Below, piece by piece: positions 1 to 64,000 of a stretch of 64,000 nucleotides of DNA. Below the pieces are notes generated by a model, which saw only the letters and a list, made by a program, of their open reading frames with translations, ran no database searches and was not told where the DNA came from. Position 1 is the stretch's first letter. Every line of letters begins with the position of its first letter. Location: assembly GCF_040256745.1 (NCBI RefSeq), contig NZ_CP138335.1:1240001-1304000 (forward strand). The letters run 5' to 3'. This stretch comes from Scrofimicrobium sp. R131. Lineage in GTDB: Bacteria; Actinomycetota; Actinomycetes; Actinomycetales; Actinomycetaceae. The position numbers and the translations under genes were made by a program.

Positions 1-386
1 ACAACCAAACCGGCGGGTCCGGACTCCAGACCCAGCACCGCGGCCAGGATCACGTCCCCTCGCCCCACCTGACCCCACCTCGCCCCCACGGCCAAGGGCA
101 CGGCCCACCAGAGGGCCCCGAGCGGATCGACCTTCGAGGTGAGGACCAGCTCCACCGCCAGCAGCAGGCTTAACTCCAGGGGCAGCCGCCGGCTCACGCC
201 ATCCACCAGGGCGCTCACCAGTCCGAGCTGAACCATCACCCCGGGGACCGGCACCGGGACTAGGAAGGCCAGCGTCGTAGCGAAGATGGGGATGGCCAGC
301 CAGGTGGCGGGCGGCAGCCCGGGACTGTAACGACGGTGCCAGTGCGGCGCGCGAAGCACACACCAGCACACGTTCAACCACAGCAT
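1..386 (-). CDS. Prepilin peptidase-like (A24 family) membrane protein, partial
   Basis: Reading frame open from an ATG at 384-386 to the window edge (128 codons; the C-terminal end lies outside). The product is very hydrophobic. It carries two features of the A24 aspartyl prepilin peptidase core: an Asp in 'ALVDGVSRRLP', where the family has D-x-x-x-x-R-[IL]-P, and 'GRGDVILAAVLGL', matching the GxGD motif followed by a membrane segment. Known members cleave leader peptides of type IV pilin-like proteins at the inner face of the membrane. The short N-terminus, without the zinc-cysteine methylase domain, is typical of actinobacterial versions. A purine-rich AAAGGGG lies about 6 bases before the ATG. 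It follows aroE by 22 bases, and a prepilin peptidase-like gene next to aroE is conserved in Actinobacteria. The family assignment rests on two motifs in a fragment. Confidence 0.72.
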   Translation of the reverse strand, partial: MLWLNVCWCVLRAPHWHRRYSPGLPPATWLAIPIFATTLAFLVPVPVPGVMVQLGLVSALVDGVSRRLPLELSLLLAVELVLTSKVDPLGALWWAVPLAVGARWGQVGRGDVILAAVLGLESGPAGLV

Positions 387-408
387 CGAGTCCCCTTTCC
401 GGGGACGG

Positions 409-1260
409 CTACTTGCTGGCGGCCACCACCTCGCGGTAGACCGGCTCGAACGCGACTTCGTGCCCGCTCATCAATTTGACCTGTGCCAACCCCTGATAAA
501 CCAGCATGGCCAGCGGGTCGATCACCAGGGCGCCGGCGTCCACGAATGTCTGCGTCAGCTCAGAGTGGGCCGCATAGGTGACATCCAGCAGGATCTGATC
601 CGGTCGGGGAGCCGCAAACTCCACCAGTTGGGCGGAAGCTTCCGCCGGGACGGTCGAGAGCACCAGGTCGGCCCGGGACAGTACCTCCCGAACCAGGTCG
701 GTGCGATCCCACTTGATCGGGGTAAAACTCACTCCGAGCCGGCCGGCGGCCAAGGTGACGTTGCCGGCCCCCTGAAAACTGCGCCCCACCACCGAAACCT
801 GATCGAACCCGAGGGTCATGGCCGCAGCCAAAGCGGATGAGGCCGTGGCCCGCGTTCCAATTATCACGGCCTGTTTTCGCGCCGCGCGATTCTGCGCGGC
901 AAATTCTTCCAGCGTGTCCCCGAACGGGGCGCGAACCGACTCGACTATGCCGTGCACGTCGGTATTGAACGCCCCCCAGAGTCCCGCGGCCGGCACCAGC
1001 GTGTTCGCCGCCCCCACCGTCTTAGCCAGCCCGTCGGACACGTCGGCAAACGAGAGCGCCACCTGCTTGCACGGCATGGTCACGCTGATTCCGGCGCAGT
1101 CTCCGTCCAGGCTCTCGGCGAACTCCGGGAACGATGATTCAGTCACCTCGAACTGCCGATACTCCCAGTCCAACCCGGCTAGCCGGTACGCCGTTCGATG
1201 CAGGACCGGAGAGAGCGAATGGGCAATCGGAGACCCGATGACCGCCGCCCACCGAGTCAT
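409..1260 (-). CDS. aroE: Shikimate dehydrogenase
   Basis: Converts 3-dehydroshikimate to shikimate with NADPH in the cytoplasmic aromatic amino acid pathway. 283 residues, a normal length. Visible motifs: the substrate-binding SLSP serines near residues 15-17, 'VTMPCKQ' with the catalytic Lys65, the 'GAANTLV' segment near 83-89, and the catalytic Asp101 in 'NTD'. A Rossmann NADP-binding half follows. An upstream in-frame GTG would add 11 residues, but the ATG at 1260 is preferred. It overlaps the mltG stop as ATGA, has GGGGGAG upstream, and puts the conserved 'AVIGSPI' strand at the N-terminus. The overlap implies translational coupling with mltG. Confidence 0.93.
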   Translation of the reverse strand: MTRWAAVIGSPIAHSLSPVLHRTAYRLAGLDWEYRQFEVTESSFPEFAESLDGDCAGISVTMPCKQVALSFADVSDGLAKTVGAANTLVPAAGLWGAFNTDVHGIVESVRAPFGDTLEEFAAQNRAARKQAVIIGTRATASSALAAAMTLGFDQVSVVGRSFQGAGNVTLAAGRLGVSFTPIKWDRTDLVREVLSRADLVLSTVPAEASAQLVEFAAPRPDQILLDVTYAAHSELTQTFVDAGALVIDPLAMLVYQGLAQVKLMSGHEVAFEPVYREVVAASK

Positions 1261-2825
1261 TGGCGACACTCCCCCGGGTTCTCTTCGCACCACTGCTGCA
1301 ACTGTTCGGTCAGCGTCTGCAACTCGTCGTGCGAGTCGGTGAAGACGGTCTCGCCGGTCGTCAGGTTGACGGTGACAAAGTAGAGCCAGTCACCTTCGGC
1401 CGGGTGCAGCACCGCTTGGATCGCCGCGGCTGAAGGGCTCGCGATCGGTCCGGCCGGCAACCCCTTCACCTTGTAGGTGTTGTACGGGTTGTCATCGTCA
1501 AACGCGGCCGAATCGGGCAGTCCCCCGGTCCCACCGACCCCGTATGCCACGGTGGAGTCCATCTGCAGCATCCCGCGAGTCGGACCCTCCGGATCCGCGA
1601 TCCGATTCTCAATCACGCGAGCCACCTTGGGCATGTCTTCTTCCCGGTTCACCTCGCGCTCAACAATAGAGGCCTTGATCAGGGTTTCCTGCCACTTGTC
1701 CTCCGGCACCCCTTCGGACTTGAGGTAGTCGACCGTCCCCTTGACCATCTCGGAGAAGACCTCGGTCGGGGTGCTGGTAGGTGAGAAATCGTACGAGCCG
1801 GGCCAGAGCCACCCCTCCAGATTCCCCTTGGCGGCGGCGGGCAGATCGGTAACGCCCGACGGGTCGTCCACCACGGCGTTGACCTCGTCGGCGCTAAAAC
1901 CGGCCACCGTCTCCAGCTTCTCGGCAATCTGCGAGACCGTCTGACCCGGATTGACCGTGATGGTGTTTTCCTTCCGGTTCGTCTCATCCAGCAGTGCTGC
2001 CAGTGCATCCACCGCTGGAATCTGCGTGTGGAGGGTGTAGGTTCCCGGCTTGATCGAGGCGGCCGCCGGGTTGGCGTCAAAGGCGCGGGTAAAGGCGGCT
2101 ACGCTCTTGACCACGTCGGCATCCACCAGGGCCTGGCCGATTTCCGAGCCGAGGGCGCCCGGCTCCACCGTGACTTCGACTGTCGGGTGGTTGGCGGCTT
2201 CCGGGCCGGTCAGGTCAACCGCCGGGTAGTCATCAGCAGCTCGCAGCCCCGGGCCACCCTGGAGGCTCCCGAGGGCCCACCAGAGTCCGACCCCAATCGC
2301 GGCCAAAATAACTATCGCGATCAGCGCGGTCCAGAGGCGCCGACGCAGCTGGCGGGACTTCTTCTTTTTGGTTGCCACTTCCGTCTGCCGCGGGCCGGCA
2401 GCGGGCAAAATCGGTTGCGCTCCGGTGGCGGGCGAAACCCGCTTCGGGAACGGTGATTCAAACGTCGGACCCGACTCGGTGACCCGGGGAAAACTCGGGC
2501 CCGACTCGTCGCTCGGCGATTCGGGTGCTGCCGGCGCTTCCGGTTCGGCGACGGGAGCCCAATCCGCGGGCTCCGCCTCGCTCACCACCGGCGTTTCCAC
2601 CTGAACTTCCTCTGGCTGCACCGTTCGGGGCCGACGAGGTGGCTCTCGCCGAGTGGGAGGAGTCGAAGTGGGTTCGACCGGGGCTTCCGGCAGCTGCGCC
2701 TCGGGGGCCCCGGCATCCTCGCCCGCGGGCCGCTGGGGAATCCGCGCAGCGTGAAGCTCTTTCCGCGATGGGAAGGGCGGAGCTAGCCGGTTTGGCGGTT
2801 GAACACCATTATTCGAATCACTCAC
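1257..2825 (-). CDS. mltG: Endolytic murein transglycosylase MltG
   Basis: Membrane-anchored lytic transglycosylase that cleaves nascent glycan strands and so helps end peptidoglycan polymerisation. About 522 residues from the GTG at 2825. That GTG overlaps the ruvX stop by 8 bases and has AGAGG about 7 bases upstream; a longer frame to 2867 would overlap ruvX by 50 bases and is less likely. Residues 1-150 are Pro/Glu/Ser-rich, low-complexity and presumably cytoplasmic. A basic stretch then leads into one membrane helix at about 165-186. The YceG/MltG domain follows, with the catalytic Glu389 in 'KASIVEREV' and the downstream 'RGMLQMDSTVAYG' signature. The long disordered cytoplasmic N-terminus is common in actinobacterial MltG. 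It sits between ruvX and aroE, the usual order. Confidence 0.92.
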   Translation of the reverse strand: MSDSNNGVQPPNRLAPPFPSRKELHAARIPQRPAGEDAGAPEAQLPEAPVEPTSTPPTRREPPRRPRTVQPEEVQVETPVVSEAEPADWAPVAEPEAPAAPESPSDESGPSFPRVTESGPTFESPFPKRVSPATGAQPILPAAGPRQTEVATKKKKSRQLRRRLWTALIAIVILAAIGVGLWWALGSLQGGPGLRAADDYPAVDLTGPEAANHPTVEVTVEPGALGSEIGQALVDADVVKSVAAFTRAFDANPAAASIKPGTYTLHTQIPAVDALAALLDETNRKENTITVNPGQTVSQIAEKLETVAGFSADEVNAVVDDPSGVTDLPAAAKGNLEGWLWPGSYDFSPTSTPTEVFSEMVKGTVDYLKSEGVPEDKWQETLIKASIVEREVNREEDMPKVARVIENRIADPEGPTRGMLQMDSTVAYGVGGTGGLPDSAAFDDDNPYNTYKVKGLPAGPIASPSAAAIQAVLHPAEGDWLYFVTVNLTTGETVFTDSHDELQTLTEQLQQWCEENPGECRQ

Positions 2826-3306
2826 TACCGTTCCTCTCGTCCGGGGACACTTTTTCGATTGGCTCACCCGGAGGCAGGCCGGTGGCCCGCTCAGAGGCCA
2901 ATGCCTGCTCCAAGATCACCTGGGCCGCCACCTGGTCCACGATCATCCGTTGCTGGGCCTGAGACAGACCCGCCTCGGTCAGCCGACCGTGTGCCTGGTT
3001 AGAGCTTAGCCGCTCATCCACTAAACATACGCGGGTTTTGGGGAGCCTTCGTTTGAGTGCCCGCCCAAAGGACCGAGCCATCCGAGCCGACTCGCCCTCT
3101 CCCCCAGCCAAATGCAGCGGGAGGCCGATCACCACTTCAATCGCCTCGTACTCGCGAACCAGCGCCACGATTCGGCGCAAATCCTGCCCGCGACGGTCCC
3201 GCGGAACCGTCTCCAGGGGGAGGACCAGGACACCCGCTTGATCCGAGCGCGCCACTCCGACCCGGACGGATCCCACATCCACCCCCAGGCGGATTCCCGC
3301 GCGCAC
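2818..3306 (-). CDS. ruvX: Putative Holliday junction resolvase / pre-16S rRNA nuclease (YqgF family)
   Basis: 162 residues with an RNase H-like fold. The N-terminal 'GVDVGSVRVGVA' carries the first catalytic Asp (Asp10), 'VVIGLPLHLAG' follows, and 'VDERLSS' carries further acidic residues near residue 99. The family is known for 16S rRNA 5'-end maturation (YqgF) and was annotated as a Holliday junction resolvase by similarity to RuvC. The start lies 2 bases after the alaS stop and the end overlaps mltG by 8 bases, so all three are likely cotranscribed. Which activity dominates here cannot be read from sequence. Confidence 0.9.
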   Translation of the reverse strand: MRAGIRLGVDVGSVRVGVARSDQAGVLVLPLETVPRDRRGQDLRRIVALVREYEAIEVVIGLPLHLAGGEGESARMARSFGRALKRRLPKTRVCLVDERLSSNQAHGRLTEAGLSQAQQRMIVDQVAAQVILEQALASERATGLPPGEPIEKVSPDERNGSE

Positions 3307-3308
3307 GA

Positions 3309-5999
3309 TCAGAGGCTTCCGATCTCGCTGAGGATTCGGTCGAGGGCGGTCGGCATCGCCGAGACCTCGGCCCCGCCACCCTGGGCAATGTCGTCCTTGC
3401 CGCCGCCGCCACCACCGAGAGCCTGGGCCCCCACCCGGACCAGTTGGCCGGCTTTGGCCCCGCGCTCGCGGGCGGACTGGTTGGTCGCCACCACCACGAG
3501 CGGCTTTCCGGCCGCCTCGCCAATAGCCACCACAATCGTGGGCGAGTCCTCTCCCAGTTGTGTCCGAAGTTCCAGCGCGGCGGAGCGAACCGCATCGGCA
3601 GCCCCGACGTCGCCGAGGATTCCGGCCGCCACTTTGAAGTCACCCAGATACCGGGCTTCCTGCGCCAGGCTGGCGATTTGCCCACTCAGGAGCTCGGTCC
3701 GCAGCTGGGAGATTTCCTTCTCCCGGTCCTTCAGCCGATCCAGCAGCCCCGAGACTTTCTCCGGCAACTCTTCCGGCCGACCTTTCAGCAGGTTCGAGAG
3801 CTGGGAGACCAGCGCGTGCTCGACCGCCTGGAACTGGTAGGCGCCGTCCCCAACCAGGGCGTCAATCCGGCGCACCCCGGAGCCGATCGACGACTCGCCC
3901 AGGACTGCAATCCGCCCAATGTGTCCGGTGGCGGGAACGTGCGTTCCGACGCACAGTTCTTTCGACCACCCATCTCCGATGGTGACTACCCGGACTTCTT
4001 TGCCGTACTTCTCCCCGAACAGCGCCATCGCCCCGAGGGCCCGAGCATCTTCGAGCGCCATCGTACGGTCCCAAACCTCCAGGTCCCCAGCCAGCTTCTC
4101 GTTGACCAGCGACTCCAGATCAGACATTTGCGTCCCGGTCAGGGCCTTGCCGTGCCGGAAATCGAACCGCATCCGCGACGGCGAGTTCTCCGAGCCGGCC
4201 TGGGTTGCCTGCTTGGAGACCACCTCGTGCAGGGCCTGGTGGACCATGTGGGTGGCGGTGTGCGCGCGCGCAATGGCCAACCGGCGGTCGGTATCAATCC
4301 GAGCTTCCGCCTGGTCGCCAAGAGCGATGTCTCCCCCGCGCAGCTGACCGGTGTGGACAAACAGGCCTTTGATCGGGGCCTGGACGTCGGTCACCTCAAT
4401 CACAGCCCCGTTCGGGAAGGCGATTTCGCCGTGATCGGCCAACTGGCCGCCCGACTCGGCGTAGAACGGGGTCCGGTCCAGGATCACCTGAACTTCCTGC
4501 TCGCCGGTCGCGGCCGGAACCGCTTCGCCCGCGACCAGGATGCCCGCAACCGTCGCCTCGTTCACGCTGTGGTCGTACCCGGTGAACTGACTGCCGCCGC
4601 CGATGGTCTGGGCAATCCGGTGGTAAACCGAGGAATCCAGGTGACCCGACTTCTTGGCCAGGTTATCTGCCCGGGCCCGCTGCTTCTGCTCGTTCATCAG
4701 CGCTCGGAAGCTGTTCTCGTCGACCTGGACGCCCTTTTCCGCGGCCATTTCCAGGGTCAGATCGATCGGGAACCCGTAGGTGTCGTGCAGGGCAAAAGCC
4801 TGCTCCCCCGACAGGGTGGCCGGCGCCTCCGCCGTCTTCTCCGCCAGGGCCTGATTCACGGCCAAATCCAAAATGGTGGTGCCAGCGTCCAGCGTCCGCC
4901 GGAAGCTCTCCTCTTCCCCGAAGGCCACCTCGGAGATGGTCTCCCAATTGGTCAGCAGATCCGGGTACGAGGGGGCCATCGCGTCGCGGGAAACCGGCAG
5001 CAGCGCCGGCAGGGTCGGCTCGTCCACGCCGAGGAGGCGCATCGAGCGGACGGCTCGGCGAATCAGCCGACGCAGCACGTAGCCGGCGCCGTCGTTGCCC
5101 GGGCGCACGCCGTCGTTGATCAGCATCATTGACGAGCGCACGTGGTCGGCCACCACCCGGAGCCGGACATCGTGATCCGGATTGGTGCCGTAGCGCTGCC
5201 CGGAAATCTCTTCGGCCTGGGTGATAACGGGGCGAACCTCGTCAATCTCGAACAGGTTCGGCTTGTCCTGCAGGACGAAGGCCAGGCGCTCCAGCCCCGC
5301 CCCGGTGTCAATCGCTTTGCGATCTAGTTCGTGCAGCAGCGGGTAGTCCTTACCGGCTCCCTCCCCGCGCATGTACTGGTCAAACACGAGGTTCCAGAGC
5401 TCAAGGTAGCGATCGCCGCCCGGATCGACGGTGCCGCCCACCGCCTCGGGACCGTACTCGGGGCCCCGGTCAATGTGCCATTCGGCGCAGGGGCCGGCCG
5501 GACCGGGCTGTCCCGTGTCCCAGAAGTTCTCTTCCCGCGGCAACCGAACGATGTGCTTGGGATCCAGGCCGATCTGCTTGGTCAAAATGCGGTAGGACTC
5601 GTCGTCCTGATCCCAGATGGTCACCCAGAGGCGGTCCGCATCGAGGCCATACTTGCCTTCATCGACCGGGCCGGAGAGCAGATCGAACGCGTAGTTAATC
5701 GCTCCCTCTTTGAAGTAGTCGCCAAAGCTGAAGTTGCCATTCATCTGGAAGAACGTGCCGTGCCGGGTCGTGTGTCCGACATTGTCGATATCGTTGGTCC
5801 GCAGGCACTTCTGCACCGACGCCACCCGCGGCCACGGAGCCTCTTCTTCCCCGATGATGTAGGGAATGAACGGCACCATTCCCGCCACGGTGAAAAGCAG
5901 CGATGGATCGGGCGAGATCAACGAGACTGAGGGACGCAGTTCGTGGTCGTTCGCGGCAAAGTAATCCAGCCAGCGCTGACGGATCTCAGCGGTGCGCAT
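3309..5999 (-). CDS. alaS: Alanine--tRNA ligase
   Basis: Class II synthetase that charges tRNA-Ala. 896 residues, full length. The N-terminal catalytic core begins 'RTAEIRQRWLDYF' and includes 'VASVQKCLRTNDIDNVG', typical of AlaRS. The editing domain has the zinc-binding HxxxH at about residues 581-585 ('HTATHMVHQ') and the matching CxxxH at about 682-686 ('CVGTH'), so mischarged Ser/Gly-tRNA hydrolysis should be intact. The C-terminal C-Ala domain ends in the Gly-rich 'GGGGGGKDD' segment. GGGAGGA precedes the ATG. It is separated from rpsD upstream by 150 bases holding a hairpin and a -10-like TACAAT, so it probably has its own promoter while sharing the operon with ruvX-mltG-aroE. Confidence 0.97.
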   Translation of the reverse strand: MRTAEIRQRWLDYFAANDHELRPSVSLISPDPSLLFTVAGMVPFIPYIIGEEEAPWPRVASVQKCLRTNDIDNVGHTTRHGTFFQMNGNFSFGDYFKEGAINYAFDLLSGPVDEGKYGLDADRLWVTIWDQDDESYRILTKQIGLDPKHIVRLPREENFWDTGQPGPAGPCAEWHIDRGPEYGPEAVGGTVDPGGDRYLELWNLVFDQYMRGEGAGKDYPLLHELDRKAIDTGAGLERLAFVLQDKPNLFEIDEVRPVITQAEEISGQRYGTNPDHDVRLRVVADHVRSSMMLINDGVRPGNDGAGYVLRRLIRRAVRSMRLLGVDEPTLPALLPVSRDAMAPSYPDLLTNWETISEVAFGEEESFRRTLDAGTTILDLAVNQALAEKTAEAPATLSGEQAFALHDTYGFPIDLTLEMAAEKGVQVDENSFRALMNEQKQRARADNLAKKSGHLDSSVYHRIAQTIGGGSQFTGYDHSVNEATVAGILVAGEAVPAATGEQEVQVILDRTPFYAESGGQLADHGEIAFPNGAVIEVTDVQAPIKGLFVHTGQLRGGDIALGDQAEARIDTDRRLAIARAHTATHMVHQALHEVVSKQATQAGSENSPSRMRFDFRHGKALTGTQMSDLESLVNEKLAGDLEVWDRTMALEDARALGAMALFGEKYGKEVRVVTIGDGWSKELCVGTHVPATGHIGRIAVLGESSIGSGVRRIDALVGDGAYQFQAVEHALVSQLSNLLKGRPEELPEKVSGLLDRLKDREKEISQLRTELLSGQIASLAQEARYLGDFKVAAGILGDVGAADAVRSAALELRTQLGEDSPTIVVAIGEAAGKPLVVVATNQSARERGAKAGQLVRVGAQALGGGGGGKDDIAQGGGAEVSAMPTALDRILSEIGSL

Positions 6000-6030
6000 T
6001 CGTCCTCCCGGTTAGGTCTTAGTCAAGGCC

Positions 6031-6036
6031 ATTGTA
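6031..6036 (-). promoter_or_regulatory. Candidate -10 element upstream of alaS
   Basis: On the minus strand the sequence TACAAT (4-5 of 6 positions of the TATAAT consensus) lies 31 bases before the alaS start codon, after the hairpin that follows rpsD. No convincing -35 is visible 16-18 bases upstream, so this is only a weak call for an alaS promoter. Confidence 0.35.
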
Positions 6037-6083
6037 GTGGCGAACTCAAACGGCTCGGCCATTCGTTCACATTGATAGCAAGA

Positions 6084-6124
6084 GCGGCCCCCGAGTACCA
6101 CCGTGGTGGGATCCCGGGGACCGC
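6084..6124 (-). terminator. Hairpin after rpsD, probable terminator
   Basis: A GC-rich inverted repeat pairs GCGGTCCCCG with CGGGGGCCGC (10 pairs, one G-T). An inner CCACC/GGTGG stem sits inside the loop. It starts 25 bases after the rpsD stop and is followed on the minus strand by TCTTGCTATC, an imperfect U-rich run. It probably ends or attenuates rpsD transcription before alaS. Confidence 0.5.
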
Positions 6125-6149
6125 CAGTTGCCTAGGGCATCTGCTCGCT

Positions 6150-6773
6150 TTAGCGAGAGTAGTATTCAACCACCATCTGCACGTCGCAGGTGACCGGAAC
6201 CTCGTCGCGTTTGGGGCGCCGCACGAGGGTGGCCTTCAGGCTTTCCAGCTCTACGTCGAGGTAGGCGGGAACTGCGGGCAGCACGTCCCGGTGTGAACCG
6301 GCGGCAGCCACCTGGAACGGCACGGTGGTCTGGGACTTCGGCTTGACCTGGATGACCTGTCCCGGCTTGACCCGGAACGAGGGCTTGTCGACGATCTTGC
6401 CGTCAACCAGAATGTGGCGGTGAACCACCGACTGGCGGGCCTGAGCGGTGGTGCGGGCGAAGCCGGCGCGGAGCACCAGGGCGTCGAGACGCATTTCGAG
6501 CAGCTCGACCAGGTTCTCACCGGTCAGACCCTTTTCGCGGCGGGCCTCTTCGAAGGTCCGAGCCATCTGAGCTTCGCGAATCCCATACTGGGCGCGCAGA
6601 CGCTGCTTTTCCTTCAACCGAACGGCGTAGTCGGATTCCTGGCGACGACGCGAACGGCCGTGCTCACCGGGACCGTAGGGGCGACGCTCGAAGTAGCGAA
6701 CGGCCTTCGGGGTCAGGGGCAGGCCGAGGGCACGCGACTGCCGGACCTGCTTGCGGGAACGATTTCCTGCCAT
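6150..6773 (-). CDS. rpsD: 30S ribosomal protein S4
   Basis: Primary 16S rRNA-binding protein of the small subunit. 207 residues. The N-terminal part contains 'FERRPYGPGEHG' and 'QLKEKQ'-like segments (here 'RLKEKQRLRAQYG'), and the S4 RNA-binding domain is at about residues 95-157 ('RLDALVLRAGFARTTAQAR'). It has no cysteines in the N-terminal domain, so it is the zinc-free (C-minus) type usual in Actinobacteria. The ATG is preceded by CAGGAGAAG. As in many Actinobacteria it is a lone ribosomal gene outside the alpha operon. A hairpin in its leader may serve regulation. Confidence 0.96.
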   Translation of the reverse strand: MAGNRSRKQVRQSRALGLPLTPKAVRYFERRPYGPGEHGRSRRRQESDYAVRLKEKQRLRAQYGIREAQMARTFEEARREKGLTGENLVELLEMRLDALVLRAGFARTTAQARQSVVHRHILVDGKIVDKPSFRVKPGQVIQVKPKSQTTVPFQVAAAGSHRDVLPAVPAYLDVELESLKATLVRRPKRDEVPVTCDVQMVVEYYSR

Positions 6774-6798
6774 AGTTTTACTTCTCCTGTTTCGTTGT

Positions 6799-6821
6799 CA
6801 TGCGAACCATTGGCTCGCATG
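6799..6821 (-). promoter_or_regulatory. Hairpin in the rpsD 5' leader
   Basis: A 7-bp perfect inverted repeat (CATGCGA / TCGCATG) with a 9-base loop lies about 25 bases before the rpsD start, just ahead of the CAGGAG ribosome-binding site. S4 autoregulates translation in other bacteria by binding leader structures. That this hairpin does so is inference. Confidence 0.35.
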
Positions 6822-6882
6822 GGATCAACCACTCGGGCTAAGATCCCAGGCGCTGCACACGGCGTGCAGCAACTTCAATAGG

Positions 6883-8226
6883 TTACCGCATGTCCAGAAT
6901 TTCTCTGAGCATGGCTAGCCTTTTCGTGAGGATTGCCTCATTTCCCCGCTCGGAGGGTCGATAGTAGCGGGCCGCCACCAGGTCGTCCGGCAGGTACTGC
7001 TGGGAGGCCACCGCGTGGGGGTAGTCGTGGGCGTAGCGGTACTCAACCCCGTGCCCCAGCGACTTCGCGCCCGAATAGTGGCTGTCGCGCAGATGAAGCG
7101 GAACCGGCCCGCCCTTCCCTTCGCGCACATCCTTCAGCGCCTCGCCAATTCCCACCGTCACCGAGTTGGATTTCGGGGCCAGCGCCACCGCCAGGGCCGC
7201 CTCGGCCAAAATCAGCTGGGACTCGGGCATGCCCACCTGCGCCACCGCCTGGGCGGCCGCCACGGCTGTCTGCAACACACTGGTGTCAGCCAGGCCCACC
7301 TCTTCCGCCGCTGCGATCATGATCCGACGGCAGATAAAGCGTGGGTCCTCCCCGGCTTCGATCATCCGAGCCAAATAGTGAAGCGTGGCGTCGGGATCGG
7401 AGCCGCGCATCGACTTAATGAAGGCCGAAGCCACGTCGTAGTGCTGATCCTCATCCCAGCGCACCAGCGCGGTGTTAGCCGCCTGAGAGACAAACTCCGG
7501 CGTCAGCGTCCGCTCACCCCGTTCAGCCGCCACCCCGGCGGTGGCCTCCAGCAGGGTCAACCCGCGCCGCGCATCGCCGCCCGCTAGCCGAACCAGCGCG
7601 GCCAGCGCCTCGTCTTCCAACTCAAACTTGCCCTGCAATCCACGCTCATCCCCCACGGCCCGGGTCAGGGCAATCCGAATGTCCTCCTCACTCAGCGAGC
7701 GCAGCACCAGGAGCAGCGAACGCGACAGGAGCGGCGAAATCACGGAGAAACTTGGATTCTCGGTCGTCGCCGCCACCAGGGTCACCCACCGGTTCTCGAC
7801 CGCCGGCAGGAGCGAGTCCTGCTGCGCCTTCGAAAAGCGGTGCACCTCGTCCACAAACAGGACGGTGGGAACCCCGGACGAGGCGAGGCGATGCTTGGCC
7901 CCGGTAATCACCTCGCGCACGTCCTTCACCCCGGCGCTAACCGCAGACAACTCGACAAAACGGTAGCCGGACTCTCGGGCAATCAGGTAGGCCAGCGTGG
8001 TCTTCCCGGTTCCCGGCGGCCCCCACAGGACCACCGAAGAGAGCCCGGTCGACTCGTCCGAGGCGGGGCTCAGGAGCCGGCGCAAGGGTGAGCCCGGCTC
8101 CAACAGGTGGTCCTGACCCAGCACCTCACTCAGCGAGCGTGGGCGCATCCGCACGGCCAGCGGCGCGTTAGGTCCCGCGTCCGGCAAGCCGTGATTGTCA
8201 GTGCCGAGCGCGTCGAACAGGTCCAC
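6883..8226 (-). CDS. rarA: Replication-associated recombination protein RarA/MgsA (AAA+ ATPase)
   Basis: Clamp-loader-like AAA+ ATPase acting at stalled replication forks. 447 residues, usual length. Walker A 'GPPGTGKTT' is at residues 69-77 and Walker B 'VLFVDEVHRF' near 123-132. The C-terminal half holds the RarA-specific tetramerisation domain with 'VALALAPKSN' and 'YRYAHDYPHAVASQQYLP'. The GTG start at 8226 shares one base with the TAG stop of the upstream YciO-type gene (TAGTG), indicating translational coupling. Confidence 0.94.
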   Translation of the reverse strand: MDLFDALGTDNHGLPDAGPNAPLAVRMRPRSLSEVLGQDHLLEPGSPLRRLLSPASDESTGLSSVVLWGPPGTGKTTLAYLIARESGYRFVELSAVSAGVKDVREVITGAKHRLASSGVPTVLFVDEVHRFSKAQQDSLLPAVENRWVTLVAATTENPSFSVISPLLSRSLLLVLRSLSEEDIRIALTRAVGDERGLQGKFELEDEALAALVRLAGGDARRGLTLLEATAGVAAERGERTLTPEFVSQAANTALVRWDEDQHYDVASAFIKSMRGSDPDATLHYLARMIEAGEDPRFICRRIMIAAAEEVGLADTSVLQTAVAAAQAVAQVGMPESQLILAEAALAVALAPKSNSVTVGIGEALKDVREGKGGPVPLHLRDSHYSGAKSLGHGVEYRYAHDYPHAVASQQYLPDDLVAARYYRPSERGNEAILTKRLAMLREILDMR

Positions 8227-8843
8227 TACTCAAACAGTTCGGTTGAGCCGGCCCCAACCCGAACTACCTCGGGATAGCCGGGCGTAAAGTCCACCACCGT
8301 GGTGGCGCCCTCGTCGCCGACCGGGCCTTCCACCACGACGTCGACCTGGTTTCCAACCTCCTCAATCACCTGCTCCGAGTCGGTCAGCGGCTCATCCTGC
8401 CCGGGCAGGATCAAGGTGGAACAGAGGAGCGGCTCCCCCAGTTCGGCCACAATCGCCTGGGTAGTATTGTGATCCGGCAACCGGACCCCGACCGTATGCT
8501 TCTTCTTGTTCAGCGTCATTCGCGGAACTTCCTTAGTTCCGGTCAGAATGAAAGTGTACGGTCCGGGCGTCAGGGCCTTGATTGCCCGGAACGCCTTGTT
8601 GTCAACAATCACCAGTTCCCCAATCTGGGCAAACGAGTGACACAGCAAAGAGAAGTTGTGCTTCTCATCCAGTCGGCGGATCTCACGAATCCGATCCATT
8701 CCGGCCTTGTTGCCCATCTTGCAGGCAACGGCGTAGCCGGAGTCGGTCGGGAGGGCGATCACCCCGCCCGAGTTGAGCACATCCACCACCTGGTTGACCA
8801 GGCGGGATTGCGGATTGTCTGGGTGTAGTTCGATGGCGCGCAT
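8226..8843 (-). CDS. Sua5/YciO/YrdC-family protein, YciO type
   Basis: 205 residues forming one YrdC-like domain. YrdC/Sua5 members make L-threonylcarbamoyl-AMP for the t6A modification of tRNA. Here the segment 'RRLDEKHNFSLLC' followed by 'PGPYTFIL' and 'VGVRLPD' resembles the YciO branch more than YrdC itself. YciO is only weakly, if at all, active in t6A synthesis in E. coli, so the function is uncertain. Translation probably starts without a leader: TAGACT lies at 8850-8855, 6 bases before the ATG, and there is no Shine-Dalgarno sequence. It overlaps rarA by one base. Confidence 0.85.
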   Translation of the reverse strand: MRAIELHPDNPQSRLVNQVVDVLNSGGVIALPTDSGYAVACKMGNKAGMDRIREIRRLDEKHNFSLLCHSFAQIGELVIVDNKAFRAIKALTPGPYTFILTGTKEVPRMTLNKKKHTVGVRLPDHNTTQAIVAELGEPLLCSTLILPGQDEPLTDSEQVIEEVGNQVDVVVEGPVGDEGATTVVDFTPGYPEVVRVGAGSTELFE

Positions 8844-8849
8844 GGGATC

Positions 8850-8855
8850 AGTCTA
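8850..8855 (-). promoter_or_regulatory. -10 element of a leaderless promoter for the YciO-type gene
   Basis: TAGACT on the minus strand, 6 bases before the ATG at 8843. At that distance transcription would begin at or next to the start codon. No good -35 is visible. See the finding on leaderless genes. Confidence 0.5.
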
Positions 8856-8897
8856 CGCGGTTCCACCGACAGCTACTGAAGAAGCGACCCCAACTGT

Positions 8898-8937
8898 GTT
8901 CGAGATTGTTCTATTTTGAACTAGCACACCTGTTCGA
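8898..8937 (+). promoter_or_regulatory. Phased GTTC/GAAC half-sites upstream of the HNH gene
   Basis: GTTCGA (8898), GTTC (8908), GAAC (8918) and GTTCGA (8932) occur at 10-, 10- and 14-base intervals in the 113-base gap between divergent genes. GTTC-N6-GAAC (8908-8921) is a perfect inverted repeat. Half-sites of this kind occur in the actinobacterial LexA box, but the spacing differs from TCGAAC-N4-GTTCGA, so the binding protein is unknown. Confidence 0.35.
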
Positions 8938-8945
8938 TTGCGTGC

Positions 8946-8951
8946 TACACT
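8946..8951 (+). promoter_or_regulatory. -10 element of a leaderless promoter for the HNH gene
   Basis: TACACT ends 5 bases before the ATG at 8957, and there is no Shine-Dalgarno sequence. The hexamer lies in an inverted repeat TAGCAC...GTGCTA (8922-8947). TTGAAC at 8916 is too far (24 bases) to be its -35. Confidence 0.45.
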
Positions 8952-8956
8952 AGAGC

Positions 8957-10306
8957 ATGGCTACCAAGACAGCGCAGGCACCGGGAGGCACCGTTACTGC
9001 CGCTCAGATCCACGCCGTCTTTGAGCAGGCTTTGAGCCGGGTAGACCAGATTGCCGCCCTCGATAACCTCAGCCAACTGGGCGACGAAGAGTTTATCGAG
9101 TTCACTCGTGGCGTCGAGAGCTGGGGCAGAAAGATCGAAGCGCTCCGGATCGGCTGCGCGGCCGAAGCCAACGTTCGCACTCACCAACGCCCTGCGGACG
9201 AGAGCCTGGCCGGGAAGTTGGGCTGCGGGTCCACGATTGAGCTGCTGCAACGCTTGAGCGGGGCGTCACGGAACTCGCTGCGCCAACGCATCCGGACCGG
9301 ACGACACGTTACTCCTTCACTGTCTCTTCAGGGTGAGGTGCTGGTGCCAAAATACCAGTACGTTGCCGGCGCACTTGGCGACGGTCAGCTTTCTGCCAGC
9401 GTGGCGGATCTGGTCATCCAAACCCTGCGCTACGGGGCTGGGGCGGATCCGGCGAAGCTTGACTATGCCGAACGATGCTTGGTGGAGACCGCGACCGGAG
9501 TGTCGCTTGGGACCGGGAACGAGGTAGGCCTGCCGGCGCATTACGACGACATGCGCGTGGTCTGTCGGACCTGGGCACAGTTCCTCAATCAGGACGGGTC
9601 AGCTCCCGCTGACGACGACATTATGCCCCGACGCGGGTTCAGCTTCGGTCCTGAACGACGCGGGTTGGTGCCCGTGAGAGGCAACCTGGTGCCAGAGGTG
9701 GCCGCTCTGCTCCAATCATTGTTCGATGCCATCTTGTCGCCGCGGGTAAAGGACACCGGCCTGCAGGAACTGCCGCTAGGAGACCCGGACGACTCCTCAC
9801 TCCAGCACCGAGATCGGCGAACCGTAGTGCAGAAGCAACACGATGCCCTCGCCACCATCCTGGGCGCAGTCCCTCAAGACCCGGAGATCCCAATGTTGGG
9901 CGGGGCCCCGGTGACCGTCATGATTCAGACGACGGAAGAGGAAGTCCGGCATGGCCGGGGCGGCTGGCTTCACGGAGCCCAGGGGCGGTGGACTCGGATC
10001 GGCGCGAACGCGGTCAACCACTCGGCCTGCATCGGGGCGACCCAACTGTACTCTCAACGCAAAAACGGTCAGATCACGGCGCTTGGAACTTCGGCCCGGA
10101 TCTTCACTGCGAACCAGCGCAAAGCGATCTTGTCCCGGGACAAGGGTTGTGTGATTCCGGGCTGCACGGTCCCGGGCAACTGGTGCGAAATCCACCACGT
10201 GATCCCCCACGTACTAGGCGGTGAAACCCACACCGACAACGGAGTGCTGCTTTGCTACTACCATCACCGGAACCTGGACCAGAACGGTTGGAGGATCCAG
10301 ATGTAG
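8957..10306 (+). CDS. DUF222/HNH endonuclease family protein (13E12-type), C-terminally truncated
   Basis: 449 residues. The N-terminal two thirds match the actinobacterial DUF222 domain, and the C-terminus is an HNH nuclease domain: CxxxxC in 'CVIPGCTVPG', then 'CEIHHVIPHVLGG' and 'DNGVLLCYYHHRNL'. All expected metal-binding Cys and catalytic His residues are visible. These genes are multicopy in many Actinobacteria and their biological role is unclear; several in Mycobacterium are SOS-controlled. The reading frame stops at a TAG (10304-10306) straight after 'NGWRIQM'. The same frame then continues for 35 codons with 'GWLDPSRRWRPA', which looks like the family's usual C-terminal tail, so the stop is probably a recent nonsense change. 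Transcription appears leaderless. It stands alone between minus-strand genes. Confidence 0.85.
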   Translation: MATKTAQAPGGTVTAAQIHAVFEQALSRVDQIAALDNLSQLGDEEFIEFTRGVESWGRKIEALRIGCAAEANVRTHQRPADESLAGKLGCGSTIELLQRLSGASRNSLRQRIRTGRHVTPSLSLQGEVLVPKYQYVAGALGDGQLSASVADLVIQTLRYGAGADPAKLDYAERCLVETATGVSLGTGNEVGLPAHYDDMRVVCRTWAQFLNQDGSAPADDDIMPRRGFSFGPERRGLVPVRGNLVPEVAALLQSLFDAILSPRVKDTGLQELPLGDPDDSSLQHRDRRTVVQKQHDALATILGAVPQDPEIPMLGGAPVTVMIQTTEEEVRHGRGGWLHGAQGRWTRIGANAVNHSACIGATQLYSQRKNGQITALGTSARIFTANQRKAILSRDKGCVIPGCTVPGNWCEIHHVIPHVLGGETHTDNGVLLCYYHHRNLDQNGWRIQM

Positions 10307-10414
10307 GGTGGTGCGCCGCAGGTGCAGGCTCCCGGATGGCTTGATCCCAGTCGGCGTTGGCGACCAGCTCGGCCCCCAACGCTTCCGGCCCAGCGGCAGG
10401 TGCTCAGGGTATAG
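10307..10414 (+). pseudogene. Detached C-terminal tail of the HNH gene
   Basis: These 36 codons, in the same frame as the preceding HNH gene, are open from just after its TAG to the next stop at 10412-10414. The translation includes 'PQVQAPGWLDPSRRW', resembling the 'G-x-P-...-PxWxDP' tail that normally follows the HNH domain in DUF222 proteins. Either the gene is truncated, or this base is a sequencing error, or the stop is read through. The catalytic HNH part ends before the stop, so activity may survive. Confidence 0.55.
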
Positions 10415-10416
10415 AA

Positions 10417-10444
10417 CCGGCCCCGCTCCGAAGAACAGGGCCGG
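10417..10444. terminator. Inverted repeat between convergent HNH and aspS genes
   Basis: CCGGCCC (10417-10423) pairs with GGGCCGG (10438-10444) around a 14-base loop, 8 bases from the aspS stop. There is no T-run on either side, so it is a weak candidate for a bidirectional terminator. Confidence 0.35.
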
Positions 10445-10452
10445 CCGAGAGA

Positions 10453-12243
10453 CTACTTGTCAGATTCAGGTTCGGACTTCTTAGGTTTCGCGTCCACTCC
10501 AGCTTCTTTCCGCTGCTCCGGAGTGATCGGTGCGGGGGCGCCGGTCAGCGGATCAAAGCCGCCACCCGACTTCGGGAACGCAATCGCGTCTCGAATCGAC
10601 TCGGTGTGCGCCAGCAGGGAGACAATCCGGTCCCACCCGAAGGCGATCCCGCCGTGCGGCGGAGCACCGTACTGGAACGCGCCCAAAAGGAACCCAAACT
10701 GCTCCTGAGCCCGTTCCTGATCGATGCCCATCACCTTGAAGACACGCTCCTGCATATCCCGGCGATGGATACGGATCGAACCGCCACCGATTTCGTTGCC
10801 ATTGCAGACGATGTCGTAGGCAGAGGCCAAGGCGTGGCCCGGGTCCTGTTCGAAGTTATCCGCCCATTCGGGCTTGGGCGAAGTGAAGGCGTGGTGAACC
10901 GCGGTCCAGGCGCCCTCTCCAACGGCCACGTCTCCTTCGTCCACGGCTTCCGACGTGGGCTTGAACAGCGGGGCATCGACGATCCAGACAAACGCCCACG
11001 CGTCCTCATCGATCAGGTTGCAGCGGTGGGCAATCTCCAGTCGGGCGGCTCCCAGCAGGGCGCGGGAGGCTGACGGCGCCCCGGCAGCGAAGAAGACACA
11101 GTCGCCGGGGTTGGCGCCCACCTTGTCAGCCAGGCCCGCGGCCTCGGCTTCCGACAGGTTCTTGGCCACCGGTCCCGCCAGGGTACCGTCGTCCTTCACG
11201 GTGATGTACGCCAGGCCCTTGGCCCCGCGAGACTTGGCCCATTCCTGCCACTTGTCAAACGTGCGCCGCGGCTGAGACGCCCCACCCGGCATCACCACGG
11301 CTCCCACGTAGGGGGCCTGGAACACGCGGAACGAAGTGTCCTTGAAGTACTCGGTCAGGTCGGTCAGCTCGTAGCCAAAGCGCAGGTCAGGCTTGTCGGA
11401 ACCGAATCGTTCCATCGCCTCCAAGTACGGCATCCGAGCGATCGGCGTTTCCAGTTCATAGCCGGCTTCTGCCCACACGGCTTTGAGGACGTCCTCGGCC
11501 ACCCGCATGACGTCGTCCTGCTCGACGAAGCTCATCTCGATGTCCAGCTGGGTGAACTCAGGCTGACGGTCGGCGCGGAAGTCCTCGTCGCGGTAGCAGC
11601 GGGCAATCTGGAAGTACCGCTCCATCCCGGCCACCATCAGCAGCTGCTTGAACAGCTGGGGCGACTGCGGCAGCGCGTACCACGACCCCGGCGACAGCCG
11701 AGCTGGCACCAGGAAGTCGCGCGCCCCTTCCGGGGTGGACTGGGTCAAAGTCGGGGTTTCAATCTCCACAAAGTCGTGGCTGTACAGCACTTCCCGCGCG
11801 GCCCGGCTGATCTTTGAGCGCAGTCGGAGGGGGAACTGGGCCGCCGGGCGACGCAGATCCAAGTAGCGGTACTTGAGCCGAACTTCCTCACCGGCAGTGG
11901 GGGCATCCTCGTGCGTGGACACCTGGAAAGGCAAGGGAGCCGCCGAGTTCAACACCTCGACCCGGTCCCCCAACACCTCGATGTACCCGGTCGGCAAGTC
12001 TGGGTTCTCGTTGCCCTCGGGCCGCTTGGCCACCTCCCCGGTGACCCGCAGCACGTACTCGTTTCGCAGCTCGTGAGCGACACTTTCATCGCGAACCACC
12101 ACCTGCGCCACGCCGGAGGCATCGCGCAGATCCACGAACACAACTCCACCGTGATCGCGCCGGCGATCAACCCAACCGGTCAGGGTGACGGTGTCCCCCA
12201 CCCGATCCAATCCCAATTGGCCCACTGTGTCAGTCCGTAGCAC
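10453..12243 (-). CDS. aspS: Aspartate--tRNA ligase
   Basis: Class IIb synthetase. 596 residues from the GTG at 12243, chosen because AAAGGA lies 7 bases upstream and the N-terminus '[13 protein letters not shown]' then matches the family start; in-frame codons further upstream have no ribosome-binding site. The N-terminal OB-fold anticodon domain contains '[19 protein letters not shown]'. Class II motif 2 is '[19 protein letters not shown]' and motif 3 is near 'GIAFGWDRI'. The bacterial GAD insertion lies between them. The C-terminal tail is Lys/Glu-rich. Whether it is discriminating or also charges tRNA-Asn cannot be decided from this window. Convergent with the HNH gene and divergent from the helicase gene. 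Confidence 0.97.
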
Positions 12244-12437
12244 CGAGATTCCTTTCGTCATACTGGCATTACCGTCGAGTTTACGCGTTTTTGCGCTAGG
12301 CGGTTCTCGCGCAGCCGTGGTCCACGGCCGATGGTGCGCGATCTCACCCAACCTGAATCGGCCAGAAATCCCGCCGGTGCCAGTAAACTAGGACAGTTGC
12401 CAACTTCGGCTTTCGCATCTTTTCCAGAAAGGCCAAC

Positions 12438-14213
12438 GTGCCCCACGCATCACTTCCGGTGGATCCGGAACAGTCTGAAATCACCACCACTTTTTCCGAT
12501 CTAGGGCTGGGCCAGCAGACGCTCTCAATCCTCGATCGACTCGGGTTTGTCACTCCGACGCCTATTCAAACCGCCGCTATTCCGGTCCTCAGCCAGGGCC
12601 GGGACGTGGTCGGCATCGCCCAGACTGGCACCGGCAAGACCGCTGCATTCGGTTTGCCGCTTCTGGAAGCTATTGACCCGCACCAGCGGGAAGTGCAGGC
12701 GCTGATTCTGGCCCCCACTCGGGAGCTGGCGCTGCAGACCTCGCAGGCGCTGGAACAGTTTGCCGCGGGTAGGAAGATCGACGTAGTCGCCGTCTACGGC
12801 GGAGCACCCTACGGGCCGCAACTACACGCTCTTCGGACCGGCGCCCAAGTAGTGGTGGGCACCCCCGGTCGGGTAATCGACCTGATCGAAAAGAAGGGCG
12901 CCCTCAACCTGGGTGCGGTTCGCTACTTCGTCCTCGACGAGGCCGATGAGATGCTCCGGATGGGTTTTGCGGAGGACGTCGAACAGATCACCGGAGCACT
13001 GCCGGATTCGCGGCTGACCGCCCTGTTCTCCGCCACCATGCCGGCCGCGATCGAACGGGTCGCCAAGCAGCACCTGCAGGATCCCGTGCGTCTGGAAGTC
13101 TCCACGGCCGCCTCCACGGTGGACACGATTCGACAGACCTACGCGGTTGTTCCGCCTCGGTTCCGCTTTGAGGCCCTCACCCGGGTCCTAGCCGTGCGCG
13201 ACGGCGGCGCGACCATCGTTTTCGTCAAGACGCGACAGGACGCCGAAGAAGTCTCGTTGGACCTGGCCGCACAGGGGTTCCGCGCCGCCGGCATCTCCGG
13301 CGACGTCGCCCAGACCGATCGGGAACGCCTCGTCTCCCGGCTTCGCTCAGGGCATCTCGACGTCCTGGTCGCCACCGACGTGGCCGCCCGAGGTTTGGAC
13401 GTTGAGCGGATCGGCCTCGTGGTGAACTACGACGTACCCCGCGAACGCGAGGCCTACGTGCACCGGATTGGTCGGACCGGGCGCGCCGGGCGCGACGGCG
13501 AATCCCTCACCTTCTTCGGTCCCCGCGATCGGTTCCAGCTGCGCCAAATCGAGCGTCTCACCGGCGAACGGATGGAAGAGGTTCACGTGCCTTCGCGGGC
13601 CGAGGTGACCCAGGTCCTCGCCCAGCGCAAGCTCAGTTCTTTGGCTGAGCTGCCGGCAGGCCCCACCAGCGACCTGCTGCAGCAGGCCCTCAACGACCAG
13701 TTGGCCACCGGGGTTTCCCTGCACGAGCTGGCCCTGCGGATGCTCGCGGAACTAACCGGGACCACAAGCGCCAAGGCTTCTCGCCCGACCCACATTTCCG
13801 AGGCGGTAGTGGATCAGGACGGATACTTCCTTTCCGCCGAGTTCACCGGCCAGGGTGGCAAGCGCGAGCGTCGCAGCGAGCCGGTGAGTCGCGGCAAGGG
13901 TCACCCCGGACGCCAAGACGTCGACTTCCAGCATCGCTACCGGGTCGAGGTGGGCCGAAAAGACGGCGTCACCCCGGGAGCCCTGGTGGGGGCGATTGCA
14001 GGCGAAGGCGGACTGACCGGAGCGGACGTGGGACACATCAACATCTTCCCGTCCTTCTCGCTGGTCGAGTTGGCCGAAGGCCTCTCCCCCAGTCAGGTGA
14101 AGCGGATTGGTCGCGCAACCGTCCGTGGTCGCCGCCTTCGCATTAGCGAAGACTCGGGCCCCACCCAACGGAAGACCCGGTTCGCCGACCGGTCCAAGCA
14201 CAAGCGCCGTTAG
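12438..14213 (+). CDS. DEAD-box ATP-dependent RNA helicase (DeaD/CsdA-like)
   Basis: 591 residues. The helicase core is complete: Q motif near residue 40, motif I 'AQTGTGKT' (61-68), Ia 'PTRELALQ', Ib 'GTPGR', II DEAD (167-170), III 'SAT', and motif VI 'HRIGRTGR' near 342-349. After a variable linker, residues of about 480-565 ('RVEVGRKDGVTPGALVGAI') match the DbpA-type RNA-binding domain used by ribosome-assembly and cold-shock helicases. A basic Arg/Lys tail follows. The start is a GTG with AGAAAGG upstream. Likely roles are rRNA maturation and RNA decay; the exact substrate is unknown. It ends 4 bases from the convergent hydrolase gene. Confidence 0.93.
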   Translation: MPHASLPVDPEQSEITTTFSDLGLGQQTLSILDRLGFVTPTPIQTAAIPVLSQGRDVVGIAQTGTGKTAAFGLPLLEAIDPHQREVQALILAPTRELALQTSQALEQFAAGRKIDVVAVYGGAPYGPQLHALRTGAQVVVGTPGRVIDLIEKKGALNLGAVRYFVLDEADEMLRMGFAEDVEQITGALPDSRLTALFSATMPAAIERVAKQHLQDPVRLEVSTAASTVDTIRQTYAVVPPRFRFEALTRVLAVRDGGATIVFVKTRQDAEEVSLDLAAQGFRAAGISGDVAQTDRERLVSRLRSGHLDVLVATDVAARGLDVERIGLVVNYDVPREREAYVHRIGRTGRAGRDGESLTFFGPRDRFQLRQIERLTGERMEEVHVPSRAEVTQVLAQRKLSSLAELPAGPTSDLLQQALNDQLATGVSLHELALRMLAELTGTTSAKASRPTHISEAVVDQDGYFLSAEFTGQGGKRERRSEPVSRGKGHPGRQDVDFQHRYRVEVGRKDGVTPGALVGAIAGEGGLTGADVGHINIFPSFSLVELAEGLSPSQVKRIGRATVRGRRLRISEDSGPTQRKTRFADRSKHKRR

Positions 14214-14217
14214 GCTC

Positions 14218-14925
14218 CTAGTGCTTGAGGCCGGCTGCCCGGCGCACGTACGGATTTGATTCCAGCTCTTGGCCCCAGGTGGTCTTGGGTCCGTGCCCGG
14301 GCAGCAGCACCGTGTGCGGATCCAGCGCGTTCGCCAGTGTCCGCAGACTCTCGCGCATCTCGGTTTCATCTCCCCCGGGCAGGTCGGTGCGACCGACGGA
14401 ACCGGCAAAAATGACATCGGCGGAGAACGCCGTCGGCGCCTGCAGTTCCTGCCCGTCGAATACCACCTGGCCCCCAATCAGGACCACGGCCGATCCGCGG
14501 GAATGTCCGGGAGCCGGCAGCAAGTTCAGGTAAATGTGCGGCAGGATTTCCCAACTGCCGGTGGGAGCATCTTCCACCCGCTCCGGCTCGACCCATTCGG
14601 TGGGGAGCTCGGTCAGTTGGTCGAATCCGAGCTGGCCGAGGGGGTCGCGCAGCCAGTCTCGATCCGGACCCGGAATATACGTGGGCGTGTTCTCGCCTCC
14701 CAGCCCCGCTACCTGCGCGGCTTCCCACACGTGATCCGGGTGACCGTGAGTCAGCAGGACTGCTCCCACCCGTTTGCCCAGCTCGGACAGTCGCTGGTTC
14801 ACCTGCAGGAACGCGCCCAACCCGGGATCAACCACGACCACCTGGTCGGAGCCGTCCTCAAACAGCAGATAGCAGTTCGCGTCGAACAGATCGGTTGGCA
14901 GGGTTTCGATTTGCAGCTTCGCCAT
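14218..14925 (-). CDS. Metallo-beta-lactamase-fold hydrolase (glyoxalase II-like)
   Basis: 235 residues. The zinc-binding motif HxHxDH is present at residues 60-65 ('HGHPDH'). Further family ligands appear in 'PAPGHSRGSAV' (His), 'FAGSVGRTDLPGG' (Asp) and 'LPGHGPKT' (His). These features fit the hydroxyacylglutathione hydrolase/glyoxalase II-like subgroup. In Mycobacterium a homologue lies in the same region after relA. Since Actinobacteria use mycothiol, the natural thioester substrate is unknown. It follows the DUF349 gene by 9 bases and is probably cotranscribed with it. Confidence 0.85.
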   Translation of the reverse strand: MAKLQIETLPTDLFDANCYLLFEDGSDQVVVVDPGLGAFLQVNQRLSELGKRVGAVLLTHGHPDHVWEAAQVAGLGGENTPTYIPGPDRDWLRDPLGQLGFDQLTELPTEWVEPERVEDAPTGSWEILPHIYLNLLPAPGHSRGSAVVLIGGQVVFDGQELQAPTAFSADVIFAGSVGRTDLPGGDETEMRESLRTLANALDPHTVLLPGHGPKTTWGQELESNPYVRRAAGLKH

Positions 14926-14934
14926 CGTTCTGCC

Positions 14935-16191
14935 TCAGTTCATCGACTCTTGCACCAGTTTCAGCCAGGATCGTTTTGTCTCCAGCGCTTCGGTGATGTC
15001 TCGGACCTGGTCGGCGTAGCCGTCCGCCTGCGCCGCGGCCAACTCCCGTTCCAACTCGGCAATCGAGTCCTCCAGTTGGGAGAGCATTCCTTCTGCCCGA
15101 GCCTGCGTTTCCGGGTTGGACCGACGCCACTCAGCCTCTTCCGCCTGCCGAACGGCCTCTTCCACGGCCCGAAGCCGACCTTCCACCTTGGCGCCTTCGC
15201 GGTTTGGCAGCCGTCCGCTTTCCTCCCACTGGTCCTGAATAGCCCGCAGCTTTTGCTTGGCTTCTTCCAGATCACCAATCGGGAGGAGTGCTTCCGCCTG
15301 CTCCACCAGGGCTTCTTTTACCTTCAGGTCGGCCGCGTAGCGCTGGTCATTTTCTTGGTCGTGCGCGCGGCGCCGATCGAAGAAAACCTGCTGCGCCGCC
15401 CGGAACCGAGCCCAGAGCGCGTCATCAATCTTGCGGGGAGCCCGGCCCGCCCGGCGCCACCGATCCATCAGGTCGCGGTAGGCCATCGAGGTGGGGCCCC
15501 AGTCTTCCGACAGTTGGATGGCTTCAGCCTCGGCAATCAGAGCTTCCTTCAGCTTCTTGGCTTCGTTTTGGCTGGCATCCAGCGCGGCGAAGAACTGCCG
15601 ACGATTGCGGTCGAAGACGGTTCGAGCCGACGAGAACCGTTTCCACAGTCCATCCTCGGTAGTCTTGTCGAGGCGGGGACCGTGACGCTGGGCCTCTTTC
15701 CACTCATCCAGCAGTTCGCGGAGCTTCTGACCCGACTGTTTCCACTGGGTCTTGTCCACGTCCTGGCCGGCAATCCGCTCAGCCTCTTCCACGATGGCGG
15801 TGCGCTTAGCCAAAGCCTGTTCTTTTGCCTGCGCGCGTTCAACCGCGATCTCGGCCTTCCGCGCCTCGGCCACCTCGGCCAGCTTCTCAACCCGCTGACG
15901 CAGGGAATCGATGTCGCCCACTACCGCCGGCTCGACCAGTTGTTCCCGCAGGACCTGCAGCGTCGAATCGATGTCGCGCGCCGACAGTCCCGGCAACCGG
16001 GTTTCGAACAGGTTGACGGTGGCCTCCAGATCCAGGAACCGACGCACGTACAGCGCCAACGGATCTTCGGGAGCACCGTCTGGATAGCTGCCCACCTGAC
16101 GTTCGTTGTTGCCGTCGCGGACCCAGACGTTGCCATCTGCATCCACTCGGCCGAAGCTGTGGGGTCCAGAGTTCGAAGTAGTAGACGACAT
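14935..16191 (-). CDS. DUF349 coiled-coil protein
   Basis: 418 residues from the ATG at 16191 (AAGGAA 8 bases upstream); a longer in-frame start exists but lacks a ribosome-binding site. Most of the chain is charged and helical, with repeated DUF349 units recognisable by 'W...W.....AGRAPRKIDDALWARFR' and 'KTTEDGLWKRFSSARTVFD' patterns, about four or five repeats between residues 90 and 340. It ends in a coiled coil. There is no enzymatic motif. DUF349 proteins are widespread in Actinobacteria and their role is not established. It lies between rel and a metallo-hydrolase gene. Confidence 0.85.
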   Translation of the reverse strand: MSSTTSNSGPHSFGRVDADGNVWVRDGNNERQVGSYPDGAPEDPLALYVRRFLDLEATVNLFETRLPGLSARDIDSTLQVLREQLVEPAVVGDIDSLRQRVEKLAEVAEARKAEIAVERAQAKEQALAKRTAIVEEAERIAGQDVDKTQWKQSGQKLRELLDEWKEAQRHGPRLDKTTEDGLWKRFSSARTVFDRNRRQFFAALDASQNEAKKLKEALIAEAEAIQLSEDWGPTSMAYRDLMDRWRRAGRAPRKIDDALWARFRAAQQVFFDRRRAHDQENDQRYAADLKVKEALVEQAEALLPIGDLEEAKQKLRAIQDQWEESGRLPNREGAKVEGRLRAVEEAVRQAEEAEWRRSNPETQARAEGMLSQLEDSIAELERELAAAQADGYADQVRDITEALETKRSWLKLVQESMN

Positions 16192-16305
16192 CACGATGTT
16201 CCTTCGGAAGTGGGGCTGGAGCACCAGCCGCGTCGGTGGGCACAAATCACTTTCGGCTCTTAGCCGATGTAGAACAGTCTAACGGTATCCACGAACATTG
16301 TTGAA

Positions 16306-18618
16306 TCAGGACCGACTATTCTTCACCGATCCCAATCGGCGGGCAGCGTCGAAGACGCCCTCTACCCGCCGCAATCCGGAAAGTACCGAGTCAAGATAGC
16401 CGACGCTGGGAAGTTCAAAAGTAAATCTGGCAGTTGCCACCTGGTCCCCGGAAGTGGACATCGTCCCGGAAAGGATGTCGATCTGGTGGTCCGAAAACAC
16501 CTGCGACAAATCGTTCAGCAAACCGGCCCGATTCAGGGCTTTGATCTCTACCTCGACCAAATACTGGCTGCCCGATTGGTCCGAGGACCATTCCACCCCA
16601 ACAAACCTTTCCGGATGCGTTTCCTTCAGGTGAACCGCATTTACACAGTCGGCCCGGTGAACCGACACCCCTTCGCCGCGGGTAATGAACCCGACGATAT
16701 CATCTCCCGGGACCGGCATGCAGCACCGTGCCAGTTTGACCCAAACGTCGTTCGGATTCATCCCTTCGACCGTGATCGCGGCATCGGAAGAAGATCCGGC
16801 CGAGCGGGGCGGAACCGTGCGGGGAATGATGGCTTCGGCCAGCGTTTCCTCGGTCCCGGCGTCACCGCCAAGCATGTCCAGCAGTCGGCTGACCACGTTC
16901 TGAGCCGACACATGGTTCTCCCCCACCGCGGCATACAGGCCGGACACATCCTGATACCCCATCGCGGTGGCGACCGAGTTCAGCGAGTCGTGCGTCATCA
17001 GCCGCTGGAGTGGCAGGTTCTGCTTCCGAATCGACTTCGCCATGTGCGATTTGCCCAGCTCAATCGACTCTTCCCGCCGCTCGCGCGAGAACCAGTTCTT
17101 GATTTTCGAGCGGGCCCGGGGCGAGCTGACAAACTCGAGCCAGCCGCGCGAAGGACCGGCGTTGGGAGCCTGGGTGGTGATCGCCTCGACCGTGTCGCCA
17201 GATTCCAGCACCGTGTCGAGCGCGACCAGCTTGCCGTTGACGCGGGCACCAACCGTGTGGTGGCCGACCTCCGTGTGCACGGCGTAGGCAAAGTCGACCG
17301 GGGTGGCCTTCGGTGGCAGCACCACCACCTCGCCGCGGGGGGTGAAGACGTAGACTTCGTCCCCGGCAATCTCAAACCGGAGCGAGTCCAGGAACTCTTC
17401 CGGATCCCCGGTCTCGCGCTCCATCTCAACCAGCGCCTTGAGCCAGTTCATTTGCTCCTTGGCGCTCATCTTGTCGCCGTCTGAGCTGGCAGCACTCGGA
17501 TCCTGCTTGTAGCGCCAGTGCGCGGCGACCCCGAACTCGGCCCGATCGTGCATCTCAAAGGTCCGAATTTGGACCTCAACCGGTCGACCCTCCGGGCCCA
17601 CCACCGTCGTGTGTAGCGACTGGTAGAGGTTGAACTTCGGCATCGCAATGTAGTCTTTGAACCGCCCCGGAAGCGGGTTCCAGCGCGCGTGCACCGCACC
17701 GAGCACGGCGTAGCAGTCCTTGATCGACTCAACCAGCACCCGGACCGCCACCAGATCGTAAATTTCGTCGAAGGCTTTCCCTCGCACCACCATCTTCTGG
17801 TAGATCGAGTAGTGGTGCTTTGGTCGGCCCGAGACGGTGCCGCGGATTCGGGATCGGCGCAGATCCTCTTCGATTTCGGCGATCACCCGGCTCAGATAGC
17901 TGTCCCGCTGCGGGGCCCGCTCCGCAACCAGCCGATCGATCTGGTCGTAAACCTCCGGGTAGAGGGCTTTGAAGGACAGCTCTTCCAGCTCCCACTTGAT
18001 CGTGTTCATCCCTAGGCGATGGGCCAGGGGGGCGTAGATTTCGAGGGTCTCCTGCGCCTTCTTCGCAGCCGACTCCGGCGCCACATACTTCCAGGTTCGA
18101 GCGTTGTGGAGACGATCCCCCAGTTTGATCAGCAACACCCGGATATCCCGGCTCATGGCGACCAGCATCTTCCGCAGCGTCTCTGACTGCGCAGCGGCCC
18201 CGTATCGGATCTTGTCGAGCTTGGTCACTCCGTCGACCATCTGGGCCACTTCCGGACCGAAGTCGGCGGTCAACTGTTCCACCGTGTAGTCGGTGTCCTC
18301 CACCGTGTCGTGCAGCAGCGCAGCCACCAGGGTGGGCGGCGTCATCCCGAGCTCAGCCAAAATGGTAGCCACCGCTACCGGGTGGGTGATGTAGGGTTCG
18401 CCCGACTTCCGGGTCTGACCCCGGTGCTGGCGCTCGGCCACCTCGTATGCGCGCTCAATCACCGCGGTGTCGGCCCGCGGGTGGTGTGCCTTGACCGCCC
18501 GGATCAGCGGCTCAATGGCAGGGGCAATATCGCGGCTGCGAGAACCAAACCACGCCAGACCGGAGCGGACAAAGGATCCGGAGGCCGCTGGTCGTTCGTG
18601 GTTGTTCGAGTCGCTCAT
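16306..18618 (-). CDS. rel: Bifunctional (p)ppGpp synthetase/hydrolase Rel
   Basis: Stringent-response enzyme that makes and degrades (p)ppGpp. 770 residues. The HD hydrolase domain (about 45-200) keeps His103-Asp104 in 'LLHDTVEDTD', so hydrolysis should be active. The synthetase domain (about 240-370) has 'YQKMVVRGKAFDEIYDL' and 'RFKDYIAMPKFNLYQSLHT'. A TGS domain (about 415-475), a helical/zinc-finger-like region with 'LARCCMPVPGDDIVGFIT', and a C-terminal ACT domain (about 690-765) follow. It is the long ribosome-associated type, usually the only long Rel in Actinobacteria. TATTAT lies 6 bases before the ATG with no proper Shine-Dalgarno spacing, so it probably has its own leaderless promoter although it follows apt by 45 bases. 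Confidence 0.96.
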   Translation of the reverse strand: MSDSNNHERPAASGSFVRSGLAWFGSRSRDIAPAIEPLIRAVKAHHPRADTAVIERAYEVAERQHRGQTRKSGEPYITHPVAVATILAELGMTPPTLVAALLHDTVEDTDYTVEQLTADFGPEVAQMVDGVTKLDKIRYGAAAQSETLRKMLVAMSRDIRVLLIKLGDRLHNARTWKYVAPESAAKKAQETLEIYAPLAHRLGMNTIKWELEELSFKALYPEVYDQIDRLVAERAPQRDSYLSRVIAEIEEDLRRSRIRGTVSGRPKHHYSIYQKMVVRGKAFDEIYDLVAVRVLVESIKDCYAVLGAVHARWNPLPGRFKDYIAMPKFNLYQSLHTTVVGPEGRPVEVQIRTFEMHDRAEFGVAAHWRYKQDPSAASSDGDKMSAKEQMNWLKALVEMERETGDPEEFLDSLRFEIAGDEVYVFTPRGEVVVLPPKATPVDFAYAVHTEVGHHTVGARVNGKLVALDTVLESGDTVEAITTQAPNAGPSRGWLEFVSSPRARSKIKNWFSRERREESIELGKSHMAKSIRKQNLPLQRLMTHDSLNSVATAMGYQDVSGLYAAVGENHVSAQNVVSRLLDMLGGDAGTEETLAEAIIPRTVPPRSAGSSSDAAITVEGMNPNDVWVKLARCCMPVPGDDIVGFITRGEGVSVHRADCVNAVHLKETHPERFVGVEWSSDQSGSQYLVEVEIKALNRAGLLNDLSQVFSDHQIDILSGTMSTSGDQVATARFTFELPSVGYLDSVLSGLRRVEGVFDAARRLGSVKNSRS

Positions 18619-18624
18619 TCCCTA

Positions 18625-18630
18625 ATAATA
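18625..18630 (-). promoter_or_regulatory. -10 element of a possible leaderless promoter for rel
   Basis: TATTAT (5 of 6 consensus bases) ends 6 bases before the rel ATG, in the 45-base gap after apt. It would let rel be expressed apart from the long operon upstream. No clear -35 is visible. Confidence 0.5.
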
Positions 18631-18663
18631 CGGCTTCCAGCAAGTTCCGTTGACCACAACGGA

Positions 18664-19215
18664 CTATGACTCGTGTACCTCGACAGCCGAAGCGAACGGC
18701 GTTCCCGCGATCTTGACCTGGCCGTTTAGGTCCACCAACTCCAGTAGCACCGCGATTTCCACCACGTGAGCGCCGCACATTTCCAGCAGATCCACGGAGG
18801 CCTTCGCCGTCCCCCCGGTGGCAAGCACGTCGTCCAGAATCAGGATCCGGGCGCCGTCCGGCACCGACTCCGGCTGCACTTCCAGCCGAGCGGAACCGTA
18901 CTCCAGGTCGTAATCGATCCCGACCACGGGTCCGGGCAGCTTGCCGGCCTTCCGGACGGCCACCATCCCCACGCCCAACGCGGTCGCGAGTGGAGCTGCC
19001 AGGATGAAGCCCCGGGACTCCAGGCCGGCCACCATGTCGATCTTCCCGCGATAGCGGTCAGCCAGCAGGTTAATCAGCTCTTGAAATGCCGGTCCGCTGG
19101 CGAACAGCGGGGTCACGTCGCGGAACAGCACCCCTTCCAGCGGAAAGTTGGGAACTAGGCGCAGGTTCTGCTCAACCAGTTCCGCAATCTCGACACCAAG
19201 GTTTTCAGTCATCAC
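18664..19215 (-). CDS. apt: Adenine phosphoribosyltransferase
   Basis: Salvages adenine to AMP with PRPP. 183 residues from a GTG that shares one base with the secF stop (TAGTG); the adjacent ATG (19212) would give 182. The PRPP-binding loop 'ILILDDVLATGGTA' is near residues 124-137, and the N-terminal 'NFPLEGVLFRDVTPL' and 'LESRGFILAAPLA' are typical of APRT. Placement between secF and rel is conserved in Actinobacteria. Confidence 0.94.
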   Translation of the reverse strand: MMTENLGVEIAELVEQNLRLVPNFPLEGVLFRDVTPLFASGPAFQELINLLADRYRGKIDMVAGLESRGFILAAPLATALGVGMVAVRKAGKLPGPVVGIDYDLEYGSARLEVQPESVPDGARILILDDVLATGGTAKASVDLLEMCGAHVVEIAVLLELVDLNGQVKIAGTPFASAVEVHES

Positions 19216-20294
19216 TACCGTCGTTTCTTTCGCTTCGGTTGGGCCGCGTTTTCCAAGCGCCGTCCGGGCCGCTTCGGGGCCACGGTCGGGGCCGCCACCG
19301 CAGCCGCCGGGTCTTCAGCCCGCGCCGCCCGCCGCTCAAGCATCCGCTGAGTGTGTTCCTTCGACTTGGCCCGGAATCCTTCCATCACCGACAGCGCCGG
19401 CGAGGCGATGAAGATCGAGGAAGCCGCCCCCACAATCAGTCCGACAAACAGAGCCAGAGAGATGTCGGTCAGGGTTCCCGCCCCCAGAGCGAACGACCCG
19501 ATGAACAGGATTGAGGCTACCGGCAGCAGCGCGACAATCGAAGTATTGATGGACCGCACCAGCGTCTGGTTCACCCCGAGGTTGACCAGCTCGGCAAAGG
19601 TGTACCGCTCCTGGTCCTGGTAGTTCTTCGTCACCTCGCGGACCTTGTCGAAAACCACCACCGTGTCGTACAGGGAGTAGCCGAGGATCGTCAGGAAACC
19701 GATCACGGTCGCCGGGGACACCTCCACCTGCGTGAGGGAGAAGAACCCGACCGTGACCACCAGGTCGTTGACCAGGGCCAGCATGGCAGCGGCCGACATC
19801 GCCCAGGACCGGAAGTAGATGGTCATCAAGATGGCGACTAGGACCACGAAGATCACGATCGACTGCAGCGCTCGCTTGGTCACGTCCTGACCCCAGGTCG
19901 CGCCGACCGAGTTGGTTTGCACGTCCTCCAACGGCACGGCGTAGACGTCCGCCAGCTGGGTTCGGATGTCCTGCATCTGCGCGCTCTCCAGCGAAGGAGT
20001 CTGCACGCGGACGCCCGAGTTGCCCAGGTTCGTGACCCGAATGTTTTCGGTCAGACCGGCGTCTTTGAGTACCTTCTCCGCCGTCTGCGGGTTCGGCTCG
20101 GCCGACTGGGTGACGATGAACTGGGTGCCACCGGTGAACTCGATCGAGGGGTTCAGACCGCGGAATCCAAGCAGCAACACCGAGATCAGCATCGCTGCGA
20201 GCGAGATCCCCAGGAAGACCCGGTGCCGTTGGACGATCCGGTAGGAACGCTTGCCAGAGTAGAGCTCATTGCCCCACTGAGAGTAGCTCATCAT
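19215..20294 (-). CDS. secF: Protein translocase subunit SecF
   Basis: Membrane partner of SecD that uses the proton gradient to aid late stages of Sec export. 359 residues. One N-terminal helix (about 25-45) is followed by the periplasmic domain with 'GLNPSIEFTGGTQF'. Five more helices follow, containing 'VIGFLTILGYSLYDTVVVFDKVRE' family features in shorter pieces ('YSLYDTVVVFDKVRE'). The C-terminus is basic and Ala/Pro-rich. The start codon overlaps the secD stop (TAATG), and the stop overlaps apt. The usual secD-secF order is kept. Confidence 0.95.
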   Translation of the reverse strand: MMSYSQWGNELYSGKRSYRIVQRHRVFLGISLAAMLISVLLLGFRGLNPSIEFTGGTQFIVTQSAEPNPQTAEKVLKDAGLTENIRVTNLGNSGVRVQTPSLESAQMQDIRTQLADVYAVPLEDVQTNSVGATWGQDVTKRALQSIVIFVVLVAILMTIYFRSWAMSAAAMLALVNDLVVTVGFFSLTQVEVSPATVIGFLTILGYSLYDTVVVFDKVREVTKNYQDQERYTFAELVNLGVNQTLVRSINTSIVALLPVASILFIGSFALGAGTLTDISLALFVGLIVGAASSIFIASPALSVMEGFRAKSKEHTQRMLERRAARAEDPAAAVAAPTVAPKRPGRRLENAAQPKRKKRR

Positions 20295-22072
20295 TATTCT
20301 GCGCTCTCCTCTTCAACCTTGGCCGCGAGCCGAGCCTGCCGGCGCCGCTCCGCAATAGTCTGTTCACCCGAGTCGACCGTCGGCTCGCCCTCCAATTGGC
20401 GCACCCGGCCCCGACCCGAGTAGACGGTTCCCGACTTGGCGCCCAGGTGCTCCGGGTCCAGCCCCGACCACCGGTGGCCTTCGCCGAAGAACCGAGTCCG
20501 CATCAGCAGAGCCATCAGCGGGTGGGTGAACAGGAAGATCACCACCAGGTCGACGATGGTAGTCAAGCCCAGGGTGAAGGCAAAGCCCTGCACCCCACCG
20601 ACCGCGAGCACGTACAGCACCGTGGCGGCCACCAGGTTGACCATGTCGGAAATAACGATGGTGCGTCGGGCTCGACGCCAACCGCGCTCCACCGCGCCCG
20701 AAAGCGGGATCCCGTCGCGGACCTCGTCGCGGATCCGTTCGAAGTAAACAATGAATGAGTCTGCCGTGATCCCGACCGCGATAATCAGACCGGTCACGCC
20801 GGGCAGCGACAATCGATAGCCGATCGCCCACGAGAGGATTGTGATCGCCAGGTAAGTCAGGAAGGCAGCCACCACCAGGGAGCCGGCCGACACGATGGCC
20901 AGGCCGCGGTACTGCCAGATCATCCATAGGACCACCAGAATCAAGCCGATGATCCCTGCCAGAATACCCATGGCCAGGTGGTGGGACCCGAGGGTGGCGG
21001 AGATTTCCTGTTCCGACTGCACTTCAAAGTTCAGGGGCAGCGAGCCGAAGCTCAGCTGGTTGGCCAGGGTCTTGGCCGAGTCCACGGTGAAGTTGCCGGT
21101 GATTTGCGCGCCGCCATCTGGAATGATCGCGTTCATCCCGGGCGCGGTGATGACATTTCCGTCCAGCGCGAAGGCGAAGCGGTTCCGGACCGGATCGGTG
21201 TCCCGCAGCCCGTACAGCCGGGTCGAAACGTCTTTGAAGACTTTCGAGCCCTCGGAGTCGAACTGAATGTTGACGCCAATCTGCCCGGTCGGCTGCCCGG
21301 TCTGCGAGTAGATCATCCCGGACGAGGCGGACGAAACGTGCTGACCCTCAATCTCGGTCGGGCCCAGCAGGTACTTGCCAGTCCCGTCAGTCGAGCAGGC
21401 TGCCAGTGGCAGAGCCGGATCGTCGGCCGAGTTGCTCAGCAGTGAAGCCGGATCGGTGCAGTCCAAGAGGAGGAAGTCGTACAGCACCTGCTCGGTGATC
21501 CAAGCGGGATCGGAAGCATTTTCCGGGGTGGTCAACGGCTCGGTGGACAGCTTTCCGTCGCCGTTTTGGTCGGCGACCATGAAGGCGTACTCTTCCGGCG
21601 TCAGTCCCGCGGTGGCCGAATCTCCACTTTGCGCTCCGCTCTGGGAGTTCAGGCTGGGATCGATCGCACCGGGTGCCCCGATCTGCAGCACCGGCCGCAG
21701 CCGCATGGTGGCTGAAGTCCGGATCAGATCCAGGGTCTGGTCGTCAGCTTTGCCGGGGATCGACACGACGATGTTGTCCTGTCCCAGGGTGGCGATTTCC
21801 GCCTCGGCCACGCCGGAGGCGTCGATCCGCTGGCGAATGATGTTGATGGCCTCGTTCATCGCATCCTGATCGATGGTGCCGGTGGTTTCTGATCCCTCAA
21901 TCAGACGGGGGGTCAGGATGACCTGGGTTCCCCCCTCAAGGTCAAGCGCCAGCTTTGGAACAAAGCCGGCCCCCTGGGTGAAGTGAGCTCCGATGAGGGC
22001 GCCAATGCCCACCACTGCTACCACGATGAGCGAAACTAACGCCCGCCACGGACTTTTGGACTGTTCTGCCAT
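20294..22072 (-). CDS. secD: Protein translocase subunit SecD
   Basis: 592 residues from the ATG at 22072 (AAGGT 9 bases upstream; an in-frame codon 42 bases further up is disfavoured). An N-terminal helix (about 10-30) precedes 'LALDLEGGTQVILTPR', the SecD signature. A large extracytoplasmic domain follows, with an actinobacterial Ser/Asp-rich insertion near residues 150-250. The C-terminal half has five helices with 'GITADSFIVYFERIRDE'. It works with SecF and YajC at the SecYEG channel and lies directly between their genes. Confidence 0.95.
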   Translation of the reverse strand: MAEQSKSPWRALVSLIVVAVVGIGALIGAHFTQGAGFVPKLALDLEGGTQVILTPRLIEGSETTGTIDQDAMNEAINIIRQRIDASGVAEAEIATLGQDNIVVSIPGKADDQTLDLIRTSATMRLRPVLQIGAPGAIDPSLNSQSGAQSGDSATAGLTPEEYAFMVADQNGDGKLSTEPLTTPENASDPAWITEQVLYDFLLLDCTDPASLLSNSADDPALPLAACSTDGTGKYLLGPTEIEGQHVSSASSGMIYSQTGQPTGQIGVNIQFDSEGSKVFKDVSTRLYGLRDTDPVRNRFAFALDGNVITAPGMNAIIPDGGAQITGNFTVDSAKTLANQLSFGSLPLNFEVQSEQEISATLGSHHLAMGILAGIIGLILVVLWMIWQYRGLAIVSAGSLVVAAFLTYLAITILSWAIGYRLSLPGVTGLIIAVGITADSFIVYFERIRDEVRDGIPLSGAVERGWRRARRTIVISDMVNLVAATVLYVLAVGGVQGFAFTLGLTTIVDLVVIFLFTHPLMALLMRTRFFGEGHRWSGLDPEHLGAKSGTVYSGRGRVRQLEGEPTVDSGEQTIAERRRQARLAAKVEEESAE

Positions 22073-22141
22073 TATGAATACCTTGTGTTTTGACTCGAAG
22101 AAATCGGCGACCACCCCTGTGCGGGTGGTGCGCCGAAAAAC

Positions 22142-22510
22142 TCAGATTCGATCTTCGTTGGTGTCGGTGTCGGTGTTGGGCTCCTCGTGCCCTTCCTCGT
22201 CCGAGTACTCCTCGACCTCTTCGATCTCAGTCTCTTCAGTCTCAAAGGGCAGCTCTCCGACCGAGCGAATTACGCGCTTGTCCCAGTAGGTCTCTTCCCC
22301 GGACGGAGTCTCCAGAATGACGACGTTTCCATCCAGGTCGACAAAGCGTCCAAAGAACCCAACGGAGGTGTGAACCCAAGCTCCCGGAACCAGTTGCTCA
22401 GCCAGCATCCGCTCGTGCTCAACCTGACGCTTTTGCGCAGACCTTTTGCTGAAAGATGAAAGGGCGATGAAGGCAACCACCATCAGGCCCAGCATAATAA
22501 TCATTTCCAC
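22142..22510 (-). CDS. yajC: Preprotein translocase subunit YajC
   Basis: 122 residues: one N-terminal helix (about 2-18), the cytoplasmic YajC domain with 'LVPGAWVHTSVGFFGRFVDLDGNVVILET', and an unusually acidic C-terminal tail (about 90-122, mostly Glu, Asp and Thr). YajC associates with SecDF in the translocase. It lies 69 bases ahead of secD and 65 bases after ruvB. Confidence 0.9.
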   Translation of the reverse strand: MEMIIMLGLMVVAFIALSSFSKRSAQKRQVEHERMLAEQLVPGAWVHTSVGFFGRFVDLDGNVVILETPSGEETYWDKRVIRSVGELPFETEETEIEEVEEYSDEEGHEEPNTDTDTNEDRI

Positions 22511-22575
22511 GGCGAAACTTCCTCTTCTCGCGGTCGGGATTTCGCACCCCGGTCCGGGGTGTCACCCGCACTATC

Positions 22576-23658
22576 CTACTGGTTAAACAGGGGCTGAGTC
22601 CCATTCGGACCCGGTTCTTCGCGAAAGTCACTTAACTGTGCAATTCCCGACACCGGGCTCCCGGCAGGTGGAACCAGGCCCACGTGTTCCCAAGCTCGCT
22701 GAGTTGCGCAGCGCCCCCGCGGGGTCCGCACGATGAAGCCTTCTCGCACCAGGTACGGCTCGGACACGGTCTCGACCGTTTCCGGTTCCTCCCCCACCGT
22801 CATGGCCAGGGTTCCCACTCCGACCGGGCCGCCGCCGAACCGCTTGGTCAGCGCTTCCAGCACCGCCCGGTCCAGTCGATCCAACCCCAACTGGTCCACT
22901 TCGAACAGGTGCAGCGCGCTCCGAGCCTGCTCCAGCTCAACCCGGGCGTGCTCGGCCACCTGGGTGTAGTCCACCACCCGGCGCAGTAGGCGGTTGGCAA
23001 TTCGCGGCGTCCCGCGGGAGCGCGAGGCGATTTCGCCCGCTGCATCCGCCTCCACCGGAACTCCCAGCAGTTGGGCCGAGCGGTTGACCACCTCGGTCAA
23101 CTCGCCGGGCGAATAGTACTCCAGGTGCGCGGTGAACCCGAACCGGTCCCGCAGCGGTGCCGGCAGCAGCCCGGAGCGGGTTGTCGCCCCCACCACCGTA
23201 AACCGAGGCAAAGCCAGCGGAATCGAGGTGGCACCCGGCCCCTTGCCCACGATCACGTCGACCCGGAAGTCTTCCATGGCCAGGTACAGCATTTCCTCAG
23301 CTGTTCGAGCCAGACGGTGAATCTCGTCGATAAACAGCACGTCCCCCTCCTGCAGGGAGGACAAAATTGCCGCCAAGTCGCCGGCGTGCTGAATTACGGG
23401 TCCGGAGGTGAGGCGCAAAGACGCCCCCATTTCCTGGGCCACGATCATGGCCAAAGTGGTCTTGCCCAAACCCGGGGGCCCAACCAGCAGAATGTGGTCG
23501 GCTGCCTCCTGCCGTCCTCGCGCCGCCGCCAGCAGCACCGACAGTTGCTGGCGCACGCTGGGTTGGCCAATGAACTCGGCCAGCGACCGGGGCCGCAGCG
23601 CCGCCTCGGCCGCCCGCTCTTCGTCGTGAACCGCCCCGTCGAGCAAATCATCATCCAC
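22576..23658 (-). CDS. ruvB: Holliday junction branch-migration helicase RuvB
   Basis: AAA+ motor of the RuvAB complex. 360 residues. Walker A 'GPPGLGKTT' is near residues 60-68, Walker B '[10 protein letters not shown]' near 106-115, sensor '[16 protein letters not shown]' follows, and the C-terminal winged helix has '[17 protein letters not shown]'. The ATG overlaps the ruvA stop by 8 bases. The order ruvC-ruvA-ruvB is the actinobacterial standard. Confidence 0.97.
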
Positions 23659-24232
23659 GGTGGCTCCCCAGCACTAGTAGCGCCGCCCGCAGCATCGCGG
23701 AGGCGTCCGGATAGTCCCCGTCCAAGCCGGCCAGGGTCTTGTCCACCTGCGGCTTGCCCCAGCCCAACTGCTCCAACGCAGCCGCGACCTCGGTTCGAAG
23801 CTGCGAATCCGGGGAGGCCCCGATCCCGCTCGGAAGCTTCCCGCCCAGTTCCAGCACCATTCTTTGCGCCGACTTTCGGCCCACCCCGGGTACCCGCTGC
23901 AGCACGGCCAGGTCGGCCTGCTCAATCGCCCCGGCCAACTCGGCCGGCGTCAGCACCGCCAACGCTCCCAGCGCGGTTCTAGGCCCAATCCCGCTCACCC
24001 CGAGCAGAACCTCAAACATTTCCCGTTCGGCAGCGGAGGCAAACCCGTAGAGGGTGAGCGCGTCGTCGCGCACCACCAGGTAGGTCTCCAAGAATACTTC
24101 CTGCCCGCGGGGTGGTAGCTTGCTCACGGTGGCAGGTGCGGTCAAAACCCGTAGACCCAGGCCGCCGACCTCGACCACCACCCAGTCCAGGCCGGTCTGC
24201 AGCAGCGAGCCCCTCACAGTTGAGATCACCAA
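23651..24232 (-). CDS. ruvA: Holliday junction-binding protein RuvA
   Basis: 193 residues. Domain I is an OB fold ('[20 protein letters not shown]'). Domain II carries two helix-hairpin-helix motifs ('[16 protein letters not shown]' and '[19 protein letters not shown]'). A short linker and a RuvB-binding domain III at about 145-190 follow. It forms tetramers on four-way junctions. Overlaps ruvB by 8 bases. Confidence 0.96.
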
Positions 24233-24293
24233 TTCCCCCTTAGAACATCTGTACGATAGCAGGTTTAGCCCCCGGTTCCAACCGGGCGCGCCG

Positions 24294-24917
24294 CTACCGT
24301 CGACGCGGGTCGACCGCGCCCTTGCGCCGGCTGGCCGCCACCGCCTCGGCCCACTGGGCCTGCGCCGGAGTCATCGTTTTCCGAGCCGACACGCCCCCGG
24401 ACAGGGTGACGTGAATGTCCCCGTCGGCCCCGGCCCCCAACAGCCCGTTTCCCCGCCAGGCGTGGCAGATGGCAATCGCGAGGGCATCGGCCGCATCGGC
24501 GGGACGAGGAGGTGATTTCAGCCCGAGGATCCGCGCCACCATGTGCTGAACCTGAGCCTTGTCCGCGGTCCCGTTGCCGGTAATAGCCGCTTTCACTTCG
24601 GAGGGAGTGTGCACGGCCAACGGCAATCCCGCCTCGCCCACACAGCTCATGGCCACGCCCATCACCTGCATGGTGGTCGTGACCGACTGCAGGTTGTCGT
24701 GGGCGAAAACCCGCTCAATCGCCACCACTTCGGGACGGTACTGCTCCAGCGCCTCCCGGATCGCGGCGGCAATGTCGCGGAGGCGAAAATGGGTGGCCAG
24801 ATCGGGCGAACTCCGAGCTACCCCAACCGAAACTAAACGCGCGCGCCGGGAATCGTCCACCTCGACCACGCCCAAACCGCAGCGGGTCAATCCCGGATCG
24901 ATTCCCAGCACGCGCAC
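24294..24917 (-). CDS. ruvC: Crossover junction endodeoxyribonuclease RuvC
   Basis: Resolves Holliday junctions. 207 residues including a C-terminal extension of about 30 residues beyond the usual 170-190. The catalytic acids are visible: Asp7 in 'GIDPGLTRCG', Glu near 68 in 'VAIERVFA', and the Asp pair in 'RPADAADALAIAICH' near 139-142. It starts 5 bases after yebC and is separated from ruvA by 61 bases. Confidence 0.96.
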   Translation of the reverse strand: MRVLGIDPGLTRCGLGVVEVDDSRRARLVSVGVARSSPDLATHFRLRDIAAAIREALEQYRPEVVAIERVFAHDNLQSVTTTMQVMGVAMSCVGEAGLPLAVHTPSEVKAAITGNGTADKAQVQHMVARILGLKSPPRPADAADALAIAICHAWRGNGLLGAGADGDIHVTLSGGVSARKTMTPAQAQWAEAVAASRRKGAVDPRRR

Positions 24918-24922
24918 CGGGT

Positions 24923-25678
24923 TTACTCTTCTTCCAGCGCAGCCTGAGTCTGCTCAGACAGCGTCATGTTAGAGAAGACGTTCTGGACGTCGTCGGAATC
25001 TTCCAAGGCGTCGATCAGCCTCATCACCTTCCGCGCTCCTTCGACGTCCATCTCTACTTCGGTGGAAGCTTGGAACTCCACTTCCGCCGAGTTGTAGTCA
25101 ATCCCGGCTTCCTGCAAAGCGGTCCGAACGGAGATGACGTCGGAGGGGCCGGAGGTGACCACGAACACGTCGCCGTGGGCCTCAACTTCTTCGGCGCCCG
25201 CGTCCAGGACCGCTTCCAGGATGGTTTCCTCGTTGGTGCCTTCAGCGGGCACTTCGACGATTCCCTTCCGCTCAAACAGGTACGAGACGGAACCCGGGTC
25301 GGCCAGGGACCCGCCATTTCGGGTCAGGGCCAGCCGAACGTCAGAGGCGGCGCGATTCCGGTTATCGGTGAGGCATTCCACCAGGAACGCTACCCCGCCC
25401 GGGCCGTAACCCTCATACATAATTGACTGATATTCGGCCCCGCCTGCTTCCGCCCCGGAGCCGCGTTTGACGGCCCGATCAATGTTGTCGGCCGGAACCG
25501 AGTTCTTCTTCGCCTTCTGAATAGCGTCGTACAGAGTCGGGTTTCCGGCGGGATCGCCGCCCCCGGTACGGGCCGCGACTTCGATGTTCTTGACCAGCCG
25601 GGCGAAGAGCTTTCCCCGCTTGGCATCCAGCGCTGCCTTCTTGTGCTTGGTTGTTGCCCACTTAGAGTGTCCGGACAT
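24923..25678 (-). CDS. yebC: YebC/PmpR-family transcriptional or translational regulator
   Basis: 251 residues in the usual three-domain fold, with the family N-terminus '[20 protein letters not shown]' and then '[17 protein letters not shown]'. YebC proteins were described as DNA-binding regulators, and more recently some members were linked to translation of proline-rich stretches, so the precise role here is open. Position next to ruvC is strongly conserved. Confidence 0.93.
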
Positions 25679-25720
25679 GAGGTTCCCTTCTTGAAGATAC
25701 GGATCGATTCTAGCAGTGCG

Positions 25721-26278
25721 CTAATTCGGCGGAGGGTGGGAGGAGTTCCGCTCCGTCACGCGCAGCTTCACCCCGTCCCAGCCTCGCTCCCATCTGCGTA
25801 GATAGCGGGCCAGCCCGAGCGGGTAGACAGTCTCCCGCTCGGCCAGCTCCACCAGTTGCTCGGCGCTGAACCAGCGCCATCGATCCACCAGGTTTCGTTC
25901 CGAACCTGTCTGTCCGCCCGTATCAATTGCTCGGGCCGGTCCGTCCAAAAACACCAGGTAGTAGTCTTCAATCTGTCGAGCCAGGACGTTCCGGAAGGCG
26001 AAGTCTGCATCCCGCTCCAGCACCGGGCCCACCAGTCGGGCCGACTCAACCACGAGGCCCGTCTCCTCGGCCAGTTCCCGCGCGGCCGCCGCGCGGGGCG
26101 ACTCCCCGGGCTCAATCCCACCGCCGCAGGTGAACCACCACCGATGAGCGGGGTCGTCCCCGTCGTGTCCCTCAAACAGCAGCGTCTTCCCGTCAGTTGA
26201 CAGCAGCACTACCCGGGCGGCGCGCCGGGTGGGGATCCCGTCCGGGCCCACCTGCCAGTCCGCTCCCAACTTCGTCAT
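25721..26278 (-). CDS. NUDIX hydrolase
   Basis: 185 residues. The complete Nudix box G-x5-E-x7-REUxEExGU is visible from 'GGGIEPGESPRAAAA' into 'RELAEETGL', near residues 53-76. Such enzymes hydrolyse nucleoside diphosphates linked to another moiety; the substrate cannot be inferred. The start overlaps the stop of the PrsW-like gene by 4 bases. A NUDIX gene after pimA also occurs in Mycobacterium, so the context is conserved. Confidence 0.88.
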   Translation of the reverse strand: MTKLGADWQVGPDGIPTRRAARVVLLSTDGKTLLFEGHDGDDPAHRWWFTCGGGIEPGESPRAAAARELAEETGLVVESARLVGPVLERDADFAFRNVLARQIEDYYLVFLDGPARAIDTGGQTGSERNLVDRWRWFSAEQLVELAERETVYPLGLARYLRRWERGWDGVKLRVTERNSSHPPPN

Positions 26279-27450
26279 TGGGCCAGCTCCAACTGCTTCA
26301 GTTCCGCGCGGAGCCGGGCCACCTCGGCCAAATGCTGCCGGTCCTGTTCAATCTTGTCCAGGTTTGGCCCGCGCCGACTCATCACCTGCTGGTCCATCCC
26401 GAGTCGGCCCACGGCTCGCTGCAGCCGCCGCAGCGGCCGGCGCCCCTTCAACTTTCGCGCCCACCGACGAGCAGCCCGGCGCCCGCTCGGGGTGACCGTC
26501 AGCGCGACCTCAGCCGGGCTAATCCACCCGGTCAGGACGTAGGGCACCAACCCCAGGTGGATCTGGCGGGCCATCCGCTGCGACCAAACCAACAGCCAGG
26601 TGAGCCAAGCAATAAACAGGGGCAGCTCCACCACCAGGTAAACCAGGACCCAGATCGCCCCCAGCATCGCCATCCCGTTCCAGAGCGCGTGCACCGCCAC
26701 CGCCCCGACGAATCCGAGCGGGAGCCGCCAGAACCAGCCTTTCCCGGCCAGCAGGGCGCTCCCCACGGCCAGTCCCGTCAGCGAGGTGGCCATCGGGTGG
26801 ATGAACGGGCTCATCACCGAGCGGGCAAACACGGTGAAGCCGAAGACCGTCGAACCCTCCTGATACGCCTGCCAGAAATAGTCCAGGTTCTCCACGTAGG
26901 CGAACCCCGCGCCCACCAGCCCGGCCAGCGCCACCGCACTGAGGGTGGATGTCAGTTGGCGCCGGGCCAAAACCAAAACGGTGACGACACCAAGCCCCTT
27001 GAACAGTTCCTCGGAGATCGGGGCGATAATCACGGCCGCGAACGTCCCCGCCCACTCCGGACTTCCCCGGTAGAGCAGCAGGTCTTGGTAGAGGGACGAG
27101 TTGACCAGGATTGCTCCCGAGGCGGCCACCCCCGCTCCCCACAGCAGGGCTAACCATCGGTAGCGCCAGCCCGGCGGCGCCCAGCGGTCAATCCAGGTCA
27201 GGAGGGCGGTCACCAGCACCAGGGGGACCAGTGCCACCAGGGCGAGCTGCCCGCGGGTTGCCAGCGATCCCCCACCAATCACGACCACCGCTGCAAACAG
27301 GAGGACAAAGACCACAATTAGGACCGTCTCCCACACCCGCCACCGAGGCGGGGCCGGGGTCGAGTCGGTGGCCCCCACGTTCAGCCCCTCAGCTCGCCGA
27401 AGCGGAGCCTGCGCTGACAGGCGGTACCGATCCCCCGGGTTAGCTGGCAT
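26275..27450 (-). CDS. PrsW-family intramembrane metalloprotease
   Basis: 391 residues from the ATG at 27450, which overlaps the end of the preceding gene by 11 bases. About eight hydrophobic helices lie between residues 40 and 290. The PrsW/CAAX-like motif EExxK is present as 'SEELFKG' in the middle of the protein, with further conserved His residues in 'SPFIHPMATSLTG' and 'AVHALWNGMA'. The C-terminus is a basic, cytoplasmic helical tail. B. subtilis PrsW cleaves an anti-sigma factor; no sigma/anti-sigma pair is in this window, so the substrate is unknown. It is part of the phosphatidylinositol-mannoside operon. Confidence 0.85.
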   Translation of the reverse strand: MPANPGDRYRLSAQAPLRRAEGLNVGATDSTPAPPRWRVWETVLIVVFVLLFAAVVVIGGGSLATRGQLALVALVPLVLVTALLTWIDRWAPPGWRYRWLALLWGAGVAASGAILVNSSLYQDLLLYRGSPEWAGTFAAVIIAPISEELFKGLGVVTVLVLARRQLTSTLSAVALAGLVGAGFAYVENLDYFWQAYQEGSTVFGFTVFARSVMSPFIHPMATSLTGLAVGSALLAGKGWFWRLPLGFVGAVAVHALWNGMAMLGAIWVLVYLVVELPLFIAWLTWLLVWSQRMARQIHLGLVPYVLTGWISPAEVALTVTPSGRRAARRWARKLKGRRPLRRLQRAVGRLGMDQQVMSRRGPNLDKIEQDRQHLAEVARLRAELKQLELAQ

Positions 27451-27958
27451 CGTCCAGGTCCACGTAGCTCGGCAGCGGCGCAAACCCGGCCAAATGGAGG
27501 AACCGCACCAGCCGGCGAGCGCGCAGCTCCTGCACCAGGCTCACATCCTGGTTGTACAGCGTTCGGCTAATTTGGAGCCGGTACCGGGCCTCGGCCAGCT
27601 CGTTCCAAAGGGCCCGGCCCAGGTCGGTGCTGCAGATCAGCTCGGATTGCTCCGGCGTACACACCTGTCGCAGGGCTCGGGAGAGGGCCGACTCGGCCAG
27701 AAAACGCGGCGGGCGCCAGGTGTCCTCGATTGCGGCCAGGCTCCCGTTGGCGGCCTCGGTCAGCGCCTCCGCGTCACGGCGCGGGAGCAAACCGGAGGTG
27801 GCCAGTTGCATCGAGCAGGCGGCCCGTTTGACCAGCGCCAACTCCAGGCCGCCGCGGGCGGTAGCCACCCGGCGGTGGAGCCGGTCGATCCGGACCGCCA
27901 ACGTCCAAATGTAGGCCACCAACGCCAACAGCACTGCCGCTAGGAGAATCCACCACAT
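27440..27958 (-). CDS. LemA-like membrane-anchored protein
   Basis: 172 residues. One N-terminal helix (about 2-24) is followed by a helical domain. The C-terminal 'ARYRLQISRTLYNQDVSLVQ' and 'LAGFAPLPSYV' resemble the end of LemA proteins (R-x3-A-x2-YN-x-AV ... FGF-x3-xYF), and 'RIDRLHRRVATARGGLELAL' is like the LemA start. LemA function is unknown. The match is partial, so the family call is moderate. It is squeezed between pimA (12 bases) and the PrsW-like gene (11-base overlap). Confidence 0.6.
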   Translation of the reverse strand: MWWILLAAVLLALVAYIWTLAVRIDRLHRRVATARGGLELALVKRAACSMQLATSGLLPRRDAEALTEAANGSLAAIEDTWRPPRFLAESALSRALRQVCTPEQSELICSTDLGRALWNELAEARYRLQISRTLYNQDVSLVQELRARRLVRFLHLAGFAPLPSYVDLDDAS

Positions 27959-27970
27959 TAGCTGTCCCCC

Positions 27971-29119
27971 CTACCGTTCGGCGCGACCGAGGCGCTCGTT
28001 GATTAGCTCGTAGGCCGTTCCGGTCTGCGGCTGGGTACTGGGGGGAAGGACCGCCTGGTAGACCGCCAGGATCTTCTCGGTCACCGTGCTCCAGTCGTAC
28101 TTTTCCGCCGCCCGCTGCCCGGCCCGGGCCACCCGGTCGTCGGCCGAACGCAGCCGGGCGAGCAGGGCATCAGCCAACCCCTCGCTCGAGCCGGTCGGGA
28201 ACAGGATGCCCGCCTCGCCCTCCTCCAGCACCGCGGAAAAAGCCGCAATATCGGAGGCCACCACGGTAGTACCGGCCGCCATCGCCTCCACCAGGACAAT
28301 TCCGAACGACTCGCCTCCCAGTTGGGGAGCCACGTAGATGGTTGCTCCCTTCAGCAGGGACTCCTTTTCCGCATCGGTGATCTCACCGAGGACTTCCACC
28401 GCGGGCAGTTTCGGAAGGACGTCGGCTGTCCCGCGCCCCGCCACCAAGAACCGGGCGCCGGGAAACTCGGCCAGGACCGGCTCGATCGCCCCGGCAAAGA
28501 CGGGCAGGCCTTTTCGCGGCTCGTCCAGTCGGCCCAGAAAGACAATTACCGGCCGCTCATCCGTCCCGACCCAGCGTGGGTCCGGCTCCGCCTCCCGAAA
28601 CGAGGCGGTGTAGACGCCGTTGGGAATGATCACCGCGTCCCCCGCGTGGTGCTCGATCAGGGTCCGGCGAGCCTCCTGTGACACCGCAATTCGGGCCGAG
28701 ATCTTCTCTAGGAACGGGGCCAGCACCCCGGAGGTCAACTGCCGGACCACGGACCGGTCCAGGGCGGCGTGGAAAGTGGCCACCACCGGCACGTCCGCGT
28801 TCATCAGTGCCAGCAGACCGAGCGAAGGGGTCTCCGGCTCGTGAATGTGAATCACGTCGAATTGGCCCTCTTCCAGCCACTTGCGGGTCCGGCAGGCCAC
28901 CACGGGCCCGAAAGCCAGGCGAGCGACCGAGCCGTTGAACTTGATCGCCATCGCGCCGCCGGTCGAGGCCAGCCACGCGGGCGGATTCGGATCCTCGCTG
29001 GGAGCCAGCACTGAGACCAGGTGTCCCCGCCTAATCAGCTCCTCGGTCAGATCCCGAATGTGAAACTGAACGCCGCCGGGAACGTCGAAGGAATAGGGGC
29101 AGACGATCCCAATTTTCAC
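27971..29119 (-). CDS. pimA: Phosphatidylinositol alpha-mannosyltransferase (PimA-like GT4)
   Basis: Likely adds the first mannose from GDP-mannose to phosphatidylinositol on the cytoplasmic face of the membrane. 382 residues. The N-terminus 'IGIVCPYSFDVPGGVQFH' closely matches mycobacterial PimA. The acceptor-side 'HIHEPETPS', the donor-side 'GRLDEPRKGLPV', and the GT4 E-x7-E motif in 'ESFGIVLVEAMAAG' are all present. Overlaps the acyltransferase stop by 4 bases. With pgsA and the acyltransferase next to it, this is the standard PIM cluster. Confidence 0.92.
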   Translation of the reverse strand: MKIGIVCPYSFDVPGGVQFHIRDLTEELIRRGHLVSVLAPSEDPNPPAWLASTGGAMAIKFNGSVARLAFGPVVACRTRKWLEEGQFDVIHIHEPETPSLGLLALMNADVPVVATFHAALDRSVVRQLTSGVLAPFLEKISARIAVSQEARRTLIEHHAGDAVIIPNGVYTASFREAEPDPRWVGTDERPVIVFLGRLDEPRKGLPVFAGAIEPVLAEFPGARFLVAGRGTADVLPKLPAVEVLGEITDAEKESLLKGATIYVAPQLGGESFGIVLVEAMAAGTTVVASDIAAFSAVLEEGEAGILFPTGSSEGLADALLARLRSADDRVARAGQRAAEKYDWSTVTEKILAVYQAVLPPSTQPQTGTAYELINERLGRAER

Positions 29120-30033
29120 GGGGTTTCTCCTCGATGGCGGGCTTCGGCTCGGGCCAGCCGGGCCGGGTCCAGGTCGGCAACATACAGTTTCTGCATCATA
29201 TGCCAGTCCACCAGCCCGCGCAGCAGCGTCGGTTCGATCGTCCGCACCCAGGCACGGGTGAGCGCCTCAACGTCGGTTTCGCCCGGCTCGGGAGTTGGCA
29301 CCGGAATCGGCTCGGTAAACTCGGCTCGGATCACCCAGCGGCGCCCCCGCCGCTCATAGGTGATGTGTCCGGCGATCAGCGGGCGCTTCAGGCGCAGCGC
29401 CAGCGCGGCCGGGCCGGCTGCTACCAGGGCTTCACCACCCCCAAGTTGGACTCGGATCCCCGAGCCGGAAATATCGCGATCAGCTAGGAGCGGGACCAGA
29501 ACTGAACGTCCGGCCACCGTCTCCACCAGACGCTCGAAGACTTTCTCTCCCGGGGCCACCCCCAGGATTTCCATCCCCAGGTTAGATCGGAAGTTGACGT
29601 ACTGGTCGAACAGTTCGGCCGGCTCCAGCTTCTCGGCCACGGTGACAATGGGTCCGTGGTTCTGGCAGAACCAGGCCCCGGCCAGGTCCCAGTTGCCAGA
29701 ATGGGTCAGGGCCAGCACCACCGGTCCCTCGGTCATTAGCTCGGCCACCCGGGCCGCCCCCGGATAGATGCAGCCTGACCTCAGATACTGGTCGGACCAG
29801 CCCGGCAGCGAAAACTGTTGCGCAAAACAGCGGAAGTAGGACGCCACCGCCCGGCGCAGTTCGCTCCGGCTCGGGTCGCGGCCGGTTAGCTGATGATAGT
29901 TTCGGCGCAGTTGGCGAACGGAAGCAATGTTCAGACTTCCGACCAGCGCGCCCACCCACCCGGCGACCGCGTCCACCAGTCGCGGGGGCAGGTGCGGAAC
30001 CACCGACCAGGCCAAACGGTAAAGCAGGTTCAC
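29116..30033 (-). CDS. Phosphatidylinositol mannoside acyltransferase (PatA-like)
   Basis: 305 residues from the GTG at 30033, which overlaps the pgsA stop as GTGA and has GAGG 7 bases upstream. It belongs to the LpxL/HtrB acyltransferase superfamily: the HxxxxD catalytic motif is in 'LTHSGNWDLAGAW', with 'GGGEALVAAGPAALALRLKRP' in shorter conserved blocks. Homologues transfer palmitate to the mannose of PIM1. An N-terminal hydrophobic segment suggests membrane association. Confidence 0.9.
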   Translation of the reverse strand: MNLLYRLAWSVVPHLPPRLVDAVAGWVGALVGSLNIASVRQLRRNYHQLTGRDPSRSELRRAVASYFRCFAQQFSLPGWSDQYLRSGCIYPGAARVAELMTEGPVVLALTHSGNWDLAGAWFCQNHGPIVTVAEKLEPAELFDQYVNFRSNLGMEILGVAPGEKVFERLVETVAGRSVLVPLLADRDISGSGIRVQLGGGEALVAAGPAALALRLKRPLIAGHITYERRGRRWVIRAEFTEPIPVPTPEPGETDVEALTRAWVRTIEPTLLRGLVDWHMMQKLYVADLDPARLARAEARHRGETP

Positions 30034-30650
30034 GCGGACCTCAGTTCCCGGTGCACCACCCAGATCCGCTGCCCCACGGTGACGCAGGAGGCAAACGCCA
30101 CCCAGACCAAACCGACAGCGAACCACCAGTCGGCCAGGCCCCACTGCGTCAGGGCTCCGCCCAGCAACGCCACGATCAGGCGGTCGGTCCGCTCGGCGAT
30201 CCCCACTTTGGCCACCACGTTGAACGACTCGGCTTTCGCCCGGACGTAGGGAACCACCCCGATTGCGGTCATGCAGATAATGCCCGCCACGATCGAGACC
30301 TGTCGCACCGCTCCATCTGGCAAGCCCACGACCGCCCAGTACAGCAGCGACCCGAAGACAAACCCGTCGGTAATCCGGTCCATGGTCGAATCCAGGAAAG
30401 CTCCAAAGTTCGAACTGGTCCCGGTTCGCCGGGCCAACACCCCGTCGACGGAGTCCATAAACAGGACCACCCCCAGCGCCAACCCGCCCACGGCGAGGTG
30501 GCCCGAGGCCAGCAGGGTCACCGCCAGGGTACAGGAAATCACCGTCCCGGCCACCGTGACCATGTTCGGAGTGATCCGCAGCTTCTCCAGCCCGATCGCC
30601 AACGGAGTGAAAATCGCCAGCGTGATTGAGCGTCCGTGGTTACCGAGCAT
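30030..30650 (-). CDS. pgsA: Phosphatidylinositol phosphate synthase (CDP-alcohol phosphatidyltransferase)
   Basis: 206 residues and about six membrane helices. The CDP-alcohol motif D-x2-DG-x2-AR-x8-G-x3-D-x3-D is complete ('DSVDGVLARR', then 'GAFLDSTMD') near residues 66-91. In Actinobacteria the enzyme at this locus joins CDP-diacylglycerol with inositol phosphate. Neighbouring pimA and acyltransferase genes support that over phosphatidylglycerol synthesis. Confidence 0.92.
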   Translation of the reverse strand: MLGNHGRSITLAIFTPLAIGLEKLRITPNMVTVAGTVISCTLAVTLLASGHLAVGGLALGVVLFMDSVDGVLARRTGTSSNFGAFLDSTMDRITDGFVFGSLLYWAVVGLPDGAVRQVSIVAGIICMTAIGVVPYVRAKAESFNVVAKVGIAERTDRLIVALLGGALTQWGLADWWFAVGLVWVAFASCVTVGQRIWVVHRELRSA

Positions 30651-31173
30651 CGGCCGCCTCCTTCCAGGCGGCGACCAGTTGCTGCCGGGTGTTTTCTATC
30701 AGTGCGGGAACCGCCTTGGTCTGCGCCACAATCGGGAAGAAGTTGGCATCGCCCTGCCACCGCGGCACCACGTGCTGGTGCAGGTGGGCGGCCACTCCGG
30801 CCCCGGCCACCGCTCCCTGGTTCATCCCCGTGTTGAAGCCGTGCGCCCCCAGGGCCGCCTCTGCCACCCGCATTGCGCTGGCGGTCAGCTCGCCAAACTC
30901 GCGGCGCTCTTCCTCCGTCAGGTCCACGTAGCCGGCCACGTGCCGGTAGGGGCAAACCAGCAGATGCCCGGGGTTGTACGGGAACAGGTTCATCACGACG
31001 AAGCAGGTCTGGCCGCGATAAACCACCAGGCCCTCTTCGTCGGAGCGCTTCGGCGCACGGCAGAACGGGCACTCGTGGTCACCGTGGTCCGAGTTGATGT
31101 AGACCATCCGGTGCGGAGTCCAGAGCCGTTCGTAGCCGTCGGCCTCCCCCGCGAACTCGTCCGCCGTCTCCAC
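30640..31173 (-). CDS. HIT-domain protein (Ap4A phosphorylase-like)
   Basis: 177 residues. The histidine triad HxHxHxx is in 'AHLHQHVVPRW', and an upstream zinc-binding-like pair CxxC is in 'CPFCRAP'. The homologue in Mycobacterium (same position, between thrS and pgsA) has diadenosine tetraphosphate phosphorylase activity. The GTG start shares one base with the thrS stop. Overlaps pgsA by 11 bases. Confidence 0.9.
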   Translation of the reverse strand: METADEFAGEADGYERLWTPHRMVYINSDHGDHECPFCRAPKRSDEEGLVVYRGQTCFVVMNLFPYNPGHLLVCPYRHVAGYVDLTEEERREFGELTASAMRVAEAALGAHGFNTGMNQGAVAGAGVAAHLHQHVVPRWQGDANFFPIVAQTKAVPALIENTRQQLVAAWKEAADAR

Positions 31174-33176
31174 TAGAGCTCGTCCGTGTTCTTCCGGGCC
31201 GCGATGTGGGCGGCAATTCGCTCAATCGCCTCGGCCTTGGGCACCCCGTTCTCCTGGGAACCGTCGCGGAAGCGGAATGAAACCGCGCCGTGCTCGGCAT
31301 CCTCCCCGCCCGCGATCAGCACGAACGGGATCTTTTCCTTCGAGGCGTTCCGGATCTTCTTGCCGAACCGGTCGTCACTGCGATCCACCTCCGCGCGAAC
31401 CCCACGCCGGCGCAGCTCGGCCGCCACCTCGTCCAGGTAGGGCGCAAACGCGTCCGCCACCGGCACGCACCGGACCTGAACGGGGGCGAGCCACGCTGGG
31501 AAGGCCCCGGCGTAGTGCTCCAGCAGAATCGCGAAGAAGCGCTCGATCGAGCCAAACAGAGCCCGGTGAATCATCACCGGCCGCTCGCGGGTACCCTCGG
31601 GAGCCTGGTACTCCAAGTCCAGCCGCTCGGGAGTGTTGAAGTCGAGCTGAATGGTGGACATCTGCCAGGTTCGGCCAATGGCGTCTCGGGCCTGGACGGA
31701 AATCTTCGGGCCGTAGAACGCAGCTCCGCCCGGGTCCTCCACCAGTTCCAGTCCGGACTCTTCCGCCACCGATCGCAGGGTGGTCTCAGCTTCGGCCCAC
31801 ACTTCGTCGGTCCCGACGTACTTCTCCGGATCCTTGGTCGACATTTCCAGGTAGAAGTCGTTCAGCCCGTAGTCGCGCAGCAGATCCAGCACGAAGCGCA
31901 GCACCGTGGTGATTTCCTCGCGCATCTGCTGCCGAGTGGTGTAGATGTGCGCGTCGTCCTGGGTGAAGCCGCGCGCCCGGGTCAGCCCGTGAACCACGCC
32001 CGACTTCTCGTAGCGGTAGACGGTGCCGAACTCGAACAGACGCAGCGGCAGGTCCCGGTAGGACCGGCCCCGCGAGCTGAAGATCAGCGAGTGCATCGGG
32101 CAGTTCATCGGCTTCAGGTAGTAGTCGACCCCGGGCTTGGTCACCGCTCCCGTTTCCGGATCCACTTCGGCGTCCACTTTCAGCGGGGGGAACATCCCCT
32201 CCCGGTACCAGCCGAGGTGGCCGGAACGCTCAAACAGGTCACCCTTCGTGATGTGCGGGGAGTAGACGAAATCGTAGCCGGCGGCAATGTGTTGGCGCCG
32301 CGAGTACTCTTCCATTTCCATCCGGGTGATCCCACCCTTGGGGTGGAAGACCGCGAGCCCGGAGCCGATTTCGTCGGGGAAAGAGAACAGGTCCAGCTCA
32401 TTCCCCAACCGGCGGTGGTCCCGCCGCTCCGCCTCCGCCAGCCGGTTCTGGTAGTCGCGCAGTTCCTCTTTGGAGGCCCAGGCGGTCCCGTAGATCCGCT
32501 GCAGCTGGGGGTTCTTCTCGGAGCCACGCCAGTAGGCGGCCGCCGAGCGGGTGAGGGCAAAACCGTTGCCGATCAGCTTGGTGTTGGGCAGGTGCGGGCC
32601 GCGGCAGAGATCCTTCCATGCCACCTCTCCCCCGCGCCGAACGTTGTCGTAGATGGTCAGTTCGCCGCCGCCCACCTCGACGGAGGAGCCGTCCTCAGCG
32701 TTGGAGCCGGACTTGGTTGAGATCAGTTCCAGCTTGTAGGGCTGATCCGCCAGTTCCACCCGGGCTTCCTCTTCGGTCACCACCCGGCGCTGGAAGGTTT
32801 GTCCCTCTTTGACAATCCGGGCCATGGCCTTCTCAAGGGCCCGCAGGTCCTCCGGGGTAAAGGGGGTGTCGACCCCAAAGTCGTAGTAGAAGCCGTTCTC
32901 GATCGGGGGGCCGATCCCGAGGTCTACCTGCGGGTTGGCCTCCTGGACCGCCTGGGCCAGCACGTGGGCGGCCGAGTGGCGCAGAATCTGCAATCCCTCC
33001 GGAGAGGAAAGCTCGATCGCGGTGACAGTGGCACCGGCGGGCAGTTCCCGGAACAGATCCTGTGCCTGGCCGTCCACCGTCATGGCGACGACCTCGCGGC
33101 GTTTTCCGTACCAGTCGGTGCCGGTGGTCCCCGGTTCAACCTGCTGTTGCTCACCGTCAATGGTTAGAGTTATCAC
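31173..33176 (-). CDS. thrS: Threonine--tRNA ligase
   Basis: 667 residues from the GTG at 33176 (GAGG 8 bases upstream; an in-frame TTG 24 bases earlier is less likely). The TGS domain ('[15 protein letters not shown]') is followed by the editing domain with HxxxH in '[12 protein letters not shown]' and Cys in 'LCRGPHLP'. The class II core has zinc-binding Cys/His residues ('[10 protein letters not shown]', '[13 protein letters not shown]'). The C-terminal anticodon-binding domain has '[19 protein letters not shown]'. No T-box leader fits in the 41 bases upstream. It heads the PIM operon. Confidence 0.96.
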
Positions 33177-33217
33177 CGAGAAAACCTCTTCTATTGCCAA
33201 TTTCGATCTTTTTCATT

Positions 33218-34396
33218 CTACCGGGCGTACCGGCGAAACTTCCGCAGGTAGTTTAGCTTCTGCAGCCGCGCCACCGCCTTCCGACTCTTGGAAGTCTCAA
33301 TCGGAGAGTCGAGCGGGTCCACCACCGGCAGCGTCTTCACTTCCGCCAGGAGATCCGGATCCTTCACGGTCTGCAGGATCAGTTTGAACGGAACCAGCGA
33401 GTAGAGTGCGGTTTCCTGCGCCACCACGGGTTCCGGGCTCTCCCCCAAGAACAGGTCCTGCGCCATCACGGCCATCGGGTTTTGCCCGGCCGCCACCACG
33501 TAGTAGGAGTTCCGGCCAATTCTCGGGTTGACCTCCAGGAAGTAGGGGGTCCCGTCCCGCGGGTCAATTTTGATGTCAAAGTTGGCGAAACCGGTGTAGT
33601 TGCCGGCCCGAAGGATCCGGTCACCGAGCTCCCACAGGTCCGGCAGTTCGCGGGTAATCATCGCCACCGGATTGCCGATCATGGTCGGGCTCGGGTCCTG
33701 GAGCAGCACGTGGGCCCCGGCGCGCAGCAGAATCTCCCCGGTCGAGCTCACGTAGTAGGTCAGTGACCGCATGTAGGTGTCGTCGCCGGGAATGTTCTCT
33801 TGCACCACGAACTTGTCCCGGAATCCCGCCCCGCGGAGGGTGGACCAGAGTTCGGTCAGCTCTTCGGGCGAGTCGATGAACCAAATCTTCTTTTTCCCGG
33901 GAAAACTGACGCGATCGTAGGCGGCGCCCGAGGCGGTTTTGGCCACCACCGGGAAAGTGAAGTCGATCTCCGGATCGGCCTCCTCGGCCAGATCGACGAC
34001 CACGGTAGCAGGGGTGGGGACTCCCTCCCGGGCACAAACCTCAGCGAAAGATTGCTTTTGGCAGAGCAGGTCGATCGTTTCGGTGGTGGGGAACGGCAGC
34101 AGGTAGTGCTGACTGAGTTCCTCCCGGTGGCGGGCGAAGAAACTGACGTGAGCGTCCGTGTTGGCCAGCAGCAGCAGGTTCTGGTGGATGGCGGCGATGC
34201 CGCGCAGCACCGCCAGCAGTTCCTCATCCGAGGCCTGGGGGGTCACCTGCTCCACCTCGAAGATGACGGACTTGGTGATCATGTCGATCGGTGCGGCAGA
34301 AACGCAGATGCTCTTGACCCCGAAAGCTTCGTAGCACTCCAGCCCAAGCGTGTAAGCGCCTACGTCGCCACCCAGAATTACGGGAACCAGTTCCAT
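33218..34396 (-). CDS. ATP-grasp carboxylate-amine ligase (D-aspartate ligase-like)
   Basis: 392 residues from the ATG at 34396 (AGGAG 8 bases upstream). ATP-grasp features include 'FPVVAKTASGAAYD' with the ATP-binding Lys, a lid-like 'SFPGKKKIWFI', 'VVQENIPGDDTYM', and the metal-binding C-terminal 'DIKIDPRDGTPYFLEVNPR' (Glu, Asn, Arg). The N-terminus 'VPVILGGDVGAYTLG' resembles the enterococcal D-aspartate ligase family that builds peptidoglycan cross-bridges. That role is inference; the substrate amino acid cannot be read off. It begins 27 bases after the terminator of the tRNA operon and has no evident promoter of its own. Confidence 0.8.
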   Translation of the reverse strand: MELVPVILGGDVGAYTLGLECYEAFGVKSICVSAAPIDMITKSVIFEVEQVTPQASDEELLAVLRGIAAIHQNLLLLANTDAHVSFFARHREELSQHYLLPFPTTETIDLLCQKQSFAEVCAREGVPTPATVVVDLAEEADPEIDFTFPVVAKTASGAAYDRVSFPGKKKIWFIDSPEELTELWSTLRGAGFRDKFVVQENIPGDDTYMRSLTYYVSSTGEILLRAGAHVLLQDPSPTMIGNPVAMITRELPDLWELGDRILRAGNYTGFANFDIKIDPRDGTPYFLEVNPRIGRNSYYVVAAGQNPMAVMAQDLFLGESPEPVVAQETALYSLVPFKLILQTVKDPDLLAEVKTLPVVDPLDSPIETSKSRKAVARLQKLNYLRKFRRYAR

Positions 34397-34423
34397 TGCC
34401 GCACTCCTATCGAGTAAGGAAAA

Positions 34424-34442
34424 GCCCCGGGTGTCCCGGGGC
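34424..34442 (-). terminator. Rho-independent terminator of the tRNA operon
   Basis: On the minus strand GCCCCGGG-ACA-CCCGGGGC forms a perfect 8-bp GC stem with a 3-base loop, directly followed by TTTTCCTT. It lies 10 bases after tRNA-Val(CAC). Confidence 0.88.
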
Positions 34443-34452
34443 CTTCTCTTTG

Positions 34453-34524
34453 TGGGCGATACTGGGATCGAACCAGTGACCTCTTCCGTGTGAAGGAAGC
34501 GCGCTACCCCTGCGCCAATCGCCC
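34453..34524 (-). tRNA. tRNA-Val (anticodon CAC)
   Basis: 72 bases. Acceptor stem GGGCGAT/ATCGCCC with discriminator A, T-loop GGTTCGATCCC, anticodon stem CTTCC/GGAAG with loop TTCACAC. No CCA is encoded. It differs from tRNA-Val(GAC) at 34755 in three bases only. Confidence 0.95.
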
Positions 34525-34525
34525 G

Positions 34526-34596
34526 AGGTGGGTACGGGATTCGAACCCGTGTATACGGCTTTGCAGGCCGCTGCCTCACCACTCGGCCAACCCACC
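34526..34596 (-). tRNA. tRNA-Cys (anticodon GCA)
   Basis: 71 bases. Acceptor stem GGTGGGT/ACCCACC with discriminator T (U, the CysRS identity element), anticodon stem GCGGC/GCCGT with loop CTGCAAA, T-arm GGGTTCGAATCCC. No CCA is encoded. It lies one base from tRNA-Val(CAC). Confidence 0.95.
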
Positions 34597-34634
34597 TATG
34601 CCAGCTAGATTGGTTGCCCAACTCCTCGGAGCTG

Positions 34635-34707
34635 AGCGGATGACGGGATTCGAACCCGCGACCCTCACCTTGGCAAGGTGATGCTCTACCAACTGAGCCA
34701 CATCCGC
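34635..34707 (-). tRNA. tRNA-Gly (anticodon GCC), copy 2
   Basis: 73 bases. Acceptor GCGGATG/CATCCGC with discriminator T, anticodon stem TCACC/GGTGA with loop TTGCCAA. Identical over its whole length to the copy at 34828-34900. Confidence 0.95.
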
Positions 34708-34754
34708 TAGTCTGGGGAAGGTTTCCAACCGGTTACCCGATTAGGCTCCATCCG

Positions 34755-34826
34755 TGGGCGATACTGGGATCGAACCAGTGACCTCTTCCGTGTCAGGGAA
34801 GCGCGCTACCGCTGCGCCAATCGCCC
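34755..34826 (-). tRNA. tRNA-Val (anticodon GAC)
   Basis: 72 bases. Same acceptor, T and D arms as the CAC isoacceptor at 34453; the anticodon loop is CTGACAC. No CCA is encoded. One base separates it from tRNA-Gly copy 1. Confidence 0.95.
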
Positions 34827-34827
34827 G

Positions 34828-34900
34828 AGCGGATGACGGGATTCGAACCCGCGACCCTCACCTTGGCAAGGTGATGCTCTACCAACTGAGCCACATCCGC
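34828..34900 (-). tRNA. tRNA-Gly (anticodon GCC), copy 1
   Basis: 73 bases, first gene of the tRNA operon in the direction of transcription. Identical to the copy at 34635-34707. Confidence 0.95.
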
Positions 34901-34932
34901 TTCTCACCGCGTTCCCGCGGCGAACGAATAGA

Positions 34933-34962
34933 ACTTTATCAGCTACCGGGCCGCCATCTCAA
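34933..34962 (-). promoter_or_regulatory. Promoter of the tRNA operon
   Basis: On the minus strand TTGAGA (-35, 34957-34962) and TAAAGT (-10, 34933-34938) are separated by 18 bases. The predicted start is about 25 bases before the first tRNA-Gly. The TTGA and TA..T cores match the housekeeping consensus. Confidence 0.6.
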
Positions 34963-35047
34963 ACCCAATGCTGCGACGCCTCTCACAGTTGCTCCGGTCT
35001 CCCGGACCTTTCCGGCGTGGTTGCTACCAAAGCCCAGGTCCAGGTCA

Positions 35048-35053
35048 TAGCCT
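35048..35053 (+). promoter_or_regulatory. -10 element of a leaderless promoter for the DUF3000 gene
   Basis: TAGCCT ends 6 bases before the GTG start at 35060, with no Shine-Dalgarno sequence between. No -35 of good quality at normal spacing. Confidence 0.4.
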
Positions 35054-35059
35054 GATTGC

Positions 35060-35608
35060 GTGTCCAATACGCCTCCACAGTTCGTGGCCGCCCTCGCCTC
35101 CCTTCGCCGGGTGGCCCGGCCGGATTCGCTGACGTTCCGAGAGATCCCGGCGCCCCAACGGCTGGCCCCCTACTCGGCGGCGGTGGCGATCCAAACCGTG
35201 CAGGAACACGGGGGTCAACCCCTGGGACAGTCCACTTTCGTCATCCTCTACGATCCCGAGCAGGCGGAGATCTGGGGCAGCCCCCTGCGTCTGGTCGGTC
35301 AGCTTCGGACTCAGATTGACGAGGAGATGAGTTCCGATCCGCTCCTGGGAGAAGTCCTCTGGCTCGGCTTGAGGGATGAGTTGGGCGAGGCGGCCGAACT
35401 GCTGCTGGGAACGGTCACCCGAGAGATTTCCCAAACCTTTGGCGGCTTGGAGTTGCGTTCGTCGACTCTTAACATTGAGTTGCGGTGCTCCTGGAGTCCG
35501 GTTCAGGATGACTTGGCTCCGCACCTGGAGGCCTGGGGGAACTACCTGCTGCAGGTAGCTGCCATTCCCAGCGAAAACTACTTAGGATTTGAGGTTCACG
35601 ATGCCTGA
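35060..35608 (+). CDS. DUF3000 family protein
   Basis: 182 residues, start GTG. The family is restricted to Actinobacteria and has no known function. The present protein is acidic and soluble, with no signal peptide or metal motif. It overlaps the RNase D gene by 8 bases. The same pair, close to dxs, is found in Mycobacterium, suggesting a link to RNA processing or isoprenoid synthesis, but only by context. Confidence 0.85.
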   Translation: MSNTPPQFVAALASLRRVARPDSLTFREIPAPQRLAPYSAAVAIQTVQEHGGQPLGQSTFVILYDPEQAEIWGSPLRLVGQLRTQIDEEMSSDPLLGEVLWLGLRDELGEAAELLLGTVTREISQTFGGLELRSSTLNIELRCSWSPVQDDLAPHLEAWGNYLLQVAAIPSENYLGFEVHDA

Positions 35609-36764
35609 ACTGCCCGTACTGACCACCTTGGCAGACGGGGTACCCGAGGTCATCGATACCCAGCAGGGACTATCCGAGGCGATTGAACAGTTGGCCACCA
35701 GCCGAGCCTCGGTGGCGGTGGACACCGAGCGGGCGCAGGGTTTTCGCTACGGGGCCGAAGCGTGGCTGGTACAGATCCGCCGTGCGGACGTGGGCACGTT
35801 CCTGATCGACTCGCACGCACTCCCGAAACTGGCTGAGCTGAACGCGGTTTTGGACGCGCCCTGGATTTTCCATGCCGCCGGCCAGGACCTCCCCAGTCTG
35901 GCGGAACTGGACCTGGTTCCCCCCGCCCTGTTCGACACCGAGGTGGCGGCGCGCCTAACCGGAGTCCAGCACTTTTCCCTCCAGGGGGTGTGCGAGGAGG
36001 TGCTCGGGTTCTCCTTGGAAAAAGCTCACCAAAACGAAAACTGGTCGGTCCGGCCCCTGCCGCTCCCCTGGCTTCGCTACGCGGCCATGGACGTGGAGGT
36101 GCTCCCCCAACTGGAGACGGCGCTGACCGAGCGGCTGGAGGAACTGGGTCGGCTGGAGTGGGCCCGCCAGGAGTTTGACTACGAGCTAACCCACCCGATC
36201 AAGTCGAAAGCCCCCCGGTGGGAGAATCTGAAGGGAATTGGCAAGCTCCGTCGCCCCCAGGAACTGGCGATCGCCCGGGAACTGTGGACCACCCGGGAGG
36301 AGATCGCAGTCCGGACTGACGTTTCGCCCGGGCGGATTCTGAACGGGCGGGGCATTCTCGAGGCTGCCCTCCGGGACCCGCAGAATCGCCGTTCGCTCCA
36401 GCAGATCGAGTTTTTCCGGCGCCCGCAGGCCCGGCGCTACCTGGACGAGTGGTGGGAAGCGATTCGGCGGGCCCACTCCCTTCTGCCCGAGGAGATGCCC
36501 CACGGGCTCCCGGCGGGTGAGGGCATTCCCCCGGCCCGCCTGTGGAAGCGGCTGCGCCCCGAAGCTCAGGACCGGCTCCAGCAGGTGCGGGCCCTGGTCG
36601 AGCGAGCGGCCAAGCCGCTAGACCTGGCCCCCGAGGTGGTGCTCCTACCCGCGACCCAGCGCCTTCTCGCCTGGGAACCGCTGGACGATCTGGAACAGCG
36701 CCTAATTGAGGGAGAAGCTCGGCCCTGGCAGCGAGAGCTAATCCTGGCCGCTAGTAAGTCGTGA
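35601..36764 (+). CDS. rnd: Ribonuclease D-like 3'-5' exonuclease with HRDC domain
   Basis: 387 residues from the ATG at 35601. DEDDy exonuclease motifs: ExoI Asp and Glu in 'VAVDTERAQGFRYG', ExoII Asp in 'FHAAGQDLPSLAEL', ExoIII Tyr and Asp in 'LRYAAMDVEVLPQ'. An HRDC domain follows at about 205-285 and a second HRDC-like helical region near the C-terminus. Expected to trim tRNA and other stable RNA 3' ends. Its stop overlaps the convergent pflA gene by 14 bases. Confidence 0.92.
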   Translation: MPELPVLTTLADGVPEVIDTQQGLSEAIEQLATSRASVAVDTERAQGFRYGAEAWLVQIRRADVGTFLIDSHALPKLAELNAVLDAPWIFHAAGQDLPSLAELDLVPPALFDTEVAARLTGVQHFSLQGVCEEVLGFSLEKAHQNENWSVRPLPLPWLRYAAMDVEVLPQLETALTERLEELGRLEWARQEFDYELTHPIKSKAPRWENLKGIGKLRRPQELAIARELWTTREEIAVRTDVSPGRILNGRGILEAALRDPQNRRSLQQIEFFRRPQARRYLDEWWEAIRRAHSLLPEEMPHGLPAGEGIPPARLWKRLRPEAQDRLQQVRALVERAAKPLDLAPEVVLLPATQRLLAWEPLDDLEQRLIEGEARPWQRELILAASKS

Positions 36765-37641
36765 GACCGTGCTGGCGAAAGATTTGCCGCGCTGACTCAA
36801 CCGCTGCAGCCGAAGGTGGTTCGACCTCGGCCAGCTGATACTCCATCCCCAGTTCGTCCCACTTGTCGCGCCCCATCTGGTGAAATGGCAGCACCTCCAC
36901 CCGGGTGCAGGTGGAAATTTGCGCGGCCAACCGGGCCACCTCGGCGATGTTTTCCAGATCGTCGGTCACCCCGGGCACCAGCACAAACCGAACCCAGACC
37001 TCGACCCCGGCTCGCGCCAGGCGCTGCCCAAACGCCACCGTCGGCTCCAACCGGGCTCCGGTCACCTGCTGGTAGGTCGACCGGTGGCCCGACTTCAGGT
37101 CCAGCAGACACAGGTCCAGGTCGGCCAGCATCTCGTCAGTGCAACGCCAGCCCAGGTTTCCCGAGGTGTCGATCGCGGTGTGGATCCCGGCCGTCTTCGC
37201 GGCCCGCAAGATACGCGCCACCGCTTTGGGTTGCATCAGCGGTTCGCCGCCAGAGAGGGTAATTCCCCCGCCGGTGCGCGCAAAGATGCGGCGGTAGCGC
37301 AGCATCCGATCAATCAGGCTGGCCGTTTGAACCTGCTCGCCGCGCCGCATCTCCATCGTGTCCGGGTTGTGGCAGTACAGGCACCGCAGCGGACAGCCGG
37401 AGAAGAACACCGTCATCCGCGTGCCCGGGCCATCCACCGCGGTCACCAGTTCCCAGGAATGCACCGAAGCTACCGATCCGGTCCGGACCAGATTAACCAG
37501 GTCGCGGCGACTGTCCGGCAGCTCCGACTCAACTCCCGTCAGGCCCTGCCCCTGCGGCCGGGCGCTCGGGACGGAGGCCGGGGCCGGGCGATACTCTCCC
37601 GTAACCCCGTCCCCCGCCACCCGGAGGTCAGTAGTGGACAT
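36751..37641 (-). CDS. pflA: Pyruvate formate-lyase activating enzyme (radical SAM)
   Basis: 296 residues. The radical-SAM CxxxCxxC cluster motif is in 'CPLRCLYCHNPDTM' (near residues 83-90), and the GGE motif in 'ITLSGGEPLMQ'. The first 50 residues are a non-conserved extension; E. coli PflA is about 246 residues. It installs the glycyl radical on PflB. Its ATG shares one base with the pflB stop (TAATG), so the two are coupled. Confidence 0.94.
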   Translation of the reverse strand: MSTTDLRVAGDGVTGEYRPAPASVPSARPQGQGLTGVESELPDSRRDLVNLVRTGSVASVHSWELVTAVDGPGTRMTVFFSGCPLRCLYCHNPDTMEMRRGEQVQTASLIDRMLRYRRIFARTGGGITLSGGEPLMQPKAVARILRAAKTAGIHTAIDTSGNLGWRCTDEMLADLDLCLLDLKSGHRSTYQQVTGARLEPTVAFGQRLARAGVEVWVRFVLVPGVTDDLENIAEVARLAAQISTCTRVEVLPFHQMGRDKWDELGMEYQLAEVEPPSAAAVESARQIFRQHGLTTY

Positions 37642-39875
37642 TAGACGCGCTCGTGGAAGGTCCGCGAGATCACATCCAGCTGCTGCTCGCGCGTGAGGCG
37701 AACAAAGTTGACCGCGTAGCCGGAAACCCGGATGGTCAGCTGCGGGTAGTTCTGCGGGTTCTCCATCGCGTCGTACAGGGTGTCCCGGTTCAACACGTTC
37801 ACATTCATGTGGTAGCCCTGCTCCCCCATGTACGAGTCCAGCAGACCCACCAGGTTGACTTCCTGCTCGTCCAGGGTCCGGCCCAGGCCCGAGGGAACCA
37901 CGGTGTTGGTCAGTGAAATCCCATCTTGGGCCTGGTCGTAGGGCAGCTTGGCCACGGACAGCGCCGACGCCAACATCCCGTGCGTGTCCCGTCCGTTCAT
38001 CGGGTTGGCCCCGGGAGCGAAAGGTTCGCCCTGGCGCCGACCGTCCGGCGTGTTGCCGGTGTGCTTGCCGTAGACCACATTCGAGGTGATGGTCAGCACC
38101 GATTGGGTATGCTGCGAGTTGCGGTAGGTCGGCAGCGCCCGGATCTTGTTCATGAAGGACTCGACCAGCCCGACCGCAATCGCGTCCACCCGGTCGTCGT
38201 CGTTGCCGAACTTGGGGAAGTCTCCCTCGATCAGGTAGTCAACCACCAGTCCGGTCTCGTCCCGGACCGGGGTCACCTGCGCGTACTTGATCGCCGACAG
38301 CGAGTCCGCCGCCACCGACAGGCCGGCGATCCCGCAGGCCATCGTCCGCAGAATCTCCGTGTCGTGGAGGGCCATTTCGATCCGCTCGTAAGAGTACTTG
38401 TCGTGCATGTAGTGAATGCAGTTCAGCGCGTCGACGTAGGTCCGCGCCAGCCAGTCCAGCAGGCCGTCGAACTTGGTCCGAACGTCCTCGAAGTCCAGGG
38501 CGCCGTCCCCCACCGGCTCGCTGACGGGCGCCACCTGGCGGCCCGAAATCTCGTCACGGCCTCCGTTGATGGCATACAGCAGCGCCTTGGCCAGGTTCAC
38601 CCGGGCCCCAAAGAACTGCATCTGCTTGCCAATAGCCATGGCGGAGACACAGCAGGCGATCCCGGCGTCATCCCCCCAGGATTCCCGAATCAACGAGTCC
38701 GACTCGTACTGAATGGCGGAAGTCTCGATCGAAGCCCGAGCGCAGAACCGCTTGAACCCTTCGGGCAGCTGCTCAGACCAGAGCACAGTCAGGTTCGGTT
38801 CGGGCGCGGGACCCAGGTTGTACAGCGTCTGCAGCATCCGAAACGAGTTCTTCGTTACCAGGGTTCGGCCGTCGCACCCGTTGCCGCCGATCGTCTCGGT
38901 CACCCAGGTCGGATCGCCGGAGAACAGCGCGTCGTACTCGGGGGTGCGGAGGAAGCGGACGATCCGCAGCTTGATCACGAAGTCATCCATCAGCTCCTGA
39001 GCTTCGACTTCGGTCAGGCGCCCATCCTCCAGGTCCCGCTGCAGGTAGATGTCGAGGAAGGTGGAGGTCCGCCCCAGGCTCATGGCAGCGCCGTTTTGCT
39101 CCTTGACCGCAGCCAGGTAGGCAAAGTAGAGCCACTGGACCGCCTCGCGGGCCGAAGTGGCAGGACCGGAAATGTCATAGCCGTAGGAGGTGGCCATCTC
39201 TTTCAGCTCCTGGAGCGCCCGAATCTGCTCGGCCAACTCCTCGCGCAACTGGATCACGTCGTCGGTGGAGAACCGGTCGTCCAGCTCCGCCTTGTCCGCC
39301 TGCTTTGCCTCGATCAGTCGGTCCACCCCGTAGAGGGCAACCCGGCGGTAGTCGCCAATGATTCGGCCCCGCCCGTAGGCGTCGGGCAGGCCGGTGACAA
39401 TGTGGGAGGAACGAGCCGCACGCACGCTCTTCGGGTAGACGTCAAACACGCCCTGGTTGTGCGTCTTCCGGTAGACGGTGAAAATCTCTTTGATGATCGG
39501 GTCTACTTCGTAGCCGTAGGTCAGCAGGGCGTTCTCGACCATCCGCCAGCCACCGTTAGGAATCATGGCCCGCTTGAGCGGCGCGTCAGTTTGGAGGCCC
39601 ACAATCAGGTTGTCATCAGCACTGATGTAACCCGGCTCGTGCGAGGTGATTCGGCCCGGGACGTGATTGTCGATGTCGAAGACGCCGCGCTCACGCTCCG
39701 CCGGGAACAGCCCGCACAAAGTCTCCCAAACCCGCTGGGTTCGATCCGTCGGACCGGCCAGGAACGAGTCGTCACCCTCGTACGGGGTGTAGTTCTCCTG
39801 GACAAAATCTCGCACATCGATGGTTTTCTCCCACCGACCCGTTTTGAACCCAGTCCACGCAGTAATGGTCGCCAT
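37641..39875 (-). CDS. pflB: Formate C-acetyltransferase (pyruvate formate-lyase)
   Basis: Non-oxidative cleavage of pyruvate to acetyl-CoA and formate in anaerobic metabolism. 744 residues from the ATG at 39875 (AGGGAG upstream). The active-site Cys-Cys pair is in '[14 protein letters not shown]' (about 407-408), and the glycyl-radical site in '[13 protein letters not shown]' near residue 719. The radical makes the enzyme oxygen-sensitive, so the cell probably ferments under low oxygen. A 175-base AT-richer gap precedes it, with no regulator site I can name. Confidence 0.96.
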
Positions 39876-40050
39876 GGTGACTCCCTTTTGTCGCTCAGAC
39901 GGGAGGTTTTCCCGCTGCTTCAAGCTTATGAATAAATACTTGAGCAGTCGTGATAATTATGGGTGCTGGTCCTCACACACGGACGTGAAACCGCTCCATT
40001 TCAACCCTATGCGAACTGTGCCACAATCTAGTTGGGGACTAATGGCCCAA
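39876..40050 (-). promoter_or_regulatory. pflB upstream region
   Basis: This 175-base gap between dxs and pflB is the likely control region for pflBA. A weak promoter-like pair TTATCA-N16-TATTCA can be seen near 39928-39956. An imperfect TCAAG...CTTGA inverted repeat flanks it. I see no clear FNR, CRP or Rex palindrome. Confidence 0.3.
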
Positions 40051-41922
40051 TTAAATATTTCTCGATATCGAGCTTCTTAATAGTGCGGATTCTACCGCTT
40101 CAACCAATCCGGCCGAATCGAGTCCCAAGCGAGCCAGGATCTCCTCGCGTTTTCCCTGCGCTTGGAATTCGCGGGGGACCCCGCGGACCAGCACCGGTAC
40201 CTGTGTTTGGCGGGCCAGTTCGGATCCGACGCCGCCGACCTCAAGTCCGTCCTCAGCCGAGACGACCACCCGGTACGAGTTGGCTACCTCCACCAGCTCG
40301 GGGGCGACCGGTAGCACCCAGCGCGGGTCCAGAACGTCGGCCTCAATCCCCCGGGACTTCAGTTCCTGCGCCGCCTCCACCGCATAGTGCGCGAGCGGGC
40401 CGAGCGCCACCAGGAGCACGTCGGCCTCCCGGCCGCGGTAGAGGTAGTCGCCAGCGGCGGAAGTTTCGGCCACCGCCAGGTCCGGCGGCAGGGCTCCCTT
40501 CGGGTAGCGGAGCAGGGTCGGGCCGGAGCTGTCGCCCACCGCCTCGTCCAGTTCAGCCCGCAAAGTGGCGCCGTCTCGCGGAACTGCTACCCGGAGCCCG
40601 GGCACCATCGCGGCCAGCGACAGGTCCCACATCCCGTTGTGCGACGGGCCGTCGTCGCCGGTAATGCCCGCGCGATCGAGCACCACGGTCACCGGGGCTC
40701 GGTGCAGGGCCACGTCCATGAGCAGCTGATCAAAAGCCCGATTCAGGAAGGTCGCGTAGAGGGCCACCACCGGGTGCGCCCCGGCAAACGCCATCCCGGC
40801 GGCCGAGGTGAGGGCGTGCTGCTCCGCAATACCCACGTCCACCACCCGATCCGGGAACCGATTGGCCAGGGGTTGGAGGCCAACCGGCGCCTTCATTGCG
40901 GCGGTAATGCCGACCACATCCGGGTTCCGCTCGGCCAACTCCACGATCTCCTGAGCAAACACCGCCGTCCAGCCAAACCGCTGCGGAGCCACCGGTAGAC
41001 CGGTCTCCGGGTGAATTTTCCCCACCGCGTGGAACCGGTCCGAGACGTCCTCTTCGGCCGGCACGTAGCCTCGTCCCTTCTCCGTGATGACGTGGACGAT
41101 CACCGGGCCGCCGAAGCTCTTGGCCAGCTCCAGGTTGTACTCCACCGCAATCAGGTCGTGGCCGTCAATCGGACCCAGGTATTTCAGCCCCAGTTCCTCG
41201 AACAGCACCTGGGGGGCTAGGACATCCTTGATTCCGGCTTTCAGCCCGTGCAGTGCCTCAAACGCGGCCCGCCCCGGCTCGCCCAGGGAAAGGAGCTTCC
41301 GCTTCCCCCAGGCCAGCGAGCGCTCATAGTGCTCAGAGGTCCGCAGCCCCGCCAGGTGGCGAGCCATTCCGCCGACCGTCGGCTCGTAGGAACGGCCGTT
41401 GTCATTGACCACCACAACCAGCGATCGATCCTGATCCTCGGCCATATCGTTTAGCGCTTCCCAGGCCATTCCCCCCGTCAGGGCGCCGTCGCCAATCACG
41501 GCCACCACCGACCCGGCCTGACCCCGGCGGCGGCGCTCGCGAGAGACACCGTCAGCCCAGGAAATCGCGGTCGACGCGTGAGAGTTCTCCACCACGTCGT
41601 GAGCCGACTCGGCCCGCGACGGGTACCCGGACAGTCCGCCCGGCTGGCGCAGCTGGGTGAAGTCTTTGCGTCCGGTCAGCAGCTTGTGAACGTACGCCTG
41701 GTGGCCGGTGTCCCAAATGATGGTGTCGCGCGGAGAGTCGAACACCCGGTGCAGTGCCAGGGTCAACTCAACCACCCCCAGGTTGGGCCCCAGGTGACCC
41801 CCTGTCTTGGCCACCGACTCGATCAAATAGGCCCGAATTTGCTCGGCCAAACTCACCAGCTCAGCGGCGGTAAGAGAGTCGAGGTCACGGGGGGTTTGGA
41901 TCCGGTCCAGTAAGCTGCGCAT
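40051..41922 (-). CDS. dxs: 1-deoxy-D-xylulose-5-phosphate synthase
   Basis: First enzyme of the MEP isoprenoid pathway; condenses pyruvate and glyceraldehyde 3-phosphate with thiamine diphosphate. 623 residues. The TPP motif 'GDGALTGGMAWEALN' is near residues 147-161, with 'HVITEKGRGY' and the catalytic region 'VDVGIAEQHALTSAAGMA'. No Shine-Dalgarno sequence precedes the ATG, but TAGACT lies 6 bases upstream, so translation is probably leaderless. Confidence 0.96.
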   Translation of the reverse strand: MRSLLDRIQTPRDLDSLTAAELVSLAEQIRAYLIESVAKTGGHLGPNLGVVELTLALHRVFDSPRDTIIWDTGHQAYVHKLLTGRKDFTQLRQPGGLSGYPSRAESAHDVVENSHASTAISWADGVSRERRRRGQAGSVVAVIGDGALTGGMAWEALNDMAEDQDRSLVVVVNDNGRSYEPTVGGMARHLAGLRTSEHYERSLAWGKRKLLSLGEPGRAAFEALHGLKAGIKDVLAPQVLFEELGLKYLGPIDGHDLIAVEYNLELAKSFGGPVIVHVITEKGRGYVPAEEDVSDRFHAVGKIHPETGLPVAPQRFGWTAVFAQEIVELAERNPDVVGITAAMKAPVGLQPLANRFPDRVVDVGIAEQHALTSAAGMAFAGAHPVVALYATFLNRAFDQLLMDVALHRAPVTVVLDRAGITGDDGPSHNGMWDLSLAAMVPGLRVAVPRDGATLRAELDEAVGDSSGPTLLRYPKGALPPDLAVAETSAAGDYLYRGREADVLLVALGPLAHYAVEAAQELKSRGIEADVLDPRWVLPVAPELVEVANSYRVVVSAEDGLEVGGVGSELARQTQVPVLVRGVPREFQAQGKREEILARLGLDSAGLVEAVESALLRSSISRNI

Positions 41923-41928
41923 AGGTCG

Positions 41929-41934
41929 AGTCTA
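41929..41934 (-). promoter_or_regulatory. -10 element of a leaderless promoter for dxs
   Basis: TAGACT on the minus strand, ending 6 bases before the ATG at 41922. No acceptable -35 at 16-18 bases. Confidence 0.5.
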
Positions 41935-42028
41935 GTCAAGCATCACAGTTTTTCTATTCCCGATGTGCAACTACGTAATCAACTAGACTTGTCGCTGTTA
42001 GTACCGACCGCCAAAGATGAGGCAAGCG

Positions 42029-44056
42029 ATGAGCAAAGAAGTTGCATCCTACGGTTCCTGGATTTCTCCCGTAACCGCACAGAGCTACGCGGGTCGCTCG
42101 GTGACCCTCACCCAGCTCCGAATGGACGGACCCGACATCTACTGGGTCGAAGGCAGTCCGCGCCGCGAAGGCCGAAAGGTCCTGCTGCGACGCAATGCTC
42201 TGGGGCAAACCGGTGAGGTGCTCCCGCTGCTGGAGGGCTCCCGCCTCGTCCACGTCGCCACCCGGGTGCACGAGTTTGGCGGGCGCGCCTACGCGATCAA
42301 GAACGGACGGATCGTCGTGTCAAACGGCACTGACGACCGGGTCTACTACTTCGACACGCGGACCCTGCGGGCCCAACTGGTGCCGCTGACGCAGCTGGAC
42401 AAGTGCCGCTACGGCGACTTCGAGATCGACGAGGCTCGGGGCGTCGTCTACGCCGTCTGTGAGGACCACACCGACCCCGATCACGTCCAGCATTCCCTGG
42501 TGGCAATTCCGCTGGATGGGTCCGGGGCACGCGACACCTCGAAGATTCGCACCATCTGCGACCAGACCGACTTCGTCTCGTCGCCCACCCTGTCCCCCGA
42601 CGGGTCCAAGCTGGCGTGGGTCACCTGGAACCGGCCCGAGTTGCCGTGGACCAAGTCCGAGCTGCGCGTTGCCGCTATGAATGCGGCCGGCGAACCGTTC
42701 AAGCAGGTCACCCTGGTGGATCGACCCGACGTGGCCGTGACCGAGCCCCGATGGACGTTTGCCGGCGACCTGATCCACATTGACGACTCCAGCGGTCATG
42801 CGAACCTGTACCGCACCGAGGGGTTCACTACCAACGATGGCGAGCCGCAGGATGCCTGGGCGACCAGGTTGCGGACGCGGGTCCTACACCCGGGTCCCCG
42901 CAGCTTCACCACGCCCCGCTGGCACCTGGGTCTGCACAGCTTCGACGTGCTGGACAACGACCACCTGATCTGCTCGTGGGCTGAAGACTCCCAGTGGCAC
43001 CTGGGCACCATTCAGCTTTCGAACGGGTTGATGGAAGAGTGGGACACCGGCTGGTGGCCGATTGGCAACGTGGCGGCCAGCGAGGGCCGGGTCGTCTTTG
43101 TCGGCGACTCTTCGACCCACTACCCCGCGATCGTCCGAGTCGACAATGCCGCGGTGAAGGTGGTCCGGACCTCGAACGAGGCCGAGATCGACCAGGACTA
43201 CAACTCTCGCGCGGAGCACGTGACCTGGACGGCCCGGGACGGCCTGAAGGTGCACGGGTTCTACTACCCGCCGAACAACCCCCAGTTCACCGGCCCCGAA
43301 GACGAACTGCCACCGCTGATTACCATGGTCCACTCCGGGCCTGCGAACGCTGCGCTCCCGGGCTTGTCCCTGGCCAAGCAGTACTGGACCACCCGCGGAT
43401 TTGCGGTGCTGGACGTCAACTACCGGGGTTCGACCGCGCTCGGGCGCAAGTACCGCGAATCCTTGAACGGCCAGTTTGGCGTGGCCGAGGTGGCCGACAT
43501 TGTGGACGGCGTCAACTGGTTGGCAGAGCAGAAACTTATCGACTCCAAGCGGGTGGCGATTGCCGGTTCGGGAACCGGGGGCTTCACGGTGATGGCGGCG
43601 CTGGAGTCGACCGAAGTATTTTCGGCCGGCACTTCCCGCTACGGCTATTTGGATCTGCGCCGGACCCTCACCCACGCGCCCATCGTCGACGCCGACTACC
43701 TGCGGCGGCTGATGGACTCCTCGGACAGCTCCGACCCGGTCTGGGCTGAGCGCTCGCCGATCAATCAGCTGGCCCGGGTGAATGCCCCGGTTCTGCTGAT
43801 GGGCGGCGCCAACGATCCAATCGTCACCCCGGACGAAATTGAAGAGGTGTACCAGAAGCTGGTCGACAGCGGCAAGGAAGTTGCGAAAGTCATCTTTGAC
43901 AATGAGGGTCACGGGTTCGTTCGGGCCGACACCCTCGAGTCGGCCTGGCGGACCGAGTTGGCGTTCTACGCGGACATCTGGGGCATTGAGTTGCAGCACC
44001 CGGTGCCGGTAGAGATCGCCAACCGCGGTTCGCGTCCGGTCGTCAACCCCGTTTAG
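42029..44056 (+). CDS. S9-family (prolyl oligopeptidase-like) protein lacking the usual nucleophile Ser
   Basis: 675 residues from the ATG at 42029 (GAGG 7 bases upstream). The N-terminal half is a beta-propeller-like domain with repeated 'SPDGSKLAWVTW'-type blades, and the C-terminal alpha/beta-hydrolase domain starts near residue 410. The domain keeps 'YRGSTALGRKYRE', Asp596 in 'GGANDPIV' and His628 in 'NEGHGFV'. The nucleophile elbow, normally GGSAGG, reads AGSGTGG: the position of the catalytic Ser is Gly515 and a Ser sits one place earlier (514). There is no signal peptide, so the protein is cytoplasmic. It may be an inactive or altered peptidase. The next gene ends 4 bases away on the opposite strand. 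Confidence 0.85.
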   Translation: MSKEVASYGSWISPVTAQSYAGRSVTLTQLRMDGPDIYWVEGSPRREGRKVLLRRNALGQTGEVLPLLEGSRLVHVATRVHEFGGRAYAIKNGRIVVSNGTDDRVYYFDTRTLRAQLVPLTQLDKCRYGDFEIDEARGVVYAVCEDHTDPDHVQHSLVAIPLDGSGARDTSKIRTICDQTDFVSSPTLSPDGSKLAWVTWNRPELPWTKSELRVAAMNAAGEPFKQVTLVDRPDVAVTEPRWTFAGDLIHIDDSSGHANLYRTEGFTTNDGEPQDAWATRLRTRVLHPGPRSFTTPRWHLGLHSFDVLDNDHLICSWAEDSQWHLGTIQLSNGLMEEWDTGWWPIGNVAASEGRVVFVGDSSTHYPAIVRVDNAAVKVVRTSNEAEIDQDYNSRAEHVTWTARDGLKVHGFYYPPNNPQFTGPEDELPPLITMVHSGPANAALPGLSLAKQYWTTRGFAVLDVNYRGSTALGRKYRESLNGQFGVAEVADIVDGVNWLAEQKLIDSKRVAIAGSGTGGFTVMAALESTEVFSAGTSRYGYLDLRRTLTHAPIVDADYLRRLMDSSDSSDPVWAERSPINQLARVNAPVLLMGGANDPIVTPDEIEEVYQKLVDSGKEVAKVIFDNEGHGFVRADTLESAWRTELAFYADIWGIELQHPVPVEIANRGSRPVVNPV

Positions 44057-44060
44057 CGGC

Positions 44061-44435
44061 CTAGGCTGCCCGGTCGGAGCTGAACAGCTTCGGCAGGGCA
44101 GCCGTGCCGACGGCCGTTACCAGCCAAACTATCAGCGTCGCCAGCACCCAGGTGCCGGCCCCCCGGATGGTCATCCCGCTGACCACGAACGTGCCCACCA
44201 GCAGGGAGACGAAGACGGAAATGAGTCCAACCCCGCCAACCAGCACGGAAGCGTAGCGGTCCACCACCTTTTCAATTAGGGGCGATAGCACAGCCTGCGC
44301 CACCGCGAAGACCACGATCGCCAGGATAAAGCCCCAAAGGGTGAACCTGAAGCCGTCCAGTAGCCACTGGGCAATGAAAAGCCCCAGGGCTGACGAACCG
44401 AGAAAGACAACTAGTTTGCTGAGAATCTTGCCCAT
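44061..44435 (-). CDS. Small four-helix membrane protein (phage-holin-like superfamily)
   Basis: 124 residues with four hydrophobic helices (about 5-25, 33-54, 66-86 and 92-115) and few charges. The pattern fits the small 'phage holin family / membrane protein of unknown function' found in actinobacterial genomes, but no specific motif is present and a phage role is unlikely in this chromosomal setting. A clear GTTAGGAGG ribosome-binding site precedes the ATG. Confidence 0.65.
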   Translation of the reverse strand: MGKILSKLVVFLGSSALGLFIAQWLLDGFRFTLWGFILAIVVFAVAQAVLSPLIEKVVDRYASVLVGGVGLISVFVSLLVGTFVVSGMTIRGAGTWVLATLIVWLVTAVGTAALPKLFSSDRAA

Positions 44436-44455
44436 GCGAGCCTCCTAACCCATCT

Positions 44456-44599
44456 TCACCAGGGCTGGTGAAGTTCCTGCTCAATGTACTGGACTAAAGG
44501 GCTTTGGGCGAGCGCAAACCGGCGCTTAATCTCATGTGCAGTTTCTCGGGTCCAGTTGCCGTCCCCTCCCGTCCCGGTTTCCGCTCCGAGTGCGTCCAC
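44456..44599 (-). CDS. Possible small protein, 47 residues
   Basis: An open frame from a GTG at 44599 to TGA at 44456, ending about 6 bases before the ribosome-binding site of the membrane-protein gene. The translated C-terminal part ('NWTRETAHEIKRRF', 'SPLVQYIEQELHQPW') is amphipathic and looks protein-like. The start has no good ribosome-binding site and I recognise no family. It may instead be noncoding leader. Confidence 0.25.
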   Translation of the reverse strand: MDALGAETGTGGDGNWTRETAHEIKRRFALAQSPLVQYIEQELHQPW

Positions 44600-44615
44600 A
44601 CCCCCGGTGTTTCCA

Positions 44616-44643
44616 TTGCCCAATCTCCGCGGGGGCCTAAGAT
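44616..44643 (+). promoter_or_regulatory. Promoter of the YciI-like gene (leaderless)
   Basis: TTGCCC (44616-44621), a 16-base spacer, and TAAGAT (44638-44643), 6 bases before the ATG at 44650. Transcription would start at the ATG itself. Confidence 0.45.
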
Positions 44644-44649
44644 AGGGAC

Positions 44650-44967
44650 ATGGCACTTTACGTGATTGAGTATCGGTACGATGAAGACCTGTCTAGTCTG
44701 GTCAACGATTTTCGCCCGGCCCACCGGGAATACCTCCGCCGGCTTCAGGACCAGGGCAATCTGGTGGCCTCGGGCTTCCTGCGCGACGCGGTTTTCAACG
44801 GCGCGCTGCTGATCCTCAACGCCGAAACGGCCCAGCAGGCGACCGCGCTGCTCAACGAGGACCCCTTCGTCACCAACGGGCTGATCCACTCGTTCCAGGT
44901 GCGGGAATGGCACCCGACCCTTGGGTACCTGGCGGACGACTTCGACAAGACGTTCCCGGCGTCCTAA
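44650..44967 (+). CDS. YciI-like protein
   Basis: 105 residues, single dimeric alpha+beta ferredoxin-like YciI fold. The conserved His in 'FRPAHREYLRRL' (His24) and the 'LVASGFL' and 'DPFVTNGLIHSFQVREWHP' segments are typical. The function of the family is not established; some domains are linked to dehydrochlorinase-like chemistry through the His-Asp pair. Convergent with the alpha/beta hydrolase, 5 bases apart. Confidence 0.85.
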   Translation: MALYVIEYRYDEDLSSLVNDFRPAHREYLRRLQDQGNLVASGFLRDAVFNGALLILNAETAQQATALLNEDPFVTNGLIHSFQVREWHPTLGYLADDFDKTFPAS

Positions 44968-44972
44968 GCCGA

Positions 44973-45749
44973 TCAAATCACCTGACACATCACCTGGGTC
45001 AGGGCCGCGGCCACCTGCCGTGGATGCTCGACGCAGGTCAGGTGGCGCGAGTTCTTGATCACCTGGAAGCTGCCGGCCGCACCCGGGATTTGGTGGGCCA
45101 ACTCTTCGGCTTTCCCGGGGCTCATCCCCGCGTCCTCGTCCCCGGTGAGGATCAGGGTTGGGACCTGGATCTGCGACAGGTCCGCCCGCAGGTCGGTGTT
45201 CCCGATCAGCTCACAGCAGTACGCATAGCCCTCGACCGGACAGGCAAGGAATGTTTCGCGCGTCCGCCGGTAGCGGGACTCGCCCTTTCCCGCTCTGAAT
45301 TCCGGGGTGAACCACCGATCCATCGTCGCGTCGACCAGGGAGGACATTCCTTCGGCCCGAACCAGTTCCGCGCGGTCAAACCAGGGCTCCGACGGAAGCA
45401 GCGCCGCTCCCGAATCGAGCATGGCCAACGAGAGGACCCGCTCGGGAGCCATCTCGGCCACCGCGAGGGAGGCAATCGCGCCGAGGGAGATGCCGGCCAC
45501 GTGAAACCGGCCAATCCCCGCCTCGTCCAGCTGAGACAGGAGTACCTCCACCACGGTCTCCATTCGAGCCGGGCCCGAGGGTATTTCCGAAGCTCCGTGA
45601 CCGGGCAGGTTCCACCGGACAATATGCCAGGAATCGGCCAGGTCGGCCACCACCTCGTCCCAGATCCGAACGTCTGAACCGAGCGAATGGGCCAACACCA
45701 GCGTGGGAGCCCCGGCCGGCCCGTCTTGCTGCAACTCGAATGCGGTCAT
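44973..45749 (-). CDS. Alpha/beta-fold hydrolase (3-oxoadipate enol-lactonase-like)
   Basis: 258 residues. Oxyanion 'LAHSLGSD', nucleophile elbow 'AGISLGAIA' (GxSxG complete), Asp in 'LTGDEDAGMS', His in 'NSRHLTCVEHP'. This resembles the PcaD/MhpC-type hydrolases, but no aromatic-catabolism genes are near and the substrate is unknown. It follows the P-type ATPase by 3 bases and is thus probably the last gene of the riboswitch-controlled operon. Confidence 0.85.
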   Translation of the reverse strand: MTAFELQQDGPAGAPTLVLAHSLGSDVRIWDEVVADLADSWHIVRWNLPGHGASEIPSGPARMETVVEVLLSQLDEAGIGRFHVAGISLGAIASLAVAEMAPERVLSLAMLDSGAALLPSEPWFDRAELVRAEGMSSLVDATMDRWFTPEFRAGKGESRYRRTRETFLACPVEGYAYCCELIGNTDLRADLSQIQVPTLILTGDEDAGMSPGKAEELAHQIPGAAGSFQVIKNSRHLTCVEHPRQVAAALTQVMCQVI

Positions 45750-45752
45750 CCG

Positions 45753-48122
45753 CTAGCTCCCCTCGTGTCGAAACCGCGTCGTGTAGCGGTAACACACTTC
45801 CATCAAAGCACTAATTGCCAGGCCGACGCCACCAATTAGCGCCCACTGCTGGGGGTCGGGCCACTGCAGGGCGAAGAACTCCCTGGTCCAGGGGATGAGC
45901 ACCCCCAGCAGGGCGCCGGCCGCCATCACGCAGATCAGCACCAGGCGCCACAGGTTGAACGGGCGCGCGGTGATCCCGAGCAGCCACAGGGCCCCGAGGA
46001 TCAGCGTCAGGGTCGCTCCCGTCTGGCCGATCTCCGTATGCTCGCCCAGTAGGAGGTATACGATCAGCGCGCCCGTGCCCATCAGCAGACCGGATGGCAC
46101 CGCCAACCAGAGGGTTCGGCGAAGGAAGCCGGGGTGATACCGACGGTGGCTGGGAGCCAACGCCAGGAAGAAGGCAGGGGTCCCAATCGTCAGGGCCCCA
46201 ATAAAGGTCAGTTGCCGCGGCAGGAACGGGTAAACCCAGCCGCAGACCGAAACGATCACCGCCAGCATCACGGCGTAGGTGGTCTTGGACAGGAACAGGG
46301 AGGAGACTCGCTCCATATTCGCGATAATCCGTCGCCCCTCGGCCACCACACCCGGCAGGACTGAGAACTCGCTCTTCATCAGCACGAGGCGGGACACCGC
46401 TTTTGTGGCCGGCGCGCCATTGCCCATGGCAATTCCCAGGTCCGCCTCTTTCAGCGCCAGGGCGTCGTTGACTCCGTCCCCGGTCATGGCGACCGTGTGG
46501 CCCCCACGCTGCAGGGACCGGACCAGCGCTCGTTTCTGCTCCGGGGTGACCCGGCCAAAGACGTCCACCTCGGCGGTGGCCCGGTCGAACTCGGGAGTGT
46601 CGATTTCGGGGAGAGTGCGCGCGTCCACCACCTGGAGCGTTCGACCGTCCCCGCCCAGGTCTAGCCGGTCGGCAATGGCCCCGACCGTTCCGGGGGCATC
46701 GCCGGAAATCACGCGGACCCGGACTCCTTGCGACCGGAAGTATTCCAGGGTCTCGGCCGCATCGGGTCGGATGTCTTCAGACAGTACCGCGATCAGCTGG
46801 GGTGAAAGGTCCTCGGGCAGGGGTTGATTCTCGGCAATCGGGCCGCCGGCCCGGGACAGGCATAGGGTTCGCTGGCCCCGGGACGATGATTCCGCCACCA
46901 GCTGGCGGGCGGCTTCCGCCGCGTCTCCTCGGGCGTTGGCCAGCAGGATTTCCGGCGCTCCGAACACCCAGCTGCCATTCGCGCCGCTCAAAGCCGACCA
47001 TTTGCGCGTCGAGTTGAACGGAACCTCGGTCAGTTCCGTCGGCAGGTCCGTCGCCGACCAGGCTTGGCTCCGCAGCAGTTCCTGCACCGCCGTGGCGGAA
47101 GCGTTCGTTTCGTCGGAGGTCAGGCGGCCAAGCGCCCCGGCCAGATCGGCTTCCGAGGCGGCCCCCGGCAGAACCGTCAGTTCCTGCCCCCGAATCCCGC
47201 CGGTGGTGAGGGTCCCGGTCTTGTCCAGGCACAGCTCGTCGACGCGGGCCAGAATCTCCACCGCCGGAAGCTCCTGGACCAGCACCCCCCGACGCGACAG
47301 GGTGGCCGCCGCCAGTCCAAAGTTCATCGAGGTCAGCAGGACCAGCCCCTGGGGGATCATGCCCACCACCCCGGCAATCGCCAGGATGACGGCCCCGCGC
47401 CAGTTGCCGGCGTCCGCCCGAGTCTGGGACCAGACCAGGAGGACCACCACCACCGGAAGCACCACCATGATCCACTTGAGGACCCGGTCGATTGCCCGTT
47501 GAATCTCCGAGGTCACGACGGAGTACTTTCGCGCTTCAGCGGTGATCTTTTGGGCCCAGGAGTCGGCCCCCACCTGGCGCACCCACATTCGGCCCGAACC
47601 GGCCACTACCGCTGTCCCCGAGAGGAGCTGGTCGTCAACCTGCTTTTTTACCGGCAGCGACTCACCGGTCAGAATTGACTCGTCCACCTCCAGGCCCCGA
47701 GTGGATAGCACCGTCCCGTCGGCCGGAATTTGGTCGCCGAGGCGCAGCTCGACCAGGTCGTCCACCACCAGGTCGTCGTTGTTGACCGTCTGTACCTTCC
47801 CGGCGCGCAGCACCTGGGAGGTGGGGGCGGCCAGGACCGCCACCGAGTCCAGCACCCGTTTGGATCTGAGCTCAGAGCAGACGCCAATCGCCGCATTGAT
47901 CACCATCACGAGCGCAAAGACCGAGTCGCGCCAGTCCCCCATCGCCAGCACCACCACCATGGCGGTGGTGAGGATGGCGTTGAACGGCGTGAAGATGTTC
48001 GACCGAAGAATCTGGCTGACGGGTCTGGAGGTGGTGCGCGGGACCCGGTTGGTCTGACCCGCTTGGACCCGCTCAGCCACCGCCTCGTCCGGAAGTCCAT
48101 CCGGATAGGGAGGAAAGCTCAT
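45753..48122 (-). CDS. Cation-transporting P-type ATPase (CtpE-like)
   Basis: 789 residues, ATG at 48122 with AGGA upstream. Complete P-type core: actuator TGES in 'ESILTGESLPV', phosphorylation site 'DKTGTLTTG' (Asp about 298), and hinge 'MTGDGVNDALALKEADLG'. About ten membrane helices, with helix 4 reading 'GVVGMIPQGLVLLTS', similar to mycobacterial CtpE (a Ca2+ transporter) and related short P-type ATPases. There is no N-terminal heavy-metal domain. It follows terC by 24 bases, downstream of a Mn2+ riboswitch, which makes Mn2+ or Ca2+ export a reasonable inference. Confidence 0.87.
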   Translation of the reverse strand: MSFPPYPDGLPDEAVAERVQAGQTNRVPRTTSRPVSQILRSNIFTPFNAILTTAMVVVLAMGDWRDSVFALVMVINAAIGVCSELRSKRVLDSVAVLAAPTSQVLRAGKVQTVNNDDLVVDDLVELRLGDQIPADGTVLSTRGLEVDESILTGESLPVKKQVDDQLLSGTAVVAGSGRMWVRQVGADSWAQKITAEARKYSVVTSEIQRAIDRVLKWIMVVLPVVVVLLVWSQTRADAGNWRGAVILAIAGVVGMIPQGLVLLTSMNFGLAAATLSRRGVLVQELPAVEILARVDELCLDKTGTLTTGGIRGQELTVLPGAASEADLAGALGRLTSDETNASATAVQELLRSQAWSATDLPTELTEVPFNSTRKWSALSGANGSWVFGAPEILLANARGDAAEAARQLVAESSSRGQRTLCLSRAGGPIAENQPLPEDLSPQLIAVLSEDIRPDAAETLEYFRSQGVRVRVISGDAPGTVGAIADRLDLGGDGRTLQVVDARTLPEIDTPEFDRATAEVDVFGRVTPEQKRALVRSLQRGGHTVAMTGDGVNDALALKEADLGIAMGNGAPATKAVSRLVLMKSEFSVLPGVVAEGRRIIANMERVSSLFLSKTTYAVMLAVIVSVCGWVYPFLPRQLTFIGALTIGTPAFFLALAPSHRRYHPGFLRRTLWLAVPSGLLMGTGALIVYLLLGEHTEIGQTGATLTLILGALWLLGITARPFNLWRLVLICVMAAGALLGVLIPWTREFFALQWPDPQQWALIGGVGLAISALMEVCYRYTTRFRHEGS

Positions 48123-48146
48123 GGGGACCATCCTAGCTAGTGGAGG

Positions 48147-49148
48147 CTACTGCTCCACCTGCGGCGGGCGGGCCCGGTCCATTCTGCTCTTAATCAGGGA
48201 GGCCACCACGGTCAGCACAATCACGCCGCCAATGACGGACAGCGACATGCCGATCCCAATGTCGGGCACGTGGAAGCCCTCTCCGCCGTTCAGGAACGGC
48301 AGATTGTTCTCGTGCATCGCGTGCAGAATCAGCTTGACGCCAATGAAACCCAAAATGATCGCCAGCCCGTAGTGCAGGTAGACCAGGCGCGACAGCAACC
48401 CGTCGATCAGGAAGTAGAGCTGGCGCAAGCCGAGCAGGGCCATCGCGTTGGCGGCGAACACGATGTAGGGCTCCTGCGTGAGACCGAAGATGGCGGGAAT
48501 CGAGTCGAAGGCAAACATCAGGTCGGCCGTCCCGAGCGCCAGGACGCAGAGCAGCAGCGGGGTCAGGTAGGTCTTGCCGTGCTGGCGAGCCAGGAACCGC
48601 TGGCCGACAAAACCGTCGGTCACCGGGAACATCTTCCGGACAAAGATGGTGAACCGGTTCTCCCGGTACTCCCCGTCATCGCTTTCGCCCTCAACTCCCT
48701 GGCGAGCCTGCATGATGGCCGTCCAAATCAGCCAAGCCCCGAACAGGTAGAAGATGGCCGAGAACCGTTCAATAATGGCGGCACCCACCAGAATGAAGAC
48801 CAGGCGCAGGACCAACGCGATGATGATGCCGGACAGCAGTGCCTTCTGCTGGTACTCCCGCGGAACGCGGAAGGACTGCATGATCAGCACGAAGACGAAG
48901 AGGTTGTCGACTGAGAGGGCTTTCTCAGTCAGGTAGCCGGCGAAGTACTCGCCCGCGTAAACCGAGCCGAACTCCCACCAGGTCAGCACGCCGAAGAGGA
49001 TCGCCAGGCCGATGTATCCCACCGACCACCAGGCGGCTTCCTTCATGGTGGGAGCGTGGGGAGTCCGGACGTGCCCGACAATGTCAAAGGTGATGAGGAC
49101 GAGAACGATCGCGCCCAAGATGAGCCATGACCAAACGCTGACTTCCAT
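48147..49148 (-). CDS. TerC-family integral membrane protein (probable Mn2+ exporter)
   Basis: 333 residues from the ATG at 49148; a longer frame would run into the riboswitch. Nine or so hydrophobic helices and the TerC signature acids in 'ALSVDNLFVFVLIM' and 'TADLMFAFDSIPAIFGLT'. In other bacteria TerC proteins (Alx, MeeF/MeeY) export manganese or metallate exoenzymes. The upstream yybP-ykoY riboswitch strongly supports a manganese role here. Confidence 0.92.
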   Translation of the reverse strand: MEVSVWSWLILGAIVLVLITFDIVGHVRTPHAPTMKEAAWWSVGYIGLAILFGVLTWWEFGSVYAGEYFAGYLTEKALSVDNLFVFVLIMQSFRVPREYQQKALLSGIIIALVLRLVFILVGAAIIERFSAIFYLFGAWLIWTAIMQARQGVEGESDDGEYRENRFTIFVRKMFPVTDGFVGQRFLARQHGKTYLTPLLLCVLALGTADLMFAFDSIPAIFGLTQEPYIVFAANAMALLGLRQLYFLIDGLLSRLVYLHYGLAIILGFIGVKLILHAMHENNLPFLNGGEGFHVPDIGIGMSLSVIGGVIVLTVVASLIKSRMDRARPPQVEQ

Positions 49149-49184
49149 CCGATTCCATTCCGTTCGTAGGGTTGACCAACCAGT

Positions 49185-49284
49185 TGAGGTCTTATCCCAC
49201 CTGGAACGGAACCAGGTGTTGATGCCGAGCCGGTTGTTCCCGAGCCGTGTTGACGACATCAACTTAGCGAGATTACTCCCCCCG
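49185..49284 (-). ncRNA. yybP-ykoY manganese riboswitch
   Basis: On the minus strand the leader begins with GGGGAGUAAUCUCGCU, carries GUCGUCAACACGG, and ends with GGGAUAAGACCU. These are the three conserved blocks of the yybP-ykoY family in the right order (loop L1, loop L3, 3' closing segment). GUUGAUG/CAUCAAC (7 bp) forms an internal arm. The predicted transcription start lies right at the first block. It ends about 37 bases before the terC ATG, and control is probably at translation, since no terminator is visible between aptamer and gene. Confidence 0.82.
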
Positions 49285-49289
49285 GGGAC

Positions 49290-49318
49290 AGTCTAGGGGG
49301 TGACGGAGGGCCTAACAA
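49290..49318 (-). promoter_or_regulatory. Promoter of the terC operon
   Basis: TTGTTA (-35, 49313-49318), a 17-base spacer, and TAGACT (-10, 49290-49295) on the minus strand. The predicted start is around 49283, at the 5' edge of the riboswitch. Confidence 0.65.
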
Positions 49319-49352
49319 CCGGGAACCGGCGAATGCGGACTATCCCACCCGA

Positions 49353-51425
<2,073 letters not shown>

Positions 51426-51465
51426 AGCCACCAGCCTAGCCACTCACTCCGACAAGTCCATCTCG

Positions 51466-52107
51466 TCAGCGCTCGGCTAAACCCAGCTCCCGTCCCAGCT
51501 CGAGCACCGACCGGTCCAACTGGTCCCGGTCGCCGTCGTTGACCAGCACGAAGTGCGCCAGAGCGCGCCGCTCCTCGTCCGTTGCCTGGGCTTCGATCCG
51601 CGCCCGCGCTTCCCGGTTGGGCAGGCCCCGCCGGTGCAGGCGAGCCAGGCGCAGGTCGAGTGGGGCCTCAACCACCACCACGGCGTCAAACTCCCCCTCC
51701 ATTCCGGTCTCCACCAGAAGCGGGACGTCATAAACCCCAACCTGACCCGGTGCCAGCCCGGCAAACTGCTCGATCTTGGCGGCGGCAATCAGGGGGTGGG
51801 TGATTTGCTCCAGTCGGAGCCGAGCCGCGGGATCGTCAAAGACCAATCGGGCCAGGGCAGCGCGGTCCAATTGACCATCCGGCCGCACCACCCCCGTGCC
51901 AAACTCGCGGGCCAGCTGCTCCAAGCCGGGGCTTCCCGGAGCCACCACTTCGCGGGCCAACTCGTCGGCGCTCACCACCACTGCCCCGAGCGCACCCAAC
52001 TGCTCGGCCACCGTCGACTTGCCGGTCCCGATGCCCCCGGTCAAACCAACCAGGTAGGGCTGCCCGGGCTCGGGATGGGAAGGAGGACGAAGACGAAGCA
52101 GACTCAT
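51466..52107 (-). CDS. coaE: Dephospho-CoA kinase
   Basis: Last step of coenzyme A synthesis. 213 residues from the ATG at 52107. P-loop 'GLTGGIGTGKSTV' starts near residue 21, so the N-terminus is about 17 residues longer than in the shortest homologues. 'VVSADELAREVV' and 'VYDVPLLVETGME' are typical. The C-terminal UPF0157 extension seen in mycobacteria is absent. Divergent from the methyltransferase gene by 36 bases. Confidence 0.93.
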   Translation of the reverse strand: MSLLRLRPPSHPEPGQPYLVGLTGGIGTGKSTVAEQLGALGAVVVSADELAREVVAPGSPGLEQLAREFGTGVVRPDGQLDRAALARLVFDDPAARLRLEQITHPLIAAAKIEQFAGLAPGQVGVYDVPLLVETGMEGEFDAVVVVEAPLDLRLARLHRRGLPNREARARIEAQATDEERRALAHFVLVNDGDRDQLDRSVLELGRELGLAER

Positions 52108-52130
52108 CCTCTCATCGTAGTCCGACGGCG

Positions 52131-52136
52131 TAGGCT
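52131..52136 (+). promoter_or_regulatory. -10 element of a leaderless promoter for the methyltransferase
   Basis: TAGGCT ends 7 bases before the ATG at 52144, and there is no ribosome-binding site. No recognisable -35. Confidence 0.4.
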
Positions 52137-52143
52137 GGCGGGC

Positions 52144-52920
52144 ATGGATACCTACGCCCACGGCCATCATCCCAGCGTCGTTCGGTCCCACGCTCGCCGA
52201 GGGATCGCCGATTCCGCCGCCTACCTGCTCCCCTCCCTGAGGCCGGGACTGCGGGTCCTGGACGTGGGGTGCGGGCCGGGTTCAATCACCCGCGAGCTGG
52301 CCGAGCGTTTCCCCGGCTCCCAGTTCGTCGGGGTGGACCAGCAGCCGTCCGTCCTTCAAACCGGAGACCTGCCGAACCTGCGATTTGAGGTGGGAGACGC
52401 CTACCAGCTGGCCTTCCCGGATGCCAGTTTTGACGTGGTTCACGCGCACCAGGTGCTGCAGCACCTGGGGGACCCGGTGGCCGCCCTGCGTGAGTTTCGC
52501 CGGGTGGTTCGGCCCGGCGGGATCGTCGCGGCCCGCGATGTCGACTATGAGGGCCTGACCTGGTATCCGCGCCTGCCGGAGCTGGACCGGTGGCTGGAAA
52601 TTTACCTGCAGATTGCCCGCCAGCACGGGGGCGAGCCGGCCGCTGCCCGCCACCTGCGCTCCTGGTTCCGAGCCGCAGGTTTCACCGACCTTCAGATCAC
52701 CGGCTCGGTCTGGACCTACGCCTCGGACGAGCAGGTGACCAACTGGGGCCAAACGTGGCGTCAGCGGGCCGTCGAATCCGACTATGCAAAGTTTGCACTG
52801 GAACTGGGCCTCGCCGACCGGGAGGAACTAGCTGAAATCTCCCGCGGGTGGGATGCCTGGTCCCACCACCCGGACGCCTGGTTTCAGCTGCCCCACGGCG
52901 AGGTGATCGCCGCCGGGTAG
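52144..52920 (+). CDS. SAM-dependent class I methyltransferase
   Basis: 258 residues. Motif I 'VLDVGCGPGSI' (near residues 38-48), motif II acid in 'FVGVDQQPS', motif III region 'SFDVVHAHQVLQHLGDP', and 'RVVRPGGIVAARD'. This places it in the Methyltransf_11/25 group (UbiE-like). The acceptor is unknown. It sits on the plus strand between coaE and rpsA, which are usually neighbours, so it looks like an insertion into the conserved block. Transcription appears leaderless. Confidence 0.88.
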   Translation: MDTYAHGHHPSVVRSHARRGIADSAAYLLPSLRPGLRVLDVGCGPGSITRELAERFPGSQFVGVDQQPSVLQTGDLPNLRFEVGDAYQLAFPDASFDVVHAHQVLQHLGDPVAALREFRRVVRPGGIVAARDVDYEGLTWYPRLPELDRWLEIYLQIARQHGGEPAAARHLRSWFRAAGFTDLQITGSVWTYASDEQVTNWGQTWRQRAVESDYAKFALELGLADREELAEISRGWDAWSHHPDAWFQLPHGEVIAAG

Positions 52921-52922
52921 CA

Positions 52923-52957
52923 CTGAGGGGCACCGCCGAATCGGCGATGCCCCTCAG
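52923..52957. terminator. Hairpin between the convergent methyltransferase and rpsA genes
   Basis: CTGAGGGGCA and CGCCGA pair with TCGGCG and TGCCCCTCAG around a short AA loop, with one C-A mismatch: about 16 pairs. It lies 3 bases after the methyltransferase stop and 12 bases from the rpsA stop. No T-run follows on either strand, but stability and position suggest a shared terminator or 3'-end protecting hairpin. Confidence 0.6.
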
Positions 52958-52968
52958 GGATGAACTAA

Positions 52969-54432
52969 CTAGTTGTTCGAGGTCAGCTTCTCGCGCAGAG
53001 CAGCCAGGGCCTCATCCGAGGCCAGGGTGCCTTCGGAGGCGTCCGCCGACGAGTAGGACGTCGGGGCCTGCTCATCGCTCGGAGCCTGCTCGGAGTCGGC
53101 CTCCAGGGCGGCCTGCACCTGGGCGCGGTGAGCTTCCCACCGGGCCTGGGCTTCGGCGTACTGGGCTTCCCAAGCTTCCCGCTGGCTGTCGTAGCCCTCC
53201 ATCCATTCCTGGGTTTCGGGGTCGAAGCCTTCGGGGTACTTGTAGTTGCCGTTCTCGTCGTACTCGGCAGCCATCCCGTACAGCGACGGATCGAACTCTT
53301 CCGAGGTTGGGTCCACGCCTTCGTTTGCCTGCTTGAGCGACAGGGAGATCCGACGACGATCCAGGTCGATGTCGATCACCTTGACGAACACGTCGTCGCC
53401 AACCTTGACCACCTGTTCGGGCATTTCCACGTGGCGCTGAGCCAGCTCGGAAATGTGGACCAGGCCTTCGATGCCGTCTTCGACGCGGACAAAAGCGCCG
53501 AACGGAACCAGCTTGGTCACATTGCCCGGAACAACCTGGCCGATCGCGTGGATGCGAGCGAAGGTCTGCCACGGGTCTTCCTGGGTGGCCTTGAGGGACA
53601 GGGACACGCGCTCGCGGTCCATATCCACGTCCAGCACCTCAACCTCGACGGGCTGACCGACCTCAACCACCTCGGACGGGTGATCGATGTGCTTCCAGGA
53701 GAGTTCGGAGACGTGAACCAGGCCGTCGACCCCGCCCAGATCCACGAACGCACCGAAGTTGACGATCGAGGAGACGACGCCCTTGCGGACCTGACCCTTC
53801 TGCAGGGTGTTGAGGAAGTTGGTGCGAACCTCGGACTGGGTCTGCTCCAGCCAGGAGCGACGCGACAGGACCACGTTGTTGCGGTTCTTGTCCAGTTCGA
53901 TGATCTTCGCATCCAGCTCGCGACCGATGTAGGGGCCGAGCTCGCGCACGCGGCGCATCTCGACCAGAGAGGCGGGCAGGAAGCCACGCAGACCAATGTC
54001 GAGGATCAGGCCGCCCTTGACGACCTCAATGACGGTGCCGGAGACAACGCCATCCTCGTTCTTGATCTTCTCAATCTCGCCCCAGGCACGTTCGTACTGA
54101 GCACGCTTCTTCGACAGCAGCAGGCGACCTTCTTTGTCTTCCTTCTGCAGCACGAGAGCTTCGATCTTATCGCCCACGGCGACGACGTCTTCGGGATCGA
54201 CATCGTGCTTGATGGACAGTTCGCGAGAGAGAATAACGCCCTCGGTCTTGTAGCCAATGTCGAGCAGGACTTCGTCACGATCGACCTTGACAACAGTTCC
54301 CTCCACGATGTCGCCATCGTTGAAGTACTTGATTGTTTCGTCAATGGCCTTGAGCAAGTCCTGCTCTGAGCCAATGTCGTTGATGGCAACTTGAGGGGTA
54401 CCAGCGGTGGGCTGGACACTAGAGGTGGTCAT
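52969..54432 (-). CDS. rpsA: 30S ribosomal protein S1
   Basis: 487 residues with four S1 RNA-binding domains (about 35-110, 128-195, 213-283 and 298-370), seen as repeated 'G-x-V-...-GAFV-...-G-x-VH-x-SEL' patterns such as 'GAFVDLGGVDGLVHVSELSW'. The C-terminal 110 residues are acidic, low-complexity and Gln/Glu/Ala-rich, as in mycobacterial S1. It binds mRNA leaders on the 30S subunit. A promoter can be seen 36-64 bases upstream. Confidence 0.96.
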   Translation of the reverse strand: MTTSSVQPTAGTPQVAINDIGSEQDLLKAIDETIKYFNDGDIVEGTVVKVDRDEVLLDIGYKTEGVILSRELSIKHDVDPEDVVAVGDKIEALVLQKEDKEGRLLLSKKRAQYERAWGEIEKIKNEDGVVSGTVIEVVKGGLILDIGLRGFLPASLVEMRRVRELGPYIGRELDAKIIELDKNRNNVVLSRRSWLEQTQSEVRTNFLNTLQKGQVRKGVVSSIVNFGAFVDLGGVDGLVHVSELSWKHIDHPSEVVEVGQPVEVEVLDVDMDRERVSLSLKATQEDPWQTFARIHAIGQVVPGNVTKLVPFGAFVRVEDGIEGLVHISELAQRHVEMPEQVVKVGDDVFVKVIDIDLDRRRISLSLKQANEGVDPTSEEFDPSLYGMAAEYDENGNYKYPEGFDPETQEWMEGYDSQREAWEAQYAEAQARWEAHRAQVQAALEADSEQAPSDEQAPTSYSSADASEGTLASDEALAALREKLTSNN

Positions 54433-54467
54433 GTAGTTGTAAACTCCGAAACGGACAATTATCTAGA

Positions 54468-54496
54468 TGGATAGGACAAGCGCCCACGGTGACCAA
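54468..54496 (-). promoter_or_regulatory. Promoter of rpsA
   Basis: TTGGTC (-35, 54491-54496), a 17-base spacer and TATCCA (-10, 54468-54473) on the minus strand in the 155-base gap between polA and rpsA. Confidence 0.5.
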
Positions 54497-54587
54497 TTGG
54501 GCACCACGAACACCCTCAAAAGCCTACCAGTGTCCAGCTCGGACTAAACCAGCCAAATTGTTACATTTTGCTCACAATCTGCAGGTT

Positions 54588-57287
54588 TCAGTGGGCAGCG
54601 TCCTTCCAGGACCGACCCACGCCGACTGCCACCTCCAGCGGAACCGACATTTCGGCGGCCTGACCCATGCTTTCGCGGACCAGTTCTTCCACTTCTTTCC
54701 GCTCACCGGGGGCAATTTCTAGCAGCAACTCGTCGTGAATCTGCAGCAGGAGCCGCGAGCGGTATTTTCCATCCCGCAGCCGCTGGTACACGTCGTTGGT
54801 CGCTATCTTGATAATGTCCGCCGCCGAGCCTTGAATCGGCGCATTCAGGGCCGCCCGTTCAGCCATCTCCCGGACCCGGTGACTATCCGAACGCAGCTCG
54901 GGGAAATACCGTCGGCGCCCAAACATGGTCTCGGTGTAGCCCGTCTGACGAGCCACCTCCACCACCTCGTGCAGGTAGCGGCCGACTCCGCCAAAGCGCT
55001 CAAAGTATCGGGAATGAAGGTCGCGGGCCTCATCCACCCCGACCCCAAGTTGGCGCGACAACCCAAACGGGGACAGTCCGTAGGCCAGCCCGTAGGAGGT
55101 AGCTTTGATCCGGCTCCGAAGCTCAGAGGTGACCTCGCTGACCGGGACGCCGAACACCATCGACGCCATGGTCCGGTGCAGATCCTCCCCCGAGTTGAAC
55201 GCGGCAATTAGTTCCTGATCCTCCGACAGGTGCGCCATGATCCGCATTTCGATTTGGGAGTAGTCGACCGACATCAGCGCCTCGTAGTCGGGGCCGCAGA
55301 TGAACGCCCCGCGCACCCGGCGTCCGGTCGCGGTGCGGGTCGGGATGTTCTGCAGGTTAGGCTCGGCCGAAGCCAACCGGCCAGTGGCGGTCACCGTCTG
55401 CTGGAACGTGGTGTGAATCCGGCCGTCGGGTTTCACCTCGGCCCGCAGCCCCTCGACCATTTGTCCCAGTTTCGTGTGGTCCCGGTGACGGAGCAGAGCC
55501 TCCAGGAACGGGTGCCCCGTCTTGGCGAACAGGTCGGTCAGGGCCCCGGCGTCGGTGGTCCAACCGGTCTTGGTCTTCCTCGTCTTTGGCATTCCCAGCT
55601 CTTCAAACAGGATTACCTGCAGTTGCTTCGGGGAACTCAGGTTCGCCTCGTGTCCGATGGCTGCAAACGCGTCCTCCTGGGCCCGCGCGGCCCCGGCCGC
55701 CAACTCTTGGGCCAGCTCGTCCAACACGTCGAGATCCATGGCGACGCCGGCCTGTTCCATCCGGGCGAGCACCCGCTGCATCGGGATCTCCATCGTGGTC
55801 AGCAGCGCCGTCATCTGGTCCGCGTCCAGCTGGGCGCGCAGCGGGGCCTCCAGGCGTGCGGTCAGCAGGGCTTGCTGTGCCAGGCGCCGGACCCACCCGG
55901 GTTCTGCGTCCTCGTCCAGGTCGGCGGCCGAGAAGAGCGCCCCCTCGTCCGCCTCCTCCAACTCTTCCCCGAGGTACTCCCGGGCCAGTTCCGCCAACGA
56001 GTAGCCGCGCCGGTCTGGTCGGCACAGGTACGCGGCCAGTTCGGTCTCAAAACTGGGACCCGGCAACTGCCAGCCGCGAGCGGCAAAGGCGTGCGTCGCC
56101 GCTTTGGCCTCGTGGATGACCAGGTCCGGGTCACTGGCGAAAAAGTCTGCGAAGGCCCGGTCCTGAGCCGGATCCAGCTGGGCCGGGTCGACTACCAGTG
56201 CTTCCCCCTCGGCTAGCAACGCGAACCCGGTCAGGTCTCCGGCTGCGGGTCGGCCCACCCCCGAGTAGGCCAGCGCAAAGTGGTCCCGGCTTCGGAGCCA
56301 GTCAGCCACGTTCCGCCCCGGCTCCACCACCAGCGTGCGCTCGAGCCCAACGCCGTCGTCCTCACCGGAGTCGGCCGGCTCGCTCAACCCGTTTGGTTCC
56401 ACTTGGAGCGCCTGGTAGACCCGCGAGCGCAGGCCGGTGAAATCGAGGGCGTCAAACAGCTGCTGCAGCCCCTGGTAGTCCGCCTCGGTCGGAACCAGGT
56501 CCCCCACCTCGACGCCCAGGTCCAGGTCGCTGACCAGCCGGTTCAGCCGCCGGTTCCGTCGGACGGCCTCGACGTGTTCGCGCAGTGCCTCTCCGCGCTT
56601 GCCCCCAACCTGGTCGGCTTCGGCCAGGAGGTTGTCCAGGCCGTCGAACTTGTTCAGCCACTGGGCGGCGGTCTTCGGGCCCACCCCGGGGACGCCCGGC
56701 AGGTTGTCGGCGCTCTCCCCCACCAGTGCGGCAATTTCCGGGTAGCGCTCAGGCACCACCCCGTAGCGCTCCTCGATCGCAGCCGGGTCCATGTATTTCA
56801 GGTCCGAGGCGGAGCGACCCGGGTAAATCACCGTCACCTGGTCGTTGACCAGTTGGAAAGTGTCGCGATCCCCAGAAGCCAACAGCACCCGGAAACCTGC
56901 CTCAGTCCCCTCCCGGGTCAGGGTGGCCAGGATGTCGTCGGCCTCAAAGTCGTCCTTCGTTAGGGTGCGGATCCCCATTCGGTGGAGCAGCTCGGTGATG
57001 ATCTCCACCTGGCCTTTGAACTCGGCTGGGGTCTCGTCCCGTCCCCCCTTGTACTCGGGGTATTCCCGATTGCGGAAGGTCTCCCGACCGACGTCGAAAG
57101 CCACCGCAATGTGAGTGGGGTGCTCGGTGTCGATCAGGCGCACCAGCATGGACAGGAAGCCGTAGACGGCGTTGGTTGCCTGCCCACCCTTAGAGGTAAA
57201 GCTTTCAACCGGGAGGGCGAAGAAGGCGCGAAACGCCATCGAGTGTCCGTCGATGACCAGCAATGTTTTACTCACGTATGCCACCAT
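54588..57287 (-). CDS. polA: DNA polymerase I
   Basis: 899 residues from the ATG at 57287 (a GTG at 57275 would give 895 and has a GGTGG sequence upstream). The N-terminal 5'-3' exonuclease domain (about 1-300) starts 'TLLVIDGHSMAFRAFF' and has 'GDRDTFQLV' acids. The middle domain lacks the DxE of an active 3'-5' exonuclease, as in mycobacterial and Taq enzymes. The polymerase domain has motif A 'VDYSQIEMRIMAHLS', motif B 'RIKATSYGLAYG' and motif C 'LLQIHDELLLE'. Its start codon is only 6 bases from that of the divergent thioesterase gene. Confidence 0.96.
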   Translation of the reverse strand: MVAYVSKTLLVIDGHSMAFRAFFALPVESFTSKGGQATNAVYGFLSMLVRLIDTEHPTHIAVAFDVGRETFRNREYPEYKGGRDETPAEFKGQVEIITELLHRMGIRTLTKDDFEADDILATLTREGTEAGFRVLLASGDRDTFQLVNDQVTVIYPGRSASDLKYMDPAAIEERYGVVPERYPEIAALVGESADNLPGVPGVGPKTAAQWLNKFDGLDNLLAEADQVGGKRGEALREHVEAVRRNRRLNRLVSDLDLGVEVGDLVPTEADYQGLQQLFDALDFTGLRSRVYQALQVEPNGLSEPADSGEDDGVGLERTLVVEPGRNVADWLRSRDHFALAYSGVGRPAAGDLTGFALLAEGEALVVDPAQLDPAQDRAFADFFASDPDLVIHEAKAATHAFAARGWQLPGPSFETELAAYLCRPDRRGYSLAELAREYLGEELEEADEGALFSAADLDEDAEPGWVRRLAQQALLTARLEAPLRAQLDADQMTALLTTMEIPMQRVLARMEQAGVAMDLDVLDELAQELAAGAARAQEDAFAAIGHEANLSSPKQLQVILFEELGMPKTRKTKTGWTTDAGALTDLFAKTGHPFLEALLRHRDHTKLGQMVEGLRAEVKPDGRIHTTFQQTVTATGRLASAEPNLQNIPTRTATGRRVRGAFICGPDYEALMSVDYSQIEMRIMAHLSEDQELIAAFNSGEDLHRTMASMVFGVPVSEVTSELRSRIKATSYGLAYGLSPFGLSRQLGVGVDEARDLHSRYFERFGGVGRYLHEVVEVARQTGYTETMFGRRRYFPELRSDSHRVREMAERAALNAPIQGSAADIIKIATNDVYQRLRDGKYRSRLLLQIHDELLLEIAPGERKEVEELVRESMGQAAEMSVPLEVAVGVGRSWKDAAH

Positions 57288-57293
57288 AGAGGT

Positions 57294-57713
57294 ATGAGTC
57301 GCACCCCGCCTAGCGCCGGACAAAATTGTCCCCAAACTGCCTCCTCTCTCAGCGACAAGCTGCAACTGGAGGTGCTGGAGTGCACGCCCGAGCGGACCGT
57401 GGTTGCGATGCCGGTTGCGGGCAACACGCAGCCGATGGGCGCACTCCACGGCGGTGCCAGTGCCGCCCTTTGTGAGACGGCCGCCTCCCTGGCCGCTTGC
57501 GCCCACGGCGAACCGAATGGACTGGTCGGCGTTGGGACCAATCTGAGCATCACCCACCTGCGGCCGGTGTTCTCCGGGCGGGTGGTGGCCGAGGCGGTGG
57601 CCACGCTCCTGGGCCGGACGGTCACCGCGCACTCGGTGCAGGTGCACGACGACGCCGGCCGGCTGGTCGCTATCGCCCAGGTCTCCAATCAGTTGATTGC
57701 GAAGCCGGTTTAG
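57294..57713 (+). CDS. PaaI-type hotdog-fold thioesterase
   Basis: 139 residues. Hotdog motif 'GALHGGASAALCETAAS' with the catalytic-region HGG-...-E (near residues 52-64), then 'GVGTNLSITHLRPV'. The family hydrolyses aryl- or acyl-CoA thioesters, for example phenylacetyl-CoA or 1,4-dihydroxy-2-naphthoyl-CoA. No menaquinone or phenylacetate genes are nearby. Neighbouring polA is a common arrangement in Actinobacteria. Its stop overlaps the convergent glycosidase gene by 4 bases. Confidence 0.87.
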   Translation: MSRTPPSAGQNCPQTASSLSDKLQLEVLECTPERTVVAMPVAGNTQPMGALHGGASAALCETAASLAACAHGEPNGLVGVGTNLSITHLRPVFSGRVVAEAVATLLGRTVTAHSVQVHDDAGRLVAIAQVSNQLIAKPV

Positions 57714-60277
57714 GACAGCAGCAGGGTCTCCCCTGCCTGAAGGCGGATCGGGGCCGCTTGGAACGTCGTCTCGCCGACGGTGATTTGGTCCAGTTCAAAC
57801 TGCCCGAACCGGCACTCCAGACTCGATTGATCGCCGTTTCTTGCCAGCGCACCCCAACCCTGGTCGAGCAGAATCGGAATACTGCGCTCGGGGTCCCGAT
57901 TCAGCTGGAGGTGTCGACTCACCGAGTCCCACTTGAAGCCACTCCACGCGTGGAGCAGGCTCCAGCCGGACAAGGCTCGGACGTAGTGGTCGCCGCATTC
58001 GATCTCGTTATAGGGATTTCTCTTCTTCCCGTCATGACGGGCCCACAGACCGCGGAGAATGCTCCAGGCCTGCTCTTCAAGTCCCTCGTAGAAGCAGTGC
58101 GCCGCAACCTGATACTCAATCCCGCTCCAGACTTCGTCACAGTACCGCGTCGGGATGGACGGGCGTCCCCCGGTTGGCCACGAGCACATCAACAGACCTG
58201 AGTCGTCACCGTCGGCGTAAACCCGATAAGGGTTGACGAAGTCGACGAAACTCGCCCGCAGATTGTGCCTGACCACTGCCTCTAGAGCTGAACGAACGTG
58301 TTCTTCTGGGAGGAGGTAGCCCAGGTCCAGCTCGTGCGCCCACCACTGCCCGATCACCTGATCGGAAAGGCATCCGTCCAGCCACTGGAACTCGGGCCTG
58401 TCGCCTGGCTCCAGCATCTGGCGATAGTACTCACCGTTGAAGAGGGCTCGATCGTACGCGACCGATCCGGTCTCGAAGCGGCGGCGCATGTCGTCGGCAA
58501 CAACCTCCTCATCCAGTAGGTAAGCCATCTTCTCCATCGAACGCAGAGCCGCCAGCCAGTAGGTTCCCATGAAGGTGTTGAGTCCACACAGGTCAATGTC
58601 ATGGGTAGAAGGTTGGATCCCGTGCAGCATCCCGGTCTGATTCGGATCCCATTTTTGGCAAATGTGGTCCATCAGCTGCCGAAGATTGGGCCAGTACCTG
58701 CCCAGCCACTCCAGTCCGGCACCGTTCTTGACCTCTCGATAGGTCCGCAGAACAATTGAGAGCATTCCATCCAGTGCCGGGTCTTCCGGCCCGCCGATAG
58801 GTCGATCCCAGATCTGAGGCGTCTCCAGCGGCAGCAGGACCCGGTGGGGAATGAAACCTTCCGGAGCTTGCATCACCTCAAACTCGGTCTCACGCATGTT
58901 TCGCTCCAGGGCTGGAAAGAGGCGGGCCAAACCCTGAGAGTACGCATGAACGTGAGTACAATTTAGCGGGCAAGAGCCTCCGACCTGCCCCGCCCACATG
59001 GGGGTGGAAGCGCCGAGAACTCCTTCAAATCCCCAGGTGCGCCCGTCGGCCGTTCTAAAATAGCTGGGACTGCGAACAATGGCAGCTTGCGTCAGCAGGC
59101 GTCGGGCTAGTTCCGGATCAAGATCAGACTCTGTGAACAGGCTGATCCAATGTTTGGTTGCCGCCTCCAGCTCGTCCCATCTGGTCATGGTCTCTTCCGC
59201 CACGGCCAACGCGTTGGTAAATCGATTCGTATACTCGTTTCCGATTAGGTGGTGGTTCTGGCCCCAGGCCGGCTGTCTACCTCCAAACTGGGTGAAGTTG
59301 ACGTAGCGATTGGGAAAGTGCCACGAGACCAGGAACCTAACTTCGACCTGTGCGCCCGGCTCGACCGCGAACTGAACAGCCAGGCCTCCGTTCCAGGTTG
59401 ACCCCGGAGCGCTGGGGCGCCCGCTGGCCCGGACTCCGTTGGGTTGCGGGTCGGCCAGGTCACTTGGCACGTCGCCCCATTCGCCGGCACCGAAATTTTG
59501 CCGACTCGAAAGGAACTGCACCAGTTGCTCCGGATCTGTCCACTCTGTCAGCGCTGAGACCAGGTCGCCTTCCGCGGTCAGCGCCATCGTGCCGTATCCG
59601 GCCGCCGACTCGTCCAAGGTCCGGTTTTCCATCAAGATGCTGGTTCGGTTGGGACCCCTCACCACTCGGTTCGTGTTGCCACCGTATCCGGAAGCTCGGA
59701 CCCCATCGGGGTTGACAATCCCGTCATGCCCCACCGCATTTTGCAGCCCGGCCCCGATCCAACCGTGGACAGGGATCGAGTCGTGGTTCTTCACTGTGAA
59801 CTTGAAACAGGCAACAGGTAGAGCGGAGTCCTCAGCATTTAGCGGCACTATTGGCGTGAACGCCTCGAGTCGGATCGAGACCGGGAGGGTTTCGTCCAGG
59901 TAGTCGATTCGGGCCACTGGATAGTTTCCCGAGAAGCGGGTGTCCGTTACGGTCGGCACCGTTTTGGCCAGCTCCTGTTGCCAGCGGGCAACGTGGTCGT
60001 CGTTCACCAACGGCGTTTTGGAGTGTTCGGTCGGCGGGGCCGCCAAGATCCGCACTGCGTCGAAGGGCGGTTCCCACTGGCTGATTCGCGCCGCAAAGAA
60101 AGAGCCCGGCAGCTCTCCCAAGTGGTTCCCGATATTGTGCAACTGCCACTGTTTCAGCCAGCCGTCGGCCCCAATGGCCAGATTGCCGGTCCCAATCCCT
60201 CCCAGTGGGAGGGCCGCGTAGGGCATCTCTCCGGCAGACCGTCCGGCGGAATCGATATTGGTGTTCAGAGCCGACAT
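57710..60277 (-). CDS. GH116-family (GBA2/DUF608) glycosidase
   Basis: 855 residues from the ATG at 60277 (an ATG 51 bases upstream is in frame but overlaps the leader more closely). The N-terminal GBA2_N-type beta-sandwich (about 15-330) starts with 'ALPLGGIGTGNLAIG'. The C-terminal alpha-barrel carries 'CTHVHAYSQGLARLFP', 'GCLSDQVIGQWW' and 'NPYNEIECGDHYVRALSGW'. By comparison with GH116, the probable nucleophile is Glu418 in 'TWGFEGV' and the acid/base Asp639 in 'LSDQ'; both are present. Known members cleave beta-glucosides, beta-xylosides or glucosylceramide. No signal peptide, so it acts inside the cell on imported saccharides. Divergent from the DUF2961 gene, with a LacI operator at its promoter. 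Confidence 0.85.
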   Translation of the reverse strand: MSALNTNIDSAGRSAGEMPYAALPLGGIGTGNLAIGADGWLKQWQLHNIGNHLGELPGSFFAARISQWEPPFDAVRILAAPPTEHSKTPLVNDDHVARWQQELAKTVPTVTDTRFSGNYPVARIDYLDETLPVSIRLEAFTPIVPLNAEDSALPVACFKFTVKNHDSIPVHGWIGAGLQNAVGHDGIVNPDGVRASGYGGNTNRVVRGPNRTSILMENRTLDESAAGYGTMALTAEGDLVSALTEWTDPEQLVQFLSSRQNFGAGEWGDVPSDLADPQPNGVRASGRPSAPGSTWNGGLAVQFAVEPGAQVEVRFLVSWHFPNRYVNFTQFGGRQPAWGQNHHLIGNEYTNRFTNALAVAEETMTRWDELEAATKHWISLFTESDLDPELARRLLTQAAIVRSPSYFRTADGRTWGFEGVLGASTPMWAGQVGGSCPLNCTHVHAYSQGLARLFPALERNMRETEFEVMQAPEGFIPHRVLLPLETPQIWDRPIGGPEDPALDGMLSIVLRTYREVKNGAGLEWLGRYWPNLRQLMDHICQKWDPNQTGMLHGIQPSTHDIDLCGLNTFMGTYWLAALRSMEKMAYLLDEEVVADDMRRRFETGSVAYDRALFNGEYYRQMLEPGDRPEFQWLDGCLSDQVIGQWWAHELDLGYLLPEEHVRSALEAVVRHNLRASFVDFVNPYRVYADGDDSGLLMCSWPTGGRPSIPTRYCDEVWSGIEYQVAAHCFYEGLEEQAWSILRGLWARHDGKKRNPYNEIECGDHYVRALSGWSLLHAWSGFKWDSVSRHLQLNRDPERSIPILLDQGWGALARNGDQSSLECRFGQFELDQITVGETTFQAAPIRLQAGETLLLS

Positions 60278-60342
60278 CTGGGTTTCCCGTCTTGTTAGAG
60301 CGTTTGGAGTCAATCGGTGGAGAAACATCTTTGAGAATCCAC

Positions 60343-60371
60343 TTGTAATCGATTACTTAACACGTTAGCCT
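60343..60371 (+). promoter_or_regulatory. Possible promoter of the DUF2961 gene, overlapping O1
   Basis: TTGTAA (60343-60348), 17-base spacer, TAGCCT (60366-60371). The operator covers the end of the -35 and the spacer, so LacI binding would block it. The hexamers are weaker than those of the divergent promoter. Confidence 0.4.
60345..60356. promoter_or_regulatory. LacI-family operator O1
   Basis: Perfect 12-bp palindrome GTAATCGATTAC with the central CG typical of LacI/GalR operators. It is located 5 bases after the -10 of the GH116 promoter and inside the proposed -35/spacer of the divergent DUF2961 promoter. The same 12 bases occur at 62737-62748. Confidence 0.82.
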
Positions 60372-60390
60372 AGCTCCATCAGATCGTCAA
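60362..60390 (-). promoter_or_regulatory. Promoter of the GH116 gene
   Basis: On the minus strand TTGACG (-35, 60385-60390), a 17-base spacer, TAACGT (-10, 60362-60367), then 5 bases, then operator O1. The predicted transcription start falls on the operator. Confidence 0.65.
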
Positions 60391-60452
60391 CGTCTTGGGC
60401 CGTCACGGTTGACTCCGCCCAGACCACCACCACAGTCTCAAAGGAGAACACC

Positions 60453-61532
60453 ATGTCTCTCGACCTCACCCGCCCCAGTTCGATGATCTCCCGCGCGATT
60501 ACCGCCGAAAACTTCCGCGGTGTCAAAGCTGGAGGAGGACGGGCAACCGACGGTTTCTCCCAACGCGCCGCGTCGCGCCTAGGGGTCGGCTGGAAAGTCT
60601 CCCCCTGTGTCGAGATCGCCCCCAGCGAGACCTTCGAGGTAGCCGAGATTGAGGGTCCCGGCCTAATCCAACACCTATGGTTCACCTGTCACTACTCACT
60701 CTGGCGCTCGCTCATGTTGCGGATCCATTGGGATGGAGAGCAGATCCCGGCCGTGGAAGTGCCCCTGGGTGACTTCTTCTGCAACGGCTGGGAGGTCTTC
60801 TCACAGGTTTCCTCTACCCAAATTGCAGCCAATCCTCACGGAGGTTTCAACTCCTACTGGCAGATGCCCTTCCACCGGTCAGCCAGAATTACGATTGAAA
60901 ACCTGTCGTCGGTTCCTGCAAACCTCTACTATCAGGTCGACTACGCGCTGGGAGAGATCCCGGCCGACTCGCTCTATTTCCATGCCCAGTGGAACCGATC
61001 CAACCCGGTCCCAGACGGCATCCACCCACTCCTACCGAGAGTTGAGGGAACCGGCCGCTACGTCGGAGCATATCTGGCCTGGCAGTCCAACTCACCGGGC
61101 TGGTGGGGCGAAGGGGAGGTCAAAATCTACCTGGATGGAGATGAGGAGTATCCGACCATCTGCGGGACCGGGACAGAGGACTACTTTGGCGGAGCCTGGA
61201 ACTTCGATATTCCGTCACGGGGATACACCGAGTTCACCACTCCTTATCTTGGGCTCAACCAGGTCCTGAAGCCGGACGGGCTCTACCAAAGCCAGCAGCG
61301 GTTCGGCATGTATCGGTGGCACGTGGTGGATTCGATCGGGTTCAACCAGGACCTTAGAATCGAGATCCAAGCGCTGGGCATTGGCCCCGGACAGGGCAAC
61401 GGGCTCCCCCACCGCTATCGAAAGCTGAAAGACGACATCGCTTCAACTGCCGTCTTCTACCTGGACCGACCTGCGGTAAGCGCCCATGAGCGTCCCCAGG
61501 TTCCCGACCTTCTGACGCTGGAAGTCCAGTAG
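60453..61532 (+). CDS. DUF2961 / GH172-type glycoside hydrolase
   Basis: 359 residues, with AAGGAG 7 bases before the ATG. It matches the DUF2961 family, now GH172: 'GPGLIQHLWFTCHYSLWR' region, 'NPHGGFNSYWQMPFH', 'ARITIENLSS', and the signature 'PTICGTGTEDYFGGAW'. Candidate catalytic acids are Glu220 or Glu222 (in 'WWGEGEV') and Glu242 (in 'GTGTED'). Characterised members act on alpha-D-fructofuranosides (difructose dianhydride I/inulobiose, Bifidobacterium) or alpha-D-arabinofuranosides. No signal peptide, so it is intracellular. It lies upstream of the lacI gene, 79 bases apart, and shares the operator region with the GH116 gene. Confidence 0.85.
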   Translation: MSLDLTRPSSMISRAITAENFRGVKAGGGRATDGFSQRAASRLGVGWKVSPCVEIAPSETFEVAEIEGPGLIQHLWFTCHYSLWRSLMLRIHWDGEQIPAVEVPLGDFFCNGWEVFSQVSSTQIAANPHGGFNSYWQMPFHRSARITIENLSSVPANLYYQVDYALGEIPADSLYFHAQWNRSNPVPDGIHPLLPRVEGTGRYVGAYLAWQSNSPGWWGEGEVKIYLDGDEEYPTICGTGTEDYFGGAWNFDIPSRGYTEFTTPYLGLNQVLKPDGLYQSQQRFGMYRWHVVDSIGFNQDLRIEIQALGIGPGQGNGLPHRYRKLKDDIASTAVFYLDRPAVSAHERPQVPDLLTLEVQ

Positions 61533-61611
61533 GCCCGGCAAAACAGCCGATTTGGGTCCAATAGACCGATAAACTCGAAGCAACTCCACACCGCGCTGCT
61601 GAGGAGCAAGG

Positions 61612-62652
61612 ATGAGCAAGCAAAAGAAGCACCCGCCCACCCCTAAGCGCGCCAGAATTGTGGACGTGGCCAACGCGGCAGGCGTTTCTACAGCTACGGT
61701 GTCACGAGCCCTGACCGGTTCGGGCCGAGTGGGGCCGGAGCTAATGCAGCGAATTGAAGAAGCGGTTGTAGCCACTAACTACGTGCCCGACTCGGTGGGA
61801 CGCGCTTTGCGACGTCAGCGATCGGACCTGTGGGCAGTCATTGTCTCAGACATCCGGAACCCATACTTCGTCGAGCTGATCTCAGCCATCGAAGAGGTTG
61901 CTTCCCTTGAGGACCAATCCCTGGTCCTCTACAACACCGATGAACTTCAGGTACGGGAGCGCAGGTTCATTGGAAGCGCGGTCGCCCAGCGGATGTCCGG
62001 GGTGATTATTGCGGTGGCCTCTGAGCAAGATTCTGATCTGAGCGCCCTCGAAGAGGCGGAGATTCCGACCATCGTTGTGGACCGCCGCGTGCAGGGCTTT
62101 TCAGGCGATTCCGTCGTCTTGGACAACATTCAGGCCGGCAAGCTGGCCGCAGAGCATCTGCTAAAACTTGGCCATACTCGCATTCTCGGTCTGTTCGGCC
62201 CCTCTGCTGCGTCGACCACTTTCGACCGGTACATAGGCTTCAAGGCCGCATACGAGAACTCTCAAAACAGAAACTACGGCACTTCCTCGCTGCTGACCGA
62301 TATTAGAGCTGATCAGGCTCAGGCTGTAACTGCACATGCCCTCCGAGGAGGGCTCAGGCCAACCGCAATCTATGCTGCCAACGGCGCCCTCAGCGCGGGC
62401 GCATATCGAGCGGTTCAAGCTAGCGGTTTGCGGGTACCGGAAGACATCTCGATCCTAGGTACCGACGATACCCCGTGGGCCACCATGGTCCGACCCGCAC
62501 TCTCAGTCATCACTCAGCCGGTCGCCGAGATGGGTAAAGTCGCCGCGGAAAGATTAGTGAAACGCAATCAGAACCCCGAGGTTGAGCCACTTCACCTGGT
62601 TCTCTCCCCCGAACTGGTAATCAGGGAAACGACCGGACCCATCCATCAGTAG
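61612..62652 (+). CDS. LacI-family transcriptional regulator
   Basis: 346 residues. The N-terminal helix-turn-helix 'RIVDVANAAGVSTATVSRAL' (about 15-34) is followed by the hinge helix 'PDSVGRALRRQ' and a periplasmic-binding-protein-like ligand domain ('SDIRNPYFVELISAIEE', 'SGVIIAVAS', 'ISILGTDDTPWATMVRPALS'). GAGGAGCAAGG precedes the ATG. It most likely represses the flanking glycosidase and transporter genes through the two GTAATCGATTAC palindromes, with a sugar as inducer. Confidence 0.93.
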   Translation: MSKQKKHPPTPKRARIVDVANAAGVSTATVSRALTGSGRVGPELMQRIEEAVVATNYVPDSVGRALRRQRSDLWAVIVSDIRNPYFVELISAIEEVASLEDQSLVLYNTDELQVRERRFIGSAVAQRMSGVIIAVASEQDSDLSALEEAEIPTIVVDRRVQGFSGDSVVLDNIQAGKLAAEHLLKLGHTRILGLFGPSAASTTFDRYIGFKAAYENSQNRNYGTSSLLTDIRADQAQAVTAHALRGGLRPTAIYAANGALSAGAYRAVQASGLRVPEDISILGTDDTPWATMVRPALSVITQPVAEMGKVAAERLVKRNQNPEVEPLHLVLSPELVIRETTGPIHQ

Positions 62653-62702
62653 GTGCGCTGACAGCGTTACCGATTCGAGATATCAAGAAACGCCAGAAGC
62701 CG

Positions 62703-62731
62703 TTGACAGGTGAGAGGAGGCAAACTAAGCT
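62703..62731 (+). promoter_or_regulatory. Promoter of the ABC-transporter gene
   Basis: TTGACA (-35, 62703-62708), a 17-base spacer, TAAGCT (-10, 62726-62731), then 5 bases to operator O2. The -35 is a perfect consensus match. Confidence 0.75.
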
Positions 62732-62736
62732 CCGAA

Positions 62737-62748
62737 GTAATCGATTAC
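62737..62748. promoter_or_regulatory. LacI-family operator O2
   Basis: Second copy of the perfect palindrome GTAATCGATTAC, identical to O1, lying at the expected transcription start of the transporter promoter, 109 bases before the binding-protein ATG. Confidence 0.85.
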
Positions 62749-62776
62749 ATCCATCCACTCGATCGATCTTGACACC

Positions 62777-62796
62777 TTCCTTCACAGGTGAAGGAA
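62777..62796 (+). repeat. Hairpin in the leader of the ABC-transporter mRNA
   Basis: TTCCTTCA-CAGG-TGAAGGAA: an 8-bp perfect stem with a 4-base loop between O2 and the start codon. No T-run follows. It could protect the 5' end of the mRNA or bind another regulator. Confidence 0.45.
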
Positions 62797-62856
62797 CCGA
62801 AATCTAGATGCAGTCACTCCAATCAAAAGCACACGAAGCACGACTCAGGAGTAAAA

Positions 62857-64000
62857 ATGTTTAACAGGAAATGGCGCTGGGCAGCTGCAGGAGCTGCAGC
62901 ACTGATGGCAGCAACGTCGCTGGCAGGTTGCGGCGGATCTGACGGAAAGCAGAGCGGTGAGACCACCACCGAGCTTGGGAGCGGTGAAGCCGGGCAGCTG
63001 ACATTTGTCTACATGGGGGACGCCGATCAGCAAAAAGCGTTCACCTCGCTCTTTGAAGTATTCAACAAGGATTATCCAGACATCAAACTCAAGGCCATGG
63101 GGATTCCCAGTGGCGACTGGGCTACCTTCTCCAACACCGTCGCCACCCGGTTGGCCGGCGGAGAGAAGATCGACATCATTCAGGTAGCAACTGAAGGACA
63201 GCGTCTGTTCGCATCCAAGGGGATCCTGACCGACCTCGATCCATTTATCGAGAAAGACAAGGACTACGTCGATGAGTACTGGGAAGACATCGACCCCAGG
63301 CTGAAAGAGTTCAACGAGAAGTATGCCTCCGGCCCCAACGGTGAGACGGTCTTCATTCCGGGTGGCTACAACACCATGGCGCTCTATCTAAACAAATCAA
63401 CCTTTGAGGCAGCCGGGGTGGAGATCCCGGAAAACGGCGACTGGACCTGGGATGAGTTCCTCGACGCTGCCCGCCAAATCAAAGAAAAGACCGGGGCCTT
63501 TATGATGCCGGCTTCCTCCTCGTACTTTGGCGCGATCATGCCCTGGCTGACTACCAACGGCACCTCCACCTTCAATGACGACTGGACCCAGCCCACCTTC
63601 AACAGTCCCGCAGCAGTCGAGGCCGCCAGCTTTGCCCGCCAGCTGGTGGAGGAAGAGCTGGTTCCAGCTCCCGGCGGCCAGTTTGATGTCAACTCGGCGT
63701 TCAAGCAGGGAAAGCTAGCCGCGATTGACGGTGGCCGGTGGGTGACGCTCGGGATCCGCGATATGGACGTCGTCGATGACACGGTGGTGGTCAATTGGCC
63801 CACCAAGGTCGGACACGGCTCCCCCGTCGGCTGGGATGCCTGGAACATCACCGAACGCTCCGAGAACAAGGATGCTGCCTGGACATTCATCAAGTTCCTC
63901 ATGTCCAAGGAGGCGGGCGAGTACTTTGCCAGTGTGGGTGGAACCATCGTTCCTGCGCGACTTTCGGTAGCTGAGTCTTCCTACTTCACCGACAACGCCC
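62857..64000 (+). CDS. Sugar ABC transporter substrate-binding lipoprotein, partial
   Basis: 381 codons present; the 3' end lies beyond the window. Signal peptide with a basic start, hydrophobic core, and lipobox 'SLAGC' (Cys25), so it is anchored to the outer face of the membrane. The mature part is a family-1 extracellular solute-binding protein: 'LTFVYMGDADQQKAFTSLFE', 'ALYLNKSTFEAAGVEIPEN', 'WTWDEFLDAARQIKE', 'AAWTFIKFLMSKEAGEYFA'. Such proteins bind oligosaccharides for CUT1 transporters; the permease genes should follow outside the window. AGGAG lies 7 bases before the ATG. Controlled by the promoter/O2 pair just upstream. Confidence 0.92.
   Translation, partial: MFNRKWRWAAAGAAALMAATSLAGCGGSDGKQSGETTTELGSGEAGQLTFVYMGDADQQKAFTSLFEVFNKDYPDIKLKAMGIPSGDWATFSNTVATRLAGGEKIDIIQVATEGQRLFASKGILTDLDPFIEKDKDYVDEYWEDIDPRLKEFNEKYASGPNGETVFIPGGYNTMALYLNKSTFEAAGVEIPENGDWTWDEFLDAARQIKEKTGAFMMPASSSYFGAIMPWLTTNGTSTFNDDWTQPTFNSPAAVEAASFARQLVEEELVPAPGGQFDVNSAFKQGKLAAIDGGRWVTLGIRDMDVVDDTVVVNWPTKVGHGSPVGWDAWNITERSENKDAAWTFIKFLMSKEAGEYFASVGGTIVPARLSVAESSYFTDNA

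Follow-up and report, generated by a model that had tools for sequence, protein, structure and literature searches.

Manganese riboswitches of the yybP-ykoY class (RF00080) are found before meeY/ykoY in B. subtilis, yoaB in L. lactis and terC (cg2157) in C. glutamicum, the last with an Rfam leader whose start was mapped (PMC3890552; here and below, a PMC number stands for the cited portion of that paper). In B. subtilis, Mn efflux activity belongs to the TerC proteins, and a Mn riboswitch precedes meeY (PMC10550928). In loop L3 of the aptamer, an invariable adenosine, A41 in L. lactis, contacts Mn2+ (PMC6754395). The leader that we describe here resembles these in its four-helix layout, in its position before terC and in the conserved elements L1 GGGGAGUA, L3 UCA(A/U) with the invariable adenosine, and AGACC.

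L. lactis YoaB is a P-type ATPase, and both it and MgtA (formerly CaxP) of S. pneumoniae are taken as pumps of the LMCA1/PMR1 type, with a Glu in M4 and an Asn/Asp in M6; we know of no operon that joins either of them to terC. MgtA is a P-type ATPase under a Mn riboswitch (PMC11434433, PMC9331361), and the pneumococcus has a separate CtpE (PMC11371651). CtpE-type pumps (family 23; M. smegmatis, M. tuberculosis Rv0908) form the proposed P6 family, with PEGL in M4 and no Asp in M6 (PMC10654040). In M. smegmatis, CtpE pumps Ca2+ into the cell (PMC5615198); a reversed Ca2+ pump has been put down, as a proposal, to the lack of the M6 Asp (PMC10654040). CtpE is encoded in its own operon and expressed under Ca2+ deficiency (PMC5615198, PMC10654040).

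Gene order at the terC locus

On the minus strand of the window, the whole 64,000-nucleotide stretch of Scrofimicrobium sp. R131 DNA that we analyzed, a promoter is followed by an aptamer, terC, an ATPase gene and a hydrolase gene, tightly packed (Table 1). An original prediction, made from the sequence, had placed the promoter at the 5' end of a Mn2+ riboswitch-class aptamer and the three genes in close order behind it, and our analysis supports this arrangement. TerC passes the curated cut-off of the TerC/Alx family, and we prefer ATG 49148 as its start; an upstream TTG at 49262 was dropped because it falls within the aptamer. The hydrolase starts 3 nt past the ATPase stop, as had been predicted. 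The 24 bases given for the distance between terC and the ATPase hold if the latter starts at ATG 48122; with the alternative ATG 48131 it begins 15 nt after terC. The hydrolase gene lies outside the interval to which the prediction had been assigned (45753-49318). A plasmid search with the locus gave no match.

Table 1. Features of the terC locus (positions in the window)
Feature	Position	Strand	Basis and remarks
Promoter: -35 TTGTTA (49318-49313), 17-nt spacer, -10 TAGACT (49295-49290)	49290..49318	(-)	Sequence; expected start ~49284-49282
Mn2+ riboswitch-type aptamer, P1-P4, with L1 GGGGAGTA, L3 CGTCA and AAGACC	49178..49291	(-)	Leave-genus-out covariance model R2; covariation
CGTCA of loop L3	49251..49255	(-)	Invariant in 31/31 aligned leaders
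Predicted OFF hairpin: 49215-49203 (P4 arm) pairs over 13 bp with 49161-49149	49149..49215	(-)	Minimum free energy fold
terC, TerC/Alx family membrane protein, 333 aa	48147..49148	(-)	TIGR03718, 367.7 bits (cut-off 246.4); PF03741
P-type ATPase, CtpE/P6 kind, 792 aa	45753..48131 (alternative start 48122)	(-)	Profiles, tree, predicted structure; DKTGT, TGES and GDGVND motifs
Gln261 codon, M4 motif P-Q-G-L	47349..47351	(-)	CtpE relatives and the sister group have Glu here; lines up with the Glu of PEAL in LMCA1
PcaD-like alpha/beta hydrolase, 258 aa	44973..45749	(-)	TIGR02427, 221.7 bits (below cut-off 255.85); Ser-Asp-His triad; closest solved chain 2xua

A riboswitch-type aptamer in the terC leader

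The three conserved yybP-ykoY blocks named in the original prediction are all present: GGGGAGTA at 49281-49274, CGTCA at 49255-49251 and AAGACC at 49193-49188. By alignment, the A at 49251 is the counterpart of the invariable Mn2+-contacting adenosine, so that the L1, L3 and AGACC blocks and this adenosine, the marks of the riboswitch class, occur together, and every invariant position of the aptamer is retained. A TANNNT box lies 8-18 nt 5' of GGGGAGTA in 32 of the 34 homologous leaders (this one counted), compared with 15% of shuffles; a stricter sigma-70 promoter scan found no promoter at the terC leader.

The present RF00080 model does not detect this leader. The check proposed beforehand gave no match at the gathering score (45 bits) in the window, none up to E 10 between 48900 and 49500, and none at the terC leader in the whole genome. 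The same model missed seven of seven relatives tried, all with obvious aptamers, which places the failure in the model and not in the sequence; the aptamer of Actinomyces israelii (L115) was missed too, and three loci (L245, L246 and L247) gave 29.6-32.4 bits, below 45, at the same places as the matches of our covariance model R1. R2, a covariance model whose training rows exclude this genus, found the aptamer as its sole match in the 64-kb window (49178-49291, minus strand, 36.5 bits, E 6.7e-8). With seven silent relatives and this leave-genus-out match, we do not take the silence of RF00080 as a sign that the leader is something other than a riboswitch.

The same terC leader is found in 135 of the 151 genomes of the family, with strong covariation. 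Across 35 leaders, covarying P1, P2 and P3 were found together with a hairpin stacked on L3. In the corresponding alignment (A2), which was fitted to the model's own structure, 92.4% of the cells were paired, two-sided changes occurred in 16 of 20 pairs and the covariation score was 0.615, against 0.228 when shuffled and at most 0.159 when slid. P1, P2 and the inner hairpin were also recovered by RNAalifold on the unfitted A1 alignment, built without three of the 34 motif-bearing leaders (L039, L042 and L059), all of which R1 later recovered. R1 matched 35 of 41 terC loci, 31 of those 35 being its own training rows. The A4 alignment, the basis of R2, additionally omits L048, and its poorly aligned P3 columns lower the R2 scores. 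Judged from sequence, the RNA switch before terC very probably senses manganese.

A species-specific predicted expression platform

Predicted folds of the relatives mostly describe a translational ON switch, with the Shine-Dalgarno sequestered by the 3' strand of P1, and the L. lactis platform is a terminator. The platform here differs from both, as it is predicted to be a hairpin between the P4 arm and the start region. It sits directly 5' of the terC start codon and captures AAGACC as well; the free energy of its 13-bp duplex, -27.3 kcal/mol, was equaled in none of 200 shuffles. This pairing was found in this species only, and the four congeners have no duplex better than shuffles. We found no Shine-Dalgarno here and a weak one in G003, and GGAGG is kept in three congeners. 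Judged by energies alone, the OFF fold is favored over the aptamer core fold by 21 kcal/mol (-58.7 versus -37.3), so switching would need to be kinetic.

Linkage of the ATPase to terC and the aptamer

To our count, for which coordinates were copied by hand and the two pieces in G001 were taken as one ATPase, 37 of the 93 CtpE-type ATPases of the family, from six genera, follow the aptamer on its own strand (A. israelii L115 among them). Ten more (10 genomes, three genera) directly precede the aptamer instead of following it, and the other 46 show no linkage to it. Three of the pumps counted as unlinked (G101, G130 and G162) do adjoin terC (L235-L237), with no aptamer at E 1e-4, and the full order is present in G145 (L238), which is outside the 92 genomes. 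The gaps between terC and the ATPase were short in the loci compared. The operon had been called unusual; this applies to its third gene, the hydrolase, which is genus-specific, and not to the terC-ATPase pair, which recurs behind the aptamer. R1 found no match in 20 stretches upstream of ATPases without a preceding terC, and R2 gave one weak match on such ATPases (L075, E 0.074), taken as chance. Regarding three PQGL pumps away from terC (Rothia L137, Collinsella L174 and Coriobacteriia L180), no aptamer was found by RF00080 or R1.

The ATPase is a variant of the CtpE/P6 type

In a tree of 95 rows (a 'quick' LG+G4 tree from which M. tuberculosis CtpE and a P2 outgroup are absent), the ATPase grouped with CtpE-type pumps, including those of Rhodococcus, Nocardia and Gordonia. 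The tree excludes rows of up to 600 aa and eight individual rows (the duplicate gene L217 among them), and it keeps ten of the presumed-Firmicutes rows; L113 and L114 were entered as terC-linked on coordinates. The protein also resembles CtpE in length (792 versus 791 aa) and in its M6, which reads LTIG, with an Ile opposite the LMCA1 Asp. It differs in M4, where PQGL replaces PEGL/VPEGL, and in its linkage to terC and the aptamer; given PQGL, we file it as a P6 variant and not as a plain member. In each of the 31 terC-adjacent pumps that were read, M4 carries PQGL, and CtpE relatives have PEGL there; no PEGL pump adjoining terC was seen among the pumps read. Q261 alone sets the terC-linked clade apart from CtpE and from the sister group, and the association of PQGL with terC arose once in evolution, so that it does not count as a correlation seen repeatedly.

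Alignment with LMCA1 showed that the M4 Glu and M6 Asn/Asp ligands of LMCA1/PMR1-type pumps are not in place, and the ATPase scored far under the cut-off of the curated Ca2+-ATPase models. Comparison of the predicted structure (pLDDT 81.6) with the PDB supports a P-type ATPase fold and no more. LMCA1, SPCA1 and Pma1 score alike (Z 32.8-33.1), so the comparison does not name a substrate. The parallel drawn with lactococcal and streptococcal pumps stands in that a riboswitch of this class precedes a P-type ATPase gene, as for MgtA and YoaB, but the pump is not of the canonical type, which has Glu in M4 and Asn/Asp in M6. Nor do 'two exporters' follow from family membership, since the characterized CtpE/P6 member imports Ca2+.

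A PcaD-like hydrolase, third gene in this genus only

The hydrolase shares its sequence family, a catalytic Ser-Asp-His triad intact in the alignment and its best solved match with the 3-oxoadipate enol-lactonase PcaD. However, we rejected a PcaD function, because its score is under the curated cut-off and a search of this genome at E 0.001 gave nothing for the pcaH or the pcaC family. The gene is in the operon only in this genus (5/5), and in the four non-genus loci among the nine compared the hydrolase does not directly follow the ATPase. It may be a passenger peculiar to the genus or an accessory esterase/lactonase from a PcaD-like ancestor.

Discussion

Computation shows the homology of the aptamer and its covariation, a conserved gene order, the family of the pump and the Gln; Mn2+ binding, switching, a single mRNA and the substrate and direction of the pump are what we infer. 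The reading that we favor, with a probability of roughly 0.55, is a manganese-homeostasis operon pairing a Mn2+-induced TerC with a Mn2+ (or Mn2+/Ca2+) export pump of the CtpE/P6 type. The mRNA would start at the first strand of the aptamer. At low Mn2+, the terC start region would be hidden in a hairpin of aptamer strands; at high Mn2+, the metal would dock L1 on L3 during transcription, the aptamer would keep its strands and terC would be translated. The closely packed ATPase and hydrolase genes would follow on one mRNA. TerC would export Mn2+ or deliver it to secreted proteins, and the ATPase, with Gln for the M4 Glu, would most likely move Mn2+ (or Mn2+/Ca2+) outward, whereas CtpE is known for Ca2+ uptake. 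The more specific proposal, that a P6 clade in Actinomycetaceae turned Mn2+ exporter under a Mn2+ riboswitch, with a site lacking the usual M4/M6 carboxylates, is a tentative one. Against the favored reading stand the ATPases that precede the aptamer or are unlinked to it, the energy lead of the OFF fold, a 13-bp pairing confined to this species, and Gln at M4 without an M6 Asp, which might bind divalent cations weakly.

One could argue that the ATPase is instead a CtpE-like Ca2+ uptake pump: high Mn2+ would displace Ca2+ or perturb the envelope, TerC would export Mn2+ and the pump would restore Ca2+. M. smegmatis CtpE takes up Ca2+ (PMC5615198), the M6 Asp is missing in P6 (PMC10654040) and likewise here, and Ca2+ rescues a Mn-sensitive pneumococcal mntE mutant (PMC11434433). 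Moreover, nearly every genome has a single P6 pump, of one type or the other, which is what one would expect if the pump had taken the place of CtpE, with a role in Ca2+. Yet the PEGL Glu, which the cited portions of these papers tie to Ca2+, is absent from the linked clade, the pumps seen beside terC are not PEGL pumps, and CtpE is controlled differently, from its own operon under Ca2+ deficiency (PMC5615198, PMC10654040). We regard a Ca2+ uptake role as unlikely, though the best placed of the alternatives.

The ATPase and the hydrolase could also be bystanders of an aptamer that regulates terC alone, with signals of their own or merely co-transcribed. The ten genomes with the ATPase upstream of the aptamer and the four non-genus loci without the hydrolase right behind the ATPase speak for this; the short gaps, an order recurring in 37 genomes and the common M4 residue of the terC-adjacent pumps make it rather improbable. 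Finally, a leader that has decayed in this species and no longer switches would account for the missing strong Shine-Dalgarno (weak in G003, GGAGG in three congeners), a short P1 and the very stable occluding hairpin, but it is the least credible reading, with every invariant aptamer position kept and a complementarity that beats 200 of 200 shuffles, suggesting a rebuilt platform.

According to these results, the Mn2+-type riboswitches of a whole family escape RF00080, and a related set carries what are predicted to be two translational expression platforms on one aptamer. One P6 member has been characterized, and a natural clade behind a probable Mn2+ sensor with TerC, set apart from its sister group at the M4 ligand, would directly test the selectivity of the M4 site, and with it the question of P6 substrate and direction. 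If the tentative proposal of a P6 clade turned Mn2+ exporter is true, it would give a second function, in the opposite direction, to pumps that are so far known to import Ca2+ and nothing else.

Gene order at the terC locus

After a gene that we take, from its protein, to be uvrB, the minus strand carries a promoter, a structured leader, terC, a P-type ATPase gene and an alpha/beta hydrolase gene. The hydrolase start lies 3 nt beyond the ATPase stop, for which GAGGGGAGC, at the 3' end of the ATPase gene, could plausibly be the ribosome site, and a YciI-family gene converges on the hydrolase gene, 5 bases apart. Elsewhere in the window (34453-34900, minus strand) there are five consecutive tRNA genes, two of them identical in sequence and Rfam score (74.1 bits).

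Protein-coding genes of the operon (window positions)
Feature	Position	Strand
terC	49148-48147	minus
P-type ATPase	48131 or 48122 (alternative starts) to 45753	minus
alpha/beta hydrolase	45749-44973	minus

The terC leader very probably belongs to the yybP-ykoY class

The check originally proposed for the terC leader was RF00080, the Rfam model of the yybP-ykoY Mn2+ riboswitch. It did not detect the leader: there was no match at the gathering score in the 64 kb, nor up to E 10 in positions 48900-49500, and over the whole genome the sole weak match sits elsewhere than at the terC leader. The question was settled by comparison with relatives. TerC is present in 57 of 59 related genomes, and we compared 41 terC loci (our own and 40 others). 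The blocks GGGGAGTA, CGTCA and (A/G)AGACC occur in that order in 34 of these loci, and GGGGAGTA, CGTCA and AGACCT are invariant in 31 aligned leaders. A covariance model (R1) matches 35 of the 41 loci, 31 of those matches being its own training rows; in 20 sequences taken from ahead of ATPases without a preceding terC it found nothing. With R2, a model trained on 25 leaders from outside this genus, a search of the window to E 10 matched this leader alone, at 36.5 bits (E 6.7e-8), and the leaders of the four congeners were matched as well. Across 35 leaders, pairing is kept in 92.4% of cells, 16 of 20 pairs show two-sided changes, and the covariation score is 0.615, compared with 0.228 when shuffled and 0.073 to 0.159 when slid, in an alignment that was fitted to the structure and is therefore biased in its favour. 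The original observation at this locus is confirmed.

Among 118 genomes from the class Actinomycetes, four had RF00080 matches, all under the cut-off, so that none of the 118 passes it. At L245-L247 (29.6-32.4 bits) R1 matches the same places, and the fourth, L248, contains an R1 match as well. In the L. lactis riboswitch, the adenosine of UCA41A touches Mn2+ via N7, and the L3 loop here, CGUCA(A/U), agrees with that text (PMC6754395). C. glutamicum terC is described with an Rfam yybP-ykoY leader and a mapped transcript start (PMC3890552). Given the co-located matches, the L3 text and the C. glutamicum leader, membership of the yybP-ykoY class is well supported, with Mn2+ binding as a putative property. 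The current RF00080 model misses clear Actinomycetes homologues.

Promoter and expression platform

Of 34 leaders, 32 have a TANNNT box whose last base lies 8-18 nt ahead of GGGGAGTA; among shuffled sequences the share is 15%. The window has TAGACT, with TTGTTA 17 nt further upstream, and from this placement the RNA is predicted to begin at the first strand of helix P1. In most relatives (12 leaders folded), CCUCCGG, which forms the 3' strand of P1, precedes a complementary CCGGAGG that is the Shine-Dalgarno sequence; as modelled, this would be a translational ON switch. A strong Shine-Dalgarno is absent before the window terC. There, the P4 arm (49215-49203) pairs with 49161-49149, directly ahead of the ATG, through 13 consecutive pairs (-27.3 kcal/mol, with 0 of 200 shuffles as low). 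This hairpin is the minimum free energy fold of the leader. Nearest-neighbour energies place it 21 kcal/mol lower than the aptamer core, so a switch would need to act during transcription. No comparable hairpin better than shuffles was found in the four congeners; GGAGG is retained in three congeners and absent in genome G003.

The ATPase is a PQGL variant of the proposed P6 type

General P-type models match the ATPase, with curated Ca2+, Mg2+ and other named subfamily models far under cut-off. Among solved structures the best match is Listeria LMCA1 (198 bits by single sequence, 318 bits by profile), whose M4 PEAL faces PQGL here and whose M6 Asn and Asp face Gly and Ile. One review proposes a P6 family of CtpE and its kin, with PEGL in M4 and Ile instead of Asp in M6 (PMC10654040); M. 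smegmatis CtpE is reported as a Ca2+ uptake pump of 791 aa and family 23 (PMC5615198). A 95-sequence tree places the window pump among actinobacterial P6-type pumps. Its named neighbours there, A. israelii (L115) and Actinotignum schaalii (L146, a near match to the G021 pump), point to Actinomycetaceae as the family. Actinomycetaceae hold two main sets in this tree, PQGL pumps and PEGL pumps, the latter clustering with CtpE-type pumps of Rhodococcus, Nocardia and Gordonia; genome G071 has a further, divergent PEGL pair. Family-wide, genomes with a P6 pump have one, CtpE-type or PQGL-type, and only G071 has two matches, both PEGL. This pattern looks like replacement of the two types by one another.

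Linkage of the ATPase to aptamer and terC

P6-type ATPases (E 1e-150 or better) occur in 92 of the 151 family genomes and the aptamer (E 1e-4) in 135. Counting 93 ATPases, we found 37 (6 genera) that follow an aptamer on its own strand at a distance of up to 6 kb. Ten more (3 genera) precede an aptamer by 44-124 nt. The count leaves 46 unlinked, although three of those still adjoin terC. The upstream placement in three genera means that the pairing exists without a pump behind the aptamer. An ATPase just 5' of the aptamer-terC unit is seen at L065/L113 (G016), L050/L114 (G032) and L227-L231. Tandem terC genes stand between aptamer and ATPase at L045 (G014) and L115 (Actinomyces israelii); of 80 named pumps, only that of A. 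israelii shows aptamer-terC-terC-ATPase, with PQGL.

Gln occupies the M4 site in 36 of 138 ATPase rows (one gene counted twice). Thirty-one of them adjoin terC, two (L225, L226) with about 3.8 kb between, adjacency in short stretches being judged by coordinates; the remaining five come from Rothia, from two Coriobacteriia and, as two rows, from G069. Among the 102 non-Gln rows, none was seen adjoining terC. At position 261, 24/24 linked pumps have Gln, and 25/25 CtpE-type and 5/5 sister pumps have Glu; it alone parts the linked set from both other groups (85% level), positions 620, 641 and 717 parting it from CtpE and some, not all, sister rows. On the tree, linkage takes two changes and Gln takes three, so within the family the association amounts to one event, not replicated, and is suggestive. 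Gln also arose elsewhere without terC: the PQGL pumps of Rothia nasimurium (L137), Collinsella intestinalis (L174) and another Coriobacteriia member (L180) lie away from terC, with no aptamer detected. The G069 PQGL ATPase (L217/L234) is reported with an in-frame TAA and has no terC nearby, and is possibly a decaying copy.

The hydrolase and the operon as a whole

In all five genus genomes having terC, a same-strand hydrolase gene comes after the ATPase gene at a distance of no more than about 170 nt; the sixth (G004, 85% complete) has neither terC nor hydrolase. In G027 a homologue lies ~1 kb further, behind an opposite-strand gene. Nucleophile, Asp and His are conserved in 7/7 aligned hydrolases. 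Neither protocatechuate dioxygenase beta nor PcaC has a match in this genome, which rules out the usual PcaD pathway role. The hydrolase may tentatively be an accessory or passenger esterase/lactonase. In G026 (L042), genes directly beside aptamer-terC presumably encode, from our reading of the proteins, a PcaB-like enzyme, IclR-like regulators and a PcaD-PcaC fusion, the last being the local homologue of the hydrolase; the PcaD-like hydrolase may have come from such pca-like genes.

Literature searches, in which subscription journals are thinly covered, found only a base-editing paper for CtpE with riboswitch, and only a Bacillus review for P-type ATPase, yybP-ykoY, terC and operon. The riboswitch-controlled pumps of pneumococcus and L. 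lactis are probably of the LMCA1 type. In pneumococcus, a P-type ATPase under a Mn riboswitch is known (PMC11434433, PMC9331361), and L. lactis yoaB is described as having the riboswitch. The original interpretation of the operon is supported in part: a regulatory RNA and a membrane protein, both of known kinds, stand together with a variant of a P6-type pump.
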